Virus record (IMG/VR): IMGVR_UViG_3300043788_000036
Span: 1-61,976 of that record
DNA from: a virus
DNA: 61,976 bases
Strand: one strand, 5' to 3'
Below the pieces are notes generated by a model. It was not told the DNA's origin and searched no databases. It saw only the letters and a program-made list of their open reading frames with translations. Made by a program: the position numbers and the translations under genes. Below, in pieces: positions 1 through 61,976 of this stretch. The stretch's first letter is position 1. Each line of letters starts with the position of its first letter.

Positions 1-488
1 GACTTCAAGCTTCCGGGGGGACTACGCTCAACGTCACGGAATTCGTGACGGGGGCTGCGCCGCAGGAGATCCCTATTGCGAAGATCAACCGAGACGACTA
101 CTCGAATCTACCTAACAAGTGGTTTCAGGGACGTCCGCTACAGTTTTGGTACAATAAAACTCAGCCGCAGCCCACATTAACGCTTTGGCCCTCTCCCTCG
201 TTGCAATTCACGTTCAACCAGATCGTGCTTTACACGCAGCGCTACGTGCAGGATGTGGGTACGCTAACTCAGACGGTAGAAGTACCGCAGCGGTGGTTCC
301 TCGCCGTGCTTACGCGCTTGGCTAAGGACCTGTTGATGATGATCCCCGAGATCGCCAAAGGCATGAGCGACTTGGACAAGACGACCCTGCTCCAAGAAGA
401 CAAGGACCGTTGGAACGAGGGTTGGGCCTCAGAAACGGATAGCTCCCCAATCATGATGCGCCCTTACATACGGCCGTACACAAGGTAA
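1..488 (+). CDS. Adaptor-like virion protein, 3' part (gene crosses the circular join)
   Basis: This is the 3' part of the gene that starts at 61357. Bases 1-16 repeat 61961-61976, and the reading frame runs through the join without a stop, giving about 363 residues. The part here carries a conserved-looking segment: KWFQGRP, then LTLWPSPS, then a helical stretch with VEVPQRWFLAVLTRLAKDL. That pattern (Trp-Pro motif, polar beta-strands, then helices beginning near a Pro-x-x-Trp) recalls phage head-tail adaptor proteins that bind under the portal. I infer an adaptor or connector role; the exact family is uncertain. A GTG at 45 is an internal codon, not a start. Confidence 0.6.
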   Translation, partial: LQASGGTTLNVTEFVTGAAPQEIPIAKINRDDYSNLPNKWFQGRPLQFWYNKTQPQPTLTLWPSPSLQFTFNQIVLYTQRYVQDVGTLTQTVEVPQRWFLAVLTRLAKDLLMMIPEIAKGMSDLDKTTLLQEDKDRWNEGWASETDSSPIMMRPYIRPYTR

Positions 489-492
489 CGCT

Positions 493-780
493 ATGGAGTC
501 ACCTGCTTATTTCCTCGATACGACTGGGGAGCCTACTCTGGGGGTGGGCTTGTGCGGGCGGTGCTCTGCGAAGCTACCCTTAGCGGAATTATCCTCGGAC
601 CCTAATTCTCCGGGGCTCATGGTCTGCAAGGACGACCTTGACGTGCTGGACCCGTGGCGACTACCCGCGCGTGAGACCGAAGACATTAACCTACCGTTCG
701 TGCGCCCGGATACGGACATTGGAGTACCCGCGGCCTTAGCTGCACAAGACCGTAATTTGATTGCGAATAGTAGCGGCTAG
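493..780 (+). CDS. Small phage protein with one CxxC knuckle
   Basis: 95 residues, starting 4 nt after the adaptor gene with AAGG 7 nt upstream of the ATG. Contains CGRC near residue 21 and a further Cys in MVCKDD, which could form part of a metal site. No family recognised. Its position between an adaptor gene and the lysis cassette suggests a virion or morphogenesis role, but nothing in the sequence proves it. Confidence 0.6.
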   Translation: MESPAYFLDTTGEPTLGVGLCGRCSAKLPLAELSSDPNSPGLMVCKDDLDVLDPWRLPARETEDINLPFVRPDTDIGVPAALAAQDRNLIANSSG

Positions 781-802
781 TGCGTCGTTGGAGAACGGCA
801 AA

Positions 803-1108
803 ATGAACGTCAAGGGAGGGTCTAGTGTTCTGGTCGGTCTTATTGTGGTTCTCGGGGACAATGCGATCCATTACTTCTTTGATAGCAGTAAGGACAAGGA
901 TGCTTTACTCGCTCATACGTCGACTACGCTGGTGGAGGTTAACACCCGAGTTATTGACCTTACCGAGCAAGTTAAACGGTTATTGGAGCAGCCCTATGTC
1001 GGACGAAGCGAATTTGAGGGGAGATTGTCAGGACTCGAGGAACGAGTCTCCCATCTCGAGCGGACCCAACAGCCCGATTTTGGTATCCAAAACCATCGTA
1101 AGCGATAG
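803..1108 (+). CDS. Small membrane-anchored coiled-coil protein (lysis cassette)
   Basis: The ATG at 803 follows GGAGA 8 nt upstream and is preferred to an earlier in-frame codon at 761 that lies inside the previous gene. About 101 residues: an N-terminal hydrophobic stretch (SSVLVGLIVVLG) followed by a long heptad-like helix (TLVEVNTRVIDLTEQVKRLL ... LSGLEERVSHLE). One membrane segment plus coiled coil fits an i-spanin-like or holin-accessory protein. Neighbours are another membrane protein and a lysozyme, so a lysis role is inferred. Confidence 0.5.
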   Translation: MNVKGGSSVLVGLIVVLGDNAIHYFFDSSKDKDALLAHTSTTLVEVNTRVIDLTEQVKRLLEQPYVGRSEFEGRLSGLEERVSHLERTQQPDFGIQNHRKR

Positions 1109-1115
1109 AGGCGCA

Positions 1116-1505
1116 TTGATTATTGGGTGCATGATCGCGGTAGGCTTGGCTACGTGGTCTACCGCGCGCGTGGGGTATTTGCATGACGAATTCATGCGGC
1201 AAGGTGCGGAGTATTCGCACCGCGCAGACCAGCAGGCAGCGGCGTTCTCGTATCATGCTATGGAGTTACAGACTAACTACTTGCTCCACGTAGCGCAGCA
1301 GCACAGCGAAGTAGAGATTGAGATGGCCCGCTATCGGGAGCAGTTTCAAAGTTTGGAGAGACAGTTTCGTATGACGGAACTGAAATACGACAACGTCAAT
1401 ATCAGTATGCGTAGGGCGGGTATATATCTCCCCAACGACTACTGGACTGGCCCGAATGGTAATTTAGACGCAGAATCTTTTCACATCAACAGCAAAGGGA
1501 AGTAA
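1116..1505 (+). CDS. Membrane protein with periplasmic coiled coil, spanin-like
   Basis: The open frame extends upstream to 825, but that part overlaps the previous gene; the TTG at 1116 follows GAGG and gives about 129 residues (ATG 1131 is an alternative, and ATG 996 would need a 113-nt overlap). The protein has an N-terminal membrane segment (IIGCMIAVGLATWS), then a helical region with heptads (HSEVEIEMARYREQFQSLER). This resembles an Rz-type inner-membrane spanin. No Rz1-like lipoprotein lipobox was found inside it. Start uncertain; lysis role inferred from neighbours. Confidence 0.45.
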   Translation: MIIGCMIAVGLATWSTARVGYLHDEFMRQGAEYSHRADQQAAAFSYHAMELQTNYLLHVAQQHSEVEIEMARYREQFQSLERQFRMTELKYDNVNISMRRAGIYLPNDYWTGPNGNLDAESFHINSKGK

Positions 1506-1508
1506 GTC

Positions 1509-1700
1509 ATGGGAGCAGGTGGAGTCATTCAGCAGTACGCGGCGTTGTTGTTGCCGGTAGTACTGTACCCAGTAGTGTATGCGACGTTGTCGGCGGCAGA
1601 TAGAGACAAAGTGGAAGTCATCAAAGTCAAACCGTTTCTTGACCGGACTGAGGATGACGTTAATTTTCTGTTGAGCAAGATTCCTCGTAGGTACAAGTAA
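1509..1700 (+). CDS. Small hydrophobic protein of the lysis region
   Basis: 63 residues beginning MGAGG with GGAAG upstream. Residues about 10-27 are hydrophobic (AALLLPVVLYPVVYATL) and the rest is polar and basic. A one-pass membrane protein just before the lysozyme could be a holin or anti-holin, but size and position are the only support. Its stop overlaps the lysozyme start (TAATG). Confidence 0.55.
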   Translation: MGAGGVIQQYAALLLPVVLYPVVYATLSAADRDKVEVIKVKPFLDRTEDDVNFLLSKIPRRYK

Positions 1701-2146
1701 TGAACCTAAGCCCGCTAGGGATAGCCCTCATCAAGCACTTCGAGCGCTACGCAGACAAAGCGTACCGGCGCTTTCCCAAAGAGCCCTGGACGTGCGGGTG
1801 GGGCCACACGAAAGGCGTCACTGAGACGACGACGTGCACGCCAGAAATCGCTGGGCAGTGGATTCTGGAGGACGTGGCTATTGCGTCGAGTGTCGCTAAT
1901 TTCACCCTAGCGGGCTTAGGGGCTACTCAGCATCAGTTCGATGCGCTAGTGATTCTTGTTTATAACATAGGAGTTGGCAACTTTAGCCGTGCGGATGAGC
2001 TGCACGCCGCCATAGCTACTAAGCAGTGGAGCACTGTTGCCGCGCACTTCCTCAGTTTCGATCACATAGACGGCGTTGAAAACGAAGGGCTAAAGCAACG
2101 TCGAGAACTTGAAAAAGCCCTGTTCTTGGACGGAGTAACTACGTGA
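1700..2146 (+). CDS. GH24-type phage lysozyme (endolysin)
   Basis: 148 residues. Glycoside hydrolase family 24 muramidases cleave the MurNAc-GlcNAc bond of peptidoglycan. Visible family features are HFERY with the expected catalytic Glu at residue 15, WTCGWGHT with Thr31, and the later FDALVILVYNIG helix typical of T4/P22-type lysozymes, ending in LKQRRELEKALF. Odd point: the P22-type pattern is E-x8-D-x5-T, but residue 24 is Arg and the loop is one residue longer, so the canonical Asp is not where expected. There is no signal peptide, so release needs a holin. Translationally coupled to the holin-like gene that follows. Confidence 0.88.
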   Translation: MNLSPLGIALIKHFERYADKAYRRFPKEPWTCGWGHTKGVTETTTCTPEIAGQWILEDVAIASSVANFTLAGLGATQHQFDALVILVYNIGVGNFSRADELHAAIATKQWSTVAAHFLSFDHIDGVENEGLKQRRELEKALFLDGVTT

Positions 2147-2703
2147 GCCTATTATCGACCATCGCGTCGGGGGCACTGCAGGTTTTGAAGACGGTAGCGC
2201 CCACTATTGCAGACACGCTAGCGGGACCTTTCGCCCCGCTCGTGGACCCGATCATGAGATCAGTATTCGGTACCACGGATCCAAAGACCGTGGAGACCGG
2301 ACTACTGAATGCGACCCCGGAACAGCTAGTGGCGTTGAAACAAGCCGATAATGCCCATGCTGAGGCGCTTGCGCAGTTGGGTATAGCGCGCGATAAGTTA
2401 GCTTTCGACGACACCGCCAGCGCCCGCGCAATGCAGGTTGCTACTAAGGACCCCACCGCGGGGCGTCTCGCGTGGCTCCTCATTGTGGGCTTCCTCGTTA
2501 TCACCTTGGGGATGATCGTAGGGCTTTTCGGGTGGCCAGATCGCGCCAAGACCCTCTTGAGCGGGGAGGCGGGATTGTTCTTCGGTACCATCTTTGGGTA
2601 CCTTTCTTCCGAAGCTAAACAGGCTTCGGCGTTTTACTTCGGCGGCAGCGAGAGCGGCCAGGCGAAGGACGTCACGATTGCAACTATCGCTAAGCAACCA
2701 TAG
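2143..2703 (+). CDS. Holin-like membrane protein (GTA-holin 3TM type)
   Basis: 186 residues, GTG start overlapping the lysozyme stop. The N-terminal half is amphipathic; the middle has FDDTASARAMQVATKDPTA, a signature I associate with the 3-TM holins of phages and gene transfer agents. Hydrophobic segments follow at RLAWLLIVGFLVITLGMIVGL and GLFFGTIFGYL. Such holins open the inner membrane for the endolysin. The placement directly after a signal-less lysozyme agrees. The exact number of membrane segments was not computed. Confidence 0.7.
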   Translation: MSLLSTIASGALQVLKTVAPTIADTLAGPFAPLVDPIMRSVFGTTDPKTVETGLLNATPEQLVALKQADNAHAEALAQLGIARDKLAFDDTASARAMQVATKDPTAGRLAWLLIVGFLVITLGMIVGLFGWPDRAKTLLSGEAGLFFGTIFGYLSSEAKQASAFYFGGSESGQAKDVTIATIAKQP

Positions 2704-2712
2704 GACGAAAAC

Positions 2713-2913
2713 ATGCTTTCTTTAGAGACATTGACCACGATCGAAACTTTGCTCATGTCCAAGAGCGCCCCACAGTGGGGGGAGTTCTTGGTACTCGCTA
2801 GGGCTATCAGCGACGTGCAGCAGGCTAAGGCGCTGCTGATGCAGTCTCGGCTACAGCCGGCGCCCGCGGCAGCCCCTGATATGAACGGGGCCGCTATTGA
2901 GGAGAGTCACTAG
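2713..2913 (+). CDS. Small conserved-looking phage protein
   Basis: 66 residues with a clear AGGACGAAAAC leader before the ATG. Predicted helical, without Cys or membrane segments, with an Ala-Pro rich tail. Its stop overlaps the GTG start of the next adaptor gene. No function recognised. Confidence 0.6.
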   Translation: MLSLETLTTIETLLMSKSAPQWGEFLVLARAISDVQQAKALLMQSRLQPAPAAAPDMNGAAIEESH

Positions 2914-3575
2914 TGCCTGTCGCTCTCACCTTCAATTCCCTGATTACGACTCTACAGGCGTACTTGGAGCGTGGGAGCGGCACGACTGACCCAACCGTAT
3001 TCAATGAGTTCCCTCTATTAATCAACAATGCGGAGCGCGCTATTGCACGGCGGTTGAAGATACTGGGAATGAACATCCCCGGGGTCAGTACGCTGAATGC
3101 GGGTAATGCGGTATACACCAAGCCCAATGGTTGGCGTCGCACGATCTCGATGAACTTCGGGGTAGCTACCGTCGCAGACCCTGCGCAGAACGCGGCGACC
3201 CCCTTGTTCGCACGGCAATACGAGTATTGCTTGAGCTACTGGCCTGACCTTACGCAAACAGCCCCGCCGCAGTTCTACGCCGACTACGACTACGCGCATT
3301 GGTTGGTGGTGCCTACACCCCCGGTTAGTTACCCGTGGCAGATTCTCTACTACGGGCTACCGCAGTTACTCGATAACTCAACCCAGACTAACTTCTGGAC
3401 GGACTTCGCCCCAGAGACTTTGCTGTATCGCGCGCTGCTGGAATGCACTCCGTTCTTGAAGAACGATGAACGTGTGGCCGTATGGCAAACCTTGTACGAG
3501 GAGGCTGTAACGACGCTGGAGAAAGAAGACCTCATGCGCTCTGTGGACCGTGCGGCTGTACGAAACGAGGATTGA
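2913..3575 (+). CDS. Head-tail adaptor protein, SU10-adaptor-like
   Basis: 220 residues, GTG start. The order of features matches phage adaptor proteins of the T7 gp11/SU10 class: an N-terminal helix (FNSLITTLQAYLERGSG), FNEFPLLINNAERAIARRL, a beta-rich middle ending WLVVPTPP and QILYYGLPQLLD, then FAPETLLYRALLECTPFLK with a C-terminal helix. In podoviruses these proteins form the ring between portal and tail nozzle. Together with the 61357-488 protein it would be a second adaptor-type subunit. Function by family resemblance. Confidence 0.7.
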   Translation: MPVALTFNSLITTLQAYLERGSGTTDPTVFNEFPLLINNAERAIARRLKILGMNIPGVSTLNAGNAVYTKPNGWRRTISMNFGVATVADPAQNAATPLFARQYEYCLSYWPDLTQTAPPQFYADYDYAHWLVVPTPPVSYPWQILYYGLPQLLDNSTQTNFWTDFAPETLLYRALLECTPFLKNDERVAVWQTLYEEAVTTLEKEDLMRSVDRAAVRNED

Positions 3576-3578
3576 TCA

Positions 3579-5867
3579 GTGCCCAGTGTTTACAACACGG
3601 TCTTTGGCGGTAACCCAGTAGCCCCGGCGTACCCCACGTACTTGGCGCTGTCGTTCTCGACGAACCAAATACTCGGGTGGCCCTTAGAGTCGAATATTAC
3701 CTCCCCAGCCGTGGCGGAGTGGATCGATTGCACAGCTACTGCACCCTCGTTGACGCTACAGCTATCAGACGCGCGGCAGGTATCGACAGGCTATACCGCG
3801 ATATTCAACAACGTAGGCGCTAATACGTTTTCTGTTTTGGATGCGCAAGGTAATACGCTCCTATCGGTAGCCTCAGGGCAAGCTTGGATATTGGTACTGT
3901 CAGATAATACGACTCTGCAGGGTACATGGCGCGTCGTGCAGCTTGGGGCTGGGGTGTCCAGCGCCAATGCGGCAGCGCTTGCCGGCAATGGCCTTAAGGC
4001 TATCTCTACGCTCCTCAACGAACGCATCTTCATTAATGCGCAGGGGGCTAGCTACGTAATCCAAGCTACCGATAGAGCCGCGTGCATCGAGTGGACTGGC
4101 GGCTCTGGGGGCGTGTTCACGGGGCCTACGCCGTCTGTCGTCGGGTCTGATTGGTTTTGCTACATCAAGAACTCCGGTACTGGCGTACTCACCTTATCTG
4201 CTGCTACAGGCACCATTGACGGTACGGCGAGTAAGTCGTTCAACCCGAACGATTCATGCATCGTAGTCAGTGATGGCATTAACCTGTTTACGATGGGGTT
4301 CGGACAATCGGTCGCCTCCTCGTTCAACTTCGTTACGATTTCTCTAGCGGGGGCTTCTGGTACGGTGGTGCTCACGGGGGCGCAGCTCAATCGCATATCG
4401 TATAAGTTCACCGGGGCACTGGCGGGTGCTACGGTCGTACAAGTACCTGCGTCTATTCAGCAGTACTGGGTAGATAACGAGACGACAGGGGCTTTCACTC
4501 TTACGATATCCGCGGGCGGCGGCTCTACGGTTGTAGTGCAGCAGGGGACCCGCAACATCCTGTACTGCGATGGCTTGAACATCGTCAATGCGGTGTCTAC
4601 AGGGACAGGTAGTACTGTACTCATTGCAGACGGTACAGCAACTTCCCCCGGACTCGCGTTCGCGTCTGATACCCAGTTGGGGCTCTACAAAGTAGGAACC
4701 GATATCCTCGGTATTGCTACTGCAGGCGTAGCCCGGGTAAGTATTAACGCTAGTGGGGATGTTGTCGTTAATGCTCCTTCAACTGGTATTGCGCTTTCGG
4801 TCACTGGCGCGTCTGCAACCGCTATCGCGTCGTTCATTGGTACTGACGTTGCCACTGTGCAAGTCAACTCTAGTGCAAGTACCAATAGGGCAATTATTGT
4901 ATTTGAGCAAGCTAGTACCGCGATTGGCCGCGTAGGTATCGATGGTAGCAATACTCTGTTGAGCGATTCTGCCAACGGAGATGTGTGCATTACGAGTACG
5001 GGAGACTCGATTCGCTTTGGTCAACAAGCCGGGGCTACTCAAGTCTCCATAAGCTCTGCAGGCGTAGTGACCTTGGCGGCGGCTACGGGCATGACGCTAG
5101 TTGTCAATGCGGGTAGCACCGGGGTAGTTCAGCTCAACAGCAACCATACTTCTGGCCTAGGCGTTCGCTTCAACGACACCAATGGTGCCCCACAGAGTTT
5201 TGATATTGGTTTGGGGGTGGGCTCTGGAGCAGCTACCTTAGTTATCTACGACCGCACTAATACGACGGCTAGGTTGGTACTTAACAACTCAGGTAACTTT
5301 GTAATCAACGCCCCCGCCAGTGGTTCGGCGTTCACGGTTACCGGAGTTGCAGGGTCGGCTGCGCTCACTGTGGTAGGCTCGGCCACGTCAGGGCAGTCCT
5401 TGGGTATGACAGTCGCATCAGGGACTACTTCCGCCGATTCTGCTTTGCTGATCCTCAACCAAGCGCAGACCCAAACGTATTTACAGGTACGCGGTGACGG
5501 GCTTGTGCGCGCCGTTGATGATGGAAGCACGCTCCAAATAGTGGGGTGGCGCGGTACCCCCATAAATACCCAGTCGACTAACTACGTACTTGCGCTATCC
5601 GATCGGGGTAAAGCAGTCGTTCTCAACGGGTCTACTGGGCAAACTGCAACTGTCAACAACGGGGTATTTTCTGCAGGAGATGTGGTCACCATTATTGCAT
5701 CCAACAGCACGAATACTTACACCATTGTGCAAGGTACGGGCATGTCGCTGTTCTGGGCCGGTAATGGGGTGACCTCAGGTAACCGGACCTTATCGAGTAT
5801 TGGGGTCGCTACGATCGTGTTCCAACTGGGCAACGTGGGCATTATTACCGGATCGGGGCTCTCGTGA
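3579..5867 (+). CDS. Large beta-rich tail fibre / tail appendage protein
   Basis: 762 residues, GTG start 4 nt after the adaptor gene. The sequence is low in charge and rich in Ser, Thr, Gly, Ala and Val, with irregular repeats of about 40-60 residues such as VSINASGDVVVNAPSTGIAL and the later VLNNSGNFVINAPASGSAF, typical of trimeric beta-helical fibre shafts. No chaperone or protease domain was seen at the C terminus. The following glycine-rich protein could act as a tip or adhesin. Receptor binding is inferred from composition and position. Confidence 0.7.
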   Translation: MPSVYNTVFGGNPVAPAYPTYLALSFSTNQILGWPLESNITSPAVAEWIDCTATAPSLTLQLSDARQVSTGYTAIFNNVGANTFSVLDAQGNTLLSVASGQAWILVLSDNTTLQGTWRVVQLGAGVSSANAAALAGNGLKAISTLLNERIFINAQGASYVIQATDRAACIEWTGGSGGVFTGPTPSVVGSDWFCYIKNSGTGVLTLSAATGTIDGTASKSFNPNDSCIVVSDGINLFTMGFGQSVASSFNFVTISLAGASGTVVLTGAQLNRISYKFTGALAGATVVQVPASIQQYWVDNETTGAFTLTISAGGGSTVVVQQGTRNILYCDGLNIVNAVSTGTGSTVLIADGTATSPGLAFASDTQLGLYKVGTDILGIATAGVARVSINASGDVVVNAPSTGIALSVTGASATAIASFIGTDVATVQVNSSASTNRAIIVFEQASTAIGRVGIDGSNTLLSDSANGDVCITSTGDSIRFGQQAGATQVSISSAGVVTLAAATGMTLVVNAGSTGVVQLNSNHTSGLGVRFNDTNGAPQSFDIGLGVGSGAATLVIYDRTNTTARLVLNNSGNFVINAPASGSAFTVTGVAGSAALTVVGSATSGQSLGMTVASGTTSADSALLILNQAQTQTYLQVRGDGLVRAVDDGSTLQIVGWRGTPINTQSTNYVLALSDRGKAVVLNGSTGQTATVNNGVFSAGDVVTIIASNSTNTYTIVQGTGMSLFWAGNGVTSGNRTLSSIGVATIVFQLGNVGIITGSGLS

Positions 5868-6514
5868 CGGGCATCCTCAACGTCTTACTGGGCTCCGTGC
5901 GACAGTTTACCCCTGTCACGCATACGTTCACGACGGGGACGGGGGCTACAGAGACTATCCCCGCGGGGGCACAGACGCTCGTTATAGAGAGCTGGGGCGG
6001 CTCTGGGGGCGGGGGCGGTGCATGGACCTCTGGCTCAGGAAACGGTTCTGGGGGCGGCTCAGGAGGTTACAGCCGTTCTTCGTACAGCGTAGTCGGGCAA
6101 GGCGGCAAGACCTTGACTTACACCGTGGGTACGGCAGGCGGTGCAGGTGTTGCGGGCACCCCCGGTACTCCTGGGGTGAGTAGTACAGCGTCTTCCGTCA
6201 GCTCGGGGACGTTTGCGATTACTACAATGACTTCGAACGGCGGTACTGGAGGCGCGGCTGCTCCCGCAGTCACTACTAATGGAGCTAACAACGGCACATC
6301 CACGGGGGGAGGGGGAACCTCTTCTGGCGGTAACGTCGCTAATACGTCGGGGACTAATGGGGCCAACTCAGTAGGTGGAGCAGGGGGTATTGGGGGAGCG
6401 GGAATAGCGGGTACTTTGGGCTCCGTGGGCAGCGCTGGGGGTAACGGGGGTACCGCTCTTGGTACCGCAGCAACGGCAGGCGGTACGGGCCAAGTTATTT
6501 TCAGGTACACGTAA
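5864..6514 (+). CDS. Glycine-rich adhesin-like protein
   Basis: 216 residues, GTG start overlapping the fibre stop. Begins with a short fibre-like segment, then FTTGTGATETIPAGAQTLVIESWG followed by a long Gly-Ser-Ala-Thr tract (GGSGGGGGAW ... GGAGGIGGAGIAG) and ends GQVIFRYT. This order (W/F-x-x-P-x-G entry motif, polyglycine loops, short beta end) is that of glycine-rich domain proteins at phage tail tips, whose Gly-rich loops can form the host-binding surface. A longer relative lies at 59602-60552. Confidence 0.65.
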   Translation: MTGILNVLLGSVRQFTPVTHTFTTGTGATETIPAGAQTLVIESWGGSGGGGGAWTSGSGNGSGGGSGGYSRSSYSVVGQGGKTLTYTVGTAGGAGVAGTPGTPGVSSTASSVSSGTFAITTMTSNGGTGGAAAPAVTTNGANNGTSTGGGGTSSGGNVANTSGTNGANSVGGAGGIGGAGIAGTLGSVGSAGGNGGTALGTAATAGGTGQVIFRYT

Positions 6515-8077
6515 ATGTCTACTGCCCAGCCTTTCCGCATTCAATCTAGCCCGGGCATCAAGCGGGACGGAACGCTATTTGAGGGTCAGGAGTACAAAGA
6601 TGGCCTTTGGTGCAGGTTCAACCGCCGAGGGCTGCCGCGAAAAATTGCGGGGTACAAGTCAATTACCTCGCAGTTGCCTGAAGTGGTTCGGGGCATGGAT
6701 GCGTATTTCTTCGGGGGTACCAACTACCTGCATTTAGGCTCTCAGAGCTTTGTGACGCAAGTACAGTCTGACCAGTTAGGTAATCTTGGAGCGCAAGGGG
6801 ACCGCACACCGTCGGGGTTCGCTGTCAGCGCCAATAACCTTTGGTCTTTCGAGCAGTTTTATAATACCGCTACTGCACAAACTACGATCGTAGGTAATGC
6901 CGGACAAAATCTAACCGATATTACCAACGCGGTAGAAACGCCGATTTATTTCGGCCCTGCTGCAACGGTATCCCCGCTCGTCGCGAGCGGTATGCCTAAT
7001 GTGAGCGGCGGCATTGTTGCGATTTCCCCTTACCTCATTGGGTACAGCAACTTTGGGCGTATCGATATTTCGCAGATCAACAACATTGCTTCTGGAGTGA
7101 CTTTCAATAGTGCCTTTATCTCGGATCAAAAAGTAGTCAAGGGGCTTCCGCTCCGCAACGGTTCTGGAGGCCCGGCAGCTATTTTCTGGACCTTGGGCGA
7201 CTTGGTTGTCGCAACGTACAACCCTGGACTGTTGGCAGGTATCCCATTCAATTTCAACACGATTTCTGCTGAGATATCTGTCCTATCGTCTCAAGCCATC
7301 ATAGAGTTTGACGGTATCTATTACTGGCCAGAAGTGGACCACTTTTCGTTGTTTAACGGTATCGTCCGCGAGTTACCTAATAACTTTAACGTGGAGTGGT
7401 TCTTCAAGAATTTGAACTATGCGCAGCGACAGAAGGTGTACGCCGTCAAGTTCCAGTCGTTCGGGGAGATCTGGTGGTGCGCTCCTATGTTTGGGGCCAC
7501 CGAATGCAATTGGGCGTTGATTTATAACACGTATCTGAACGTCTGGTACGACACCCCGTTGCCGGATGCCATTGCAGGCACAGGCGGGGGTAGTCGATCT
7601 TCCGGAACCGCGCCGCGAGTATTCAATCGTCCGTACTTCACTGACTTGGTGCAGACCACTACGGGCTATACTCTGTGGCAGCACGAGACGGGGTTGGACA
7701 AAGTAACCGCGGGTAGCGTGTTCCCTATTCGTTCTTACTTCAAGACTGCGGAGTTCTCCCCGATCACGAGTAACCCCCCGCAAGACAAGAATTATAGGGT
7801 ATCCGTAGTAGAACCTGACTTTACGCCTATCGGTAGTGCGGCCACAGATATTATCGCCTCAACGTTCACGCGGGCCAATGCTCGTGAGCCGCAAGACCAG
7901 TCCCCGTTGATTACAATTCCCGGGACTATTACGACCCCCAGCCAGGAACTCGCGCTGCTCAAGCAGAATGCGCGCCTCTTAGCGTTCCAGTTTGAAAGCA
8001 ACACGGTAGGGGGGGACTTGACGTTAGGTAATGTCATTGCCCACCTGGAGCCCACGGATGCGAGGTACACGAAGTGA
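6515..8077 (+). CDS. Tail nozzle-like protein (beta-propeller type)
   Basis: 520 residues. An N-terminal FRIQSSPGIKRDGTLFEGQ and DGLWCRFNRRGLPRKIAGY are followed by repeated blade-like strands with Trp/Tyr positions (NLWSFEQFYN, GIYYWPEVDHFSLFNG, AVKFQSFGEIWWCAP, WALIYNTYLNVWYDTPLP). This composition and order resemble podoviral nozzle and P22 gp10-type stabilisation proteins, which close the tail channel. No enzyme motif seen. The fold should be checked by structure prediction. Confidence 0.55.
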   Translation: MSTAQPFRIQSSPGIKRDGTLFEGQEYKDGLWCRFNRRGLPRKIAGYKSITSQLPEVVRGMDAYFFGGTNYLHLGSQSFVTQVQSDQLGNLGAQGDRTPSGFAVSANNLWSFEQFYNTATAQTTIVGNAGQNLTDITNAVETPIYFGPAATVSPLVASGMPNVSGGIVAISPYLIGYSNFGRIDISQINNIASGVTFNSAFISDQKVVKGLPLRNGSGGPAAIFWTLGDLVVATYNPGLLAGIPFNFNTISAEISVLSSQAIIEFDGIYYWPEVDHFSLFNGIVRELPNNFNVEWFFKNLNYAQRQKVYAVKFQSFGEIWWCAPMFGATECNWALIYNTYLNVWYDTPLPDAIAGTGGGSRSSGTAPRVFNRPYFTDLVQTTTGYTLWQHETGLDKVTAGSVFPIRSYFKTAEFSPITSNPPQDKNYRVSVVEPDFTPIGSAATDIIASTFTRANAREPQDQSPLITIPGTITTPSQELALLKQNARLLAFQFESNTVGGDLTLGNVIAHLEPTDARYTK

Positions 8078-8298
8078 TTGACCCGCGCCACGTGTCGCTT
8101 ATCCAGTGGACCGATGCGGTGAACCTTGCGTTGTCTACGAAGGGGCCCGTGACCAAGTTGTCTGGAGACGATTGGTCTTTGTGGGCGTATAACATGATAT
8201 CTATACCGTCTATTGCATCGTTTTCACCTCCTGACCCGCGTCACTACACCGATTGGCGCACGTGGGCGGAGCGCTTTGTTGAGTGCGTACTGCTATGA
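8074..8298 (+). CDS. Small tail-region protein
   Basis: 74 residues, GTG start overlapping the previous stop and itself overlapping the next ATG. Rich in Trp (IQWTDAVNLAL, DDWSLWAYNM, DWRTWAERFVE). No family recognised. Small Trp-rich proteins in this place may be tail accessory proteins. Confidence 0.6.
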   Translation: MIDPRHVSLIQWTDAVNLALSTKGPVTKLSGDDWSLWAYNMISIPSIASFSPPDPRHYTDWRTWAERFVECVLL

Positions 8299-9914
8299 CT
8301 TACCAAGTGCCTTACTCGCTATTGACCAAGGCGGCTAACAACTATGCGGGTAGTGCCGCCCCCGGGGATATTTACGGTATCTACTCGGGGCTGTCTTCAG
8401 GTACCCCACAGGGGTACCTGGGGGCCGGGGCAAACGCCGCAAAACTGTATGGTACTTGGGCGGACGACTCCGCAATAGGGCAAGGGGCAGGGACCGCATT
8501 AGGCGCCCTAGGGGTTGCAGGGGGTATAGAGAAGGGCGGCGTTGCGGGGGATACGCAAGCCGCTGTTGGAGCGGCTCAATTAGCGGATCAGGCAGGAACC
8601 GCAGCAGGGGCTACCGGCGCAGAGATGACTGCGTTGGACACCATTGGAGAGTACGCCCCGATAATTGGCACCGCTCTACAGATGTACGAGGCGGTTAATA
8701 GCCCTGCGGTTAAGATGACCCCCGGGTACTACCAGCGCATGGCACAGGACATTGGCGACCCCAACAGTCCTAACCATCTCGGCTCCATGATGGAAGCCAA
8801 TGCGTCCAGCGACCCTGCAGAACATGCGTTGTTGCAAGCGTATGGCATTACCCCGGATCTTCACCCGCCTACTACCGATTATCAACCCTGGCAGTGGTAT
8901 CAATCCCCTGACAATTCAACCTTGCAAAACGGCGCTCGGCCATCGATCCGTGCTGCCGCTGGTGGAAGTATGACCGATAAAAATATTCATAGCCGACTGA
9001 AAGAGTTGTACGAAGGCTCCTTTGCCAAGCGCCACTATGACGATGGCGGAGGGGTTAGTTACGCTAATACCGGGCCGACGTGGTTACCGAGCATAGATCC
9101 TACATTCTCCAGCGACGCGACGCCTGGAGTATCTCAACCTACCCCTAGTGTCTATGACTACGGCGGGAGCAATTATTCGAATAGCGGAAGTGGGGGAAGC
9201 GGCGGTTCCAGTAGCGGCAATAGCAGTAGCGTACTCGGGCCGGGGGGTTCCCTGAGCGGGCTTGGTAGCCTCCTTGGAGTCTCTTCCATGGGGCAACTCG
9301 TGCAGCAGTACGGAGCCCTTGCCCCGCTCATTGCAGCCGCTCTCGGCGGCAATAAGCCTGCATCGGCGCCGGGCACTCCTGCCGGATACGGCGCTATCCC
9401 CAGCGTCTCGGCATCTAATTACTCGCGCCCGTACACGCAGCCGCAAGTGGCTAACTGGTACACGTACGGGGAAGGACCCGAGCAAAGCTTTTTCGGTAAC
9501 AATCAGACCCCCTATGTACCCGGAGTGTCCCCGGCCAGCGCAGCGCCTGGAGCATCCTCGCAGGGTTCTTCTCCTGCTTCTGCCCCGTACATGGGGGGTC
9601 CTTCCCCAGGGGTTCAAATGCGTGCGCAGGGCGGTAGCACTTTTGATTCAACACAAGGCGATAGTTATGTACAAGACCCAGGCGCCGGCAATGGTACCTC
9701 TGATGATATCGACGCCAAGCTTTCTGGGGGCGAGTACGTCATGGACGCCGGGACCGTTTCTATGTTGGGTAACGGATCAAACGAGGCAGGCGCCCGAGCT
9801 TTGGACCAACTTCGGCAGAGGGTGCGGCAGCACGCTGGCAAGCACCTCGTCAAAGGCAAGCAATTTATGAAAGCCAAAGCCCCAGAAGCGTACTTGAAGG
9901 GGGGTAAGACGTGA
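8295..9914 (+). CDS. Internal/ejection virion protein 1 with xGG motifs
   Basis: 539 residues. The ATG at 8295 overlaps the upstream stop (ATGA) and is chosen over a GTG at 8283. N-terminal Gly/Ala-rich membrane-like segments (LGALGVAGGI), a Ser/Gly/Pro-rich centre, and a C-terminal part with GEYVMDAGTVSMLGNGS and ALDQLRQRVRQHAG. It carries AAGGSMTDK, RAQGGSTFD and a C-terminal LKGGKT, a motif shared with the next proteins. The SGGEYVMDAGTV segment is common in podoviral internal virion proteins in my memory. Role inferred: DNA-ejection conduit. Confidence 0.6.
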   Translation: MTYQVPYSLLTKAANNYAGSAAPGDIYGIYSGLSSGTPQGYLGAGANAAKLYGTWADDSAIGQGAGTALGALGVAGGIEKGGVAGDTQAAVGAAQLADQAGTAAGATGAEMTALDTIGEYAPIIGTALQMYEAVNSPAVKMTPGYYQRMAQDIGDPNSPNHLGSMMEANASSDPAEHALLQAYGITPDLHPPTTDYQPWQWYQSPDNSTLQNGARPSIRAAAGGSMTDKNIHSRLKELYEGSFAKRHYDDGGGVSYANTGPTWLPSIDPTFSSDATPGVSQPTPSVYDYGGSNYSNSGSGGSGGSSSGNSSSVLGPGGSLSGLGSLLGVSSMGQLVQQYGALAPLIAAALGGNKPASAPGTPAGYGAIPSVSASNYSRPYTQPQVANWYTYGEGPEQSFFGNNQTPYVPGVSPASAAPGASSQGSSPASAPYMGGPSPGVQMRAQGGSTFDSTQGDSYVQDPGAGNGTSDDIDAKLSGGEYVMDAGTVSMLGNGSNEAGARALDQLRQRVRQHAGKHLVKGKQFMKAKAPEAYLKGGKT

Positions 9915-11152
9915 GCACTCCAGGTAGCGCACTGAGCTTCTTGTTCCAAGGGCAAACCCCCGCGCAGGGTACTAACTACTCGCAGAATCAGAGTAACGTA
10001 CCCACATGGCTGCAGGAGTACACGCAGGGCGTACTGGCGCAGTCCAACGCTCTTGCATCTCAACCGTACCAAACATACGGTGGGCCGCGCATTGCGGGGT
10101 TCACTGGGCAGCAGACCCAAGCACAGAACGAGGTGCAGGGACTTCAGGGGCAATACCAACAGCCCCTGAATCAGGCGCAGAGTCTCGCACAATCATCCGC
10201 GCAGCCCGGAGCTATTCAAAGTGCTCTGGGGTATCTCCCTCAAGCACAGCAGGGCATTCAAGGCGCCTTGGGTACCGCTAACACCGGGTACGGGGCGGCA
10301 CAGTCGTATTTGCCCCAAGCTAGCAACATGATTCAACAGGCGATTGCCCCCACCGCGGCGCAAATGAACCCGTACGCTCAGAACGTCATCGGACAGGCAG
10401 AGACCCAAGCGCAGCAGTTTTGGCAGAACCAGTTGCAGCCCTCGATCGACCAGCAATACGCGGCCGCGGGGCAATCGGGCTCCAGTGCAGACCTCCGCGC
10501 GCAGGAGGAGCAGGCGAATCAGCTGACGGAGAACATCCAGGCGACGGGCAACGCAGCCTTGGGGCAAGCGTATACCGCCGCCCAGAATGCGGGCCTGGCT
10601 GGCGCGCAGCAGGAGGCAGGTCTTGGATCGCTACAAGCGGGGATCGCCGGTCAGCAGGGCTCTCTGGGGCTTCAGGGGGCCAGTTCTTTGGGTAACCTCG
10701 CACAAGTGGGTGGGGGGCTTGGGTATGAGCAAGGGGCGTTGGGACTGCAGGGGGCCAGTACCCTCGGTAACCTTGCGTCTACCGGGCAGTCCTTAGGGTT
10801 GCAGGGGGCGGGGGCGCTCGACACGACTGGCGCCGAGCAGCAGAACCTGAACCAGCAGAATTTGAGCTTGGGATACCAGGATTTCTTGAATCAGCAGCAG
10901 TACCCCTATCAGCAGGCCTCTTGGGAGTCTCAGATGCTAGCGGGTACGGCCAACCCAACCAATACTCCCGGCATGACGCAAGGCGCACAAACATCGTATG
11001 CGCCCTCCGTGGGGCCATCGCCCCTCAGTCAGTCGCTAGGGCTTTATGCGGGGCTGAACTCGGGGCAGGTCGGCAGTGCGCTAGGCGGGTACGCTCGCGG
11101 GGGGCATGCTCGGCGCCGTCCCGGTGTCCTAGAGGCTATGCGGAGGGGGTAA
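9911..11152 (+). CDS. Gln-rich ejection/internal virion protein 2
   Basis: 413 residues, GTG start. Extremely Gln, Ala and Gly rich, with near-repeats such as LGLQGASSLGNLAQVGGGLG and ALGLQGASTLGNLASTG, and helical NQLQPSIDQQYAAAGQSGSS, which resembles a segment found in many phage ejection proteins. Ends with YARGGHARRRPGVLEAMRRG, another xGG motif plus a basic tail. No catalytic motif. Role inferred from position and composition. Confidence 0.6.
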   Translation: MSTPGSALSFLFQGQTPAQGTNYSQNQSNVPTWLQEYTQGVLAQSNALASQPYQTYGGPRIAGFTGQQTQAQNEVQGLQGQYQQPLNQAQSLAQSSAQPGAIQSALGYLPQAQQGIQGALGTANTGYGAAQSYLPQASNMIQQAIAPTAAQMNPYAQNVIGQAETQAQQFWQNQLQPSIDQQYAAAGQSGSSADLRAQEEQANQLTENIQATGNAALGQAYTAAQNAGLAGAQQEAGLGSLQAGIAGQQGSLGLQGASSLGNLAQVGGGLGYEQGALGLQGASTLGNLASTGQSLGLQGAGALDTTGAEQQNLNQQNLSLGYQDFLNQQQYPYQQASWESQMLAGTANPTNTPGMTQGAQTSYAPSVGPSPLSQSLGLYAGLNSGQVGSALGGYARGGHARRRPGVLEAMRRG

Positions 11153-12481
11153 ATGTCTACACCAGAAGATCAACTAGACCCAGACAACGCGCCGACACAA
11201 GGTGTACTGTCTGCGTTGCAGCAGCCGACGCAATCGCCGGAGGGGCGCGCGTGGGGGGATGCATACCTCAAAGCTCACCCACAAGGAATCGACACGAGCG
11301 GGGAAGACTCGCTCCTTAACGACTTTGCCGCAAGCGCGGAAGATGCACGCACGACTCTGCGGCAGGCACGAGAGAAGTTGGCGGCGCAGCGCATGGACCC
11401 CAGTGTATTGGGGCTGCGGGTTGCTCAGTCGCTCCTATCTCCTTCCAAAGGGGGCGTACCTGACCAATTCAGCAAGGCGTTTGGAGACGTAGCCGACTGG
11501 CGCCAACAGAATCAGGCATTCCAGCAACAGCAAGGCGCGGGGGATTTAAACCTCGCGCAGCAGCTCAATGATACAGATAAGCAGCAATTACAAGCGCGCT
11601 TAGCACTACAAAAGCTTCGTGAACAGACCGGCTCTCAGTTGTTGGGCACAGCACTGAAAGCGACTGCTGCCCCTCAAGGACATTTTTCTCTTGTAGAAAA
11701 AGCCACTGCGTTACCTGATGGGTCTCCAGGCAAACAGTCCTATGTCGTAGACTCATCTACCGGAAATATAACTCCCTACGGTAAACCTGCACCGGTACCT
11801 AAAACAAGTGCTACTGCTATAGGACCGATACCCCCCGAACTACAAAAAGCGGTAGACGAAGGTAGACTTGACCCTACGCGCATCAATAGCCGTACTGCAC
11901 CTATCCTCTCACAACTTGCCGTAGGTAACCCTACGTTAGATTTCAACCGCATGCACTCTGACGCAGCGCTGCAGGCTAACTCAGCATTCCAGCAGAAAGC
12001 ATTAACGTTAGAAACTATCCCAGACATTTTGAAGCAAGTTACCGACGCGGGTAAAAAAGTTGGGTACTCCGATGAGCGTACAGTAGGTAAAATGCAGGCA
12101 TGGGCTAAAGGGGAATTTAACGACCCTGACTACACCGCGTACATGACGAAGCGTAACGATGCTCTAATGAATATTGCGAGCGTCATGCGTGGACAAGGTA
12201 TGTCGGACCAAGCACACAAAGCAGAGGTAGAAGCGGCCGCCCCAACCCTGTCACCAAAGGCGCTGGATGCGTGGTTTAACGCCCAGTACGAATTGTTGCA
12301 GCCTAGGCTAGCCCGTACTCAACAAATTACCCACCACACTACACCGACTACCCCCAGTAGTGGGGAACCTCCTGTATCGGCTGCGGCTCCTGTACAGATA
12401 AGTACTGACGATGAGTACAATAAATTACCGTCAGGCGCTTTGTTTATAAGCCCTGACGGGCACACACGGAAGAAACCGTAA
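11153..12481 (+). CDS. Ejection/internal virion protein 3
   Basis: 442 residues, ATG directly after the previous stop. Mostly helical and Gln-rich (DARTTLRQAREKLAAQRMD, VADWRQQNQAFQQQQGAGD, QQLQARLALQKLREQ), with a compact C-terminal domain (DEYNKLPSGALFISPDGHTR) of a kind often seen at the ends of phage internal proteins. The stop overlaps the next ATG. Structural role inferred. Confidence 0.55.
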   Translation: MSTPEDQLDPDNAPTQGVLSALQQPTQSPEGRAWGDAYLKAHPQGIDTSGEDSLLNDFAASAEDARTTLRQAREKLAAQRMDPSVLGLRVAQSLLSPSKGGVPDQFSKAFGDVADWRQQNQAFQQQQGAGDLNLAQQLNDTDKQQLQARLALQKLREQTGSQLLGTALKATAAPQGHFSLVEKATALPDGSPGKQSYVVDSSTGNITPYGKPAPVPKTSATAIGPIPPELQKAVDEGRLDPTRINSRTAPILSQLAVGNPTLDFNRMHSDAALQANSAFQQKALTLETIPDILKQVTDAGKKVGYSDERTVGKMQAWAKGEFNDPDYTAYMTKRNDALMNIASVMRGQGMSDQAHKAEVEAAAPTLSPKALDAWFNAQYELLQPRLARTQQITHHTTPTTPSSGEPPVSAAAPVQISTDDEYNKLPSGALFISPDGHTRKKP

Positions 12482-15159
12482 TGCCTGCGTGGGAAAATGC
12501 GCCAATTGTGAAAGCGGCAGATTCAGGCCCTGCGTGGGCTAATGCGCCAGTAATTACCCCCTCTACTCCTCCAGCGGAGCCCAAAGAATACGACCCTGTA
12601 CCTCAGGGGGGAAAAGCGCCTGAGGGCTTCTATGCAGTAACGGGAGACGACGGTAAACAAACACTGCGAAAGAACCAGAGCTTCGGCGACATTATCGCAT
12701 CTTTGAATAACCTTCCAGGTATGGGACTCGCGGAGCATGCGGGGGCCGGACTCGTCAACTTGGGCGGGAAAGCGGTCAGCGGGCTTGCAGGGATTTTATC
12801 TGGGGGTAATCCCGACACAGTGCGACAAGTACAGGACACACTACACGTAACGCCCCCACAGTCTAACGACCCGATTTTACAGGGGATGGGCGCGCTGAAC
12901 CGCGGAGCTGAAGCTGTTGCAGCTCCCGTAGATAAAGCGGTGGGTAACTTATCACCCGGAGCGCGTACCGCGATTGAAGCGACCGAGGAAGCGATACCGG
13001 ATGTTGCAAGTGTCTTGGGCATGCGAGGCGCAATACCTGAGTCGACGGCTACTCAAGCTATTGCACGCTCTGCACAAGATGTTGCAAAGGAAGTTGGGTA
13101 TACCGGACTAAGTACTAAAGCTGACTTAATGGCGCCGGGTAATCAAGCGATTACCGATACGATGATCGCGAAAGATTCAGGGATGCTATCGGGGCAGACT
13201 CCAAGCATCACAGCTTTAGATAATGCAATGAAGATTGGTCCGGCTAAGGTTTATCGCCAAGCTGAGAAGGACATTCCTCAGCAACTCACTATGCGGGGGG
13301 ACCCCCTGCAAGATGCGCTTAAGAACCTCCCCAATCAAACGAGTACTCTTCCACGCTCACCTGACGTGGAAGCGCTCCAAGAGACCATGTTGGCTAAACC
13401 CGATTTCACTCGGGACGAGCTATTTGCCAATATACGAGAAGCGCGAGATAGAGCTAAAGCTAATTGGAAATCAGACCACCCCGACCACGGCGCGCTGGGG
13501 GATGCCTACTACGCACTGGCTAATGCGTATGAAGACTTTGCAGGCAGGCAACTTGAGTCTGTAGGTAGTGATGTGTCCCTCGCAGATTGGCAGGCTGCGC
13601 GTACGCAAATGGCGAAGAACTATCAGGCACGTGCGGCACTGTCCGGGCCACAGGGGGGAGAGCACTTCAATGCGCAAGCGTACGCTAAGATAGCAGAGCG
13701 AAATCCCGGCTTACTCACTGGGGATGCTGCATTAGTTGGTCACGTGGCTAAGAGCCTACCCACTACAGTAGCTCCTGGCGTAGTACCTGACTTAACGGGA
13801 GCTGCAGCGCAAACTGCTGGATATATACCTTTCGTTGGTCCTATGCTCAAAGCAAAGTTGGAGCAGCTGCGCACGCGCGGTAACTCCGCACTACCTCCAG
13901 GTACTCAGAGTAATCCTGCTCTGAGTTACTTCTTCCCGCAGGGCAAGAATCCCCCGCCTGGCTGGGGCCGCGCACCGTCAGCGCCTCCACAATTCGGTGG
14001 GTATCTGCCTTCTCCTGCCATGGTGAATGCAGGAGGCGGTATGTCGACGCAGAATGCTCTGGAAGCCCTGGGGCTTACTCCAGACGTGCGTGCCGCCGGG
14101 GCACTTCACCCAGGCGCGGAGCGACTCCAGGCGCTTCGGGAACAGGTTTCGCAGCCCCCTATGGAAAATATTGAACCGCCACGTACCCAAAAGTGGGGGG
14201 AGTTTTCTCTTTCTCCACAAGGGGCTCCTCAAGAGGGTATCCCCTTTGCAAATGTCCTTGAGCACAAGCCGCCGCCCGGGGGAACTCCGATCCTCGCGCA
14301 AGGCCCTCCTCCGGGCGCTTCCGACGCCCAGATCAATTTTAGGAACAAGCTAGCGGCTGACCGCCTACGCAAGCTCGCAGGGGATCTCCGCATGGAGGGG
14401 CCAGGGGGCGCAATAGGAAGCCCACTGGACCGCGCACGAGCCGCTCTGCAACGTAGGCAGGCCCCACCACCACAAGCCGGTCAGGAGTCCTTTGACGACC
14501 TTATGCGCTCACTGCATGGGGTGACGGGGGAACCGCCGCAAGGATTCGCGAAGGGGGGCAGGGTACGCGCCTTCAAAGGCATCCCGATCGTGCGCGAGAT
14601 TAAGGCATGGCCGCGGGACAAAGACGGCGGCTATATCCAGCCGGACAAAATCACCCCTGAGCTTGCGGTGATCATGGCGCACAACTCAGAACGCGCAGTC
14701 AATCAAGCACAGTTTGCTACAAGCAAGTGCGGTAACCAACACACGTATGACCCTACGGGGGATACTATTTGTTGGCACTGCAATCAGTACGATAAGGAAA
14801 ATAACGACTGCGAAGTGATTATTGATATTGTCGCCGGCCTGGATGGAGATATCCAAGAAGCCAGTAGTTGCAGACATTTCGAAACCATTCGCGCAGGCGA
14901 TTGGGAAGTCAAACTTAAGCGTATGACCAAAGCTGCGGCAATGTTTGGTACCGCAAAGAATGGAAAGGGTTTTGGGTGCGGCAGTAAACAAAACCAACGC
15001 TGCGGCTGGCGACGTACCAGTAAATGGGGTACAGATCTTTACGGCGATGACACTGAATGGTGCAGTGCGTACTTTATGCCTACAGAACCTACGGGTTGCT
15101 GCGCGATCAATAGCACCCCTACCTTACCGGACGGAACTCCACTCAAGAGGAAACACTAA
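12481..15159 (+). CDS. Large internal virion protein with Cys-rich C-terminal domain
   Basis: 892 residues. Short N-terminal repeats (AWENAPIVK, AWANAPVI) are followed by PKEYDPVPQGGKAPEGFYAV, then a long helical, Ala-rich body and a Pro-rich linker. The GFAKGGRVRAFKG segment marks a boundary; after it a separate domain of about 190 residues has ten Cys (SKCGNQ, CWHCNQ, NDCEV, SSCRHF, FGCGS, RCGW, EWCSAY, TGCC). The body is typical of podoviral ejection proteins; the Cys-rich end looks like an added metal-binding or disulphide module and could be a late-acting effector. No lytic transglycosylase motif was seen. Confidence 0.6.
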   Translation: MPAWENAPIVKAADSGPAWANAPVITPSTPPAEPKEYDPVPQGGKAPEGFYAVTGDDGKQTLRKNQSFGDIIASLNNLPGMGLAEHAGAGLVNLGGKAVSGLAGILSGGNPDTVRQVQDTLHVTPPQSNDPILQGMGALNRGAEAVAAPVDKAVGNLSPGARTAIEATEEAIPDVASVLGMRGAIPESTATQAIARSAQDVAKEVGYTGLSTKADLMAPGNQAITDTMIAKDSGMLSGQTPSITALDNAMKIGPAKVYRQAEKDIPQQLTMRGDPLQDALKNLPNQTSTLPRSPDVEALQETMLAKPDFTRDELFANIREARDRAKANWKSDHPDHGALGDAYYALANAYEDFAGRQLESVGSDVSLADWQAARTQMAKNYQARAALSGPQGGEHFNAQAYAKIAERNPGLLTGDAALVGHVAKSLPTTVAPGVVPDLTGAAAQTAGYIPFVGPMLKAKLEQLRTRGNSALPPGTQSNPALSYFFPQGKNPPPGWGRAPSAPPQFGGYLPSPAMVNAGGGMSTQNALEALGLTPDVRAAGALHPGAERLQALREQVSQPPMENIEPPRTQKWGEFSLSPQGAPQEGIPFANVLEHKPPPGGTPILAQGPPPGASDAQINFRNKLAADRLRKLAGDLRMEGPGGAIGSPLDRARAALQRRQAPPPQAGQESFDDLMRSLHGVTGEPPQGFAKGGRVRAFKGIPIVREIKAWPRDKDGGYIQPDKITPELAVIMAHNSERAVNQAQFATSKCGNQHTYDPTGDTICWHCNQYDKENNDCEVIIDIVAGLDGDIQEASSCRHFETIRAGDWEVKLKRMTKAAAMFGTAKNGKGFGCGSKQNQRCGWRRTSKWGTDLYGDDTEWCSAYFMPTEPTGCCAINSTPTLPDGTPLKRKH

Positions 15160-15971
15160 TGCCTTGGACACCCAAAGACGCTTTGCGCCATACGAAGAAG
15201 GCTACCTCGGCAAAAGCACAACGCCAGTGGAGCGACGTATCCAATAGTGCTTTATCGAGGGGCGCTTCTGAAGGATCCGCGATACGCCAAGCCAATGCCG
15301 TTGTAGGTCGTCGCAAATACGCAGACGGAGGCGAAGTGCCCCGGGGGTCTTCCTCACCAGGCACCCCTGGGGTATCGGGGGCGGTACGAGACGCCCTTGC
15401 CGCGTTGCGCGACTATGCTATAGATCGTCCGCGGCGGGAAATTCAAGCCGCTAAGGAACAGCGGGAAAACTCTATTATTGACGACACGGCCCCCACTACC
15501 CCTGCGCAAACGAACTACGCCGCGGGAGGAGCTATATCTCCTCTTGCGGCGCAGGTGGGTAACCCAATGCAAATGCGCTCTACCTTGCCCAAGTTAGGCA
15601 ACACTAACCCAATGGGTATGGGGCACATGCGCATGCCCCATGTCCCCCTTGGCGGCACGCTACACAATATAGACCAACACATGGCCGGGGCTAGAATGAA
15701 GCTACCCTCACTAAAGGCTGCGATAGGAGGGGCCATACCCCCTCAACAATTACCGCCGCAGGCCATTGCAGTCGTAAAGCAAGCCATTTCACACCTTGCG
15801 AACAAAGACGCCTCTTCCGCGGCCGCTACTTTGCGTTCGTCACCAGAAGCTATGCGCTATCCTACCGTACGACATGCGGAGCACGCCCTACGGACGTCTC
15901 AGAGGCTTGCGCCAGCTAATCATGGGCTAGCACAGGTAGCTTCCACAGAGCAGCCGCTTACGGGGCAATAG
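15159..15971 (+). CDS. Last late-operon protein, xGG motifs, virion-associated
   Basis: 270 residues, starting at the previous stop. The N-terminal basic helix (PWTPKDALRHTKKATSAKAQ ... QANAVVGRRKYADGGEVPRG) resembles a short domain seen alone in many podophages; a second NYAAGGAISP motif follows, then Met/Pro-rich repeats and a C-terminal helical repeat (AISHLANKDASSAAATL). It closes the rightward late operon and faces the leftward operon. Virion association inferred. Confidence 0.55.
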   Translation: MPWTPKDALRHTKKATSAKAQRQWSDVSNSALSRGASEGSAIRQANAVVGRRKYADGGEVPRGSSSPGTPGVSGAVRDALAALRDYAIDRPRREIQAAKEQRENSIIDDTAPTTPAQTNYAAGGAISPLAAQVGNPMQMRSTLPKLGNTNPMGMGHMRMPHVPLGGTLHNIDQHMAGARMKLPSLKAAIGGAIPPQQLPPQAIAVVKQAISHLANKDASSAAATLRSSPEAMRYPTVRHAEHALRTSQRLAPANHGLAQVASTEQPLTGQ

Positions 15972-16023
15972 TTACTGACTCACTCTCCGGTTAATCTAAC
16001 GTCTCGAACGGTCGTATTTCAAA

Positions 16024-16260
16024 CTAACAATCCGGCTCAACGCAATACCACGTATCGGCGTCGCGCCTTAGTTCCAAGTGAGAACACTGCTGATTTGAGG
16101 ACAGCGCTGCTTTCGGGCGAATGCCATAGACCTCAATATTTTGTCGCGCCAATTCAATGTTGATCTGTTTGGCGCAATCCTCGCAGTAGGGCGGCGGTGT
16201 GGGGGTTCCACCAAAGCGCGGGCGCTGTGCCGCAAGCTGTCCGGTTGCACATGCCATCAA
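16024..16260 (-). CDS. Small Cys-rich protein, end of leftward operon
   Basis: 78 residues. Has YCEDCAKQI and, near the C terminus, QQCSHLELRRDADTWYCVEPDC, giving at least two CxxC-like pairs, so a zinc ribbon is plausible. It is the last gene of the minus-strand block. No family recognised. Confidence 0.5.
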   Translation of the reverse strand: MMACATGQLAAQRPRFGGTPTPPPYCEDCAKQINIELARQNIEVYGIRPKAALSSNQQCSHLELRRDADTWYCVEPDC

Positions 16261-16300
16261 AGTGGCCTTTATGTTCTGATGTCCGCGTTTCGCTCACGTT

Positions 16301-16555
16301 TCATCTCCTTTGTATAGTAAGCCATTCTGGAGTACCTACTCCGCGTAGGTATTCGTTAATGAGTTCCCACTCATGACGCTCCTGCCACTGTAGAAAGACC
16401 GGCTTACCGTCTCGGTAGCTTATAGCGTTATTGTCTAATAGATACTGAGCAGCTTGCTCTGGCTCTAAGAAGCGCGGTAAGTCGTCTCTCTTGACCCACT
16501 TACCGTTGACGTGCTCCAACGGCACAAAGACGGTTTTAGGAATTCGGAGGGTCAT
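16301..16555 (-). CDS. Small early protein
   Basis: 84 residues, start overlapping the stop of the VRR-NUC-like gene. Features: FVPLEHVNGKWVKRDDLP and EPEQAAQYLLDNNAIS, then Trp-rich QWQERHEWELINEYL. No family recognised. Translational coupling to nuclease genes suggests a DNA-metabolism partner. Confidence 0.55.
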   Translation of the reverse strand: MTLRIPKTVFVPLEHVNGKWVKRDDLPRFLEPEQAAQYLLDNNAISYRDGKPVFLQWQERHEWELINEYLRGVGTPEWLTIQRR

Positions 16556-16983
16556 GGGGGCTCTTCCAGTAAAGAGCGTATTGCAACTAGGGGCAAGCCA
16601 CGCTCTCCATTCTTAACCCACTCTACGGCCGAAACGCGCAGCACGTCCTCCTCCGTCATACGGTGTAACTCGTCGAAGTACAAGTCTGCTTTCAACAAGT
16701 ACACTCGGTCGCCGCACTGTAGCGCTAGGAGAACCTTGCCGCCTTTGTCACACTCCTCGGTCATCCAGGTAATCTGGCTCTTACGTAGCCCACTTTCGCC
16801 TTTGAACGGGTACTTAGCGCCGGGGCGCTTAGCATCTTTCAACTCAATCGTGCCGGAGACCCCTCCCAATGTGTAGTGCACATCTGGAAAACCTGCCGCG
16901 GTGTCGGGACTCTCGATGCGCGAGTAGTGCCCTTCCTTGGGCAACAGCTTCACAAGGTACTTCCAGAAGCTCGCCTCGCTCAC
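16552..16983 (-). CDS. VRR-NUC-like PD-(D/E)XK nuclease
   Basis: 143 residues. The N-terminal SEASFWKYLVKLLP and HYSRIESPDTAAGFPDVHYTLG, then GTIELKDAKRPG, form the PD ... (E)xK core: Asp in GFPDV and Glu-Leu-Lys in IELK. After it come SQITWMTEECDKGGKVLLAL and DRVYLLKADLYFDEL, a common VRR-NUC-like end. The family acts as a structure-specific or Holliday-junction nuclease. In the same operon as a helicase, Sak4-like ATPase and a second nuclease. Overlaps both neighbours by 4 nt. Confidence 0.75.
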   Translation of the reverse strand: MSEASFWKYLVKLLPKEGHYSRIESPDTAAGFPDVHYTLGGVSGTIELKDAKRPGAKYPFKGESGLRKSQITWMTEECDKGGKVLLALQCGDRVYLLKADLYFDELHRMTEEDVLRVSAVEWVKNGERGLPLVAIRSLLEEPP

Positions 16984-17357
16984 TTGGGTATCTCGGGTAA
17001 CCCTAGCAGCTTACGAACCTTCTTCAGATCACGCGATCCGGCTTTCCAGCGCCACCCCGCCGCTGAACGTTCCATGCCTGCCTTCTTGACCCAGATACGC
17101 GCAAGCTGTGGCTGCATACCGCGCTCCGCGGCGAGCTGGGACAGGGTCGCGAATCCTTCGACTTCGCGCGGTTTCACGATAGCGTACGCAAGCGTCTTGC
17201 CGCGTTTACCCGTGGAAGAAGGTGCAGTGGTTTCATGGGTACTTACCATCGGGGATTCGACAATTTCGTCGATTTCTTTGCGCGTCAATCGACGAGTACT
17301 GGGGTCCGGGGGTTTGCGCACGATTTTCTTTATTTTCCTAACTTCAACTTCACTCAC
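16980..17357 (-). CDS. HTH-like DNA-binding protein
   Basis: 125 residues. Lys-rich N terminus (VRKIKKIVRKPPDPSTRR), then a likely helix-turn-helix at about residues 75-100: FATLSQLAAERGMQPQLARI, followed by GWRWKAGSRDLKKVRKLLGL. The pattern recalls MerR- or excisionase-like winged HTH modules. It sits between the coiled-coil protein and the nuclease in the recombination operon, so it may guide those proteins to DNA. Inferred only. Confidence 0.55.
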   Translation of the reverse strand: MSEVEVRKIKKIVRKPPDPSTRRLTRKEIDEIVESPMVSTHETTAPSSTGKRGKTLAYAIVKPREVEGFATLSQLAAERGMQPQLARIWVKKAGMERSAAGWRWKAGSRDLKKVRKLLGLPEIPK

Positions 17358-17830
17358 GGTAGTTGTACCTCAATCTCTAAGCTGCCGTTTAGGTGCCTGT
17401 AGATGCGCATCAGGGATAAAGCGTAGCGTATCCCTACTTTGTCGTTTACCTTGTACCCGTATATTGCATTAACTCCTCCTGGGGTAGGTTCACGTTTACG
17501 GCGTAACTCTTCCTGTGTACGACGTAGCTCTTCGCGCAACTTATCGGCTACTTCGCGATCTTGTTGCATATCAATGATTGTGTCGTGTAGCTCAGACAAG
17601 TCTACGGTCACATTGACGCCTTCCTGCACTAACAACCACACCGCGGCAAGGGCTTTAGCCGTTACATCTTGAAGTTGGTATCGCAGCTTATCGTTAATTT
17701 TACCTAAGTCGTCATTCAAAGTACGTACGCCCCGCAGTTCTTCCTGAAGTGCTTCAACGTCTGACCAGTTTACCCAAGCACCTAAAGCAGCCTGTTGCGG
17801 GACCTCGCCATCTATATCGTAACGGGTCAT
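17354..17830 (-). CDS. Coiled-coil protein of replication operon
   Basis: 158 residues. Two coiled-coil segments (WSDVEALQEELRGVRTLNDD and DREVADKLREELRRTQEEL) around a short beta region (GVNVTVDLSEL), then a C-terminal domain starting GGVNAIYGYKVNDKVG. No enzyme motif. Directly coupled to the helicase gene upstream (4-nt overlap), so a helicase partner is possible. Confidence 0.55.
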   Translation of the reverse strand: MTRYDIDGEVPQQAALGAWVNWSDVEALQEELRGVRTLNDDLGKINDKLRYQLQDVTAKALAAVWLLVQEGVNVTVDLSELHDTIIDMQQDREVADKLREELRRTQEELRRKREPTPGGVNAIYGYKVNDKVGIRYALSLMRIYRHLNGSLEIEVQLP

Positions 17831-19185
17831 TTCGTCCTCGTTCGGTAGTGATCACATACTAATTCAGCGACACGTTTCTTTCTAGTTATCGCTAAGTAAA
17901 TGTCTTCATCGATTGTATCAGTAGCGGTAAGAAAATAATAGTGTCCGACTGGTTTATTAAAGTCCAAGATGCGAAAACGGGCCTGCTCAAAGTTGAGCAT
18001 GCTGAAATCTATGGAATAGCAAATGATGCAGTCGGCTGCGGACATGTCGACTGCAATACCTGCCTGTATCTGCATCACTAGGCAGTCTTGCTTGAACTTA
18101 CCATCGTAGGGCTCCCCGCCGCGGACTATTCCGGTGTGGTACCCAAGTCGCGCCAGCTCCTGCGCAATGCGGTCTATTTCGTGGCGGAAGCGTGCGATGA
18201 CGATAAATTTGCCCGCGTGCTTCTTCTGCGCCTCTCTAATCATCTGTGTCATCGCAAACAACTTTTCCCGGCTGATATCGAGGAGGGTAGCCTTTTTCCC
18301 CTCGACTTCTGGGGCTACGAGCACGCTGCCGCCTGTTACTTGCTGCAGCTTGATGAGGCTAGCCAGGACGTTCTTGACCTTGATCTGTCGCTTGTTCACC
18401 TCAGTGACTAGATCGGCTTTCAGCTCCTCATACGCAGTCCGGGTGCGCTTATTGAGCGCCACCGGTACCTTGGTGTATTTGAGCATTAGTGGCTTATCCC
18501 GAGCTTCCCTGAGCGTCTTGCGATAGCTGTGGGCGTGGAACTTTTGGTGGAACTCCTTCTCGTTCTTGATGCCGACTACGTCATGCTGCTTGTACCCCCC
18601 GCGGATCAGGTAGCGCCCTTCGAAGCCCTCTTCGAGCACTTCCTTGCGAGTCGCAGGGTCTTTGTAAGTATTATCGAATTTACCGAATACCCCCGGATCG
18701 ATAAAATCAAATTGAGCCCAGGCATCCTGTATGCCTTGCGCAATAGGCGTCCCAGTCAGCGCCAACCGCCAGCGAGCGAACCTCGCCAGCTTGCGCACTA
18801 CTCGCGACCGAGTAGCGCCCCGCGACTTGATGTAATGGGACTCGTCGCATATTAGTAGCAGGTCGTTGAGGTATTTGGCTTCTTTGTACAGCGCTTTGCG
18901 CTTGCTGACCCACTGCTCGTAATTCTCGATGCGTATTTGGGTGTCGTTAAGCCCGCTGTGCAACTTCATCCATTTCCCTATCTCACGCCACCACACCTCA
19001 GGCGCGGCTCCTCCAGCTTTGGGGCATATTACCCATAAGTGCTTGGGGCGCAGAGTATCGGCAATCTTCAGTGCAGTAGCAGTCTTACCCGTACGCTGTT
19101 CCAACCAAATTCCAAAGCCCCCCTCGGCCTGCATGAGTGCAAGGGCTTTGTTAGCGCATTCAAGTTGGTACGGTCTTAATTGCAT
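17827..19185 (-). CDS. SNF2/DEAD-type DNA helicase
   Basis: 452 residues. Starts MQLRPYQLECANKALALM (Q-motif-like), Walker A-type loop LEQRTGKTATALKIA, then LLICDESHYIKS (motif II DESH), RLALTGTPIAQG (motif III), and a C-terminal RecA-like lobe with GKFIVIARFRHEIDRIAQEL and DCLVMQIQAGIAVDMSAADC, ending in a motif VI-like LNFEQARFRILDF. This is the SNF2-like helicase common in phage recombination or replication operons. ATP-driven translocation on DNA is expected. Length is normal for the phage subfamily. Confidence 0.88.
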   Translation of the reverse strand: MQLRPYQLECANKALALMQAEGGFGIWLEQRTGKTATALKIADTLRPKHLWVICPKAGGAAPEVWWREIGKWMKLHSGLNDTQIRIENYEQWVSKRKALYKEAKYLNDLLLICDESHYIKSRGATRSRVVRKLARFARWRLALTGTPIAQGIQDAWAQFDFIDPGVFGKFDNTYKDPATRKEVLEEGFEGRYLIRGGYKQHDVVGIKNEKEFHQKFHAHSYRKTLREARDKPLMLKYTKVPVALNKRTRTAYEELKADLVTEVNKRQIKVKNVLASLIKLQQVTGGSVLVAPEVEGKKATLLDISREKLFAMTQMIREAQKKHAGKFIVIARFRHEIDRIAQELARLGYHTGIVRGGEPYDGKFKQDCLVMQIQAGIAVDMSAADCIICYSIDFSMLNFEQARFRILDFNKPVGHYYFLTATDTIDEDIYLAITRKKRVAELVCDHYRTRTK

Positions 19186-19202
19186 GTTCTACTCTGCCCA
19201 GA

Positions 19203-19261
19203 CCCCGCACGTTACCCACTTAAGGTAGCCCAGTGATCTCGCACCAGTGCAACGTGCGGGG
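19203..19261. repeat. Inverted repeat / hairpin between helicase and SSB-like genes
   Basis: CCCCGCACGTT at 19203-19213 is perfectly complementary to AACGTGCGGGG at 19251-19261, with 37 nt between. It lies in the 83-nt gap downstream of the acidic DNA-binding gene and upstream of the helicase on the minus strand. There is no U-run after it in either direction, so it is not a classic terminator. It may be an attenuator, RNA-processing site or mRNA-stabilising stem. Confidence 0.6.
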
Positions 19262-19268
19262 AGGGACT

Positions 19269-20036
19269 TCAAATGACGGTCAACTCATCGGTGTCAATTT
19301 CGTACGTGTCTTCGTCGTCCGAAACTACAATCGCTTGGTCGCCGTCGATGCTCTCGATTGTACCTTTGACGAGCTTATTTTTCTCGTCCTTGAATTTCAC
19401 CTTGGCGCCTTTCTTGAGCTTCTTACTCGAGGGCTTTTTGGGCTCGTCTTCCTCTTCGTCGTCTTGTTCTTCCTCCTCGTCGCCCTCTTCTTCGTCCTTC
19501 TTGGTGCGCTTTTTGGGCGGCTCTTCCTCCTCGTCTTCGTCCTCCTCAACGGGTTTAGACTTACCCTTCTTGACGGGCTTTTCCTCTTCCTCATCGCCGT
19601 TATCGTCAACGGTATTACCGTCTGACAGCGGTGCGACACCGGTCACGCGAGCGAAGGTACCGTTTTCGCGCTTGTCGTGAGTCAACTCGATAATGCACTC
19701 AGTCTCACCGTCGATCATCTCGTCCCAATCAACTTCGTGCTCACCGTCAGGCACCTCGACTCCCATTGCTTCCAGCAGGCCCTTGAGTTTCCACAAGGCT
19801 TGCGGTTGGAGCGAGTAGTTGTCGAAACGCACCTCGCGTCCGTTGCACTTATCGGAGGTAATTTCCCACGTTACATCTCGGTAGGGCTCGCCACTCTCCT
19901 TACCCTCCTTGGTCTCGGCACTGATGATCTTCGCCTTGTAGCGCCCCTCAGGTGGAGCTGCGCCCCCTCCCGACTTGACTCCTGCGAAGTCGACGGTATC
20001 GACATTGCCTTTACGTTTTTTTACTGGTTTTGCCAT
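19269..20036 (-). CDS. SSB-like DNA-binding protein with long acidic tail
   Basis: 255 residues. Residues about 1-120 form a beta-rich domain beginning VDTVDFAGVKSGGGAAPPEG, with RYKAKIISAETKEG and YRDVTWEITSDKC, similar to DUF669/phage ssDNA-binding proteins. After it comes a very acidic linker of Glu, Asp and Lys (DEDEEEEPPKKRTKK, DDEEEDEPKKPSSKK) and then a short SH3/KOW-like end (GAKVKFKDEKNKLVKGTIES). It is next to a Sak4-like ATPase, as such proteins often are. The tail may contact replication enzymes, as in SSB proteins generally. Confidence 0.7.
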   Translation of the reverse strand: MAKPVKKRKGNVDTVDFAGVKSGGGAAPPEGRYKAKIISAETKEGKESGEPYRDVTWEITSDKCNGREVRFDNYSLQPQALWKLKGLLEAMGVEVPDGEHEVDWDEMIDGETECIIELTHDKRENGTFARVTGVAPLSDGNTVDDNGDEEEEKPVKKGKSKPVEEDEDEEEEPPKKRTKKDEEEGDEEEEQDDEEEDEPKKPSSKKLKKGAKVKFKDEKNKLVKGTIESIDGDQAIVVSDDEDTYEIDTDELTVI

Positions 20037-20066
20037 GTTGGCTACTTCACCTTGTTGGTGTGTTGG

Positions 20067-20330
20067 TTAAACTATTTGATTGGGGTACTGTAGGTTGTTC
20101 TGCTGCCCCCACCCCCCATCTATTCTTTGCCCACTAATACACGCTTGCCCAGCTTGCGCTTGCTGCATGTATTGTAGACTCTCGTCTTTCATTTTACTGT
20201 GGTGCTTCCGGCAGGCTTCAATTGCCGCTGTGACCTTCTCTCTGTCAGCCCAGGACAATTCCGTCTCAGTTAACAGGTTGACTAAGGGCATTACTACTGC
20301 GCTAAGCGGCTGTTGTTTAATGATGCTCAC
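20067..20330 (-). CDS. Small protein coupled to Sak4-like ATPase
   Basis: 87 residues, overlapping the ATPase stop by 4 nt. Helical: VVMPLVNLLTETELSWADRE and KVTAAIEACRKHHSKM, then a Gln-rich tail. No family recognised. The place between the ATPase and the ssDNA-binding gene suggests a small recombination accessory protein. Confidence 0.55.
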   Translation of the reverse strand: MSIIKQQPLSAVVMPLVNLLTETELSWADREKVTAAIEACRKHHSKMKDESLQYMQQAQAGQACISGQRIDGGWGQQNNLQYPNQIV

Positions 20331-21112
20331 AGTTTTTTCACCTTTCTAGCCAATGACTCGCCCTTGGAAAGCTTCATGATTTTATCAAACGTCGGATTAA
20401 CGATATACTCCGGTACAGGTCCCGCACTAACCGGGCGGCGAATACCGCAGCGGTAATATCCTGAGACTAAGCGCATGCAGTATTGCATCTCAGTCTCCTT
20501 AGTCTTCTTGTCGTATGACTCCCGGACGAATTGGTTACCGATGACGCTCACTGCACCAAGTAAGAAGTTAGTAATGGAGCCAGTGAGTGCGGTCGTGATC
20601 TCAGGCGTCAAGCGGTCATCGTCCTCCTCTGCGGCGCCTATACGCTTCTGGTGCGACAGGAAGCACACGTTATAGCCCTTATCGATCAGGTCTCTGTAGT
20701 GGAGCACCCACTCCATCATCCAGCCGCCGAGCTGCCCATAGGAGCGCTGCGAGAACACGTCTTCCGACCGCTGGTTCTTCTTGGCCTTCATCTCGCGGAT
20801 GACCATCCCCTGCAAGCCAGTCATTTGGTCCAGTACTATCGACTTGTATTTAGTACCACCCTCCAAGTGCCAATACAGGTCTTCCATGTCTGAAGTGCTC
20901 GTGACCTTGATCACGTCGACGCCAGCTACATCGATAACGGAGTCTGTGCCGCGCTCCATGATATCCACCAGTAGCAGAGGCTTTGGAAAGGTGCACGCGA
21001 AGACGGTCTTCCCGGTCTTCTGGTCTCCGTAGCAGAGCACTGCTATGTTACTTTCTACGTCGCGCAGTGGCTTGATGCGCGACTCTATCGACTTGTTAGT
21101 TAGCTTTTTCAC
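20327..21112 (-). CDS. Sak4-like RecA-type ATPase
   Basis: 261 residues. Walker A is GDQKTGKTVFACTFP, with KPLLLVD after it; Walker B is YKSIVLDQMTGLQGM. Later GGWMMEWVLHYRDLIDKGYN and NVCFLSHQKRIG match the usual order of phage Sak4/AAA_24 proteins, which are single-strand annealing or recombination mediators working with an SSB. Neighbours are an SSB-like protein and a PD-(D/E)XK nuclease, the usual partners. Begins at the base before the nuclease gene ends, in one operon. Confidence 0.82.
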   Translation of the reverse strand: MKKLTNKSIESRIKPLRDVESNIAVLCYGDQKTGKTVFACTFPKPLLLVDIMERGTDSVIDVAGVDVIKVTSTSDMEDLYWHLEGGTKYKSIVLDQMTGLQGMVIREMKAKKNQRSEDVFSQRSYGQLGGWMMEWVLHYRDLIDKGYNVCFLSHQKRIGAAEEDDDRLTPEITTALTGSITNFLLGAVSVIGNQFVRESYDKKTKETEMQYCMRLVSGYYRCGIRRPVSAGPVPEYIVNPTFDKIMKLSKGESLARKVKKL

Positions 21113-22090
21113 TCACGCCTCTCCAGTTTCGCGTGTGTCTTCTTCGCGTTCTTCGTAGTTTGATTTTTCCACGAACTTAGCGTTAACGCCAGCTAATTCT
21201 GCTTGGCATAACGAAAAGAATTCACAGCCTTTACAGGTGTACGTCGCATTGCGAGGGAATGATTTCGCGGTACGCATCATCTCAGCGGTAGTGATGAATT
21301 CTTGCACCACTGTCTTGGTCATCTGCACCGAGGGTATTGGTAGCGGTATTCGCTGATAGAAACGGTCAGACGCTTTTTTCTCCAACTCCTTGATGTAGTA
21401 CGCATAGGCTTCTTCGTCCAAGTCGTTATCGCGTATCGCCTTGCGATAGGTGAACACGTCGGTGTCGAGATCCTTGCGGCGGGTGAGCTGCCCGCTCTTC
21501 AGTTTCGGCGGTATCGTGGGGGCTTTGGTGCGCAAGTAATCCCAAATGATACCGTCAACTTTTTCTCTGTGCTCGCGGTTCCAGGCTTCCACGTACAACA
21601 GGAGCTGCGTATTACTGAAGCGCTCCTCAGCGGTCGGTATTACCCGGTGCGTCTTGCGATCGACCAACCAATGCCGCCCTTGGTGTTTAACGCGTAAATC
21701 ATAGTGACCCTCAAATTCAATTTTTGGCGTCAGCTGTGTGCGTACTAGCCCCTCGGTCGCAAGCACTTTCCAATCGTCATCCTTGTAGGTGCGCACGTAG
21801 CCACGGTATATGCGCCATATATCGCTAAGGAAGTTTTCTCCATAGAACTCGCGCTCTTCTTCGAATAAGACGCCGTACTGGTCTTGGTACTTAGCCCAAA
21901 TGTCCCGAGGTAGGTTGTGGTCTCTACCGATAATGTGCAGGTCGCGGGCTTCTAGCATCTCGTGCAGTATGGTCCCGCGAAACAGTGCGGCAGGCTTACG
22001 CTTGGCTTGTAGGTTTCGCACGTAGGCGTATTCGTATTTCTTGTTACAACTACGCCAAGCCTTAACCTTACTGAAGCCCGTCTTAAACAT
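21113..22090 (-). CDS. PD-(D/E)XK nuclease, Cas4/RecB-like
   Basis: 325 residues. FSKVKAWRSCNKKYEYAYVR at the start and FRGTILHEMLEARD fit the RecB nuclease motif I region; EGHYDLRVKHQGRHWLVDRK gives the Asp ... D-x-K core (LVDRKTH). Near the C terminus, CKGCEFFSLCQAEL plus the upstream Cys of AWRSCNKK form the four-Cys Fe-S-type cluster of Cas4/AddB-like nucleases. Likely a 5'-3' or exonuclease that produces recombination substrates for the Sak4-like protein. Family-based function. Confidence 0.85.
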   Translation of the reverse strand: MFKTGFSKVKAWRSCNKKYEYAYVRNLQAKRKPAALFRGTILHEMLEARDLHIIGRDHNLPRDIWAKYQDQYGVLFEEEREFYGENFLSDIWRIYRGYVRTYKDDDWKVLATEGLVRTQLTPKIEFEGHYDLRVKHQGRHWLVDRKTHRVIPTAEERFSNTQLLLYVEAWNREHREKVDGIIWDYLRTKAPTIPPKLKSGQLTRRKDLDTDVFTYRKAIRDNDLDEEAYAYYIKELEKKASDRFYQRIPLPIPSVQMTKTVVQEFITTAEMMRTAKSFPRNATYTCKGCEFFSLCQAELAGVNAKFVEKSNYEEREEDTRETGEA

Positions 22091-22286
22091 TTTCTCTAGC
22101 TTGCCACGCGTATAACGCAGATTCCCATCGCGCGTCCCATTGTTTACGTCGTCGTAGCTCTTGTTTAGCTGTTTTAGCGCATTGTATCGATGTTATTAAA
22201 TCCTCATCTGATAAAGTTTTCAACTCAGGGGCTTTACGCATGCCGTGCTGGGCAATGAACCACGTTTCAAATTTCGATTCGGCCAT
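22083..22286 (-). CDS. Small early protein
   Basis: 67 residues using the ATG at 22286, which has CGGAG 8 nt upstream; a longer frame up to 22310 is less likely. Contains WFIAQHGMRKAPELKTLSDE and AKTAKQELRRRKQWDARWES. Overlaps the nuclease start by 8 nt. No function recognised. Confidence 0.55.
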   Translation of the reverse strand: MAESKFETWFIAQHGMRKAPELKTLSDEDLITSIQCAKTAKQELRRRKQWDARWESALYAWQARENV

Positions 22287-22482
22287 CAATGTACTCCGGT
22301 AGAGGGGCACTAATCCAATTCAAGAATGCTTTGGGGATGTCGTACGAGGTCAAGGCAAGCCCACAGCGCTTACCGTGGGACCTCTGACACGCTATACAGC
22401 ATCCGCTCGTTATGTATCGCTCTGTAGCCTTACAGATACGGCAAGGCTTACCCTGAAACGTACCCGCGCTCTTACGAGGCAT
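22267..22482 (-). CDS. Small zinc-finger protein
   Basis: 71 residues. CRICKATERYITSGCCIACQ gives two CxxC pairs and a further Cys follows in GKRCGLAL, so one zinc ribbon is likely. The C terminus is PLPEYIDGRIEI. It could bind DNA or a replication protein. No catalytic HNH residues are clear. Confidence 0.55.
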   Translation of the reverse strand: MPRKSAGTFQGKPCRICKATERYITSGCCIACQRSHGKRCGLALTSYDIPKAFLNWISAPLPEYIDGRIEI

Positions 22483-22717
22483 CGTAGTTAACGTCTCGTA
22501 TTTGGTCGAAGAGCCGTTTTAACGCTTCTCGTTGCGCATGGTCGCTAGGGGGCTTCCAGCGACGCGATAGCCCCAGGAGTGCGTGTTGTGCAGACTTCTC
22601 TCGAAGAAGCCCTTTTAGAGCGTCGAAGGAGTTACGGTCTACGACAAGAATAAGTTCAGTTACCCCTGCCATGGGGTAACGAATTATATCAGCTGAGGGT
22701 ATCTTAACTAGGATCAC
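22472..22717 (-). CDS. Small protein overlapping the polymerase gene end
   Basis: 81 residues starting with GTG at 22717, preceded by GGGAGAG at ideal spacing; an upstream ATG at 22759 lies deep in the polymerase gene. Has VTELILVVDRNSFDALKGLLRE, and a C-terminal basic helix REALKRLFDQIRDVN. Overlaps the polymerase stop by 14 nt. No family recognised. Confidence 0.5.
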   Translation of the reverse strand: MILVKIPSADIIRYPMAGVTELILVVDRNSFDALKGLLREKSAQHALLGLSRRWKPPSDHAQREALKRLFDQIRDVNYDAS

Positions 22718-25220
22718 GATAAACTCTCCCACGTCCCCAAGCGCCGACATTAACGTCAACGATCATGGGTACGTTCATTTTGATTTTGAAGGTCTTCAGG
22801 AGCCTAGGGCACTCCATGATTCGTCGCACTTTCGGTAATACGTCGTCCTCGCAGCCTTTGCGCATGAGCCCTAGTAAGGCGTCGTGATGCTCTCCACAAA
22901 GCTTAAACTGGTCACGATCGATTGTCTCGTTAATTTCGACCATCGCGGCAGCTTTCCAATCGCCGATCGTACCCTGTACGGGGGCGTTAACGGCTTGCCT
23001 CTCTGCCTCCATACGGGCGTCTTTATCTGTGGATTGAATACTAGGCAACCTACGTATCCGCCCGAACATATTCGTGACGTAGCCATCAATGCGGGCGATA
23101 CGCTTACAGCGGTTGTGCCAGGGCTCTAAGCCGGGGTACACCTCAAAAAAGCCTGTCCGGAACGCATGTGCCTGGCCCCAAGTGCACTCCCAATCATAGT
23201 CAACGCGGGCTTTCTTCATGAACGTGTTTTCGTACATGCCGTAGAGGTACCCGAAGGATATTCTCTTAGCGTTAGTACGGGCGGTTTTCCACTCTTTCCA
23301 GGCCTTAGTACAGGCTTCTACCCCCATCTCCCGCATAATGGTTAAAGCATCTGACAACGATGGCTTACCGTATTTATTGCAGACGTTCCGTTTAGCTACG
23401 GTGTCTATAGCTGCTTGGGCGTATTCTGGCATGTGTCCCGCACCTACTAGAAACAGCACAGTATTCCAATGAACATCCTGCCCCTTACGGTAAATACCTA
23501 TTAGAGTCGTGTCGCCAGACATTTCTGCAGCTATGCGTAGCTCTGCCTGCGATAAGTCCGCGGCGACGAATTCCCAGTCGCTATCGTCAGGCAAAGCGAT
23601 AATGGAACGAATATCGCCGTCCGTAGGGATCTGATGCAGCCGGCTCGAAAATCTGCCCGTAACCGTCCCCGGCTGCTTGTAGCTGAAGTAAATGCGGTCG
23701 CCTACAATGTACTGCTTCCACCCTTCCAGATAGCTGCTGATGATCTTCTCTAGCTCGCGAAAATGGAGCAGCTCGTTGATGATAGGGTGTTTGCCTTTTA
23801 AGTCGACTACGGCAGCTTCCCCCGTCGATGGCGCGCCGGTGGGCGTGCGTGACTGAATAGGTAACTTTAGTTTCTCAAATAGTATGCGCGCGACTTGTTG
23901 GGGGGAGTTCCAATTAACTTCTTCTCCCGCACTTTTTATCAGCCCTGACGATGCGAAATCTCGTCTTGTGCCGAAATCGTCTTCCATTTCAGCGTACTGC
24001 TTTTTGTCGACGGGCAGCCCTTCCGCCTCGATCGCCTCCAGGGCATAGGAGGACGGCATTACCAACTCATTAAACAGCCTGCGTAGCCGCGGAGTCTTGC
24101 GAAACACTCTCGAAAATTTGCGTGCTAGGTGCAGGGTATTCCAAGCGTCGCGAGCGTTGTACTCCCAATACTTTTCCCGATTGGCGAGGTCCTGCATCTT
24201 CTCGCGCCATTCAGGCTTATCGCTAATCTTTAGGTCTTTGCCTAAGTCGTATTCCGGGCAATCCAGCTCAACCCGGGAGACGTACTTCAAATCGTGATCT
24301 TGGTTTTCGTCGATAAGATGGTGGGCCACCATAGCATCAAAGTGGTACGGTAGCGACACGTCGTATACGCGTAGGATGGCTCCAGAATCAAACTTACCGT
24401 GGAACACGGCAGCCCACTTCGTTTTCGCTTTTCGCGCCATGACGCGGAAAAATGCCTCCTGTGCATCGAAGTCACCTTCATAAAAACCCCCGGGCATTTC
24501 GAGTGGAATGACCCATGAGCAGTCGTCTAGTGCAAATGAGATGCAACGGATTACGAAGTCAGGTTTGCGTAGAAATAGCCCGTTGGTTTCTGTGTCGTAG
24601 GCGTACTCCTCTGCAGCAGCAAACGCTGCGAAGAATTCGCGCAGCAACTTGCGGTTTGTGACAACGCGATATTTGAACGCGTCTTGGGTCTCCCCTAGGG
24701 TACCGTCAATCTGGCGCTTGAGCCGGGCTAAGTCTTGTTGGATCACGAGCAGCTTAGAGGGGTCTCGGAAGGTTGCCGCCGGGTGGTACGTCGGGCAAAT
24801 AACGCGTCCGTCTTTCTCAATCATTTGCCCGTGCGCCGTAGACACCTTGGCTTTGGCGACGGCTTTCGTCGCAAGGGCGCCTAGCGGTACGATGTACTTG
24901 GGGTCTATGAGCTTGATTTCTGCATCGAGGTACGGCTTACAGGCTTTGATCTCTTTCGCAGTTGGCGGACGGTCCGCGGGAGTTAAGCAGCGCACGGCGT
25001 TCGTGTACCGTATCTTGTGTTCGCCCAGCCCTGCCTTCGCTAGTTCCCCCTTCAGGATACGCCCAGAAGGCCCTACGAACGGTTTACCGACGCGATCTTC
25101 TTGGTACCCGGGGTTCTGCCCCACCACAAGTATTTCAGCGTCCCTGGGACCGTCCCCGCCCACGCAGACCGTGCGAGCACCTGCGTGTAGAGGGCAGAGG
25201 ATGCAATTGGCGTTTCTCAT
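22704..25220 (-). CDS. Uracil-DNA glycosylase / 3'-5' exonuclease / family A DNA polymerase fusion
   Basis: 838 residues from the ATG at 25220, which overlaps the upstream stop. Residues about 1-175: Fe-S uracil-DNA glycosylase (family 4/5 type) with CILC and C-x15-C cluster Cys, GQNPGYQEDRVGKPFVGPSG, and TYHPAATF. Next a DnaQ-like exonuclease: YAYDTETNGL (Exo I), FHGKFDSGA (Exo II), YNARDAW (Exo III). Then the PolA fingers/palm: AADLSQAELR (motif A, D about 555), KRISFGYLYG (motif B), and GEHHDALLGL (motif C, D about 780). Motif C reads HDA instead of the usual HDE. This is probably the phage replicase; the UDG part may remove uracil or steer the polymerase at uracil. Confidence 0.9.
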   Translation of the reverse strand: MRNANCILCPLHAGARTVCVGGDGPRDAEILVVGQNPGYQEDRVGKPFVGPSGRILKGELAKAGLGEHKIRYTNAVRCLTPADRPPTAKEIKACKPYLDAEIKLIDPKYIVPLGALATKAVAKAKVSTAHGQMIEKDGRVICPTYHPAATFRDPSKLLVIQQDLARLKRQIDGTLGETQDAFKYRVVTNRKLLREFFAAFAAAEEYAYDTETNGLFLRKPDFVIRCISFALDDCSWVIPLEMPGGFYEGDFDAQEAFFRVMARKAKTKWAAVFHGKFDSGAILRVYDVSLPYHFDAMVAHHLIDENQDHDLKYVSRVELDCPEYDLGKDLKISDKPEWREKMQDLANREKYWEYNARDAWNTLHLARKFSRVFRKTPRLRRLFNELVMPSSYALEAIEAEGLPVDKKQYAEMEDDFGTRRDFASSGLIKSAGEEVNWNSPQQVARILFEKLKLPIQSRTPTGAPSTGEAAVVDLKGKHPIINELLHFRELEKIISSYLEGWKQYIVGDRIYFSYKQPGTVTGRFSSRLHQIPTDGDIRSIIALPDDSDWEFVAADLSQAELRIAAEMSGDTTLIGIYRKGQDVHWNTVLFLVGAGHMPEYAQAAIDTVAKRNVCNKYGKPSLSDALTIMREMGVEACTKAWKEWKTARTNAKRISFGYLYGMYENTFMKKARVDYDWECTWGQAHAFRTGFFEVYPGLEPWHNRCKRIARIDGYVTNMFGRIRRLPSIQSTDKDARMEAERQAVNAPVQGTIGDWKAAAMVEINETIDRDQFKLCGEHHDALLGLMRKGCEDDVLPKVRRIMECPRLLKTFKIKMNVPMIVDVNVGAWGRGRVYRDPS

Positions 25221-25615
25221 TGCGTAGTACGGCAGAGGGGGCACATGTCAGTATTGTGCTGCTTACCTTCTTGGTGCAACTGGGCAACCCTAACCGCGAT
25301 TAATGCGTCTCTCTCTTCATCGTTGCACAACTCCCCTAGTACTTCATTGGACAACGGTAAATCGCATTCTTCCAAGTCGTCTGGGTTTATACCAAATACC
25401 CGCCTACTGAAGTCGATAAGGTTGTAGTCTCCCGTAATGTCTACGGTAACTGTACCGTCTTCGTTTATGGAGTACATCGTAACGCGTTGCCAAGTCGTCT
25501 TCAAACGGTAAAGCTTGTTAGGCGGCAACCGTTTAGCAATTTCCTTAACTACTTCTGGGCGCGATTCAACCCACGCTTGGTACGCTTCTTCGTCTAAATC
25601 GCATAATTTTGCCAT
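25217..25615 (-). CDS. Early protein upstream of the polymerase
   Basis: 132 residues. Middle has DGTVTVDITGDYNLIDFSRRV and a C-terminal HNTDMCPLCRTTQ with a single CxxC. The stop overlaps the polymerase ATG, so they are probably co-translated. No known family recognised. Confidence 0.55.
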   Translation of the reverse strand: MAKLCDLDEEAYQAWVESRPEVVKEIAKRLPPNKLYRLKTTWQRVTMYSINEDGTVTVDITGDYNLIDFSRRVFGINPDDLEECDLPLSNEVLGELCNDEERDALIAVRVAQLHQEGKQHNTDMCPLCRTTQ

Positions 25616-25616
25616 G

Positions 25617-26540
25617 TTATAGACCTGCTAATCCCTCGTCTCGTGCGACGTTGATTTCAGACATGCGAACTGTGGCGTCTTTTTCCTTGTATCGGTCAGG
25701 GTGGTACTGCGCAGCAAGCTTGCGGTACGCCTTCTGTATGTCCTTCTTAGTTGCGCGTATCGATACCCCTAAGGTCTCGTGCCAAGGTTTCTTGCCTTGA
25801 GTATTCGGCGGAGCGGGTGGCGGTGTACGAGCGTACCCTTGGCTGAATGGCCCCCGGCCGTAAAAAGCTTCCTTGTACATCTCTTCGAACGTTTGTCGAA
25901 ACTTTTCTCTGTCGAAACCGGGATCTTTAGCGTTCGAGTAAGTGCCGCCAAAACCAAAACTACCTCCCCCAATATCGTTACTGTACGAATCTGCGTAGTC
26001 CCATTTCGAGTGCTGCCTTTCTTGGTCTCTTTCTCGTTTCGGTGCTTCGTACTCGTCATCTGCCCAAGCCTTACGGGCTTTTTCTCGCTTGCTTTCGTTT
26101 TGGGAGTACACCCCTGCCGCTTCGCGGCGCTCTTTCAGCTCCTTGAGACGCCGCGCAGTATCCGCACATGTACTAGCGTTAATGCGTGACATAGTCGTCT
26201 GTGGGGTAACCTTACGCGCTTTCTGCATCTCAGCCACGTAGTACACTATGAGCCCATCAATGGAAGTAACGTCACCTTCCCTAGAGACCCACTGTTGCTC
26301 ACGACACTTCTGTTGGTACCACTCTTTGAGTTGCCCTAGTACCTCTTCCAACAACCAGCGCGGTTTAGGTAGGCCATCGCTCCACCCCTCTACTTCTTTA
26401 ATTAACTTATCGCGATTGAACACCAAGTGAAATTCAGCCCAATTACTCCCATCCATAGGTACAACAGCTCCGGCGACTTCACACGCGGTCAATATAGCGA
26501 TAATGTCTTCTAACGTGGGGCGATGGTCTACGGAACTCAT
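25617..26540 (-). CDS. J-domain protein (DnaJ-like)
   Basis: 307 residues. The C-terminal ~60 residues are a J domain: [20 protein letters not shown], then [20 protein letters not shown] with the HPD signature that stimulates DnaK. The N-terminal ~100 residues ([33 protein letters not shown]) are a separate unknown domain, and a charged Gly/Phe/Tyr linker joins them. J domains are usually N-terminal, so a C-terminal one is notable. It may recruit host DnaK for replication-complex remodelling or virion assembly. Coupled to csrA by a 4-nt overlap. Confidence 0.82.
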
Positions 26541-26719
26541 GTTGTCGATACCTCCTTCTCGTGCTGTATGCGATTGTGCACTTCTTTGCGGTTAATTGTG
26601 ACGTTCTTAGGCGCCGCAATGCCTAAGCGTACTTGGTTTCCAACAATACCTAGTACAGTCACCGTGATGTTGTCCCCTATCATGATCGTTTCAGTTAGCC
26701 TGCGAGTCAGTATTAGCAT
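26537..26719 (-). CDS. csrA: CsrA/RsmA-type RNA-binding regulator
   Basis: 60 residues, the normal CsrA length. [20 protein letters not shown] begins exactly like CsrA, followed by [18 protein letters not shown] and [12 protein letters not shown]; the conserved N-terminal Leu-Thr-Arg-Arg (RNA contact at Arg) and the V-R-L-G-I-A-A-P core are present. CsrA homodimers bind GGA motifs in mRNA leaders and block or change translation. A candidate binding site overlaps its own Shine-Dalgarno sequence. It could turn host metabolism or early phage mRNAs on and off. Confidence 0.93.
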
Positions 26720-26722
26720 AAC

Positions 26723-26735
26723 ACTATCCTATGTA
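26723..26735 (-). promoter_or_regulatory. csrA Shine-Dalgarno with CsrA-like target
   Basis: On the minus strand the bases read TACATAGGATAGT, ending 4 nt before the csrA ATG. AGGA is the likely Shine-Dalgarno. The string is close to the published SELEX-type CsrA consensus (RUACARGGAUGU) with one extra base, so autoregulation by covering the ribosome site is plausible. The consensus is from memory; no binding data are available. Confidence 0.45.
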
Positions 26736-26807
26736 ACGCAATTACCCTCTAGCCCTTCGATTTATCACCCCCTTACATATAACTTTGAAGTATCTTCAGT
26801 ACCGCGA

Positions 26808-26829
26808 ATACTATTACCAATAATAGTAT
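26808..26829. repeat. Nine-base inverted repeat upstream of csrA
   Basis: ATACTATTA (26808-26816) and TAATAGTAT (26821-26829) are a perfect inverted repeat with a 4-nt CCAA loop, AT-rich, in the gap between the NAMPT-like stop and csrA. It could be an operator for a dimeric repressor or a weak terminator for the NAMPT-like operon; there is no long T-run. Confidence 0.55.
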
Positions 26830-26863
26830 CTGTACCGTAAAATCATGCCACTTTTTCACGCCG

Positions 26864-28324
26864 CTACGCCTGAACTAGCTTTCGCACGTCGCTAAGAGTT
26901 GTACGACGTACGAAGTGCCCGTCTACCCAGACGGTCTTATAGAGGTTTTCTCTGCCGTAGCTGTTTTGTTGTCCTTGAGTTAACTGGTCTGTCATCTGTA
27001 AAGTACCGTCCTCTGCGCGCAACACGATGATACGCCCTCTAGCAGACTTCTTTTCCCCTGTATCGGTGACAGGGTTCTTCGAGAGGAAACGCTGTTCGCC
27101 GTTGACTTGCGCCCACGTGGCTTTGATGGCGAATCCGTGCGTGTCGCGGGTTACGTACTGGTACGTGTAGGAGCCTATACCGAACACTACGTTGGTCGAC
27201 GCGAATCCCTTGCGCTTCAATCGTTCACAGATCTCCCGGGCGCGTTGCTCATTGATGGAGTCCCCATAAATCGCTCCTATGTGAGAGTCGAGTACGCGAT
27301 ATGAGTCAGCGTTTACAGTGCCTCCAAACAAGTCCCAGAGCAGTTCAATGACTCCCTTATGCTGCGGTGTACCTTTTGCCCAACGCGGATCTCCACAGAG
27401 GATGTCTACGGGGTCACCGCTGTCTGGGCGTATGACAAGTTTTCCTTCTCGCGCCATGATCTGGTCCTTCAGTCGGGGCAGGGTCTTCGTGAGTACTTTC
27501 CATAAATCCCACGTATCACAGACCACGGATAATATTCCACTCGGGTACAAGTCAAGCAGACGAGCAATGGTGCTCTCCTCGTCCTCCTGGCCTCCCGCGC
27601 ACATCACGGAGTGCTCGGTAGCCGGGACGCTGCCCCCGATGGGTTCTGCGGCGTCGTAATAGCGCTCCAGCAGCTCTATTGCAGGTAGGCAGTCCGTACC
27701 TAGGAAGGAAAGAAGATGAGCCGCTCCAGACAGCGCCGCTGCTCCTGGGCACGCCATTCCGCGAAAGCTGAAATCATGCCCCTGCCAGTCCACAAACGAG
27801 GGGTCACCTCCTGTCTGCTGAGCGTAACTGAGCAGGTCTCGGCGGTACCGTCGGGCAGTCGATGCGGAAGTGCAGGGCATCCAGAGCACGGACGATAATA
27901 GAGTCTCGAAGTAATTGGTGACCCAGAAGAAATCAGGGTGCGTATTCTCGATCGTGAACATGGGCACTCTAAGCGGTACTGCAGTACCTTCCGGTAGGGC
28001 GCAGAAGCGCAATGGGATATAGCCCAGGTTGTGCAGCTCCGCGATGTGCTCTGTACCGATATCGTTCGGGCCGAAGTACGCATTCAGCCGACGTCGGTAC
28101 TTATCGCATACTTCTCCGACCGGGCGGGAAAAGAATGTTTCTTGCGCATGCTCCATAAGATATCGCTGCAGGAAGTACTGCAACCCAAAAAACGTGACCG
28201 GCTGGCCCTGTGCTACGCGAGTTGATCGTGCAGTAAAGTTGGAGTAAACGTACTGCGTACCCGCAGGGTACTGGCGCCGATGGTCCAGCTTATACCCGTC
28301 CGTCAACGTAATAAAATCAAACAT
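26864..28324 (-). CDS. NAMPT-like nicotinamide phosphoribosyltransferase (possible Namat of NARP1)
   Basis: 486 residues, the normal NAMPT length. Motifs in order: YKLDHRRQYPAGTQYVYSNF at the N terminus, VDWQGHDFSFRGM, LGTDCLPAIELLERYYDA and the phosphate-binding LVIRPDSGDPVD. Standard NAMPT joins nicotinamide to PRPP to make NMN. In the NARP1 pathway the homologue Namat instead joins nicotinamide to ADPR-pyrophosphate to give NAD+ directly. The neighbouring Prs-like gene overlaps it by 8 nt and no NMN adenylyltransferase was seen, which favours NARP1 over ordinary NMN salvage. Substrate choice cannot be read from sequence by eye. Confidence 0.9.
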   Translation of the reverse strand: MFDFITLTDGYKLDHRRQYPAGTQYVYSNFTARSTRVAQGQPVTFFGLQYFLQRYLMEHAQETFFSRPVGEVCDKYRRRLNAYFGPNDIGTEHIAELHNLGYIPLRFCALPEGTAVPLRVPMFTIENTHPDFFWVTNYFETLLSSVLWMPCTSASTARRYRRDLLSYAQQTGGDPSFVDWQGHDFSFRGMACPGAAALSGAAHLLSFLGTDCLPAIELLERYYDAAEPIGGSVPATEHSVMCAGGQEDEESTIARLLDLYPSGILSVVCDTWDLWKVLTKTLPRLKDQIMAREGKLVIRPDSGDPVDILCGDPRWAKGTPQHKGVIELLWDLFGGTVNADSYRVLDSHIGAIYGDSINEQRAREICERLKRKGFASTNVVFGIGSYTYQYVTRDTHGFAIKATWAQVNGEQRFLSKNPVTDTGEKKSARGRIIVLRAEDGTLQMTDQLTQGQQNSYGRENLYKTVWVDGHFVRRTTLSDVRKLVQA

Positions 28325-29156
28325 TATGATTTCCTCCTATTTTTGCGAACAACGCAGGTAGTAGGGGGTACACAGTAAAGCGATAATTTTGCCAATTCGG
28401 CGTCAACCTATACCAACTATCTGTAGTGATAATGCGCGAGTAGGTGTCTGATATAGCCTCAAGACCTTTCGAGAAAATACCGTGCGACACAAATAACTGC
28501 AGCTCCGACTCTTGTGCGTAGTCGTCGTTGTTCCAAGCTTCCGCGAGTAGGTTAAACGTGGCCCCCCCGTCGCAAATGTCGTCTACGACGATGTACTTAC
28601 CTCGCGCAGGCAAGTCTGGCATCTCGTACTCACTAATATAGCCCGTACGCGAATCGCGGTGCTTTAGGCAAGATATGAGATACGCATCGGGGGAGAACTT
28701 TGCTCTGAACTGCTCTGCTCGGCCTACGGCCCCCGCGTCAGGTGCGATGACACCGGCAACGTCCGCCATACCGTCTATTGGCAAGTCCGCAGGCATGAAC
28801 GTTTTGAAGTCTAAGAACGTCTCCAGCGCGCTTGAGTGCGGGTCGAATACCGATACGGGATACGGACCTCCCAGCAACTCCGCCATGATACGGATGGTCA
28901 GGGGCGCAGTACCGTCCGTGCGATCTTGGCGAGCGCCGGGAAAGTAAGGGCAGAATACCGTGAAGTCGGCGCGTTGTGCTTGTAGAGCGCTAATGACACA
29001 TGCAGCTATGCCCACATCATTCCACGTGCGGGGCTTAAGGTGGAATAGTACGCTGCCGACAAACTTAGGTAGTTTCGCGTGTGGCTCACCCCCAGGGAAG
29101 AACAACGTCTCAATGCCCGACGCGGTGTAATTATCGCTATCAATTATTGTCGTCAC
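28317..29156 (-). CDS. Prs-like phosphoribosylpyrophosphate synthetase (possible Adps of NARP1)
   Basis: 279 residues, slightly short for a Prs protein. Shows CPYFPGARQDRTDG (ribose-5-phosphate/ATP loop), DPHSSALETFLD, VIAPDAGAVGRAEQF and the PRPP-loop KYIVVDDICDGGATFN. Prs makes PRPP from ribose-5-phosphate and ATP; in NARP1 the Adps homologue pyrophosphorylates ADP-ribose using ATP. Directly coupled to the NAMPT-like gene. Together they would rebuild NAD+ after host TIR, Sir2 or other NADase immunity splits it. Chemistry not established here. Confidence 0.88.
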   Translation of the reverse strand: MTTIIDSDNYTASGIETLFFPGGEPHAKLPKFVGSVLFHLKPRTWNDVGIAACVISALQAQRADFTVFCPYFPGARQDRTDGTAPLTIRIMAELLGGPYPVSVFDPHSSALETFLDFKTFMPADLPIDGMADVAGVIAPDAGAVGRAEQFRAKFSPDAYLISCLKHRDSRTGYISEYEMPDLPARGKYIVVDDICDGGATFNLLAEAWNNDDYAQESELQLFVSHGIFSKGLEAISDTYSRIITTDSWYRLTPNWQNYRFTVYPLLPALFAKIGGNHNV

Positions 29157-29158
29157 AG

Positions 29159-29452
29159 TTACTTCCTTGCGATGATTTTGCAGACGAGAATGTCTTGGGT
29201 CTTAGTGTGCTTATCGATAATCCGCTGAGGTACTTTAGCCTCTGCAACGACTTCTTTCCAAGCTGTTGTGGAGCGGGATTGCGTAAACACATTCGCTTCG
29301 AACAGTCGACCTTGACGCTCTCCAGTCCCCATCGCTTTCAGCTCTTCAAGTGCTTCCTTCTCCTGCGCTTCGAGGTCTGCTATATCGGCTTTAATGCGGC
29401 CAAGACGGTCCACCAGCTCAGTCACGTTCAACAGTTTTTTTGGCTTTACCAT
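29159..29452 (-). CDS. Coiled-coil early protein
   Basis: 97 residues. A helical N-terminal part (VTELVDRLGRIKADIADLEA QEKEALEELKAM, split here for length) and a C-terminal basic part with EVVAEAKVPQRIIDKH. Starts from an ATG with the recurring GAACGAAC-type leader. It precedes the Prs-like gene by only 2 nt and could be a small host-takeover protein. No family recognised with confidence. Confidence 0.5.
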   Translation of the reverse strand: MVKPKKLLNVTELVDRLGRIKADIADLEAQEKEALEELKAMGTGERQGRLFEANVFTQSRSTTAWKEVVAEAKVPQRIIDKHTKTQDILVCKIIARK

Positions 29453-29621
29453 GTTCGTTCTCGGTTACTATAAAAGTGAAAGGCCCCTTACCGCACCTTG
29501 GGCAGTAGTGATCTTTCACTGACCAGTTTTGTTTAGTTTCGTGCGACCAAGCGTGCCCGCATCCGTATCCTTCAATTACTCCCCATACCGTCGTGCCGCA
29601 CTGATGAGTGTGATGCGCCAA
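29418..29621 (-). CDS. Small zinc-binding protein
   Basis: 67 residues. HTHQCGTTVWGVIEGYGCGH and DHYCPRCGKGPFTF provide two Cys pairs, with flanking His, consistent with one zinc ribbon; a basic KKTVERD tail follows. Overlaps the coiled-coil gene by 35 nt. Could act in early transcription control, but the role is unknown. Confidence 0.55.
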   Translation of the reverse strand: MAHHTHQCGTTVWGVIEGYGCGHAWSHETKQNWSVKDHYCPRCGKGPFTFIVTENEHGKAKKTVERD

Positions 29622-29626
29622 GGGGA

Positions 29627-29674
29627 TTACTCGTTACTAGCGATAGGCCCACACTTACATTGGAAGGGTGTCAT
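29627..29674 (-). CDS. Fifteen-residue peptide frame, remnant of a duplicated tail
   Basis: A short frame MTPFQCKCGPIASNE that overlaps the upstream stop (ATGA). Its last ten residues almost match the end of the 30379-30585 protein (QCKCGPIAGNE). It may be a leftover of a duplicated gene or a real tiny peptide; evidence is weak. Confidence 0.25.
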   Translation of the reverse strand: MTPFQCKCGPIASNE

Positions 29675-29832
29675 GTTCGTTCGTCTTCGTAATGCCTTCC
29701 ACACGTAACTTTTTTGCGGCCCTTTCTAACGCCGAAGTGCCGTTGGAATCCGTATACATCTCGTCCACATCTGGAGCAGGTTGTTAGGGCGTATCCCAAT
29801 AAGTAAGCGTAAAACCTGTATAGGTACTTCAT
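29671..29832 (-). CDS. Small Cys-containing early protein
   Basis: 53 residues starting at the ATG at 29832. Contains TCSRCGRDVYGFQRHFG and VTCGRHYEDE, a three-Cys arrangement with a His that may bind zinc. A hydrophobic N-terminal helix (YRFYAYLLGYALT) is possible. It fills a gap with coding-like content and is coupled to the following peptide. Confidence 0.4.
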   Translation of the reverse strand: MKYLYRFYAYLLGYALTTCSRCGRDVYGFQRHFGVRKGRKKVTCGRHYEDERT

Positions 29833-29837
29833 GTCAA

Positions 29838-30365
29838 TTACTCGTTATTCGCAAGTCGACGCATGTCTTTCAGAGCCGAGTCATTGTCGTCGTAGAAACG
29901 CGCAGGATTGATGTGATAGCCGCTCTCTCGGTAGATCAACATAGCGGCGAGTTCCGTGTTGTGGAAGCGCTCCAGGGCGTAGCCCGCCTCTCCCGCGAGA
30001 TGCACGACCCATCCCGCACGGCAGTGGGTCGTATCCCACGTATGCCACAATCCCATGTTGAGTGCGTGTGGGCGATTAACAGCCTCTAAAACCCGCTGGT
30101 GGATATTGTCGATGCGAGGGATTGGCGGCGCGCCCACATCGTTTTTTATAGTCGGGTCCGCGTGAATGCCTATCTTATCGTTTAGGTAGGCAAGATGCGA
30201 GCAGTCCGAGCAGTCCGAGCAGTACGAGCAGTCCGAGCAGTTGGTACAGTTTCGACAGTCTTTCAGACTATCCAAAGCAGCCTGAGCCGCTTCTAGAGAA
30301 CCGAAGTACGAGATGCTACATCGGTTTCCGTTAGTATCTATCAGCCAATCGTTATCAGTTGACAT
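29838..30365 (-). CDS. Cys-repeat early protein
   Basis: 175 residues. Residues about 35-55 contain the repeat C-x2-C-x2-C ... (DCRNCTNCSDCSYCSDCSDC), many Cys at a spacing of three. The rest is beta/alpha with NMGLWHTWDTTHCRAGWVVH and ALERFHNTELAAMLIYRESG. Such (DCS)n runs occur in phage and prophage proteins of unknown role and could be a metal-binding ladder. No enzyme motif. Confidence 0.6.
   Translation of the reverse strand: MSTDNDWLIDTNGNRCSISYFGSLEAAQAALDSLKDCRNCTNCSDCSYCSDCSDCSHLAYLNDKIGIHADPTIKNDVGAPPIPRIDNIHQRVLEAVNRPHALNMGLWHTWDTTHCRAGWVVHLAGEAGYALERFHNTELAAMLIYRESGYHINPARFYDDNDSALKDMRRLANNE
30201..30245 (-). repeat. Nine-base tandem repeat within Cys-repeat gene
   Basis: Five units of GCAGTCCGA (with small changes in the third and fifth units) on the plus strand encode the repeated Asp-Cys-Ser-type peptide of the minus-strand gene. 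The tandem DNA repeat can expand or shrink by slippage, so this segment may vary between isolates. Confidence 0.8.
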
Positions 30366-30378
30366 TTATTAACTCCAA

Positions 30379-30585
30379 TCACTCGTTGCCCGCGATAGGA
30401 CCACATTTACATTGCGCTAGCGTCTTGGCTCCGCACGCAGAACACCAAGGAGTAGGGTCGTAACTACCCTGCTCCTTGCGCAATTCGCGAAGCGCTTCTT
30501 CAACAGTTTCCAATCCGTAACCGTCAATAAGTGCCTCAAGCTCTTCCGCAAGTGCGGGGTTGGTAATTAATACTTCGCGAGTCAC
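30379..30585 (-). CDS. Small early protein with Cys pairs
   Basis: 68 residues starting with GTG at 30585 after GAGAGGG; the frame extends to 30615 but without a better ribosome site. N-terminal half is a helix (LAEELEALIDGYGLETVEEA), C-terminal half has WCSACGAKTLAQCKCGPIAG, a possible zinc ribbon. Its end is shared with the 29627-29674 peptide, indicating a partial duplication. Confidence 0.55.
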   Translation of the reverse strand: MTREVLITNPALAEELEALIDGYGLETVEEALRELRKEQGSYDPTPWCSACGAKTLAQCKCGPIAGNE

Positions 30586-30664
30586 AGTAGAACCCTCTCT
30601 GTTATGATTGAACACGTTTAGTCCTTGAAGGGGCGCCTAGGGCGCGCCCCAGTTATTGTGTTTG

Positions 30665-31240
30665 TTACGCGACCATCTGCAGGACCTTGCCCGCTTCTCG
30701 CTCGAGGTATTTGGCCGCTTTGCGAAGTAGTGTAGGCGAATCCTTCATCATACCTAGGGCTTGATTACACCTAGTACATAATAAGCCACGTACTGCACCT
30801 GTCTTGTGATCATGGTCTATCGACAAGGTAGACTTACCTTTTGCGGTTTCAGTATTTTCACACACGGCACAGACACCTTTTTGCTGCTTAAGTAATGCCT
30901 CTACTTGAGTACTAGTGAGCCCAAACTTACTAGCTATGTAAGCGTGCCTCAAGGCAAGCGCATTATTCTTACGATAAGCTTTGAGGTACTGCGCAATTTT
31001 TACTCGGTTATGTTTAGCGTAGCGACGATTATAGTCTCTAAGTAAATAGTAGTTAGCTTCGCGCCACTTACGTTGCTGCTGTTGTGCCTTAGTACGATTT
31101 CTCGCGTAGCTACGTCGGTTTACCTTCAGTACTTTTTCAGGATCTTGTTTGTAACGCCAACGCTCATAACACTTATGACACCGTCCGCGCGCTCCTTTAG
31201 CGTCTAACTTACCTAGGCAATCTCTGCAGACCTTCTTCAC
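30665..31240 (-). CDS. Recombination endonuclease VII-like HNH nuclease
   Basis: 191 residues. The N-terminal half has zinc pairs CRDCLGKLDAKGARGRCHKCY and a long basic helix. The nuclease core is QKGVCAVCENTETAKGKSTLSIDHDHKTGAVRGLLC (split at 20 when read: CAVC, LSIDHDHKTG, VRGLLCTRCNQALGMMKDSP), exactly the endonuclease VII layout of CxxC, DHDH and CxxCN. Family role: Holliday-junction and branched-DNA resolution during packaging; some members are free-standing homing nucleases. A TTGACA/AATACT promoter lies just upstream. Confidence 0.88.
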   Translation of the reverse strand: MKKVCRDCLGKLDAKGARGRCHKCYERWRYKQDPEKVLKVNRRSYARNRTKAQQQQRKWREANYYLLRDYNRRYAKHNRVKIAQYLKAYRKNNALALRHAYIASKFGLTSTQVEALLKQQKGVCAVCENTETAKGKSTLSIDHDHKTGAVRGLLCTRCNQALGMMKDSPTLLRKAAKYLEREAGKVLQMVA

Positions 31241-31276
31241 GCTGGCTACCGTGAGCGCGTTTGCGCTGTGGGATTA

Positions 31277-31305
31277 AGTATTAACGTTAATTGGGTAGGT
31301 GTCAA
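31277..31305 (-). promoter_or_regulatory. Sigma-70-like promoter for the endonuclease VII-like gene
   Basis: Minus strand: TTGACA (31305-31300), a 17-nt gap, then AATACT (31282-31277). The -35 is a perfect match and the -10 matches four of six. It points to the endonuclease gene, whose ATG is at 31240, about 37 nt further on. Confidence 0.55.
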
Positions 31306-31309
31306 CTAT

Positions 31310-31546
31310 TTAATCAGCTACTCCTGCTAAATCACAAAAGGCCGTTATCTTTCCATTACGGTCGATACCTAAAGCTTTCATAGCTGCAGTTACCTTGTCG
31401 TACCAGATAAGCTGCTTCTCACGGTCCAAGATGGCCCGCGTTCCAGGGAGTACTTCCGGTCTATCGTGCTTCAGTTGTAGAGCAACTTCCCGCTCTTGTG
31501 CTGTAAGGCGTAGTGCTGCTTGTGCATCTGATTCGTAAGTCTTCAT
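31310..31546 (-). CDS. Small early protein
   Basis: 78 residues. Helical: LRLTAQEREVALQLKHDRPE, then REKQLIWYDKVTAAMKALGI. No Cys pair or membrane segment. The gene lies between the UrcA-like gene and the nuclease promoter. Unknown role. Confidence 0.55.
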   Translation of the reverse strand: MKTYESDAQAALRLTAQEREVALQLKHDRPEVLPGTRAILDREKQLIWYDKVTAAMKALGIDRNGKITAFCDLAGVAD

Positions 31547-31549
31547 ACC

Positions 31550-31858
31550 TTAGTTACCCTGCGTGACGACGGAATACGCTAGCTGCTGCGCGAATACGTC
31601 GTGAATGGCACGCGTGATCGCCTCTCCTTGGCAAGCGGTCGTCGAGTGGAACCGCGTGCCGTTGCGCACATCCGGATTGGGGCAGACCTTCCTGGCCGCA
31701 ACCTTGATGCGTTGGAACAGCTCGCGCGCACCTTCCGGGGTGTTCTTCTCGAGGTCACCGAAGTAGACGACGGTCTGGTGAACAGGCGGTGTCGCGTGTG
31801 CGGTCCCCAATAAGCCAAGGGTCAAAGCGATAACAGCTAATTTTGAAAAGCGTGACAT
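31550..31858 (-). CDS. UrcA-like secreted protein
   Basis: 102 residues. MSRFSKLAVIALTLGLLGTA plus HA is a signal peptide with likely cleavage after AHA. The mature part has VYFGDLEKNTPEGARELFQR, IKVAARKVC and ACQGEAITRAIHDV, which follows the UrcA family layout (YxDLdLsTpxGaxxLyxRI, then C ... C). UrcA proteins are bacterial, mainly proteobacterial, with unknown function. In this phage it is probably a host-derived moron that acts in the periplasm. Confidence 0.72.
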   Translation of the reverse strand: MSRFSKLAVIALTLGLLGTAHATPPVHQTVVYFGDLEKNTPEGARELFQRIKVAARKVCPNPDVRNGTRFHSTTACQGEAITRAIHDVFAQQLAYSVVTQGN

Positions 31859-31956
31859 GTTCGTGATTCCTTGAAATTTATTTTGTGACTAAGTGCTCAG
31901 TGCACCGCGTAGCAACCCTGACCGTTCAAGGTGCTACACGCGGAACTTAGTTGCGG

Positions 31957-32706
31957 TTATTCAGTCAACACTAACCATTGACAGCCCGGTGCTTTCATAT
32001 CGATAAGTATTTTCACTACCTCCTCTGCAAAAGTGCTTAGTAATTTATCTATACTAACGATAGCGGCGTAGGTGGCGGTGTAGGCGGCGTAGGCGGCGTA
32101 GGCGGCGGCGTTGGTGGCGGCGGCGGCGTAGGCGGCGGCGTAGGCGGCGTAGGCGGCGTCGGCGGCGGCGTTGGTGGCGGCGTAGGCGGCGTTGGCGGCG
32201 GCGTTGGTGGCGGTGTAGGCGGCGTAGGCGGCGTCGGCGGCGGCGTTGGTGGCGGCGTAGGCGGCGTCGCGAGCGTTCTTTTCAGTTGGATCCCGCTCGC
32301 AGAGATCGGCAAGAGTCAGAAGCTTGTCCTTGTGAAAGGTCTTGCACACGGATGCCGCCGCGCGAAGCGCCTGAGGCACGCTGGATTTGATCGCCAATAA
32401 CACGACTCGTCGCGCGAATTCTTTCTCGTCCAATGCGCCCGCGCTCCCGAGCTGCGCCAGGGCAAGCCGACGCATACCGCGCGAACGAGCGATAGCTGAC
32501 GACCAACGGGAGTCGTTGAGACGTACCTTGAGACGACGCAGAGCAGGCGCCACGCACGATGGGTTATCACCATGCGGCAATCCCATGGCGTAACACACCG
32601 CAGCCTCCACGCACATTCGACCTGGGGCAGGGTTACCCAGGCCGCTGACCAGGCCAGCATCCACTGTTTCTAAAACTTTACGTGCGATATCAATATTAAT
32701 TTCCAC
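31957..32706 (-). CDS. Ala-Tyr repeat protein
   Basis: 249 residues from a GTG at 32706 with AGGAGA at good spacing (the frame also extends to 32736). Residues 1-150 form a normal helical domain (CVEAAVCYAMGLPHGDNPSC, VRLNDSRWSSAIARSRGMRR). Residues about 155-230 are an almost pure run of Ala, Tyr, Asn and Thr (AAYAAYAA, NAAADAAYAA). It ends with an acidic helix and DMKAPGCQWLVLTE. The repeated part probably makes a long flat helix or ice-binding-like surface. Function unknown. Confidence 0.7.
   Translation of the reverse strand: MEINIDIARKVLETVDAGLVSGLGNPAPGRMCVEAAVCYAMGLPHGDNPSCVAPALRRLKVRLNDSRWSSAIARSRGMRRLALAQLGSAGALDEKEFARRVVLLAIKSSVPQALRAAASVCKTFHKDKLLTLADLCERDPTEKNARDAAYAATNAAADAAYAAYTATNAAANAAYAATNAAADAAYAAYAAAYAAAATNAAAYAAYAAYTATYAAIVSIDKLLSTFAEEVVKILIDMKAPGCQWLVLTE
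32063..32270 (-). repeat. GC-rich GGCGGCGTA-type tandem repeat
   Basis: About 208 bases of interleaved GGCGGC, GTAGGC and GTTGGT units on the plus strand. The minus strand encodes the Ala-Tyr repeat; frame-shifted readings give Pro-Thr repeats that I treat as artefacts. Low-complexity DNA like this may vary in copy number and is prone to assembly error. Confidence 0.85.
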
Positions 32707-32772
32707 TTTATTCTCCTGCGGGTTGTCTAAGTACATCGTGTAGCGCCCTAGTCTGACGCTACGGCGATTAAC

Positions 32773-32979
32773 TCAGAGCGGCCCTGTTGCGAGGATTACT
32801 TGCGCCATTGGCGTCTTAGACACTTCATCAAGAATACGTGTCCAACCTGCGTTACCGTAGTACTCTGGGTCGCTCTTGAACAGGTTCCACATGGCCTGTC
32901 GCACATCGAGACGTAAGCGACGCCCTTCACACCATTTTTTGAAGTGCTGCTGGTCTTGGTAGTCAGGTCGCGCTGTCAT
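32773..32979 (-). CDS. Small early protein
   Basis: 68 residues using the ATG at 32979, which follows CAGGAGACTGAA, a strong ribosome site. Contains DYQDQQHFKKWCEGRRLRLD and WNLFKSDPEYYGNAGWTRI. No family recognised. A promoter-like TTGACA on the minus strand lies just upstream. Confidence 0.6.
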   Translation of the reverse strand: MTARPDYQDQQHFKKWCEGRRLRLDVRQAMWNLFKSDPEYYGNAGWTRILDEVSKTPMAQVILATGPL

Positions 32980-33019
32980 TTCAGTCTCCTGTTTAGTGCG
33001 TTTCTCGATGTGAAGTAGC

Positions 33020-33286
33020 TTATCGTCTGTGGTCAGTGTTGTCAACTAATTTATCAAGTATACCCGGCCCGTGATCTTTATCCATACGCACTGTGCCAAA
33101 CAAGTACCATTCGGCGCGGCTATCCAATTCACAAGCTTGCTTACGCGCAGCGTCTACCGCAGCCAATGCTCCTACGTGATCGTTTGTGAATGGTCCTTTC
33201 AATAAACGATATTCACGACTAGCGTTCCCGTTTTCACGAACCACAGAAACGTAATAGAACCCAGGTCTAGTGTCCGGTAGTTGCAT
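33020..33286 (-). CDS. Small early protein
   Basis: 88 residues. FYYVSVVRENGNASREYRLL, then DHVGALAAVDAARKQACELD and WYLFGTVRM. It looks like a compact alpha/beta domain common among phage early proteins. Overlaps the next upstream gene by 20 nt. Function unknown. Confidence 0.6.
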   Translation of the reverse strand: MQLPDTRPGFYYVSVVRENGNASREYRLLKGPFTNDHVGALAAVDAARKQACELDSRAEWYLFGTVRMDKDHGPGILDKLVDNTDHRR

Positions 33287-33476
33287 CTTCTTCCACCCAC
33301 TTAAACCCTGGGAGGGTCTCAGCTTCGGCTATTTTCCTCGCGGCTGCCGTGTACTTGCGTTTAATGTTATTAAGGTAGCGTGCGTCATTCAAAAGTTTTA
33401 CGGCTTTTTCCGCTACGTCGCATGTAGCCGTAACGCGCTCGTCGAAAATTACTTGTTTACCGCTAGCTCTATACAC
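33267..33476 (-). CDS. First gene of the leftward early operon
   Basis: 69 residues with a GTG start after AAGGAGACTTAC. Contains RVTATCDVAEKAVKLLNDAR and KYTAAARKIAEAETLPGFKW. Small, Ala/Lys rich, no known domain. It is closest to the divergent promoter region, so it is likely among the first proteins made. Confidence 0.6.
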   Translation of the reverse strand: MYRASGKQVIFDERVTATCDVAEKAVKLLNDARYLNNIKRKYTAAARKIAEAETLPGFKWVEEDATTGH

Positions 33477-33501
33477 GTAAGTCTCCTTAACCAGTGACGC
33501 T

Positions 33502-33572
33502 ATTCAATCACGTGTGGTCAGAGTTGTCAACGTCCTTGTGCAAATATTTTTGGTGTGGTAGCTTTTGACCAC
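33502..33572. promoter_or_regulatory. Divergent early promoter/operator region
   Basis: Leftward: TTGACA on the minus strand at 33530-33525, 17-nt gap, TTGAAT at 33507-33502. Rightward: TTGTGC (33536-33541), 17-nt gap, TAGCTT (33559-33564). GTGGTCA at 33514-33520 and its inverse TGACCAC at 33566-33572 flank the region, and GTGGTCAGTGTTGTCAAC recurs at 33029-33046. The repeated sites are candidate operators for the adjacent HTH protein. Confidence 0.5.
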
Positions 33573-33573
33573 T

Positions 33574-33771
33574 ATGGCACAAAAAACGCAGTTACAGAAG
33601 CACATTGACCAGCTAGTGGATAAACACAAGGGGGTACGCACAGCAGCTAGGGCGCTCGGGCTAGATCACGCTCTACTCTATAAGCTTCAGAAAGGCATAA
33701 GAAAATCAGCTAGCCCGGAGAGCTTACGGAAGCTAGGGTTACAACGAGTCGAGGAGATCAAACTGCTATGA
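33574..33771 (+). CDS. Cro/CI-like HTH regulator
   Basis: 65 residues from the ATG at 33574 (a TTG at 33565 is an alternative). KHIDQLVDKHKGVRTAARAL followed by GLDHALLYKLQKGIRK is a helix-turn-helix of the Cro/CI type. No ribosome site is visible; if the rightward -10 is correct, transcription starts within a few bases of the ATG, so the mRNA may be leaderless, as for lambda cI. Likely controls the divergent early promoters. Confidence 0.75.
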   Translation: MAQKTQLQKHIDQLVDKHKGVRTAARALGLDHALLYKLQKGIRKSASPESLRKLGLQRVEEIKLL

Positions 33772-34049
33772 ACGAAGAGACATACCGAGGCACGGGCCGT
33801 ACGACGCGCGCTATGTTAGCCGCTAAACAAGGTGCAATATACATCTGGTGCAATGACCGATTGAATTACCCTAAAGACCTTACCAAGAAACATGGGAGAG
33901 GTGATCTGAAGGTTGTAGGCCCATCGTGGCTAACTGATAATGCATGGAGGGGTTTAAAGCTACCTGAGATAGTACTAGATCACGACGCTAAGTTAACTGA
34001 GCCACAATGGTGCTGTTATCACGCAGCTCTAGCCATGGTGCGTGAATGA
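33768..34049 (+). CDS. Small early protein with P-loop-like start
   Basis: 93 residues, overlapping the HTH gene by 4 nt. Starts MNEETYRGTGRTTRAMLAAK, whose GTGRTT resembles a shortened nucleotide-binding loop, then GAIYIWCNDRLNYPKDLTKK and LKLPEIVLDHDAKLTE. No Walker B. Possibly a truncated ATPase fold found in several phages. Unknown role. Confidence 0.55.
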   Translation: MNEETYRGTGRTTRAMLAAKQGAIYIWCNDRLNYPKDLTKKHGRGDLKVVGPSWLTDNAWRGLKLPEIVLDHDAKLTEPQWCCYHAALAMVRE

Positions 34050-34240
34050 CCGTCCGACGTATTCCAGGCTACTCCAAGCTCGTGCGCGAGCTACTGGATC
34101 CTGCGCGCCCCAAGTACTCGGAAGCAATCAAGTCATTCGCCGCGTTTGCGCCCGATGAGCGCATGTTCAAAGTGTTGGTGGCGCACTTGGATGATGCGTG
34201 CGAAGAAGTACTGACAACTAACAGAAGAGGACGAACATGA
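34046..34240 (+). CDS. Small early protein
   Basis: 64 residues, overlapping both neighbours by 4 nt. VRRIPGYSKLVRELLDPARP and FAAFAPDERMFKVLVAHLDD. Basic N terminus, helical C terminus. No family recognised. Confidence 0.5.
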   Translation: MTVRRIPGYSKLVRELLDPARPKYSEAIKSFAAFAPDERMFKVLVAHLDDACEEVLTTNRRGRT

Positions 34241-34506
34241 AAGTTTACATCACGAAGTACGCACTAACGGAAGGCATTCTCGAGGTAGACGCTGAGATAG
34301 ACGGTACTATGGCGAAATATCGTAACGGCGCTTTCCCTGTTTGTGCTCATGGGGAAGGCCGGGAGTGGCACCTGTTAGAGAAGAGCGCTTTAACCAAAAC
34401 AGAAGAACTGCGCCAACGTAAAATAGCGTCGTATACCAAAGCAATCGACAAACTCAAGAAAATGACTTTCAAAGTTAAAAAGTATGACTTCAATAAGGCT
34501 CGTTAA
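34237..34506 (+). CDS. Small early protein
   Basis: 89 residues. The leader is the recurring AAGAGGACGAAC sequence. Beta-rich first half (MKVYITKYALTEGILEVDAE) and basic helical second half (YTKAIDKLKKMTFKVKKYDF). Family unknown; the KVYITKYALTEGI opening is typical of a widespread phage protein with no known role. Confidence 0.6.
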   Translation: MKVYITKYALTEGILEVDAEIDGTMAKYRNGAFPVCAHGEGREWHLLEKSALTKTEELRQRKIASYTKAIDKLKKMTFKVKKYDFNKAR

Positions 34507-34528
34507 GAAAGCCTGCAAGACGTTAAAG

Positions 34529-34550
34529 CCGCACGTGTGGAAGCGTGCGG
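34529..34550 (+). terminator. GC-rich hairpin after early gene
   Basis: CCGCACG (34529-34535) and CGTGCGG (34544-34550) pair with an 8-nt loop. The following bases are TGACTTGCTTTTGG, with only a short T-run, so this is a possible weak terminator or pause site. The 34507-34653 gap holds no good gene. Confidence 0.4.
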
Positions 34551-34653
34551 TGACTTGCTTTTGGTCCGAGCGGTGTTTGAAGTTAGGTTGCCAATGGGCT
34601 GCCTTCCACCAACTGCCTGAGGATTCCGCGCTGCGGCGGAAGAAGGCCTGGCT

Positions 34654-35229
34654 ATGCGTGTCTTAGTTGGGTGTGAATTTTCCGGTCTTGTTCGTGATGC
34701 TTTTCGCGCACGCGGGCATGACGCATGGAGTTGCGACCTGCTGCGCAGTGAGCGGGGTGGTCCGCACATTATAGGTAACGTTCTGGATTACTTGAATGCC
34801 AGTTGGGACATGCTTATCCAGTTTGCCCCCTGCACTTACTCAACTAACTCGGGAGTCCGTTGGTTATATAACGCTGACGGCGTAAAAGTCCTTTCCCGTT
34901 GGCGCAATATGCGCTCAGGGGCGAAGTTATTTAACCGTTTGATGAGTACAGATATACCCAGAATATGTGGTGAAAACCCGGTACCTCACAGGTACGCACG
35001 TGAAATAATGGGTTGCTACACGCAAATCATACAACCATGGCAGTTTGGCCACAACGAAACAAAAAAAACATGTCTATGGCTGAAAGGATTACCAGAACTG
35101 AAACCAACTAAAGTTGTATCGGGCAGGGAACCTCGCGTTCATTACGCTGCCCCCGGGGTAAATCGTTGGAAAGAACGCAGTAGAACACTGCAGGGGGTAG
35201 CAAACGCAATGGCAGAGCAGTGGGGTTGA
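34654..35229 (+). CDS. DNA cytosine methyltransferase-like protein
   Basis: 191 residues. MRVLVGCEFSGLVRDAFRAR is a SAM-binding motif I-like start, DAWSCDLLRSE gives motif II, FAPCTYSTNSGVRW carries the Pro-Cys of motif IV, and CGENPVPH is the E-N-P of motif VI. The protein stops soon after, so it lacks a clear target-recognition domain and is about half the size of a typical C5 methyltransferase. Such small proteins are common in phages and often annotated as cytosine methyltransferases; true activity is not certain. It could protect DNA from host nucleases. Confidence 0.7.
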   Translation: MRVLVGCEFSGLVRDAFRARGHDAWSCDLLRSERGGPHIIGNVLDYLNASWDMLIQFAPCTYSTNSGVRWLYNADGVKVLSRWRNMRSGAKLFNRLMSTDIPRICGENPVPHRYAREIMGCYTQIIQPWQFGHNETKKTCLWLKGLPELKPTKVVSGREPRVHYAAPGVNRWKERSRTLQGVANAMAEQWG

Positions 35230-35356
35230 CTTGACGGCTAAGCTTCGCGGGGGCTAGCGTCACCAGACTTTCACAATTCGAAAAAGGACGACCCGCCCAC
35301 TCCTGGTGCTGCCTCGAAACAGGCGGGGTCCCTATCACGCACGAGAAAACTCACAC

Positions 35357-37261
35357 ATGGCCAAGTTAACCGACGAGCGCATCGGTCGTCAATCTACCCT
35401 CGTTCGAAAAGTCAAGAGGAACGGCGCCGGCAATGGGGTAGGGCATGGGGAGCCTATTGCGCTGACCTCCGAAATCCGGACCGCGCTCGCAGTGGCTCGG
35501 GACTACCCCGTGTTCCCGTGTGACGGTATCAGTAAGTCACCACTTACTAAAACGGGCTTCAAGGAGGCGACTCAGGACGCCGAGATCGTGGCCAGGTGGT
35601 GGCGTAGGTACCCCCAAGCCCTCATAGGGGTGCCCACGGGCTCCCTAAGCGGTTTGGTGGCCATCGACTGCGACCCTAAGAGCGGCGACTGGTTCCAAAG
35701 GCATCGGGCAAAGCTTGGAACGTTCCGCATGCACCGCACGCGTCGCGGCAAGCACCTGCTGTACCAATACCCCGAAGGGTCTGGAATTCGGATCAGCAAA
35801 AGCTCCGACACGATCGATGTGCGGGGAGAGGGGGGGTATGTCGTGTGGTGGCCCGCACATGGGGGTGAGGCATTCGGAGAGCTGGGTGAGTTACCGGGAT
35901 GGTTATCGGAGTTATGTAAAAAGCTGGCGGGAGGTCGGGCGCCGAACAGCCAGGAAGGAGGGGTTGCCCCGGAAGTCGAGAGTCGCGATGCGCGCAAGTT
36001 CAAAGAGGGGGGGAGAAACGATGCGTTGAGCGCGCGGGCATATCACTACCGCAAAATGGGCTTGTCCACTCGCGAGATAGGACAAGCGCTGTTGCAATAT
36101 GACTTGGAGCATTGCGAGCCCCCGTACCAACACACGGACGGTAAGGACAAGGTTCTCTACATTGCACGTAAGAAAAATAACGTATTGACGGAAGAGCAGG
36201 AGAAGCGTCGGGCGGACGAAGCTAAAGTGGAGTTGTTGAGTGCGGCGGATGTACCGGAGGAGCGCGTCGATTGGTTGTGGAAGGGGTTCCTTGCGCGCAA
36301 CAAGCTGCATTTGTTGTCGGGAGCCGGCGGCTCGCTGAAGTCGACCTTGACGCTTGAAATGGCCAAAGTGGTTTCTACGGGGGGTGAGTGGCCCGATGGT
36401 ACGCGGTGCCGGCGTGGCAACGTCATTCTCTGGACGGGTGAGGATGATCTGGGGGATACGGTAAAGCCTCGATTGAGGTTTGCAGGAGCTGATCAAACAC
36501 GGGTGTATTTTGTCGATGAAGTGGATGAGAAAGGCAAGAAGCGCGCTTTCAACCCTGCGGTCGACATGGAGAAGCTGAGCCGGGCCTGTGCGCAGCTGGG
36601 GGAGGTTTCGCTCGTCATCATCGACCCTGCGATTTCGGTTGTGCAACGGGATTCAAACTCAGCTGCAGAAGTACGCAAGGGGCTGGACTCACTCATTGCG
36701 CTCGGCAGGAAGCACAAGGCCGCTGTGTTGGGTATTCATCACGTCAACAAGGGCAGTAAGGGGAAGACTCCAGGCGAGCGCGTTACGGGAAGCGGTGCGT
36801 GGACGCAGGCTCCTCGATTGTCATTGATGGTAGGTGCTATCGATGCGGGAGACGACAAGGTGCCCAACCGCTGGGTGTTCTTTTGCGAGAAGACGCAAGG
36901 CCGAGGGCGCGGGGTCGGGTATGAATATACGTTTGAGGAGGAGCCTAAGACCGAGTTGACGCGCATCGCGTGGGGCAGAAGGTTGGAGGGCAGCCCGCAG
37001 TCTATTCTCGCGGAAGCCGAAGGCACGGAAGGCGAGGGCTCCAAGATTGCAATCGCGGTCAAATTCTTGAAAAAGCTTCTGTCCAAAGGTTCAGTTAATA
37101 ACTGGGAAATACATAAACAAGCCGAAGATGCGGGTATTCGAGGGATAACTTTGACCAGGGCGGCTGCTGAATTGAAAGTAATAAAGCTAAAAGCAGGTAA
37201 GAACTCGTTCAGGTGGGGGTTACCTGAAGAAGATGAAGACGCCTCGCGTATACCTACGTAG
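35357..37261 (+). CDS. Prim-Pol / RepA-like helicase (replicative primase-helicase)
   Basis: About 634 residues from ATG 35357; a GTG at 35306 would add 17 residues and neither has a good ribosome site. N-terminal prim-pol: VAIDCDPKSGDWF (metal Asp pair), TRRGKHLLYQYP and DVRGEGGYVVWW. C-terminal RecA-like ATPase: LLSGAGGSLKSTLTLEMAKV (Walker A), VSLVIIDPAIS (Walker B) and ERVTGSGAWTQAPRLSLMVG. The family primes and unwinds replication origins in phages and plasmids. The repeated sites that start 2 nt after its stop may be the origin. Confidence 0.88.
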   Translation: MAKLTDERIGRQSTLVRKVKRNGAGNGVGHGEPIALTSEIRTALAVARDYPVFPCDGISKSPLTKTGFKEATQDAEIVARWWRRYPQALIGVPTGSLSGLVAIDCDPKSGDWFQRHRAKLGTFRMHRTRRGKHLLYQYPEGSGIRISKSSDTIDVRGEGGYVVWWPAHGGEAFGELGELPGWLSELCKKLAGGRAPNSQEGGVAPEVESRDARKFKEGGRNDALSARAYHYRKMGLSTREIGQALLQYDLEHCEPPYQHTDGKDKVLYIARKKNNVLTEEQEKRRADEAKVELLSAADVPEERVDWLWKGFLARNKLHLLSGAGGSLKSTLTLEMAKVVSTGGEWPDGTRCRRGNVILWTGEDDLGDTVKPRLRFAGADQTRVYFVDEVDEKGKKRAFNPAVDMEKLSRACAQLGEVSLVIIDPAISVVQRDSNSAAEVRKGLDSLIALGRKHKAAVLGIHHVNKGSKGKTPGERVTGSGAWTQAPRLSLMVGAIDAGDDKVPNRWVFFCEKTQGRGRGVGYEYTFEEEPKTELTRIAWGRRLEGSPQSILAEAEGTEGEGSKIAIAVKFLKKLLSKGSVNNWEIHKQAEDAGIRGITLTRAAAELKVIKLKAGKNSFRWGLPEEDEDASRIPT

Positions 37262-37262
37262 G

Positions 37263-37439
37263 TGATCGTTGGAAGGGGTTTATGCTGTATTTACCGCATT
37301 TCACCATCAATCACATATTGATCGTTGGTGTGATCGCTGGTAAAAGCATATATACTCACCAACGATCATACGAACGTTCTATATGTGATCGATGGTGGAA
37401 TACTATTTTTTATATATTAAAACCATTCAAACGATCATT
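37263..37439. repeat. Seven TGATCGNTGGTG-type sites (iterons or operators)
   Basis: Direct sites at 37263-37272, 37319-37330, 37331-37341 and 37386-37398; inverted sites at 37301-37315, 37356-37368 and 37429-37439. The consensus is TGATCGNTGGTGA. Sites 37319-37330 and 37357-37368 form a perfect 12-bp inverted pair. They lie between the primase-helicase stop and a ribbon-helix-helix gene. They may be RHH operators or replication iterons. Confidence 0.75.
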
Positions 37440-37470
37440 TAGGGTGTGTATACATGCGCGCGAGGGTAAG

Positions 37471-37863
37471 ATGATGAAAACCAAAAGAAAAATAAATGTA
37501 CTTTTCGGGGCTCCACGGGGATTAATAGCGAAGCTAGATAAGCTGGCCACTAAACGGCGTATGACGCGTTCAAAGCTCATACGAACCGCTATACGCCAAT
37601 TTTTGCTTAACCCCGAAGTACAAGAGGAAATAACTCCAAAGCCGCTACGTAGAACCGCCAGGGTTATTGAAGTAGAACAGTGGTTTCTTTCCACGATGCA
37701 GGAATACGGTAATCAGATGCGCAGCGCAGAGATGGGGCGTGAGGCGATTAAAGCAGGTATAGGGTGGGGCAGTTTAACGCCAGTAAGAACTACCCTACGC
37801 AAACAGGGTAGACTTCAACGGCCAGTCGATTGTGTGCGGGAGCCTTGGAGACTTCTCTGGTAG
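37471..37863 (+). CDS. Ribbon-helix-helix DNA-binding protein
   Basis: 130 residues from ATG 37471 with GAGGG 4 nt upstream. Residues about 5-45, KRKINVLFGAPRGLIAKLDK then LATKRRMTRSKLIRTAIRQF, are a ribbon-helix-helix (CopG/Arc-like) domain: a basic beta-strand followed by two helices. The rest (RTARVIEVEQWFLSTMQEY) has no known fold. RHH proteins often repress their own promoter, and repeated sites lie right upstream. A partition- or copy-control-type role is conceivable. Confidence 0.7.
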   Translation: MMKTKRKINVLFGAPRGLIAKLDKLATKRRMTRSKLIRTAIRQFLLNPEVQEEITPKPLRRTARVIEVEQWFLSTMQEYGNQMRSAEMGREAIKAGIGWGSLTPVRTTLRKQGRLQRPVDCVREPWRLLW

Positions 37864-38027
37864 ATGACTATATACATCAACCGCTATGTGTATTAACGCT
37901 AACTAACGATAGGACGAAGTCGTCGACAAGCTGCCGGAGCCTAAAACCTAACACTATGTACAAATACCTATGAATGAAGTATGGTGCAGGTGACGATTGT
38001 GCTTTAAATAACGCTAAGAGGACGAAC

Positions 38028-38387
38028 ATGAAAGCCGATAATAGATACGATGCTGACTATTCCGTGGTCTCAAGTCTGATGATGCTCCTGTCGAGGAGTG
38101 ACGCCAACCAACACGAACAATTCGCTGAAGGGTTGGAGAGCTGTTGGTCCATCGTGCGAAATAGTATGCCCAAAGAGTTACGAGATACTCCGTGTGCCTT
38201 GGTGCTGCAGGTGTACTTCCAGTATCACGGCGACTTACGCAAAGCGATTGCGGATTGTGAAGCGCTGTTGGTGAGCAAGGTCGGGTACGAAGCTCACCGA
38301 GAGCACATGGACCGCGTCAGAAACCAAGTAGGGGCTGTAGGAGGGCTTTTCGACCTGCTCCACGCCCTCAAGGAGGGCAAAGCGTGA
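38028..38387 (+). CDS. Small early protein, unknown
   Basis: 119 residues starting from the AAGAGGACGAACATG leader at 38028; an earlier frame start at 37974 lacks a ribosome site. Mostly helical: VSSLMMLLSRSDANQHEQFA, SMPKELRDTPCALVLQVYFQ, AIADCEALLVSKVGYEAHRE. No recognised domain. It precedes a LuxR-type HTH gene with a 4-nt overlap. Confidence 0.6.
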   Translation: MKADNRYDADYSVVSSLMMLLSRSDANQHEQFAEGLESCWSIVRNSMPKELRDTPCALVLQVYFQYHGDLRKAIADCEALLVSKVGYEAHREHMDRVRNQVGAVGGLFDLLHALKEGKA

Positions 38388-38608
38388 ACGCCTTGCCTAA
38401 GCCTTCTGTGATGCGTCTTACGCCGCGTCGACTGGAGGTCCTGAAGCTCGTGTGCCAGGGGTACTCAACCAAGAAGATCGCAGAACTACTGGGGATCGCG
38501 CCCAATACCGTGAGCTGTCACCGGGACGCGCTGCGTGAAATATCGGGTGCCCACAATGCGGTGCAGTTGGCACAGTGGGCCAGCACGCTTCAAACGAAGA
38601 GGTATTAA
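38384..38608 (+). CDS. LuxR-type (GerE) HTH protein, HTH only
   Basis: 74 residues. LTPRRLEVLKLVCQGYSTKK followed by IAELLGIAPNTVSCHRDALR is the LuxR HTH signature (LTxRExEVLxLxaxGxSxxxIAxxLxISxxTVxxH). There is no sensor or receiver domain, so it could be a constitutive DNA-binding protein or a late-gene activator, similar to small phage activators. The late operon begins about 0.8 kb downstream. Confidence 0.8.
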   Translation: MNALPKPSVMRLTPRRLEVLKLVCQGYSTKKIAELLGIAPNTVSCHRDALREISGAHNAVQLAQWASTLQTKRY

Positions 38609-38609
38609 C

Positions 38610-38816
38610 GTGAATCAACAGAAGATGTTCGTCCACGGCGCGGGGGGCGCAGTCACGATAATGGGCCATTCCGTAAGCGGCGAAGATTACTCCATTGAGA
38701 TTACGCACCCGGCGCTCGCCCGCCGCTGGGTTAAGGTGTTGGCACGGCGGAAGTGGCGCCGTAAAGGTATGGGCGTGCAGGTGTATCAACGTAAACCCAA
38801 AAAGGTAACAATATGA
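38610..38816 (+). CDS. Small basic early protein
   Basis: 68 residues from GTG at 38610, just after the LuxR-type gene. Basic stretch ALARRWVKVLARRKWRRKGM. Beta-rich ends. Could bind nucleic acid. No family recognised. Confidence 0.5.
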   Translation: MNQQKMFVHGAGGAVTIMGHSVSGEDYSIEITHPALARRWVKVLARRKWRRKGMGVQVYQRKPKKVTI

Positions 38817-38995
38817 AAATCATCAAACCCGGTATTGAGCCCGCAGAGAGGGTGTTTCAGGTGACTTGTCGTGATTGCGAATGCGAGTTTGCATTCAAGC
38901 GCAAGGAGGCGAATATGACTACTGACCGGCGGGACGGCGACTTTTTGAGTATTAATTGTCCAACTTGCTTTAGAACAGTAACGGTTGTTTTATGA
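38813..38995 (+). CDS. Small zinc-ribbon protein
   Basis: 60 residues with two CxxC knuckles: VTCRDCECEF and NCPTCFRTV, separated by a linker of about 30 residues. A typical single zinc ribbon. Overlaps its neighbours by 4 nt. A role in early transcription is possible but unproven. Confidence 0.6.
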   Translation: MKIIKPGIEPAERVFQVTCRDCECEFAFKRKEANMTTDRRDGDFLSINCPTCFRTVTVVL

Positions 38996-39174
38996 AAAAA
39001 TGCGCTATACATAAACGCCCGTTAGGTCAAGGGGGGTGTAAAGCGTGTTTGAAAAGATGGTTTACACGTTATCGGGTCAAGGACAGCCCGTTGCGGGTGT
39101 CGGACGAGGAAGCCTCTCGCCAGTTATTGCTTTGGCTGCGCTCCCGTGGCTTGTTCACTAACTGGGTAGTTTGA
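38992..39174 (+). CDS. Small Cys-containing early protein
   Basis: 60 residues. KKCAIHKRPLGQGGCKACLK has three Cys and one His at zinc-finger spacing, then a helical end (ASRQLLLWLRSRGLF). It is the last gene before the double hairpin region. No known family. Confidence 0.5.
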   Translation: MKKCAIHKRPLGQGGCKACLKRWFTRYRVKDSPLRVSDEEASRQLLLWLRSRGLFTNWVV

Positions 39175-39206
39175 CACTTCAACCTCGATAGGGAATACTC
39201 CCGTCA

Positions 39207-39232
39207 CGCCCGGTTCGACACTCCCTCGGGCG
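39207..39232 (+). terminator. First hairpin downstream of early operon
   Basis: CGCCCG (39207-39212) pairs with CGGGCG (39227-39232), loop 14 nt. No T-run follows. It may help the stronger terminator 24 nt further on. Confidence 0.4.
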
Positions 39233-39255
39233 CTTCACGTTCGTCCATACGTTCT

Positions 39256-39293
39256 CGCCCGCACTGCCTCAACCCAGCTGCGGGCGTTTTTTT
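39256..39293 (+). terminator. Rho-independent terminator of the rightward early operon
   Basis: CGCCCGCA (39256-39263) pairs perfectly with TGCGGGCG (39279-39286), with a 15-nt loop, followed by seven T (39287-39293). This has all parts of an intrinsic terminator. TATACT (39295-39300) follows directly and could be a -10 element for downstream transcription. Confidence 0.8.
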
Positions 39294-39306
39294 GTATACT
39301 GTCTTT

Positions 39307-39392
39307 GGCGGAGGTCGCCGGTTCGAATCCGGCCGCTGCGAGGGTTAGCCCATGCACAGCGTAGCTCAGCAGGGAGAGCATCGCTTCTTCGC
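39307..39392 (+). tRNA. Circularly permuted tRNA-like element (3' half before 5' half)
   Basis: Upstream half: anticodon-stem strand GGCGG (39307-39311), variable loop AGGTC (39312-39316), T-arm GCCGG-TTCGAAT-CCGGC (39317-39333), acceptor strand CGCTGCG (39334-39340), discriminator A (39341). After 13 nt comes the other half: acceptor strand CACAGCG (39355-39361), TA, D-arm GCTC-AGCAGGGA-GAGC (39364-39379), A, and anticodon-stem strand TCGCT (39381-39385). The two acceptor strands pair at 6 of 7 positions (one A-C mismatch at 2-71). The anticodon stems pair at 5 of 5 with two G-U. The anticodon cannot be read: position 33 would be C, and the loop join is unknown. No normally ordered tRNA can be made here. 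It may be a processed permuted tRNA, a decoy, or captured tandem host tRNA ends. Confidence 0.45.
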
Positions 39393-39453
39393 CATATTTG
39401 CAAAAGCTTGAGCTTCTGGTACCTTCCGGCACGTTTGACGTGAGACGAACGCA

Positions 39454-40059
39454 TTGCCCGCACGTAAGGTCAAGAGGCTCAAACGAGGTCCCACCAAGGT
39501 AACGCGCAAAAAACCACCCAAAAGCGACGGTAAGCCCGTACAGGACACCCCGCCGAAGCGCCCGACGCAGTACACCCCCCAATTGGGTGAACGCCTCCTG
39601 GAGCGCATGGCGAACGGCGTGACCGCTACGGAAATATGTCGCGACCCGACTATGCCCACCTGGGGTGTGCTCAAGCGGTGGGAGCGTGACTACCCGGACT
39701 TTGGACGGCGCTATGAGACTGCGCGTAGGCAATGCTGCGAGTACATGACGGATGAGATCATCACGATTGCGGACAACGCAGCGAATGATTACATCCAGCG
39801 ATCGACGGGCGGCTTAGTCTTCAACCGCGAAGGCTTTGAGCGCTCACGGCTGCGTATTGACTCGCGCAAGTGGACCGCTAGCAAAGTACTACGTCACGTG
39901 TATGGCGATAAGAGCGAGGTTGACTTGCGCACGCCTGATGGGCTCAACGTGAAGGTGGAAGAGCGCAATGCGCTCATCGATGCGCTGTGTAAGTTAGTGC
40001 AGCCTAAGGTGGACGGTAAGACGAAACCCGACGTGGAGGACGAGACGCGTGAACGTTGA
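39454..40059 (+). CDS. Terminase small subunit
   Basis: 201 residues from a TTG at 39454. A basic N-terminal extension (PARKVKRLKRGPTKVTRKKP) precedes the HTH-like LLERMANGVTATEICRDPTM and the classical TerS block YPDFGRRYETARRQCCEYMT, followed by RSRLRIDSRKWTASKVLRHV and YGDKSEVDL. TerS rings bind the packaging site and start DNA cutting with TerL. First gene of the late operon. Unusually it is separated from TerL by about 5.4 kb. Confidence 0.88.
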   Translation: MPARKVKRLKRGPTKVTRKKPPKSDGKPVQDTPPKRPTQYTPQLGERLLERMANGVTATEICRDPTMPTWGVLKRWERDYPDFGRRYETARRQCCEYMTDEIITIADNAANDYIQRSTGGLVFNREGFERSRLRIDSRKWTASKVLRHVYGDKSEVDLRTPDGLNVKVEERNALIDALCKLVQPKVDGKTKPDVEDETRER

Positions 40060-40249
40060 AGACGGCGCAGTGATACTTGGCATTCACGATATCGCACACT
40101 ATGGACCAGGCGCTTTACAGCGTGTCCGTGAGGACCATTGGGGGCGTACTAGTTGGTTGACTAAGGCCCTTGCCTATTGCTATGAAGATTGGTGCGCGCA
40201 GCAACGCATGGACGATGACGGCATGCGCAATTCAGGGTTGACTACGTGA
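40049..40249 (+). CDS. Small protein after TerS
   Basis: 66 residues, GTG start, overlapping the TerS stop by 11 nt. VILGIHDIAHYGPGALQRVR and WLTKALAYCYEDWCAQQRMD. No family recognised. Overlapping frames continue into the next gene. Confidence 0.55.
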   Translation: MNVEDGAVILGIHDIAHYGPGALQRVREDHWGRTSWLTKALAYCYEDWCAQQRMDDDGMRNSGLTT

Positions 40250-40473
40250 ATAACCCAACGCTAGTTAGTTTAGTGTTGGGAGTGATCGCAGGTATATGCT
40301 TAGGTAGCGCCGGCACTATTGGCGGAGTAATGGTCCACGATGCTATCCGCGCTAAATGGTTACGCTATAGATATCGACGTGCGTATCGTCGGTTCCTTGC
40401 GCGTATCCCCACTAACGTTCGTGCCGAGCTGTCCCCAGGCGCGTTAGACGCCATACTGAGGGAAGAGTTGTGA
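40246..40473 (+). CDS. Small membrane protein
   Basis: 75 residues. N-terminal membrane segment (LVSLVLGVIAGICLGSAGTI) and a basic cytosolic part (KWLRYRYRRAYRRFLAR). Could be a holin-like or superinfection-control protein. GTG start overlapping by 4 nt. Confidence 0.6.
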   Translation: MNNPTLVSLVLGVIAGICLGSAGTIGGVMVHDAIRAKWLRYRYRRAYRRFLARIPTNVRAELSPGALDAILREEL

Positions 40474-40538
40474 GACGACCCTCCACCAGCAAACGATGTT
40501 GTAATGCGATTCAGCCCCGCCAATAAGCCGAGGCGCGC

Positions 40539-40754
40539 GTGACGAAGGCGAAGCAACGCGTAGTGTCCCCTGCATTTCTTGCCTTTCGCGCAGCAATGAA
40601 GAGCGCGTTCGTGGATCCAGCTATTGCGCCGAGTATTCCTCCCGGTATCCGTGCTGATATAGAACACGCACTTCTTACGGACGTTTCCGTGTGGGATCAC
40701 GTTAATGACAAGTCGATTGAGAACGCGCTCAAATGGGCTCTGAAGTACCTATGA
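40539..40754 (+). CDS. Small late-region protein
   Basis: 71 residues, GTG start. VSPAFLAFRAAMKSAFVDPA and IADIEHAL-like helical text, ending NALKWALKYL. A tiny 18-residue frame at 40470-40526 sits just before it, too short to judge. No family recognised. Confidence 0.55.
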   Translation: MTKAKQRVVSPAFLAFRAAMKSAFVDPAIAPSIPPGIRADIEHALLTDVSVWDHVNDKSIENALKWALKYL

Positions 40755-41005
40755 CTGTCACCGAAGGGGCCTTGTTGTTGTCTGCGGGCGCTTCCATGCT
40801 GAGTGCGGTAGCCGGCTCCATCGGTATTATCATCTCCTCACGCAATGGGCGTAAGTTGGATTCAACTATCAGTAACGTCAGCAAGATCGAGATAGCCACT
40901 AACAGTATGAAGGATGCACTTGTGGCGTCGACCGCTAAAGCGTCCTACGCTGAGGGTGTTGCGGAAGGCCGCGCTCACTTACCGCCTCCACACAAAACTA
41001 CGTGA
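40751..41005 (+). CDS. Small membrane protein with coiled coil
   Basis: 84 residues from ATG 40751, overlapping the upstream stop (ATGA). One membrane segment (ASMLSAVAGSIGIIISS), then SNVSKIEIATNSMKDALVAS. Similar short membrane proteins are common in phages and usually of unknown function. Ends with a Pro/His tail. Confidence 0.6.
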   Translation: MTVTEGALLLSAGASMLSAVAGSIGIIISSRNGRKLDSTISNVSKIEIATNSMKDALVASTAKASYAEGVAEGRAHLPPPHKTT

Positions 41006-41066
41006 CTAACACATCCTTCAGCTTACCGGGTTTCTGTGTGTTAACGCTCGTGACAAGGAGTTACTT

Positions 41067-41363
41067 ATGTCGATGAATATTGGGCAGGCAATGGAAGCGA
41101 TGAAAACGGGGTCCGTGGTAGCCCGGCAGATCTGGACTACTCAGGGGCGCAATTGGAAGCTGTACTACACGGCGGGGGTGTCGGCAGTGCCCGCGGCCAA
41201 CTTCACGAATGCGGCTCTCGCGGCTTTCGTTGCCACGTTGCCAGGAGGCGTCGCTAATGTGGAGCCTGCGGTGTATTTGCGCGATGGAGCGAATAATATC
41301 CACCTAGGGTGGGCTGCAGAGCAGGTTGATATGTTTGCGGAAGATTGGTACATCGTTACTTAA
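41067..41363 (+). CDS. DUF2829/Tad2-like protein, divergent copy
   Basis: 98 residues with AAGGAG upstream of the ATG. Layout: MNIGQAMEAMKTGSVVARQI, a beta-rich middle, then HLGWAAEQVDMFAEDWYIV. The first and last parts match DUF2829 (FGEALxxLKxGKxVxRxxW ... Q.DM.AEDW). The DUF2829 protein Tad2 binds gcADPR signals and blocks Thoeris. Here the middle differs (AANFTNAALAAFVATL), so ligand choice may also differ. A canonical copy lies at 51642-51911. Confidence 0.6.
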   Translation: MSMNIGQAMEAMKTGSVVARQIWTTQGRNWKLYYTAGVSAVPAANFTNAALAAFVATLPGGVANVEPAVYLRDGANNIHLGWAAEQVDMFAEDWYIVT

Positions 41364-41373
41364 GCTGACCCTG

Positions 41374-41400
41374 GGCGCAGCTTTTTTTGGCTGCGCCTTT
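41374..41400 (+). terminator. Hairpin with T-loop after the Tad2-like gene
   Basis: GGCGCAGC (41374-41381) pairs with GCTGCGCC (41390-41397); the loop is seven T and a G, then TTT follows. It ends 10 nt after the preceding stop and may terminate part of the late transcript. Confidence 0.6.
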
Positions 41401-41451
41401 GAGACGGTTATAGGTTGTGGCTGTCGACAACTAGATAGGCACGAGGCGCGC

Positions 41452-41763
41452 GTGAGCGGGTTAACTTTAGTAGGTAACGGTGTTGACGATAAGATTATTG
41501 AGCACCGCGGCGACGGTACAGTGTGGGCTAAGCTGCCCGACGGGCGTTTTGTTGAGGTAATCGAGAAACCTGTACTCGGGGCGGCCGTTATAGAGCAGCT
41601 AACTTTGTTCGTTGCAGATTGCCATCGAACAAGGGATTTTTGGCTAAATGGGGAAGGGGAGTGGACTTATAAACCTCGCGGCAGGCTCGGGCATTCGGCA
41701 TTGGCACTGCGTGCTCTGGCCGATGAAGTGGATAGGCTGAATGACGAGGAACCCATAGGATGA
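41452..41763 (+). CDS. Small late-region protein
   Basis: 103 residues from GTG at 41452; the frame is open from 41326 but that part overlaps the previous gene and the hairpin. GVDDKIIEHRGDGTVWAKLP and EQLTLFVADCHRTRDFWLN. Compact mixed fold. No known family. Confidence 0.5.
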   Translation: MSGLTLVGNGVDDKIIEHRGDGTVWAKLPDGRFVEVIEKPVLGAAVIEQLTLFVADCHRTRDFWLNGEGEWTYKPRGRLGHSALALRALADEVDRLNDEEPIG

Positions 41764-41831
41764 TCCCGACCTTCCTAGACCTCCGCACAGGCATGGCTTA
41801 GGGATTATTCGCTAATGTATGGGAGCATTCA

Positions 41832-41936
41832 ATGGACGGCGTGTACCACGTGGCGGCGTGTGGTAACCCTGACTGCCAAACCCTCTCTCTACACATTCAC
41901 TCTGACTTGGACGGCGAAAAGCCGAAGACGCTATGA
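41832..41936 (+). CDS. Small CxxxxC peptide gene coupled to secreted protein
   Basis: 34 residues, ATG 41832 after GGGAG, with its stop overlapping the next ATG. Contains ACGNPDCQTL and HIHSD. A short zinc-knuckle peptide is possible. Ribosome site and coupling make it likely real despite its size. Confidence 0.5.
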   Translation: MDGVYHVAACGNPDCQTLSLHIHSDLDGEKPKTL

Positions 41937-42292
41937 AACACTTTACTTTCTTTCTCCTCTGCGTATTAGCGGTGGCGAGCGTGCCGGCTTACGCAGCCAA
42001 GATGCACGTCACTTGGACGCCGCCAACGCAGAATACGGATGGTACGCCGCTTACGGATCTAACGGGCTATCGCATCGAATGGGGCTCGTGTAATGCGGAT
42101 GGCTCGTTTGGCACGTACCAAGCGGGTATTAACGTTATATCGACGGCTACGGCCGCGTGGATTTACCCCACAGGGCTGAACCCTGTGTGCGTGCGTGCTT
42201 TTTCGATCAACTCGGCCAATCTTTTGTCCCCGGCAGTCTTTGCTTCGGGCACCCCAAAACCGACTATTTCCAAACCGACTCAGCTCAACTAA
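41933..42292 (+). CDS. Secreted FN3-like protein
   Basis: 119 residues. KHFTFFLLCVLAVASVPAYA is a signal peptide with likely cleavage after AYA. The mature part (MHVTWTPPTQNTDGTPLTDL, TGYRIEWGS, VCVRAFSINSANL) follows a fibronectin type III pattern. FN3 domains are common in phage structural proteins, but a signal peptide would send this one to the periplasm. A role in surface change or superinfection exclusion is possible. Confidence 0.6.
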   Translation: MKHFTFFLLCVLAVASVPAYAAKMHVTWTPPTQNTDGTPLTDLTGYRIEWGSCNADGSFGTYQAGINVISTATAAWIYPTGLNPVCVRAFSINSANLLSPAVFASGTPKPTISKPTQLN

Positions 42293-42303
42293 AGGAGAGT
42301 CTC

Positions 42304-42672
42304 TTGTCAAAACCTGTCCCTCTGAAGGATTTCGGCGTACCCGTCCCTAGCCCCGCACCTGCGGCGACGTGTAGCTTGGTGGTCTACTACGGACCTACCC
42401 CGATGACGCCGGCCTACACGCCCGTAGCGCCGAATGGCCGCATCGTGGCGGGGCTTATCCCGTCATTGACCGTGAAGACCGTCAACGGGGTTGCGTACTA
42501 CGATGACCCGATCTCGGCCGAGCTGCCGCAGAACATTGCGAACGGCTCCTACGACTTTTCGTTCACGATCATGGATACGAACGGCGCCGAGGGGGATTTC
42601 TCCCCCATCATTACCGCCGTGGTGGATACCGTGGTCCCTCCGAAGCTCGGGCAGCCTATCGAGTTAACCTGA
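42304..42672 (+). CDS. FN3-like protein, no signal peptide
   Basis: 122 residues from TTG at 42304 after AAAGGAGAG. VSLVVYYGPTP-like opening (CSLVVYYGPTPMTPAYTPVA), then SLTVKTVNGVAYYDDPISAE and NGSYDFSFTIMDTNGAEGDF, a beta-sandwich pattern close to the preceding FN3-like protein. A small virion decoration or adhesion module is possible. No catalytic motif. Confidence 0.55.
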   Translation: MSKPVPLKDFGVPVPSPAPAATCSLVVYYGPTPMTPAYTPVAPNGRIVAGLIPSLTVKTVNGVAYYDDPISAELPQNIANGSYDFSFTIMDTNGAEGDFSPIITAVVDTVVPPKLGQPIELT

Positions 42673-42779
42673 TCGCGAAGGCACTCGCTGCGTTGACCGA
42701 GCTAAAAACAAGCCTGGAACAAGACCTGTAGAAGACACTGGCGACGCTGTTCGTGGCGTCGCTCAGTTAAAGGACGAAC

Positions 42780-43145
42780 ATGACTGAAGAAGGTACTGCG
42801 CCAAAAGTTGAACTAGTTCATGTCGAGCAACTAATCGCGCTTGAGTGTTATACGACCGGCGATCAGATCGGCACTGATGTGATTGGCCCTGCCTACATCG
42901 AGGGCGTAGAGGCTGAGTTGGAGCGCCTCACCCTGTGCGTGTTGGTATTGAAAAACGGCTTCACGGTGACTGGCGAAGCTGTGTGCGTGAGCCGCGCTAA
43001 TTTTAACTCAGAAGTTGGACGTAAGTTCGCGAAGGAAGACGCTATTCGCAAGGCGCAAATGTTGGAAGGCTACTTGCTGAAAGAGCGCTTGCACCGAGAC
43101 GCTATTAACCGCTCCAGTGGGGGCGGTGACTTTGGAGACTCGTGA
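42780..43145 (+). CDS. Gp49-like phage protein
   Basis: 121 residues with AAAGGACGAAC before the ATG. LTLCVLVLKNGFTVTGEAVC then VSRANFNSEVGRKFAKEDAI and RKAQMLEGYLLKERL are the conserved block of the phage Gp49 family (function unknown), found in many siphophages and podophages. The late-operon context agrees. Confidence 0.75.
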   Translation: MTEEGTAPKVELVHVEQLIALECYTTGDQIGTDVIGPAYIEGVEAELERLTLCVLVLKNGFTVTGEAVCVSRANFNSEVGRKFAKEDAIRKAQMLEGYLLKERLHRDAINRSSGGGDFGDS

Positions 43146-43354
43146 TGCACCCTGTATTCAATAAAGCTCCCCGCAAAGGCCCCAAACTGGGTAAGCGCCA
43201 ACGTCGCGCAGTCATCCGCGTGCGACACGTAGTTGCGGTGGTGAAGTTTATTAGGTGGGCGTACAAAACCAATAGGTTACCTGCTCCTACATTGGGAGAT
43301 CGTCCCTGGCGTACTTTTGAGTGGCACCAATGGCACGCGTTGGGGTGTCCGTGA
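43142..43354 (+). CDS. Small basic protein
   Basis: 70 residues with a strongly basic N-terminal half (APRKGPKLGKRQRRAVIRVR). GTG/ATG start overlaps the preceding stop. Trp-rich C terminus (PWRTFEWHQWHAL). Could bind nucleic acid. Unknown family. Confidence 0.5.
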   Translation: MMHPVFNKAPRKGPKLGKRQRRAVIRVRHVVAVVKFIRWAYKTNRLPAPTLGDRPWRTFEWHQWHALGCP

Positions 43355-43446
43355 GACTGCGGCAAGAATACCCGGTGGTTGAGATACCGAATGACGGCGA
43401 TCCGCGTTGGCATGAGTTACTGCGTGACCGCCTTACAGATAGTTGA
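43351..43446 (+). CDS. Thirty-one-residue peptide gene
   Basis: GTG start overlapping the previous stop (GTGA), encoding MRLRQEYPVVEIPNDGDPRW and a short polar tail. Overlap pattern and codon use resemble the neighbours. Role unknown. Confidence 0.4.
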   Translation: MRLRQEYPVVEIPNDGDPRWHELLRDRLTDS

Positions 43447-43473
43447 AAAGCTGGAGCGCATAGAGATACCGTT

Positions 43474-43665
43474 ATGAATCGTAAGGGGCGCGCCAAGTTG
43501 AATAATAAGATTGCCCGCGTAAAACGTGAGCGCGTTTCGTGTCCACAAGAGGGTAAAGTATTCCCGGAAGGCTCTACGATGTGCGATACGTGCGGTGAGC
43601 AGTTGGTGCAAGTGGGTGTAGTAGCGCTAGTCGTTGAAGACTGCGCTAAAGAGAAGTTGCATTGA
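43474..43665 (+). CDS. Small zinc-ribbon protein
   Basis: 63 residues. Basic N terminus (NRKGRAKLNNKIARVKRER), then SCPQEGKVFPEGSTMCDTCG, with a Cys spacing suited to a zinc ribbon, and a further C in VEDCAKEKLH. Overlaps the next gene by 4 nt. Confidence 0.55.
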   Translation: MNRKGRAKLNNKIARVKRERVSCPQEGKVFPEGSTMCDTCGEQLVQVGVVALVVEDCAKEKLH

Positions 43666-44039
43666 CACGCCGTAACGGCATATACCCTCTTGATGATCAG
43701 CTCGCGGAGCGAGCGCGTTCGAAGCGGGCGTTCGATCTATACGAAGAGCGGATCGAGTACGACGAGCTGAAAGACCTCCGCGGCCAACCTACGTATTTCA
43801 CGCTCAACAAGATGTCCCTGGAAATGGCGGCGCGAGATGTGGGGCCTTCCTTCATTTACAACTTGTACGTGCATACCATTCGACTTTTACAAGCGCGCAA
43901 CGTGGTCCACGGGATTATTGCACACGTCAAAAGCAACCCTTTCGCCCCTCACGTTAATATTGTTGAGTGCCCGTCGTTGGACGAGTCCGAATGGGTGTTG
44001 GAAGCTAACGATAAGAGAGTTGGGAGCACGATGCCGTGA
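43662..44039 (+). CDS. Small late-region protein
   Basis: 125 residues, TTG start. Charged helices (DDQLAERARSKRAFDLYEER), then MSLEMAARDVGPSFIYNLYV and a beta end (NIVECPSLDESEWVLEAND). No known family. Confidence 0.5.
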   Translation: MTRRNGIYPLDDQLAERARSKRAFDLYEERIEYDELKDLRGQPTYFTLNKMSLEMAARDVGPSFIYNLYVHTIRLLQARNVVHGIIAHVKSNPFAPHVNIVECPSLDESEWVLEANDKRVGSTMP

Positions 44040-44188
44040 AGCCGCACATTTGGTTTTATAGAGGTGCGTGGCGGTGTGCAACAGTAGTTCCGTATGCCTT
44101 TCCTAGAAGGTCGTTAGGTAGGCGCGAGACGGGGTTTACGCCAAAACAGGCATACGATAACTGGTTTATTTGGAGTCGTATTTTGTGA
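44036..44188 (+). CDS. Fifty-residue Trp-rich protein
   Basis: GTG 44036 to TGA 44188, overlapping both neighbours by 4 nt. Protein: five Trp/aromatic-rich blocks (IWFYRGAWRC, NWFIWSRIL) plus basic FPRRSLGRRETGF. The overlap at both ends strongly suggests a real gene. Function unknown. Confidence 0.5.
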   Translation: MKPHIWFYRGAWRCATVVPYAFPRRSLGRRETGFTPKQAYDNWFIWSRIL

Positions 44189-44763
44189 CGGATAAGAGCA
44201 TTAGTCTAGGCGACCTTGCCGCGAGGCGAGGTACTGCTCCACAGACTACAGCTAGGAAGCAGTCTAGTAACTGCCGTAATCCAGAATGTCAAAGCGGCAT
44301 GACCCCCGGAGCGGTAGCATCAGGCGGGGGCAAGAATGGCGCTCCTCTGTACGGCCCTGGGGGCGTTGGCGCTTCCCGATTGATGCGCTGGGGGTGGGTG
44401 CAGTGCCTAGCCTGCAACCCGTCCGCAAAAGCCCCGTATCGCGCCTTGAACCTGTCCGAGGGGGAGATGGCTCGGCGTGCGGAGCTGGCGAGTTCCAGAG
44501 CCCCCTACGTGATCGAGGAGCGACGCCCTGCGCCTAGACCCCAAGGTACTCTCGGGTTGCCGAACGCCCCGCATGTCGATTCAGGTAAGCTCACGGAGCT
44601 AATGGAGCAGAACAAGAAGCTGGGCGAACGCTTGGACGAAGTGCTCAAGCAGAATGCTCAAATGACGGAAGCCATGTCGCGCATGACGATGCAGCTTGCA
44701 GCGCTTCTTGAAGATAACGCCAAACTACGTAAAGTAACTGAACATAACACTGAGGTGAAGTGA
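44185..44763 (+). CDS. Zinc-ribbon plus coiled-coil protein
   Basis: 192 residues from GTG 44185 (GTGA overlap). Residues about 28-90 contain NCRNPECQSGM and QCLACNPSAK, a CxxxxC/CxxC zinc site separated by a Gly-rich loop. The C-terminal ~70 residues are a long coiled coil (LTELMEQNKKLGERLDEVLK). The layout suggests a dimeric scaffold or packaging accessory. No known family. Confidence 0.55.
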   Translation: MTDKSISLGDLAARRGTAPQTTARKQSSNCRNPECQSGMTPGAVASGGGKNGAPLYGPGGVGASRLMRWGWVQCLACNPSAKAPYRALNLSEGEMARRAELASSRAPYVIEERRPAPRPQGTLGLPNAPHVDSGKLTELMEQNKKLGERLDEVLKQNAQMTEAMSRMTMQLAALLEDNAKLRKVTEHNTEVK

Positions 44764-44990
44764 TGCCTAATTTAGGGACTATTCTTCCGGATATCATCGA
44801 GTCGCTGGAGAGCAGTGTACGAAATTTGAAAAAGATCAAGGTTACATTGCCGGTGCCGTTGGGGGGAATTCGTGCTTTGGAGTTATCGGCAGCCCAGGTA
44901 GCCCAGGAAGTCGCAGCGCTTTTAGCAGGTAGCGACACTCCCCCTAAGGAAGGCGATCCGGATAGTGGTCAGTGCCGTGAAAACACCTGA
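44760..44990 (+). CDS. Small late-region protein
   Basis: 76 residues, GTG then ATG start overlapping the preceding stop. Helix (LPDIIESLESSVRNLKKIKV) and Ala-rich SAAQVAQEVAALLAGS. Unknown. Confidence 0.5.
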   Translation: MMPNLGTILPDIIESLESSVRNLKKIKVTLPVPLGGIRALELSAAQVAQEVAALLAGSDTPPKEGDPDSGQCRENT

Positions 44991-45225
44991 AGAGTGGGTA
45001 GCATTCGCGCAACGTCACGGTATCGAGTGGGAGACTGGCCCTGTCAAGCCTTACGACCAACACGGTAACGAATACGATACCTACATTTGGCCAGAAGACA
45101 ATAACGATAAATTACTGAAGCGTCTGCAGGGGTCGAAGTACGTCATCGTGCGCATGTTTCCACACCCGACCGGAAAAGGTTTGGTACGTATGCGGTTCAC
45201 GGATTACCCGGAGAAGCCGAAGTGA
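44977..45225 (+). CDS. Small late-region protein
   Basis: 82 residues from GTG 44977 (a GTG at 44965 is possible). TPEEWVAFAQRHGIEWETGP, KYVIVRMFPHP and LVRMRFTDYPEK form a compact alpha/beta pattern. No known family. Confidence 0.5.
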   Translation: MKTPEEWVAFAQRHGIEWETGPVKPYDQHGNEYDTYIWPEDNNDKLLKRLQGSKYVIVRMFPHPTGKGLVRMRFTDYPEKPK

Positions 45226-45467
45226 GCTTTTCACAGACCTTCGCGTATGCAGTAGCTCGCGCGGTCGATGTTGCAACCGCGTCAGTCTTCACACACGAGA
45301 CCGATTGCACTATTTCGTCTTTGTGTGACGTAGCACTTGAGAAAAATACGGAGCCGTTTCTCCAGAAGTTGGGTCACGTGTTGAATCGTATACAGAAAGG
45401 GCACACTGCTGAAGCTCGCGCCTCGGATATCGCCAAGGCTAAAGCCATTATTGCCTTTTTGGGTTGA
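45222..45467 (+). CDS. Small helical protein before TerL
   Basis: 81 residues, GTG start with 4-nt overlap. Helices FAYAVARAVDVATASVFTHE and EARASDIAKAKAIIAFLG, with two Cys. Lies 3 nt before TerL. No family recognised. Confidence 0.5.
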   Translation: MSFSQTFAYAVARAVDVATASVFTHETDCTISSLCDVALEKNTEPFLQKLGHVLNRIQKGHTAEARASDIAKAKAIIAFLG

Positions 45468-45470
45468 TGG

Positions 45471-48194
45471 ATGGCGGCGGCTGAACCCCTCGACTTAGAG
45501 AACCCGCGGCGACTACGTGAAACCCTTGAGAGGTTCTCGGACGATGACTTAGAGCTACTGACAGCTCGACTGCGCTGGCGCGCTATTGCACGTAAAAAGC
45601 AGTTGCCGCCTGACAACAATAAATGGGATTTCTTCGGTATTAAGTCGGGCCGCGGGTTTGGGAAAACGGTCTCGGGCGCTCGATGGCTTGCAGATGCGGC
45701 CTTGGTAGACCCGGGCTCTTACAACTTCGTAATAGCCCCGACGCACGAAGACTTGGTTACCACGTGCTTTTACGGCCCGACAGGGCTTCATGGAGCGTAT
45801 GAAGACAAGGCCGGCTTGATCGGCCCCCCGGGCAGGCAGTACCCGATACTCCCAAAGAAGCTCATCAAGGATTCGACCAAATCTCCCCCGGTTATCACGT
45901 TAACCAATAGCGCTATCATTAGGGGATTCTCTGCGGATACTCCGGAGCGCCTGCGCGGGCCGCAGTGTCACCGTGGTTGGTTAGATGAAGTTGCAAGTTG
46001 GAGGTTCGCTGAGAAAGCGTTTGATAATTTCGTGTTTGGGTTACGGCTAGGTAAACACCCACAGGTGTTTTGGACAGGGACGCCTAAGCCAAAACCCTTT
46101 ATCAAAATGCTGATGAGCCTGCCGCGCTCCATCACGATATCTGGCTCCACGTACGAGAACGCGGAAAACTTGTCGGACATATTCTACGATAATATCGCTA
46201 AATACGAGGGAACACGAATTGGCCGGCAGGAGATATACGGGGAGATTATCGACCCCGAAGAAGCCGGTTTCGTTAAGCGGTCTGATATCCGCTTATGGCC
46301 AGCAGGTAAGCCGCTCCCGAAGTTTCGCTTTGTTGTAATGTCTCTCGATACCGCGTTCACGGAAGAAACGTGGAACAAAAAGGAGCAAACAGGTGATCCA
46401 ACCGCGTGCACCGTATGGGGCTTGTTCGAATACGAGCGGCGGGAGCACGTGATGTTACTCCATGCTTGGGAACAGTACTTAGGCTTCCCCGCACTTGTCC
46501 GACAAGTGAAATATGAATATACGATGCGCTATGGGGATCAAGATGAGCCCCTGCTCAGGCCAGCTTTGATCTCTAAAGACCGTCGTCCCGCGCGTACTGG
46601 GCGGGCGATAGACCATCTCCTAATTGAAGATACCGGTTCTGGGAAGTCGCTCATCCAAGTGCTTGCGGAAGAGGGGGTCTTCGCTGAGCGGTTCCCAACC
46701 GACATGGACAAGCTCTCTAAGCTCCATGCAGCGTCTCCCATGTTCGCCCATGGGCGGGTATGGACTCCTGAGAGTAAGGTCACTCCTGGGCACCCTAGGC
46801 CCTGGGCGGAGAAGGTCATTAGCCAGCTCTGCTGCTACGTCGGAGAAGGGTCCTTGGCGCATGACGACCTTTTAGATACTTGCGTGACGGCTGAGACGTG
46901 CATCTTAACGCCTACAGGGCCACGAGCTATCTCAACAATCCAGGTAGGTGACTTGGTGCTCACGCACAAAGGCAGGTGGCGTCCGGTCACTAAGACAATG
47001 CAGCGTATTTCACCTCATGTGTACCGTTTCAAAGCGAAGACCTTGGATGAAATCTCGATTACCGGAAACCACCCCGCGTGGGTAAGTAGTATACGATACC
47101 AAGACGCGGCGTACCGAGAAGCGGGTGAGCCACATTTCAAGCCGATTGCTGAAATACGCCCGCGCTCTATGTACATCTTAAACCGCAACGGTAAAGGGGT
47201 ACAGTGTCCGATGTCTTCAAAACACGATGCGATTATGCTGCCTCGCTATGTACCGGAAGCAGTGCGGGTGTCTATCGATGTGTTGCAGTTTTGTCCCCGT
47301 CCTGATCTACAGGTATCAGATAGTGTAGTTAGATTGGAGCATAGCAGGGCTAAGGAAGTCTTTCGTCACATACCGCTTACCTCGGAGACGGGGTTCGTGT
47401 TCGGATTGTTTATGGCTGAGGGTTGCGTAACTAGTCGGCGAGGCGTGAAAAACTCCATCAATTGGGCATGTGACGAGGCGGCTATAAAAACATGCGCGAG
47501 AGTACTCAAGGGGCAGTTCGGGGTACGGGATGTATTGATTAGTAATGAGGATACCCACTGGCGCGCTAACGTGGGTAGTGTGCCGCTAGCTGCGGTGTTT
47601 GAGACACTTGGATACCTGGCAGAGAACAAAGCCGTGCCGGGGTGGGTGTACGACGCGCCGGAAGATTTTGTGCGCGGATTCATTGAAGGTTATGCCCACG
47701 GTGACGGGCATGTTACGAAAAGCACTCAGACTACCTCAATTACATCTACTTCCTGGGTAGCTCTTTGGGGGGTGCGAGTGTTGCTTACTAGGTTAGGGAT
47801 TTCTGCGTACATTAACCTTTCCAAATCGGCAGGTGTGCGAACAATAAACGGTAAGACGTCTCAGTGCTTGGACGCTTGGGTACTCAGCTATCAAGCTACC
47901 CCTCGCTATGCAGGTACAGCGTGCTGGCGTCCGGAAGGTGCGGCTTATTGGGTTGAGAAGAATGAGAGGGTAGAGGGCGGGTTCAGGGGTTTTGACGTCT
48001 ATAACCTTTCGGTCGAAGAAGACGAAAGCTACGTTACGACTGGCGGAACGGTGCACAATTGCACCCAAGCTTTGCTATTTTTCATGCGAAAGTACAAAAT
48101 CAGCTTGACAGTACGACAAGACCCGGTTAAGGCGATCATAGCCGCATCGGAACGGCTGAAACAACAACGGCGGAGTAACCCTTATGACGGGTAA
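45471..48194 (+). CDS. Terminase large subunit with an in-frame intein
   Basis: 907 residues including a 393-residue intein (residues 471-863), so the spliced TerL would be 514 residues, a normal size. ATPase: SGRGFGKTVSGARW (Walker A) and HRGWLDEVASWR (Walker B). Nuclease: VVMSLDTAFTEE (first Asp), LIEDTGSGKSLIQVLAE (second acidic part) and AHDDLLDT-CTQALLFF, the final motif, into which the intein is inserted. TerL powers headful-type packaging and cuts concatemers. Splicing is therefore essential to restore the nuclease site. Confidence 0.93.
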   Translation: MAAAEPLDLENPRRLRETLERFSDDDLELLTARLRWRAIARKKQLPPDNNKWDFFGIKSGRGFGKTVSGARWLADAALVDPGSYNFVIAPTHEDLVTTCFYGPTGLHGAYEDKAGLIGPPGRQYPILPKKLIKDSTKSPPVITLTNSAIIRGFSADTPERLRGPQCHRGWLDEVASWRFAEKAFDNFVFGLRLGKHPQVFWTGTPKPKPFIKMLMSLPRSITISGSTYENAENLSDIFYDNIAKYEGTRIGRQEIYGEIIDPEEAGFVKRSDIRLWPAGKPLPKFRFVVMSLDTAFTEETWNKKEQTGDPTACTVWGLFEYERREHVMLLHAWEQYLGFPALVRQVKYEYTMRYGDQDEPLLRPALISKDRRPARTGRAIDHLLIEDTGSGKSLIQVLAEEGVFAERFPTDMDKLSKLHAASPMFAHGRVWTPESKVTPGHPRPWAEKVISQLCCYVGEGSLAHDDLLDTCVTAETCILTPTGPRAISTIQVGDLVLTHKGRWRPVTKTMQRISPHVYRFKAKTLDEISITGNHPAWVSSIRYQDAAYREAGEPHFKPIAEIRPRSMYILNRNGKGVQCPMSSKHDAIMLPRYVPEAVRVSIDVLQFCPRPDLQVSDSVVRLEHSRAKEVFRHIPLTSETGFVFGLFMAEGCVTSRRGVKNSINWACDEAAIKTCARVLKGQFGVRDVLISNEDTHWRANVGSVPLAAVFETLGYLAENKAVPGWVYDAPEDFVRGFIEGYAHGDGHVTKSTQTTSITSTSWVALWGVRVLLTRLGISAYINLSKSAGVRTINGKTSQCLDAWVLSYQATPRYAGTACWRPEGAAYWVEKNERVEGGFRGFDVYNLSVEEDESYVTTGGTVHNCTQALLFFMRKYKISLTVRQDPVKAIIAASERLKQQRRSNPYDG
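46881..48059 (+). mobile_element. LAGLIDADG intein in TerL
   Basis: Starts at Cys1 (CVTAETCILTPTG, block A), has block B SITGNHPAWVSS, two LAGLIDADG-type helices (GFVFGLFMAEGCV and FVRGFIEGYAHGDGHV), block F VYNLSVEEDESYV and ends GTVHN with Cys as the next residue. 393 codons, all splice residues present. The homing nuclease looks intact, so it may still spread to inteinless TerL alleles. The insertion is inside the catalytic nuclease motif, where selection would resist deletion. Confidence 0.92.
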
Positions 48195-48444
48195 GTACCA
48201 AACTAAGATTAGAGTTATAGAGGCGTTCCGCTGGACAGGGCAACACCGTAGTGCGTGGCCAGAGTGGGCAGCTCCGGAGCTGCTGAATGAATCTGGTACG
48301 GCGCTTTATGCGTATTCGCTACATGGCCCGGTTCGAGTAGAGCGGGGTCAGTGGTTGATTAAAGGGGACGGAGAAATATACCCCTGTACAGAGGAAGAGT
48401 TCCAAAAGCGCTACGAGCCAATCACCTACGTAGACGGCGCGTAA
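48184..48444 (+). CDS. Small conserved-looking phage protein
   Basis: 86 residues overlapping the TerL stop by 11 nt. VRVERGQWLIKGDGEIYPCT and EEEFQKRYEPI is a pattern seen in many phage proteins (often annotated only as a hypothetical) near terminase or early genes. Beta-rich. Function unknown. Confidence 0.65.
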   Translation: MTGKYQTKIRVIEAFRWTGQHRSAWPEWAAPELLNESGTALYAYSLHGPVRVERGQWLIKGDGEIYPCTEEEFQKRYEPITYVDGA

Positions 48445-48452
48445 GGGGGCAT

Positions 48453-48665
48453 GTGAACGTAGATAGCTTTGTCAGCGTACTGCTTGCAGTCATCGGCGGA
48501 TTGCTGATGATTGTTTGGGGGATGTTGACGTATGAAATACGGCTATTACGTAAGGCTGTGCACCGTACGCGTAACGGGCTGCACGCTGTGAATATTATTG
48601 TTAGTATTTTGGCTAAAAAGCAGGGCTTGGATTGGGCCAACCCGTCTCTTGAGGATAAAGACTAA
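48453..48665 (+). CDS. Small membrane protein
   Basis: 70 residues, GTG start. One clear membrane segment (FVSVLLAVIGGLLMIVWGML) followed by an amphipathic helix. Ends at the portal start with a 1-nt overlap. Possibly a superinfection or holin-like protein. Confidence 0.6.
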   Translation: MNVDSFVSVLLAVIGGLLMIVWGMLTYEIRLLRKAVHRTRNGLHAVNIIVSILAKKQGLDWANPSLEDKD

Positions 48666-51235
48666 TGGCGCTCGATGACGAAAACGACGATAACGAAGCT
48701 ACAGAGTACCCTTCAGACGGGGAGCCCAACGAGTCCTCTCCCGGTGTCACCGATACGGATGACGGCGGCGCCATTATCCAGACTGGGGACGATGAAGATG
48801 AGCCTACCGCGGACGAAAGCGACCATTTCCGTAACCTAGTACCGGAGTTGGATCCGACGCAGCTTTCGACGTTCGTGACTGAGTTAATGGAGCGAATTGA
48901 GTACGATAAGAAATCCCGCTCCGAACGCGATGAGCAGTATGAGGAGGGGCTCAAGCGTATGGGGCTAGCCGGGGAAACCGTTTCTGCCCCTGCTTTCGAC
49001 GGCGCTTCTAAGGCGACGCATCCCATGTTGGGTAAGGCGACGCTGTATTACCAGTCGCACACGATCGGGGAGCTGATGCCTCCCAACGGCCCGGTGAAGG
49101 ATTGGATGCCTGGGGAGCCGACACCCGACCGAGTCGAGAAAGCGAAACGTAAAACGGCGCACATGAATTGGCAGTTCCGCAAGCAAATGCCGGAATTCCG
49201 TTCGCAGCTGGAAAAGCTGCTTTCTCAGCAGCTCCCTGCCGGTTCGCAGTACATGCGCCTCGTGTACGATGGCGATAAGCGACGCCCGGTACCGACGTTC
49301 TGGCCCATTGACCAAGTCATTATCCCTGAGGCTGCATCGGACTTTTACACCGCAGAGCGACGCACGCTTCTTGACTCCATTACCCAACACGAGTTGGAAT
49401 CACGCATACGCCAGGGTTACTATGTACGGGTGCCGCTCACAACATCGTCCCAGGTACCGGATAAGACTAAGGCGGAACAGGCGTCGGACGCGATCGAGGG
49501 CAAGAAAGGTAACGCATCGTCCAATGAGGACGGCTTGCGCCGTATCTACGTTGTGGAAGTGCTCGCGGAACTGGAAGACACGGACCGCTTGCGGGTGGCG
49601 GGCGATCAACGGGATTCGGGGGCTGCGGTAGATCGCGTAGGCCCTAAGCCGTACCTCGTAGAGATAGACCCGCTCAACCGTGAGTGCCTGCGCGCGGTGC
49701 GCAATTGGGAGCCTGAGGATAAGCAGTGCGAGAACCTATGTTGGCTAATCGACTTCGAGTGCCTACCGTGGCGCGGCGCGCAGTCGGTGGGGCTCATCCA
49801 TTACGCAGGCTCGCTTTCTGGGGCCAGTACAGGCGCACTGCGGGCTTTGCTGGATAGTGCCCTCATCAATGCACTACCCACCCTGTTGCGGCTCAAGGGG
49901 GCCGGGGCTCCGGGGCAGACGCTGAACCTTAACGTGTGTGGCGTTACTGAGATTGAGGGCGGGGCGCTTGGGGATCAGGATATCCGTAAGATCCTCATGG
50001 CGGTACCCTTCAATCCGACGCCGGCAGTGCTGTATCAGCTGCTCGGCTGGTGCACAGATCAGGGCGAGTCCCTGGTGCGTACGACTTTCGAGAACCTCTC
50101 GGAAGACGGCTCGCCCAATATGCCGGTGGGGACGACGCTCGCGCTCATTGAGCAGGGTCTCAAGGTGCTCTCCGCAATCCACATGCGGCTACATACCGCA
50201 ATGGATCGATTGATCGGCGTTCTACACCGCATCAACCGCATGTACATCACGGATGAGGAAATCCTTGATGACACGGGAGAGATGTTAGCGTACCGCGCTG
50301 ACTACGAAGGCCCCGTCGATGTGGTCCCCGTCTCTGACCCCCAAGTTTTCAGCGACATTCAAAGGTTTGCTCAGCTCCAAATTATTCAGCAACGCGCTGA
50401 CTTGCACCCGGAGCTTTACGACGCTCGTAAAGTCGAAACGCTAATACTTGAGCGGACGAAGATACCTAACGCAGTAGACTTGCTGTTACCGGTACCCGAG
50501 CCGCAAGAGCTGAATGCGATCAACGAGAACGTCGCAATGACCCTCGGGCGCCCGGTCGTGGCATTCCCTGAGCAGGACCACTTAGCGCACATCCAAGTGC
50601 ACCTCGATTACATGACGAGCCCTTTCTTTGGGTTCTTGCCGATCATTGCGCCGAAGTTTATTTCAGCTTGTTTGCAACATCTGGTGGAGCACATTGCGTA
50701 TTGGTACCTGTCGGAGACGGTGCGCATAGGGTCCGAAGCTGCTGGGGAAGACCTCGGTAAGCTTACTCAATTCCGCGACCCCGAGACTGCGAGGGAAATG
50801 GATCAGACACTAGCGGAAGCTTCGCATCATGTGATGGATAGCGCTAAGCAGGTGCTATCGAAGATACCTGGCGTTATCCAACAGGCACAGGCAATGATGC
50901 AGAAATTCATGCCCCCACAACCGCAAGATCCGGGGCAGACCGCGCTCGCCGTTGCGGATAAGAACAACCAAGGTAAGGTGCAGGCTATCCAGGCTAAAGG
51001 GCAACAAGACCAGCAGAAATCGCAATCCGATGCGCAAGCCAAGATGCAGCAGACTATTATCGAGCAGCAAGGAGAAGACCAGCGTACTCAGGCAGAACTT
51101 GCTGAGAAGACGGATACTACCAATCGCGATAATCAAACTGCGCTGGAGATTTCCGCGGCAAAGATTGAGACTGGCCACTCTACTAACCTGTCGACTGGCA
51201 CGGGTATGGAAGAGCGCGGAGGGGGTACTGAATGA
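48665..51235 (+). CDS. Portal protein
   Basis: 856 residues, large for a portal. An acidic N-terminal extension (DDENDDNEATEYPSDGEPNE) leads into LTRMGLAGE-like text and then GASKATHPMLGKATLYYQSH, LPAGSQYMRLVYDGDKRRPV and CLPWRGAQSVGLIHYAGSLS, which fit portal proteins of the large podophage class. The C-terminal third is Gln-rich coiled coil (QGKVQAIQAKGQQDQQKSQS), the usual portal barrel/wing extension. Forms the dodecameric DNA entry ring. Stop overlaps the next ATG. Confidence 0.82.
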   Translation: MALDDENDDNEATEYPSDGEPNESSPGVTDTDDGGAIIQTGDDEDEPTADESDHFRNLVPELDPTQLSTFVTELMERIEYDKKSRSERDEQYEEGLKRMGLAGETVSAPAFDGASKATHPMLGKATLYYQSHTIGELMPPNGPVKDWMPGEPTPDRVEKAKRKTAHMNWQFRKQMPEFRSQLEKLLSQQLPAGSQYMRLVYDGDKRRPVPTFWPIDQVIIPEAASDFYTAERRTLLDSITQHELESRIRQGYYVRVPLTTSSQVPDKTKAEQASDAIEGKKGNASSNEDGLRRIYVVEVLAELEDTDRLRVAGDQRDSGAAVDRVGPKPYLVEIDPLNRECLRAVRNWEPEDKQCENLCWLIDFECLPWRGAQSVGLIHYAGSLSGASTGALRALLDSALINALPTLLRLKGAGAPGQTLNLNVCGVTEIEGGALGDQDIRKILMAVPFNPTPAVLYQLLGWCTDQGESLVRTTFENLSEDGSPNMPVGTTLALIEQGLKVLSAIHMRLHTAMDRLIGVLHRINRMYITDEEILDDTGEMLAYRADYEGPVDVVPVSDPQVFSDIQRFAQLQIIQQRADLHPELYDARKVETLILERTKIPNAVDLLLPVPEPQELNAINENVAMTLGRPVVAFPEQDHLAHIQVHLDYMTSPFFGFLPIIAPKFISACLQHLVEHIAYWYLSETVRIGSEAAGEDLGKLTQFRDPETAREMDQTLAEASHHVMDSAKQVLSKIPGVIQQAQAMMQKFMPPQPQDPGQTALAVADKNNQGKVQAIQAKGQQDQQKSQSDAQAKMQQTIIEQQGEDQRTQAELAEKTDTTNRDNQTALEISAAKIETGHSTNLSTGTGMEERGGGTE

Positions 51236-51645
51236 CCCTTACCCTAGAAGAACTTGAGTTATATCTGAATACACTAGAGGAATTGAATATGACTGACGAA
51301 GTAAAGACTGTAGCTAGTGCCCAGAATACTGCGCTCCCGCACACAGACCCCGCAGGGCTGCAGAATGCTGGAGCACAAGCGGCGGGTACGCAAAACGCAG
51401 CAGCTCAGCCCGCGGAGCACCCGTCTTCCGGGTGGTGGAAGCCGGGCACCGCTCCTGTAGGGTCAACGCCCCACGCAGTGGGAGATGTAGTATCTACCTC
51501 CGTCGCTTCACTGGAAGCGCGGCTCACGGAGTTGGAAAACGTTGTGCACGCAATTGCCCCTTACAGCCGCAATGCTGCGCATAGTGGGGTGGTGAAGTGG
51601 GTTGAGAAGATCGGGGCGCGAATCAAGGCGGCGGTGAAACTGTGA
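51232..51645 (+). CDS. Small protein after the portal
   Basis: 137 residues; the ATG at 51232 overlaps the portal stop and follows GGAGGGGG. A second start at 51289 also has a strong GAGGA site, so two products are possible. Middle is Ala/Gln/Pro rich; the end is helical (EARLTELENVVHAIAPYS, VKWVEKIGARIKAAVK). Unknown function. Next gene is the Tad2-like protein. Confidence 0.6.
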   Translation: MTLTLEELELYLNTLEELNMTDEVKTVASAQNTALPHTDPAGLQNAGAQAAGTQNAAAQPAEHPSSGWWKPGTAPVGSTPHAVGDVVSTSVASLEARLTELENVVHAIAPYSRNAAHSGVVKWVEKIGARIKAAVKL

Positions 51646-51911
51646 ATTTCGGGGATGCACTTGCGCTGCTGAAGGCAGGAAAACGGGTACAGCGCGCAGG
51701 CTGGAACGGCAAGGGAATGTTTATATTCCTGGTGCCTGGATCGACGTTCAAAGTGAATCGTCCGCCGTTGCTCGGAATTTATCCTGAAGGCACTGAGATT
51801 AGATACCACGGCCATGTGGACATGAAGACGGCTGACGGGATGGTGGTCCCTTGGTTATGTTCTCAGACAGACATGCTGGCTGAGGATTGGGGCCTATATG
51901 AGGGGGGATAA
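51642..51911 (+). CDS. DUF2829/Tad2-like Thoeris antagonist
   Basis: 89 residues, GTG start overlapping the previous stop. MNFGDALALLKAGKRVQRAG, then WNGKGMFIFLVPGSTFKV, a middle loop, and VDMKTADGMVVPWLCSQTDM, then LAEDWGLY: an almost complete DUF2829 signature. Tad2 proteins bind the gcADPR signal of Thoeris and stop abortive immunity. It is directly followed by an unknown gene and an Acb2/Tad1-hairpin-like gene, forming a small counter-defence-like cluster inside the late operon. Confidence 0.8.
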   Translation: MNFGDALALLKAGKRVQRAGWNGKGMFIFLVPGSTFKVNRPPLLGIYPEGTEIRYHGHVDMKTADGMVVPWLCSQTDMLAEDWGLYEGG

Positions 51912-52218
51912 AGTTGGTAATATCGACGAAGCCCAGAAGGCTTTAGAACAGGCCCTTATTGACTTGCTCAACGCGCAGGATAGTCAGGGGCGTAAGGTAC
52001 GATTAGGGGGTGACTACAACGAGTTACTGAAACACTTTAATCATGTACGTAAGTGGTTTGAGCCCCCCTTTGCATTTGTTGGAGGAGACTTAGAGAAGGC
52101 AGCCGCTTTGCGTAACTTGGCGCTTTTATCTACCGCTTATGCTGCTTACTTAGAGTACTTTGCGGTAGGTGGGGTACCGCTCTCAACTATAGATGACGTA
52201 CTCAAGGGGGTACTGTGA
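51898..52218 (+). CDS. Unknown protein inside the counter-defence-like cluster
   Basis: 106 residues. ATG at 51898, overlapping the Tad2-like gene by 14 nt. Helical: IDEAQKALEQALIDLLNAQD, YNELLKHFNHVRKWFEPPFA, LEKAAALRNLALLSTAYAAY. No domain recognised. Because it lies between two likely immune-signal sponges it is a good candidate for an undescribed anti-defence protein; that is guilt by association only. Confidence 0.6.
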   Translation: MRGDKVGNIDEAQKALEQALIDLLNAQDSQGRKVRLGGDYNELLKHFNHVRKWFEPPFAFVGGDLEKAAALRNLALLSTAYAAYLEYFAVGGVPLSTIDDVLKGVL

Positions 52219-52421
52219 GGGATGAAAAAGCCTCCAACCAGGGGGCGCCGTTGTCGCAAGAGCAGCAGCTTTACCTGAAAGAGCTACAAGCGGTGGAAGC
52301 TGACTTCTGTACCTTGTGTAGCAAGATCGGCACGGGCCGCGAGTTATCGTTAGCAGCTACCAACATGCAGCAGGCGGCCATGTGGGCCGCGCGTCATGTG
52401 CTGGGGGGTAGCTTTAAATAG
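52215..52421 (+). CDS. Acb2/Tad1-hairpin-like cyclic-nucleotide sponge
   Basis: 68 residues, GTG start with a 4-nt overlap. LQAVEADFCTLCSKIGTGRE then LSLAATNMQQAAMWAARHVL matches the Acb2/Tad1 hairpin pattern ((S/G)RELSLAxTKLEEAvMWAxxaI). Acb2 proteins form helical bundles that bind CBASS cyclic oligonucleotides, and Tad1 relatives bind gcADPR. In this protein Thr-Asn-Met-Gln-Gln replaces the usual Thr-Lys-Leu-Glu-Glu, so ligand choice is uncertain. Confidence 0.7.
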   Translation: MRDEKASNQGAPLSQEQQLYLKELQAVEADFCTLCSKIGTGRELSLAATNMQQAAMWAARHVLGGSFK

Positions 52422-52472
52422 TCGAAACGGCTACGCTCGCGTGCGGGACATACTACGCACGCGAGGTTTGCC

Positions 52473-52847
52473 ATGGCGGATAAGTACGGTGGGCCGGTCA
52501 ATAAGCACCAAGAATTGGCGCAGACCGGGCACGTGGACGGGTACGCAAAAGGCGGCTCCGTGCATCATTCTAGCGGAGGACATACGTCGATGAAGCACGA
52601 GAACCAGCACCACGGGCACGGCAAGCATGGGCACAAGGGTCCGCATGAACATTACACTTCCCCTGGCGGGGGTGAGCACAGCGGACACAAGGGTAACAGC
52701 GTGCATACCCTTGTAAACCAAGGGAAAAATACCCCCGAAGAGCTGTACCACACGCACACGACTGACATTGAGACGGACGGCGGCGGAGACCATAGCTCGG
52801 GCAGCGACGCGCCGCGCGGTACGGGCAGCACGCGTAACCGCATCTAG
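52473..52847 (+). CDS. His- and Gly-rich small virion-type protein
   Basis: 124 residues. DKYGGPVNKHQELAQTGHVD then GYAKGGSVHHSSGGHTSMKH, KHEN QHHGHGKHGHKG and EHYTSPGGGEHSG: His about one residue in five, with an xGG motif. Could bind metals or membranes. A related His/Gly protein is at 60556-61236. Confidence 0.55.
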   Translation: MADKYGGPVNKHQELAQTGHVDGYAKGGSVHHSSGGHTSMKHENQHHGHGKHGHKGPHEHYTSPGGGEHSGHKGNSVHTLVNQGKNTPEELYHTHTTDIETDGGGDHSSGSDAPRGTGSTRNRI

Positions 52848-52879
52848 GACTTGACTTTTTCCGCCAAAGCCCTAGCGTT

Positions 52880-53068
52880 ATGTCTGTATTAGATCGGTTT
52901 ATTGGTGAACTCGCGACGCTCCGCAGTCAGGTTGCCGAGTCCAGCTTGACCAACCCGGAAGACAAAACAGCTTTCGGGTTTGGTCGCGCGGTAGGGCGAC
53001 TTGAAGGGTTACGGCTCGCAGAGGAAACGCTGAACCGATTGTTGAAAGACCCTGTGGAGGACGAATAG
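52880..53068 (+). CDS. Small phage protein before GroES-like
   Basis: 62 residues. Helical: LDRFIGELATLRSQVAESSL and FGRAVGRLEGLRLAEETLNR. Common small phage protein type with no known role. It ends 1 nt before the GroES-like start. Confidence 0.6.
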   Translation: MSVLDRFIGELATLRSQVAESSLTNPEDKTAFGFGRAVGRLEGLRLAEETLNRLLKDPVEDE

Positions 53069-53587
53069 TTGGCGTATCGAGATGAAGTTGAAGCTGCGCG
53101 AAAGCTGAAGACCACTTCGCGAGAAGTCCCGCTCGAAAAGCTGGAGCACCTCGCAGTGGCGAAGTTCGCCAAGTCATCCATCGCCTACGATTCTCTGGAG
53201 CAGGCCTTTCCGACGGCGGACCCGGGGCTTATCCCGTTCGGTACGGATGTCCTAGTGCAGATCCGGACGCCGCGCACGCGGACCAAGGGGGGTATCTACT
53301 TACCCGAGGAATCGCGCGAGACGGACCTTTGGAACATGCAGGTTGCGAAGGTGATCCGAATGGGTCCGGTCGCATTCTGCAATCGCGAGACGCTCAAGCC
53401 GTGGCCAGAGGGCCAGTGGTGCACGATTGGTGATTTCGTGCGCGTGCCCAAGTACGGCGGCGACCGCTGGTGGGTCGATGTGCCGGGCAGTGAGGACGGT
53501 AAGGCTCTGTTCGTGTTGTTTGATGACCTCGTCATGAAGGGGCGCATCCCCGACGACAAGGTGCTTGACATGGTGGCGTACATCTGA
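53069..53587 (+). CDS. GroES-like co-chaperonin
   Basis: 172 residues from TTG 53069, with GGAGGACGAA upstream. Residues about 50-160 carry the GroES fold: LIPFGTDVLVQIRTPRTRTK GGIYLPEE, VAKVIRMGP, and IGDFVRVPKYGG, then ALFVLFDDLVMKG. A mobile-loop-like segment (TRTKGGIYLPEESRET) sits where GroES contacts GroEL. Phage co-chaperonins replace GroES to help fold large capsid proteins, as T4 gp31 does. Late-operon place just before scaffold and capsid genes agrees. Confidence 0.85.
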   Translation: MAYRDEVEAARKLKTTSREVPLEKLEHLAVAKFAKSSIAYDSLEQAFPTADPGLIPFGTDVLVQIRTPRTRTKGGIYLPEESRETDLWNMQVAKVIRMGPVAFCNRETLKPWPEGQWCTIGDFVRVPKYGGDRWWVDVPGSEDGKALFVLFDDLVMKGRIPDDKVLDMVAYI

Positions 53588-53642
53588 GGACGACAGAAGG
53601 TGGTCCGGCTCGTCGTGATGACGACTCGCGCCCAGCTACACG

Positions 53643-54701
53643 ATGGCAGACAAAGACACCGAAGAAAAAATCACCCCTGTAGGGCCGGGCGTTGAGGATG
53701 AAGCCTCGACGGGCGCTACGCGCGAGGAAGAAGACCTCGATCAAGGGTATTCCTACGAAGACAGGGAAGACGAGCCGCGCACTGCGGGGGATGAGCGCAC
53801 AGGGCACGCCGAGGAAGAGCTTGGAGAGGCTGATGAGCGCGGGCTGACCCGGGAGCAGAAGAAGCGCAGGAAACGGCGTGAGCGCTACGACGCGGCGGTA
53901 CGCGAGCGCGATTTCTACCGTGCACGCGCGGAGCAGCTTGAAGCGGAGCGTCGTCGAGACCTTGCGGCGCTTGAGTCTAGGCAGACCCAGACTGATGTGC
54001 TTACCATTGACGGGCGCATCCAGCAGGCCGAGAACGATATCCGCGAGGCGGAGTCGCTTTACGTCCAGGCGCGCCGCAACAACGACCCTGAAGCCGAGAT
54101 TGAGGCGACGCGCGTCCGCGAGCAGCTCCAGCGGGGTTTACAGCAGCTCCAGCACACTAAGAACCAGACCGTAAGGGGCGCGCAGGAGCGGCGCACGCAG
54201 CAGACACAGCCCTCCGGTATGGATCCTGAGATTGCTGCGCAGGCGAGCGGCTGGATGCGTCAGAACACGTGGTTTGATCCCCAGCTTCGCGATGAAGACT
54301 CGGCTATCGCACATGCGGTGGAGCAGCAGGTAGCACGCGAGCGTCGGTTTTCTCCGCGGACCCGCGAGTACTGGGACGAAGTCGATCGTCGCGTCGCCAA
54401 GCGCCTCCCTGATCGTTACGAGTCCCGTGAGCGCGGCCCGGACGATGAGGACGAGGAAGATGAGGAGGCGCGCCGCCCCGCGCGGCGAGCGAACGGCAAC
54501 GCACCTGCGCGCAAGCCATCTGGCCCCACTATCAAAGTGGCGGGCCGGGAGCGCCCTCTGCGTAAAGGCGAAGTTTTCATCGATGAGGAGCGCAAGCAGG
54601 CTCTTATCGAAGCAGGTAAGTGGGACGATGAAGTCGCGAGAAATCGCGCACTGAAGTACTACCAGAATTATGACCGGGCCGCTGGCAGGCGTCCGAGATA
54701 A
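53643..54701 (+). CDS. Scaffolding-like protein
   Basis: 352 residues. Very charged: acidic N terminus (ADKDTEEKITPVGPGVEDEA), long Glu/Arg coiled coil (RYDAAVRERDFYRARAEQLE, EAERRRDLAALESRQTQ), then RPARRANGNAPARKPSGPTI. The C-terminal AGRERPLRKGEVFIDEERKQ, ALIEAGKWDDEVARNRAL is a small domain often found at the end of phage scaffold proteins. Scaffold role inferred from composition, length and place before decoration and capsid. Confidence 0.7.
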   Translation: MADKDTEEKITPVGPGVEDEASTGATREEEDLDQGYSYEDREDEPRTAGDERTGHAEEELGEADERGLTREQKKRRKRRERYDAAVRERDFYRARAEQLEAERRRDLAALESRQTQTDVLTIDGRIQQAENDIREAESLYVQARRNNDPEAEIEATRVREQLQRGLQQLQHTKNQTVRGAQERRTQQTQPSGMDPEIAAQASGWMRQNTWFDPQLRDEDSAIAHAVEQQVARERRFSPRTREYWDEVDRRVAKRLPDRYESRERGPDDEDEEDEEARRPARRANGNAPARKPSGPTIKVAGRERPLRKGEVFIDEERKQALIEAGKWDDEVARNRALKYYQNYDRAAGRRPR

Positions 54702-54713
54702 CGAGACACCACC

Positions 54714-55289
54714 ATGGCCAACCCTAGACAGTCGATTAAGCGGATTCGGAAGGATGCTCCGGGCCGGGAAGATCGCGCGATGAAAGATCGGGCGATTACC
54801 GAGCGTAGGCAGCTGACTGATGAAGAGCGCGTTGAGTTGTTGAAACGTGCAAATTTCCAGTCTTCTTTGCCTAACATACCCCGCATACCTGGGTACCATG
54901 TATGTTGGGTTTCTACGACGCATCCAAACGATACTCCGCAAGGGCGCGAGCAGCTAGGCTACTCGTACATCAAGCGAGAGGAAGTACCCGAGTTCACGTT
55001 TACAGATCAGCGCACGGGGGATTTCCCGGGCGTGATCACGTGGCGTGAAATGGTCGGGATGAAGATTCCTCTCCACGAGTATCAGTTGTACATGGAGACG
55101 CTCCACCATCACGAACCGGCTCGTAACGAGGAGGCTATTTACAATAGCGCCTTCGAGGCGGGAGAAGTCGCGGCGCAATCCGCGAAACGTGGCGGCAAGA
55201 TGCGGGCTCCGGTAGTAGAGGCAGGCATTGAGGAGCTGGGACAGGCCCGCGAAGCCCCCAACTTCTGTGAAACAGAGATGGAGGGCTAG
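54714..55289 (+). CDS. Head-region protein
   Basis: 191 residues. IRKDAPGREDRAMKDRAITE, then WVSTTHPNDTPQGREQLGYS, FPGVITWREMVGMKIPLHEY and ETLHHHEPARNEEAIYN. This pattern appears in hypothetical head proteins of several podophages in my memory. It could be a head-maturation or minor head protein. No catalytic motif clear. Confidence 0.55.
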   Translation: MANPRQSIKRIRKDAPGREDRAMKDRAITERRQLTDEERVELLKRANFQSSLPNIPRIPGYHVCWVSTTHPNDTPQGREQLGYSYIKREEVPEFTFTDQRTGDFPGVITWREMVGMKIPLHEYQLYMETLHHHEPARNEEAIYNSAFEAGEVAAQSAKRGGKMRAPVVEAGIEELGQAREAPNFCETEMEG

Positions 55290-55321
55290 CGGATGACTTT
55301 CTCATCTGTGAGGCTCCTACC

Positions 55322-56008
55322 GTGTCACTTCTATTCGCTCCATACGGGCTTGCGCCCGTGGCTCACGAATCCGGAATAGTTCGTCCGGCGTTTGGTTCTG
55401 GCGGGGGTCAGCCTCTCGGTGGGTATACCATCGCGAGCGGCTACGCCAATAACATTTTTTTGAACTCGCCTATCGGTATCGATACGGTCACCCCTACGTC
55501 GAATATCGTGTTGATTGCGGCTCAGGGCGCGTCAGCTGTCACTCCAACACTGGCCAATAAGCTACTCGGCTCCTTCCAAGGGGTTGAATTTACGTTGGCC
55601 ACGGGGCGCCGTACGGTGTCCAATTTCTGGCCTGCCGGTACTGTGCCCTTCGCAGGCTCGCAGACAGTTGCCTGGATTACGCGCGACCCGCGTATCCGTT
55701 ACCAGATTCAAGCGAACGGCCCAGTGGCCGCAACCCCAACGGCGACGGTGCCATCGATGGGTACCCTTGCGTCGTTTACTGCGAACGGGTCGGCTAACGG
55801 TAATGCTACGACGGGGTTCTCTACGGTTGCACTGGATACGACCACTGCAAACATGAGTAACACTCTAAACCAGCCTACGACGTTAAACCAACTACGCATA
55901 GTCGGGTTCGCGCAGCAGATTGATAATAACCCTGGAGATGCATTTACTCAGGTAATTGTCGAGATTGCGCTTCACCAAGATCTGCCTCTGCCGGGCGTCG
56001 CTTACTAA
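55322..56008 (+). CDS. Capsid decoration-like protein
   Basis: 228 residues, GTG start. FAPYGLAPVAHESGIVRPAF, GQPLGGYTIASGYANNIFLN and TVAWITRDPRIRYQIQANGP, then QQIDNNPGDAFTQVIVEIAL. The pattern matches proteins placed just before the capsid gene in many large podophages, usually called head decoration proteins. Beta-rich, no Cys. Role inferred from order. Confidence 0.7.
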   Translation: MSLLFAPYGLAPVAHESGIVRPAFGSGGGQPLGGYTIASGYANNIFLNSPIGIDTVTPTSNIVLIAAQGASAVTPTLANKLLGSFQGVEFTLATGRRTVSNFWPAGTVPFAGSQTVAWITRDPRIRYQIQANGPVAATPTATVPSMGTLASFTANGSANGNATTGFSTVALDTTTANMSNTLNQPTTLNQLRIVGFAQQIDNNPGDAFTQVIVEIALHQDLPLPGVAY

Positions 56009-56041
56009 CACTCCGCAACTTAACGCCACAGGAGATTTACT

Positions 56042-56962
56042 ATGGCACTTCCAATGCGGAGTACAGACTTCCGCTCAGTCGTTGAGCCAATCCTCAACGA
56101 GACTTTCGATGGCATTTACGACCAACGTGCGGATGAGTGGAAGCTCATCTTCCGCGAGTTCCGCGGTACCCCCCGTAACTACCACGAGGAACCGGTGCTC
56201 TTCGGTATGGGTGCTGCGCCCGCGTTGCCAGATGGCACCCCGGTCACGTACCAGTCGGGCGGAGTGCTCTACATCCAGCGCTACCTGTATGCAGTCTTCG
56301 GGTTGGCTTTCGCGCTGACCAAGGTACTGGTCGAAGACGGCGATCACATCAAAATCGGCACTATTTTCGCCGAGCACTTGGCGCAGTCGTTGGTTGAGAC
56401 GAAAGAAGTTCTATGTGCGAATGTGCTCAACAACGGCTTCAACGCGGCTTTCCCGGGCGGTGACGGCGTTGCACTGATCGCGACGAACCACCCCTTGGCG
56501 CCGCCGGCAGGGTCGTTCAGCAATCAGCTCACGACGGCTGCAGCGCTTTCGCAGACCTCGCTGGAGCAAATGCTCATCCAGATCCGCAACGCCGTGGACA
56601 ATAACGGTAAGCGCATTCGGCTGACTCCGCTGCAGCTCGTTACGTCGCCTTCGAACGTGATGCAGGGCGAGGTGCTCTTGAAGAGCGTCCTACGGGCAGG
56701 TACTGCTAATAACGACGTCAACCCCATCAAGTCGTTGGGGCTGTTGCCGAAGGGTCAGGCGAATATCTCGCGCCTCACGTCGCAGACTGCTTGGTTTGTG
56801 CAGACAGACGTGCGTCAGGGGCTGAAGCTCGCCATGCGCCGCACGTTGGAAAAGAGCATGGAAGGGGACTTCGAGACCGACTCCATGCGCTATAAAGCGA
56901 CAGAACGGTACATTCCGTCGTTCACGGACCCGAGATGCCTCTACGGCACGCCGGGCCTCTGA
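56042..56962 (+). CDS. Major capsid protein
   Basis: 306 residues with AGGAG upstream. MALPMRSTDFRSVVEPILNE opening, EEPVLFGMGAAPALPDGTPV, FALTKVLVEDGDHIKIGTIF, then ATNHPLAPPAGSFSNQLTT and LKLAMRRTLEKSMEGDFETD. These are consistent with the Mu-T-like HK97-fold major capsid class. No prohead protease was found next to it. Most abundant virion protein expected. Followed by a stable hairpin. Confidence 0.85.
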   Translation: MALPMRSTDFRSVVEPILNETFDGIYDQRADEWKLIFREFRGTPRNYHEEPVLFGMGAAPALPDGTPVTYQSGGVLYIQRYLYAVFGLAFALTKVLVEDGDHIKIGTIFAEHLAQSLVETKEVLCANVLNNGFNAAFPGGDGVALIATNHPLAPPAGSFSNQLTTAAALSQTSLEQMLIQIRNAVDNNGKRIRLTPLQLVTSPSNVMQGEVLLKSVLRAGTANNDVNPIKSLGLLPKGQANISRLTSQTAWFVQTDVRQGLKLAMRRTLEKSMEGDFETDSMRYKATERYIPSFTDPRCLYGTPGL

Positions 56963-56983
56963 GCGGGGCCGGGTAAAAGTGTT

Positions 56984-57063
56984 GAAGCGCCCCGCATTCC
57001 GCGTACAGCCTCCGTACGGATTCGTCCCCGTACCGAGAACCTACGTCGTTTGTGGGGCGCTTC
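56984..57063 (+). terminator. Long hairpin after the capsid gene
   Basis: GAAGCGCCCCGCA (56984-56996) pairs with TGTGGGGCGCTTC (57051-57063), 13 bp with one G-U, and a nested TCCGTACGGA palindrome (57011-57020). Only TCCTT follows, so it is a weak intrinsic terminator at best; it may stabilise or process the capsid mRNA. Confidence 0.55.
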
Positions 57064-57077
57064 TCCTTGGGTGACCC

Positions 57078-57365
57078 ATGGCGTCTATTACCGACACGTC
57101 AACTACGATCGCGACAGGGCAGGTTCCGGTAACTTCGTCGACTGCGGTTCAGATACGTCCTACTACACCCTTAAGAACTAAGCTTACTTTATCTAGTACC
57201 GTACCCATTTACATTGCAGACTCTTCTGGAGGTGCGGCTACGGGTTATGCGCCCTTCGGGACTAACAACGGCGGTATCAATTACGATATTCCAACACAAG
57301 ACGCGGTATGGGCCATAGGCGTAGGTCCTAACGGCACGGTGTTGTTTATGGAATTCCACAATTGA
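57078..57365 (+). CDS. Small beta-rich virion protein
   Basis: 95 residues. Ser/Thr-rich strands (TTIATGQVPVTSSTAVQI, RPTTPLRTKLTLSSTVPIYI) and a hydrophobic end (VWAIGVGPNGTVLFMEFHN). Composition of a head decoration or fibre protein. No known family. Confidence 0.55.
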   Translation: MASITDTSTTIATGQVPVTSSTAVQIRPTTPLRTKLTLSSTVPIYIADSSGGAATGYAPFGTNNGGINYDIPTQDAVWAIGVGPNGTVLFMEFHN

Positions 57366-57377
57366 AGGTGCATTAAC

Positions 57378-58148
57378 GTGTTCGACGGACAAGTAGCTAG
57401 GTTTTATCCCGGGGCGACAGACAGCTCGCCTAACACTATTTTTTCGGATATCTACGCGCTTGATCGTACGAGCAAGCTGCATGAGTATCTGAATGACTTT
57501 GATAGTTTTGGTGCCGGCGACTGGACTATTACAGGTGCGGGTTCTCAAGTGCTAACTGCAGGGGACGGTGGCCAGCTTGCGATTACTAGCCCAGTTAGTG
57601 CTTTCCAATCCTTGCAGAAGAATCCCGCTAATTTCCAACTTGTACAGGGTTATAGAAGTTGGTTTAAGACTATCGCCAAGTTAGATAGTCTGCTGGGTAA
57701 TACGCTGACGGGGTTACTCAATATCACCGCGACTCCGTTTACCGGGGCTAGTCAAACTGACGGTATTTGGTTCACGACCGACGTGACTACGGGAGAAGTG
57801 CGCGGCAACGTGGGCACGGCTGGCGTTATCCAAACCGTGGACCTGGGCGTGCAGATTATAGCCGGGCAGTTTTACCAGCTCGCCTACTACTATGAGGGTA
57901 ATGTGTACAGCCTTGCCCCCAATGGCAAGGTGATATTTGAAGTCACTACCGCGCCTACTTCCTTAGTGCCCGCTGTAACAGCCCCTGCGAGGGCGGAAAT
58001 CTCCCCGGGAGCGGGGTTCCCAGGGGCCACACTGCTGGCTCCCACCTTGGCGGTAAACGCCTCTACCGCAGTAGCCCGGGTGTATACCGTCGACTTGTTC
58101 TACGCCTCCAAAGACCGTACCAACATAAATATGACCCCTCCGTTCTAA
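57378..58148 (+). CDS. Paralogous virion surface protein A
   Basis: 256 residues, GTG start after GAAGG. MFDGQVARFYPGATDSSPNT, then DFDSFGAGDWTITGAG, and NITATPFTGASQTDGIWFTT; ends with RVYTVDLFYASKDRTNINM. Nearly the same layout as the next gene, so the two are tandem duplicates. The pattern matches a class of head-associated structural proteins in large phages. Role: probably capsid surface or head fibre. Confidence 0.65.
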   Translation: MFDGQVARFYPGATDSSPNTIFSDIYALDRTSKLHEYLNDFDSFGAGDWTITGAGSQVLTAGDGGQLAITSPVSAFQSLQKNPANFQLVQGYRSWFKTIAKLDSLLGNTLTGLLNITATPFTGASQTDGIWFTTDVTTGEVRGNVGTAGVIQTVDLGVQIIAGQFYQLAYYYEGNVYSLAPNGKVIFEVTTAPTSLVPAVTAPARAEISPGAGFPGATLLAPTLAVNASTAVARVYTVDLFYASKDRTNINMTPPF

Positions 58149-58173
58149 ACCATTATCGGGAGATTGTTACCCC

Positions 58174-58965
58174 ATGTTTGACATTCAGGTTAGCCGGTAC
58201 CCGTTCGGGGGCAACAATACCCGAGACAGTGAGCTGTTTTCGGACCAGCCGGTAGACGACTGGACCAAGAACCACAATTACTTCCAAGACTTTGACGACT
58301 ATTTTGGCCCTACTGCGGTAGGCACTGCGGGCGGCTTTACGCTTTCTAGCGGAGGGGCTGCGACGGTCACCCAACCCAACGTAGACGGGGGGGTTATCAG
58401 CTTAAATGCTGTAGCCTCTACTGCAGCCTCCTTACAGAAACAGGGTCATTTCTCGGTCAAGGTAGGGTTGCGCACATTTTTTCGCCAGCTGATCTCAGTC
58501 GATAACGTCTTGGGGCTAGTGTTGGCAGGAATGACCAATGTTACTGCTACCCCGTTCACTGGGGGGCAGCTCACAGACGGGTTTTGGTTTTCGTCTACTA
58601 ACACTGGAGCGCTCAGCTTCAACGTCGCCACAGGCGGAGTAGTCACCACACAGGCGTGCGGGGTTAGCCTAGTCGGGGGTAACTTTGCAACCTTGGGGGC
58701 TTATTGGGATGGAGGGCTATACTCTCAGCATCAGCCGGGCGGCGTAATTGTATGGGAGTGCGCTCCGCCCCCATTCGGGCTTACCTCAGGGTTAACTGCC
58801 CCCGCGCGAGGGTCTGTCCCCGCCCCCACTAACTTCCCCAGTGCAGCCCTCCTCGCGTTCCTGTCTGGCGTCAACCCGTCCACCGCAGCTGCGCGGGCGC
58901 TTCAGGTGGACTACTGGTACGGCCTGAAAGATCGAAATGACTTCGAGCAGACGCCTACTTTCTGA
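58174..58965 (+). CDS. Paralogous virion surface protein B
   Basis: 263 residues. MFDIQVSRYPFGGNNTRDSE, DFDDYFGPTAVGT, VTATPFTGGQLTDGFWFSST and QVDYWYGLKDRNDFEQTP align with the previous protein along the whole length. Two copies may form hetero-oligomers or allow antigenic/receptor change. Function not established. Confidence 0.65.
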   Translation: MFDIQVSRYPFGGNNTRDSELFSDQPVDDWTKNHNYFQDFDDYFGPTAVGTAGGFTLSSGGAATVTQPNVDGGVISLNAVASTAASLQKQGHFSVKVGLRTFFRQLISVDNVLGLVLAGMTNVTATPFTGGQLTDGFWFSSTNTGALSFNVATGGVVTTQACGVSLVGGNFATLGAYWDGGLYSQHQPGGVIVWECAPPPFGLTSGLTAPARGSVPAPTNFPSAALLAFLSGVNPSTAAARALQVDYWYGLKDRNDFEQTPTF

Positions 58966-58972
58966 GGTTTAA

Positions 58973-59605
58973 ATGCGCCCAATCACCCAAATTAGAACTC
59001 TGGCCGCAGCAGCGGTTGGGGCTATTTGCGCTGCCCAGACTACGGCCGGGGCGGGTAACCTCGTTATCAACGGTTCGCTGGCTTCCGGAGGGGTTGCTAC
59101 GCTTTCTGCGCAGCAAATTCTGGGGGTCACTTCCGCAGGTAACCTCTCGGCAGTCAACTTTACGATTACCGGTACGGACGATCAAGGCCGGGTAATTGCC
59201 CAGACGATTGCCGGCCCCAACGCTAATACGGTGCAGACCACCCTCAATTACCGCACGGTCACTAGCATTGCAGTTAGCGCTGCGGTAGGCACTAACGTTA
59301 CTGTAGACACTTTGCAGATCGGGGCTTCTATCGAAGTGCCCCTCGATCAGTACGTGACACAGTTCAATGTATCGATTGCGGTAGAAGTGACGGGTACCCT
59401 CAACTACGTCATGCAATTTACTTTCGATGATATTTTCGGGGGCGCTCCGGGACCGTTCAATTGGATTAGCAGTACGGTAGTCGTTAGTGCGACTAGTGCC
59501 AACACCAATGGCACATTGATTTCGCCCGTGCGCGCAGTTCGTTTACTGACTAACTCAGGTAGCGGCACCGGGAAGATGCTTGTTATTCAAGGTGGACTAA
59601 CGTGA
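58973..59605 (+). CDS. Virion protein, beta-rich
   Basis: 210 residues. MRPITQIRTLAAAAVGAIC may look like a signal peptide but is followed by structural-type strands (GAGNLVINGSLASGGVATLS) so it is more likely internal hydrophobic text. Later IGASIEVPLDQYVTQFNVSI and ISPVRAVRLLTNSGSGTGKM. Resembles capsid-decoration or tail-completion proteins. Stop overlaps the next start. Confidence 0.55.
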   Translation: MRPITQIRTLAAAAVGAICAAQTTAGAGNLVINGSLASGGVATLSAQQILGVTSAGNLSAVNFTITGTDDQGRVIAQTIAGPNANTVQTTLNYRTVTSIAVSAAVGTNVTVDTLQIGASIEVPLDQYVTQFNVSIAVEVTGTLNYVMQFTFDDIFGGAPGPFNWISSTVVVSATSANTNGTLISPVRAVRLLTNSGSGTGKMLVIQGGLT

Positions 59606-60552
59606 CCAACCCTGTAGAGGGAGGGGGTATCCAGGGGGGCATGAGTACCTCGCCTACAGACATTCAGGTGTTTACCTCGCCTGGGGGTACCTGGGTAAAG
59701 CCTGGGGGCACTCCTTCGTGTACTCGCGTGATCTGTCTGGGCCCCGGGGCAGGAGGGGGGTCTGGCGCATCTATTGGTCCCGGCACGGCGTGTTCAGGAG
59801 GCGCAGGGGGCGGTGGGGGCGAATGCATGGAGATCACCTTCCCGACGAGTACTCTACCTGCAACGGTGTCGGTTACAGTTCCTACTGGAGGGCAAGGAGG
59901 CGCTTCGGTGACCGGCGCGGTCGGCGCCCCGGGGGTGGTAGCGGTCAGTAATACCCTCTTCGGTGTCTATGCTACGGGTTACGCGGGGGGCGCTGGCCAA
60001 GGGGGCGCGTCAGCCGCTTCAAGTGCGGGTGGGGGCGGCGGGGGTATTGCGGGGGCGGGCGGTACTGGGGCGTCGGGCGTCGGCGGCGCTGGAGGCCCTG
60101 GGGGCGGCATAACCGGAGGCGTCGGGGCGTCCACGGTAAATGCGGCAGGGCTCATTGCAGGAGGTGGCGGTGCCGGTGGCTCATCCGGAGCAGGCGGAAA
60201 CCCCGGAGGTAACTCCGGATACGGTGGAACAGGGGGCGGTTCTGGGGGTGGATTAGCTGCAGTCCCGGTAGCGACTTCTGGAGGCAATGGAGGAACTTCC
60301 CCGGGTACCCCTTGGGATATACTTGCGGCAGGTAGTATGGGTGTGGGCAGTGGCGGTAGTAACGATGTTGGGTTTGTTGGAGGCTCTGCAGGGGCAGGTG
60401 GAGCTTCTAGCGCTGTTGGGGCGGGTTTTGCGGGCGGCGCAGGCGGTTATGGTTCTGGTGGAGGAGGCGGGGGTAGCGCTATTGCTACTCAGGCGTCGGG
60501 TCCCGGAGGTGCTGGGGGTGCGGGTCTTTGTGTTGCGATCACCATATTTTAG
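59602..60552 (+). CDS. Long glycine-rich adhesin-like protein
   Basis: 316 residues. IQVFTSPGGTWVKPGGTPSC opens the same glycine-rich domain as at 5864, then polyglycine segments (GGGGGIAGAGGTG, GGPGGGITGG) for about 220 residues and a short GLCVAITIF end. Such glycine-rich fields form polyglycine type II bundles that bind receptors in T4-like gp38 adhesins. Here it follows head-surface proteins, so it may be a capsid fibre. Role inferred. Confidence 0.65.
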   Translation: MTNPVEGGGIQGGMSTSPTDIQVFTSPGGTWVKPGGTPSCTRVICLGPGAGGGSGASIGPGTACSGGAGGGGGECMEITFPTSTLPATVSVTVPTGGQGGASVTGAVGAPGVVAVSNTLFGVYATGYAGGAGQGGASAASSAGGGGGGIAGAGGTGASGVGGAGGPGGGITGGVGASTVNAAGLIAGGGGAGGSSGAGGNPGGNSGYGGTGGGSGGGLAAVPVATSGGNGGTSPGTPWDILAAGSMGVGSGGSNDVGFVGGSAGAGGASSAVGAGFAGGAGGYGSGGGGGGSAIATQASGPGGAGGAGLCVAITIF

Positions 60553-60555
60553 AGG

Positions 60556-61236
60556 TTGACCATGTCAGGTTTCAAAGACACGACCCGGACCGTCCGCGGC
60601 CACCACAATTGGGGTGGTGGGTCTGTTGGTAGCAGTACGGGTGGAACGATCAACCGCTTGGCGCGCGGGGGGTCGATCGACAAGATCGATTCTGACCCGG
60701 GACACCCGGAGATTTACCCTAAAGAGGGTAATCGCACGAAGGGCACCTCTGCGACCCTGCGTAAGGAGTCTCCCACGCAAGAGCTTGAGGAGCACGGCGG
60801 TAAGACCCCCCTCATCTCGAAGTTCAAGAAAGGGGGTGCTACCAAGCACTTCCATGTGCATAAGCACTTCCATGCGAAGGGCGGGCGTACGCGCACGGTG
60901 AGTCGGTCGTATAGCACTGCAGAAAAGCAGGCAGAGACCTACGCAGACGGGGGGCACGTCCATGACGATACGCATATTCCTGCGGGCTACCCCGACTACA
61001 AAAAGGGGGGCAAGACCCGAGCCCCGGTCAAGAAGAACGCTGGAGGGGCGATGTATGCGCCGGGCGGCGCCGTGGGCGCCCCCGTCATGGGGGGCCCGAC
61101 CCCAAGCCCCCTGAGCGCCTTAGCGGCCCGTCCGCGGGGGCTCCCCATGCGCCCGCAGCTCCCCATGCGCAGACCTGTCGCAGCTCCGGGGCCTCAACTG
61201 GCCATGCGCGCGCGCGGCGGCGCGATGAAGAAGTAA
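60556..61236 (+). CDS. Repetitive xGG/His-rich virion-associated protein
   Basis: 226 residues. Six xGG motifs (RLARGGSID, KKGGATKHFHVHKHFHAKGG, YADGGHVHDD, YKKGGKTRAP, RARGGAMKK) separated by basic, His-rich or Pro/Met-rich spacers (PMRPQLPMRRPV). The N-terminal TVRGHHNWGGGSVGS is also repetitive. Likely a flexible internal or DNA-contacting protein. No known family. Confidence 0.55.
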   Translation: MTMSGFKDTTRTVRGHHNWGGGSVGSSTGGTINRLARGGSIDKIDSDPGHPEIYPKEGNRTKGTSATLRKESPTQELEEHGGKTPLISKFKKGGATKHFHVHKHFHAKGGRTRTVSRSYSTAEKQAETYADGGHVHDDTHIPAGYPDYKKGGKTRAPVKKNAGGAMYAPGGAVGAPVMGGPTPSPLSALAARPRGLPMRPQLPMRRPVAAPGPQLAMRARGGAMKK

Positions 61237-61356
61237 CGGCTAGCATCGAGGCATTGCGTAAGCGTTTACGAATCGCTACGCTCGCGGTTGGCGGACCGTG
61301 TCCGCTAGTGTGCCACCGATAGGCAGGCGCGCTTTCCTCGATGAAAAGGAGAGCGC

Positions 61357-61976
61357 TTGACTACGTCCGGTACCGTAAGCACCACCGTGTTCAACACGGG
61401 AAAGCTCATTGACAGAGCTTTCGGCCGATGCCAATTACCTCCGCAGAAGATCACCTCTGAGTATCTCTCGATCGCTCAGGATCTTCTGTACTTGGCGCTC
61501 TCAACCCTTGCGAGCAAGGGCATTGCCCTTTGGGCAGTGCAGAAGGTCATCCTTCCCCTCTACGATGCGACGCAAGACGTATTGGCCCCATTGGGTACCG
61601 TGGACGTACTCAATGCCAACCTGCGCAGTGTCACGCAGTTGGAATTACCTGCATTGGGGTGCTTGTACACCAGCTCCGCGGGGGGTATCGCGGCGAACGC
61701 CTTTGACGGTAACCTAGCCACGACCTGTACCCAAACTGCTCCGAACGGGTTTATCCAAGTGCAGTACCCCGCAGTGGGGCAGCCTGTTGTCTTCGGTATT
61801 TTCCCCAATGCCACCGCTACGTGGAACGTAGCGATTCAAACGTCTACGGACGGGCTCAACTTTACTACGGTATATACCAACACTGCATTAGCCGTAGTCA
61901 ATGGACAGTGGTTTTGGGTCGACATTGAAGGGATTCCCGAGTCAGGGGTGCTCTACGTGCGACTTCAAGCTTCCGG
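61357..61976 (+). CDS. Adaptor-like virion protein, 5' part (continues at base 17)
   Basis: TTG start at 61357 with AAAAGGAGAG upstream; 206 codons here, then the frame continues at 17-488 after removing the 16-base overlap. N-terminal helical part (KITSEYLSIAQDLLYLALST) and a middle with FDGNLATTCTQTAPNGFIQV and IQTSTDGLNFTTVYTNT, which resembles an F5/8 (discoidin)-type sandwich inserted in an adaptor body. It may link the head portal with external receptors. Not proven. Confidence 0.6.
   Translation, partial: MTTSGTVSTTVFNTGKLIDRAFGRCQLPPQKITSEYLSIAQDLLYLALSTLASKGIALWAVQKVILPLYDATQDVLAPLGTVDVLNANLRSVTQLELPALGCLYTSSAGGIAANAFDGNLATTCTQTAPNGFIQVQYPAVGQPVVFGIFPNATATWNVAIQTSTDGLNFTTVYTNTALAVVNGQWFWVDIEGIPESGVLYVRLQAS
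61961..61976. repeat. 16-base terminal overlap with the window start
   Basis: GACTTCAAGCTTCCGG ends the window and also begins it (1-16). The join keeps one open frame, so the repeat is an assembly overlap of a circular or circularly permuted molecule, or a short terminal repeat. It indicates a genome of about 61,960 bp. Confidence 0.85.

Follow-up and report, generated by a model that had tools for sequence, protein, structure and literature searches.

A circularly permuted tRNA-like element upstream of a phage terminase gene resembles the tRNA-mimicking domain of bacterial Y RNAs

The window analyzed here, a 61,976-base virus record from IMG/VR, carries the two halves of a tRNA in permuted order shortly upstream of the gene for the terminase small subunit (TerS), which raises the question whether this locus is a tRNA gene, another structured RNA or a remnant. 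By direct reading, the 3′ half is set before its own 5′ half at positions 39307-39385 of the plus strand, and a 14-nt linker joins both. The sequence-only reading had claimed this order, with T-arm and acceptor strand preceding D-arm and acceptor strand, as well as a perfect T-arm, six of seven acceptor pairs and five of five pairs in the anticodon stem (AC stem), two of them G-U. All pieces and pairings were confirmed on re-reading, and the halves are indeed separated, the distance of 13 nt becoming 14 nt when the discriminator A is included. The parts of the element are:

39307-39340, plus strand: tRNA-like 3′ half, first in order (AC-stem 3′ strand, variable loop, T-arm, acceptor 3′ strand)
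39307-39311: AC-stem 3′ strand GGCGG
39312-39316: variable loop AGGTC
39317-39333: T-arm GCCGG-TTCGAAT-CCGGC, 5/5 pairs
39334-39340: acceptor 3′ strand CGCTGCG
39341-39354, plus strand: linker AGGGTTAGCCCATG, 14 nt including the discriminator A, capping the acceptor stem
39355-39385, plus strand: tRNA-like 5′ half, second in order (acceptor 5′ strand, U8-A9, D-arm, AC-stem 5′ strand)
39355-39361: acceptor 5′ strand CACAGCG, 6/7 pairs, one A-C
39362-39363: TA (U8-A9)
39364-39379: D-arm GCTC-AGCAGGGA-GAGC
39380: single A after the D-arm
39381-39385: AC-stem 5′ strand TCGCT, 5/5 pairs with GGCGG including two U-G

A normal tRNA was detected in this region neither by ARAGORN nor by Rfam at gathering level. 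When the halves of the window element and of its counterparts in two related records, L002 and L006, were re-ordered to 5′ half, loop and 3′ half, ARAGORN accepted a whole tRNA with every loop tried, which argues that the arms are sound. The anticodon reported in these cases was set by the assumed joint alone. Inspection of the window, L002 and L006 revealed no joining of the halves that yields U33 together with purine 37, the window element has no encoded CCA, and the flanks of the window and L006 have no splice structure in common. Because no anticodon loop is restored, these results argue against a spliced tRNA; for these three reasons, the proposals of a 'real permuted tRNA' and of an 'anticodon-split tRNA' are not supported. 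A pattern consisting of the T-loop, 20-36 nt and TAGCTCAG occurred once in the window and in none of 100 shuffles. The plain RNA fold of the L002 module was a cloverleaf, and that of the window module was not. Folding energies did not separate the element from shuffles, the window module being no more stable than these.

The element lies behind the last early open reading frame (ORF; end at 39174) and a terminator-like hairpin, 69 nt upstream of the TerS gene, with no clear terminator between the two. The relevant features of this region are:

39261-39293, plus strand: hairpin GCCCGC...GCGGGC with a T-run, resembling a terminator and immediately preceding the element, found by eye and not among the output of the hairpin scan, which was limited to loops of ≤ 8 nt
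39289-39409, plus strand: full-length match to Rfam YrlA (RF02553), 32.0 bits, E = 2.3e-5
39295-39300, plus strand: TATACT, a -10-like hexamer without recognizable -35 region, which would place the RNA start at about 39307
39454-40059, plus strand: TerS (phrog_1482), the downstream neighbor, which served to find relatives

TATACT had been claimed as a promoter box of the element; the hexamer is present at the given place, but no -35 hexamer accompanies it. The sole sigma70-like pair nearby is the near-consensus TTGACA-17-AATACT at 39171-39199 (AATAAT in L002), which immediately follows the last early ORF. A promoter-like TTGAAA-17-TAGGAT in L006 puts the putative RNA start at or near the beginning of the module. 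Such a start would leave no 5′ strand for a basal stem, and the TATACT of the window would do likewise.

Several further observations were made at and around this locus. Positions 39171-39293, with a promoter, a hairpin and then the terminator-like hairpin with T-run, have the appearance of a small RNA gene of their own, about 88 nt long. A motif TGGTACC(T/C)TC was seen by eye 20-60 nt upstream of the TerS gene in the window (about 39418-39430) and in L003, L006, L007, L009 and L264, i.e., with and without the element, and is possibly a late promoter or a packaging site. The large terminase subunit (TerL) of the window is 48% identical to that of the Caulobacter phages GB2A, RLK, KcrB and RW. 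In its ORF (45471-48194, 907 aa), residues ~17-479 match TerL and residues ~470-866 match phage ORFs annotated as methylases; an intein is probably inserted there. In phage GB2A (L004:5329-5402), an annotated tRNA-Val was not detected by ARAGORN. Two adjacent ORFs at 26864-29156 on the minus strand of the window resemble, by eye, nicotinamide phosphoribosyltransferase and ribose-phosphate pyrophosphokinase of NAD salvage.

To see how far the element extends beyond the window, we turned to relatives of its TerS. The two IMG/VR relatives L002 and L006 have the element at the same place upstream of the TerS gene. L002, whose TerS is 99% identical to that of the window, has CCGCC instead of UCGCU in the AC stem; both changes exchange U-G for C-G and leave the pairing intact. 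It retains the GGG/CCC mini-hairpin that is possible in the linker AGGGTTAGCCCATG of the window, and differs also in the linker loop, in the length of the D-loop and in one acceptor end pair, so that two acceptor mismatches face the single one of the window. L006, with only 57% identity in TerS, shares both site and layout; its linker is 8 nt long, and its acceptor stem, though of other sequence, is paired 7/7. Its AC stem is paired 5/5, its T-stem 4/5, its D-stem contains one G-U, and the D- and T-loops are intact; about 390 nt and a terminator-like hairpin lie between the element and the TerS gene. Neither half was found upstream of the TerS gene in L003, L007/L262, L009/L011 and L264. The element is therefore common to diverged members of the group, yet scattered. 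Relatives with only one half, named by the sequence-only reading as a sign of a chance match or attachment-site remnant, were not seen, since the carriers have both halves and the other lineages neither.

Beyond this group, the junction was absent among distant TerS relatives (29-41%), and the TerS relatives in prokaryote genomes were all distant. An exact 22-mer search of IMG/VR gave no match, and DNA similarity of the element to phages and plasmids was restricted to partial matches ~30-40 bases long, which often fell on ordinary tRNA genes.

The topology itself is already known: it is that of the bacterial Y RNA YrlA, which is commonly carried by phages with Ro genes. The score of 32.0 bits for the window does not reach the Rfam gathering score of 69 bits, and L006 matched with 20.1 bits over the module only. 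In a permissive-threshold Rfam search, the phage junction elements tested also matched YrlA. Modules of this kind in the Mycobacterium phages Sparky and Ava3 and in the Gordonia phage Cashline, which lie at most a few hundred bases before annotated genes for Ro-like RNA-binding proteins, scored 36-42 bits, likewise below the cut-off. A permuted tRNA of any sort would match the YrlA module in part. What distinguishes the two is therefore the missing anticodon loop and not the score by itself.

At least 340 phage records encode a Ro (TROVE) protein. TROVE (Ro60) genes were present in 20 of 47 records with junctions and in 5 of 39 controls (p = 0.004), many of the records being fragments. Within the phage records, no TROVE gene was found in the window, L002 or L006, and a Ro protein of the host is possible. 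In many of the Y-type phage RNAs that are linked to Ro, GGTTAYC or TACTTC lies beside the helix formed by the RNA ends, and neither motif occurs within 1 kb of the window element. In the YrlA alignment of the window, an outer UUUUG/CAAAA is possible, the pairs of the inner stem are mostly non-standard, and the flanks pair no better than shuffles, in a weak test that several Ro-linked controls fail likewise. A Ro-binding basal stem is thus not supported for the window version, which would depart from YrlA at this point.

According to published work, DusA and TruB modify the tRNA-like domain of YrlA, and this domain also binds PNPase (PMC8394870). YrlA was not a substrate of an anticodon nuclease and has been proposed to be a competitive inhibitor of that nuclease (PMC7790460). 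Phages with YrlA are mentioned in a further article, which cites a review (PMC7765460).

Pattern scans of IMG/VR, filtered against complete tRNAs, placed the element in a wider context. One scan was complete and gave 51 matches, and for the others the matches listed were used; as the sample was chosen by pattern, it is uninformative on frequency. At least about 60 such junctions were found in IMG/VR phages, which overtakes the statement of the sequence-only reading that a phage example was not known; a literature search gave no paper on permuted tRNA genes of phages. Among the matches listed, 90% of the acceptor positions are paired where neither half belongs to a complete tRNA, compared to 48% for tandem tRNAs and 47% after the 3′ strands were re-dealt. 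Six to seven acceptor pairs were present in 57 of the 67 listed junctions outside complete tRNAs, but in only 27 of 334 (8%) between two complete phage tRNAs (p = 9e-38), where cross-pairing centers on 3-4 of 7. The acceptor pairing thus indicates that permuted tRNA-like genes are common in phages.

In 29 of 63 phage Y-type elements (shuffles: mean 2, maximum 8), the anticodon arm was complete, having U33, purine 37 and a normal anticodon such as UGG, GUU, UGU, UUU or GCU, and the Rfam YrlA consensus has no such arm. In the arm-bearing elements, a Ro-type stem is inserted between positions 28 and 29. These elements include:

IMG/VR loci L026, L033, L083, L105, L145, L266, L268, L295, L296 and others
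Sparky, L334:2659
Ava3, L335:2736

As an observation apart, the phage contigs L119 (~2094) and L131 (~5250), read on the strand of the element, have a permuted element in common, with similar flanks and a similar, structured-looking upstream stretch.

These observations establish the permuted topology, the fact that it recurs at one site in a diverged relative with compensating changes, and the resemblance to the YrlA family, with a match close to that of the Ro-adjacent RNAs of named phages. They are probably best explained by a tRNA mimic of the YrlA type that would act as a decoy or tether. It would be a small structured RNA in which D-arm, T-arm and acceptor stem present the tRNA elbow in circular permutation; a loop would cap the acceptor stem, and the two RNA ends would exit via the anticodon stem. 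Provided that the RNA is made and adopts a tRNA-like fold, as we infer, it could be neither charged nor cut at the anticodon, since a free acceptor end and an anticodon loop are both missing. It might serve as decoy or tether for elbow-recognizing proteins, be it host PNPase, tRNA-modifying enzymes or tRNA-directed nucleases, and its tRNA-like domain would work alone here, without a Ro handle. The 'decoy' among the earlier suggestions comes close to this reading, with a function that is likewise inferred. The full-length YrlA match, the Ro-adjacent phage elements, the excess of TROVE genes in records with junctions, the acceptor and the promoter-like pair of L006, the AC-stem changes of L002 and the lack of a restored anticodon loop in all three records argue for such a mimic; the score below gathering in the window and the still lower, module-only score of L006, the unsupported basal stem, the missing TROVE gene, the plain fold of the window and the relatives without the element argue against it.

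A first rival is a decaying remnant: a Y RNA or permuted tRNA gained by the phage lineage would have lost its function and simply stayed in front of the TerS gene. The absence from L003, L007, L009 and L264, the acceptor mismatches in the window and L002, the lack of a Ro gene and the unsupported basal stem would fit. We nevertheless consider decay unlikely, because the far-diverged L006 retains a fully paired acceptor and AC stem with intact D- and T-loops, and both AC-stem differences between the window and L002 preserve pairing. A further rival is a processing signal, in which RNase P or RNase Z would cut a tRNA-like fold in the terminase leader and thereby define the ends of the mRNA. RNase P recognizes a T-arm that is stacked on an acceptor stem, and the stack of the element fits it, as do the short distance to the TerS gene and the absence of a clear terminator in between. 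In L006, however, a terminator-like hairpin and the longer spacer intervene, and the TGGTACC-type motif, seen by eye before the TerS gene in all relatives including those lacking the element, suggests a separate terminase promoter, which makes such a signal quite improbable.

A true permuted tRNA gene of the sort known from some algae and archaea, with a precursor that is circularized and then trimmed until a working tRNA results, would account for the order of the halves and for their acceptance by ARAGORN after re-ordering. It appears very improbable in view of the missing joint with U33 and purine 37, the missing CCA and the lack of conserved structure in the flanks of the window and L006; moreover, the tRNA splicing endonuclease that serves permuted tRNAs elsewhere is not known as a bacterial enzyme. 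Phages often capture tRNA 3′ ends, which favors a plain capture of tandem host tRNA ends, but together with chance and an attachment-site remnant this deserves hardly any weight: no shuffle matched, adjacent tRNAs seldom pair across the acceptor, an attachment site would be expected to hold one half and not two, and L006 has the same layout. The element is not a product of chance. Captured tandem tRNA ends, another of the earlier suggestions, may hold for its origin; they do not describe its present state, since L006 combines the same layout and site with a different, fully paired acceptor. Two further candidates were rejected: for a self-splicing permuted intron-exon gene, with the flanks of Ro-linked elements read as introns, Rfam gave YrlA and no group I intron, and for a permuted tmRNA, Rfam gave no tmRNA or permuted tmRNA match in the region.

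The element can be set beside known systems. With YrlA, it shares the T-arm, the capped acceptor stem, the D-arm, the permuted order and a closing stem at the position of the anticodon stem; it differs in that a basal stem for Ro binding is not supported, its record has no Ro gene and its score is below gathering. The Y-type RNAs of Sparky, Ava3 and Cashline have the same permuted module but, unlike the element, GGTTAYC beside a pairing basal helix and a Ro-like gene downstream, and several an anticodon arm. In red algae and archaea, circularly permuted tRNA genes likewise have the 3′ half before the 5′ half and a short linker, and yield working tRNAs after splicing, whereas the anticodon loop of the element is not restorable. 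In the permuted tmRNA of alphaproteobacteria, the acceptor ends are also joined by a linker, but the element has a canonical tRNA D-arm.

A more far-reaching idea is that phages use a wide class of tRNA mimics of the Y RNA plan, some free of a Ro handle as here and others equipped with a particular tRNA's complete anticodon arm; they would serve as decoys against anticodon nucleases or against further host defenses that target tRNAs. In the arm-bearing type, the Ro stem might even be excised and the ends sealed to give working tRNAs. We regard this as unlikely at present. As a mere remnant, the element would be nothing unusual. Y RNAs have been studied chiefly as partners of Ro60, and a phage lineage that keeps the tRNA-mimicking part alone, with no Ro gene, would make it possible to ask for the role of the mimic itself. 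A sizeable number of tRNA-like phage genes escape tRNA finders; many of these genes also copy the anticodon arm, and these copies bear on the roles of Y RNAs and Ro in RNA repair and in the conflict between phage and host.
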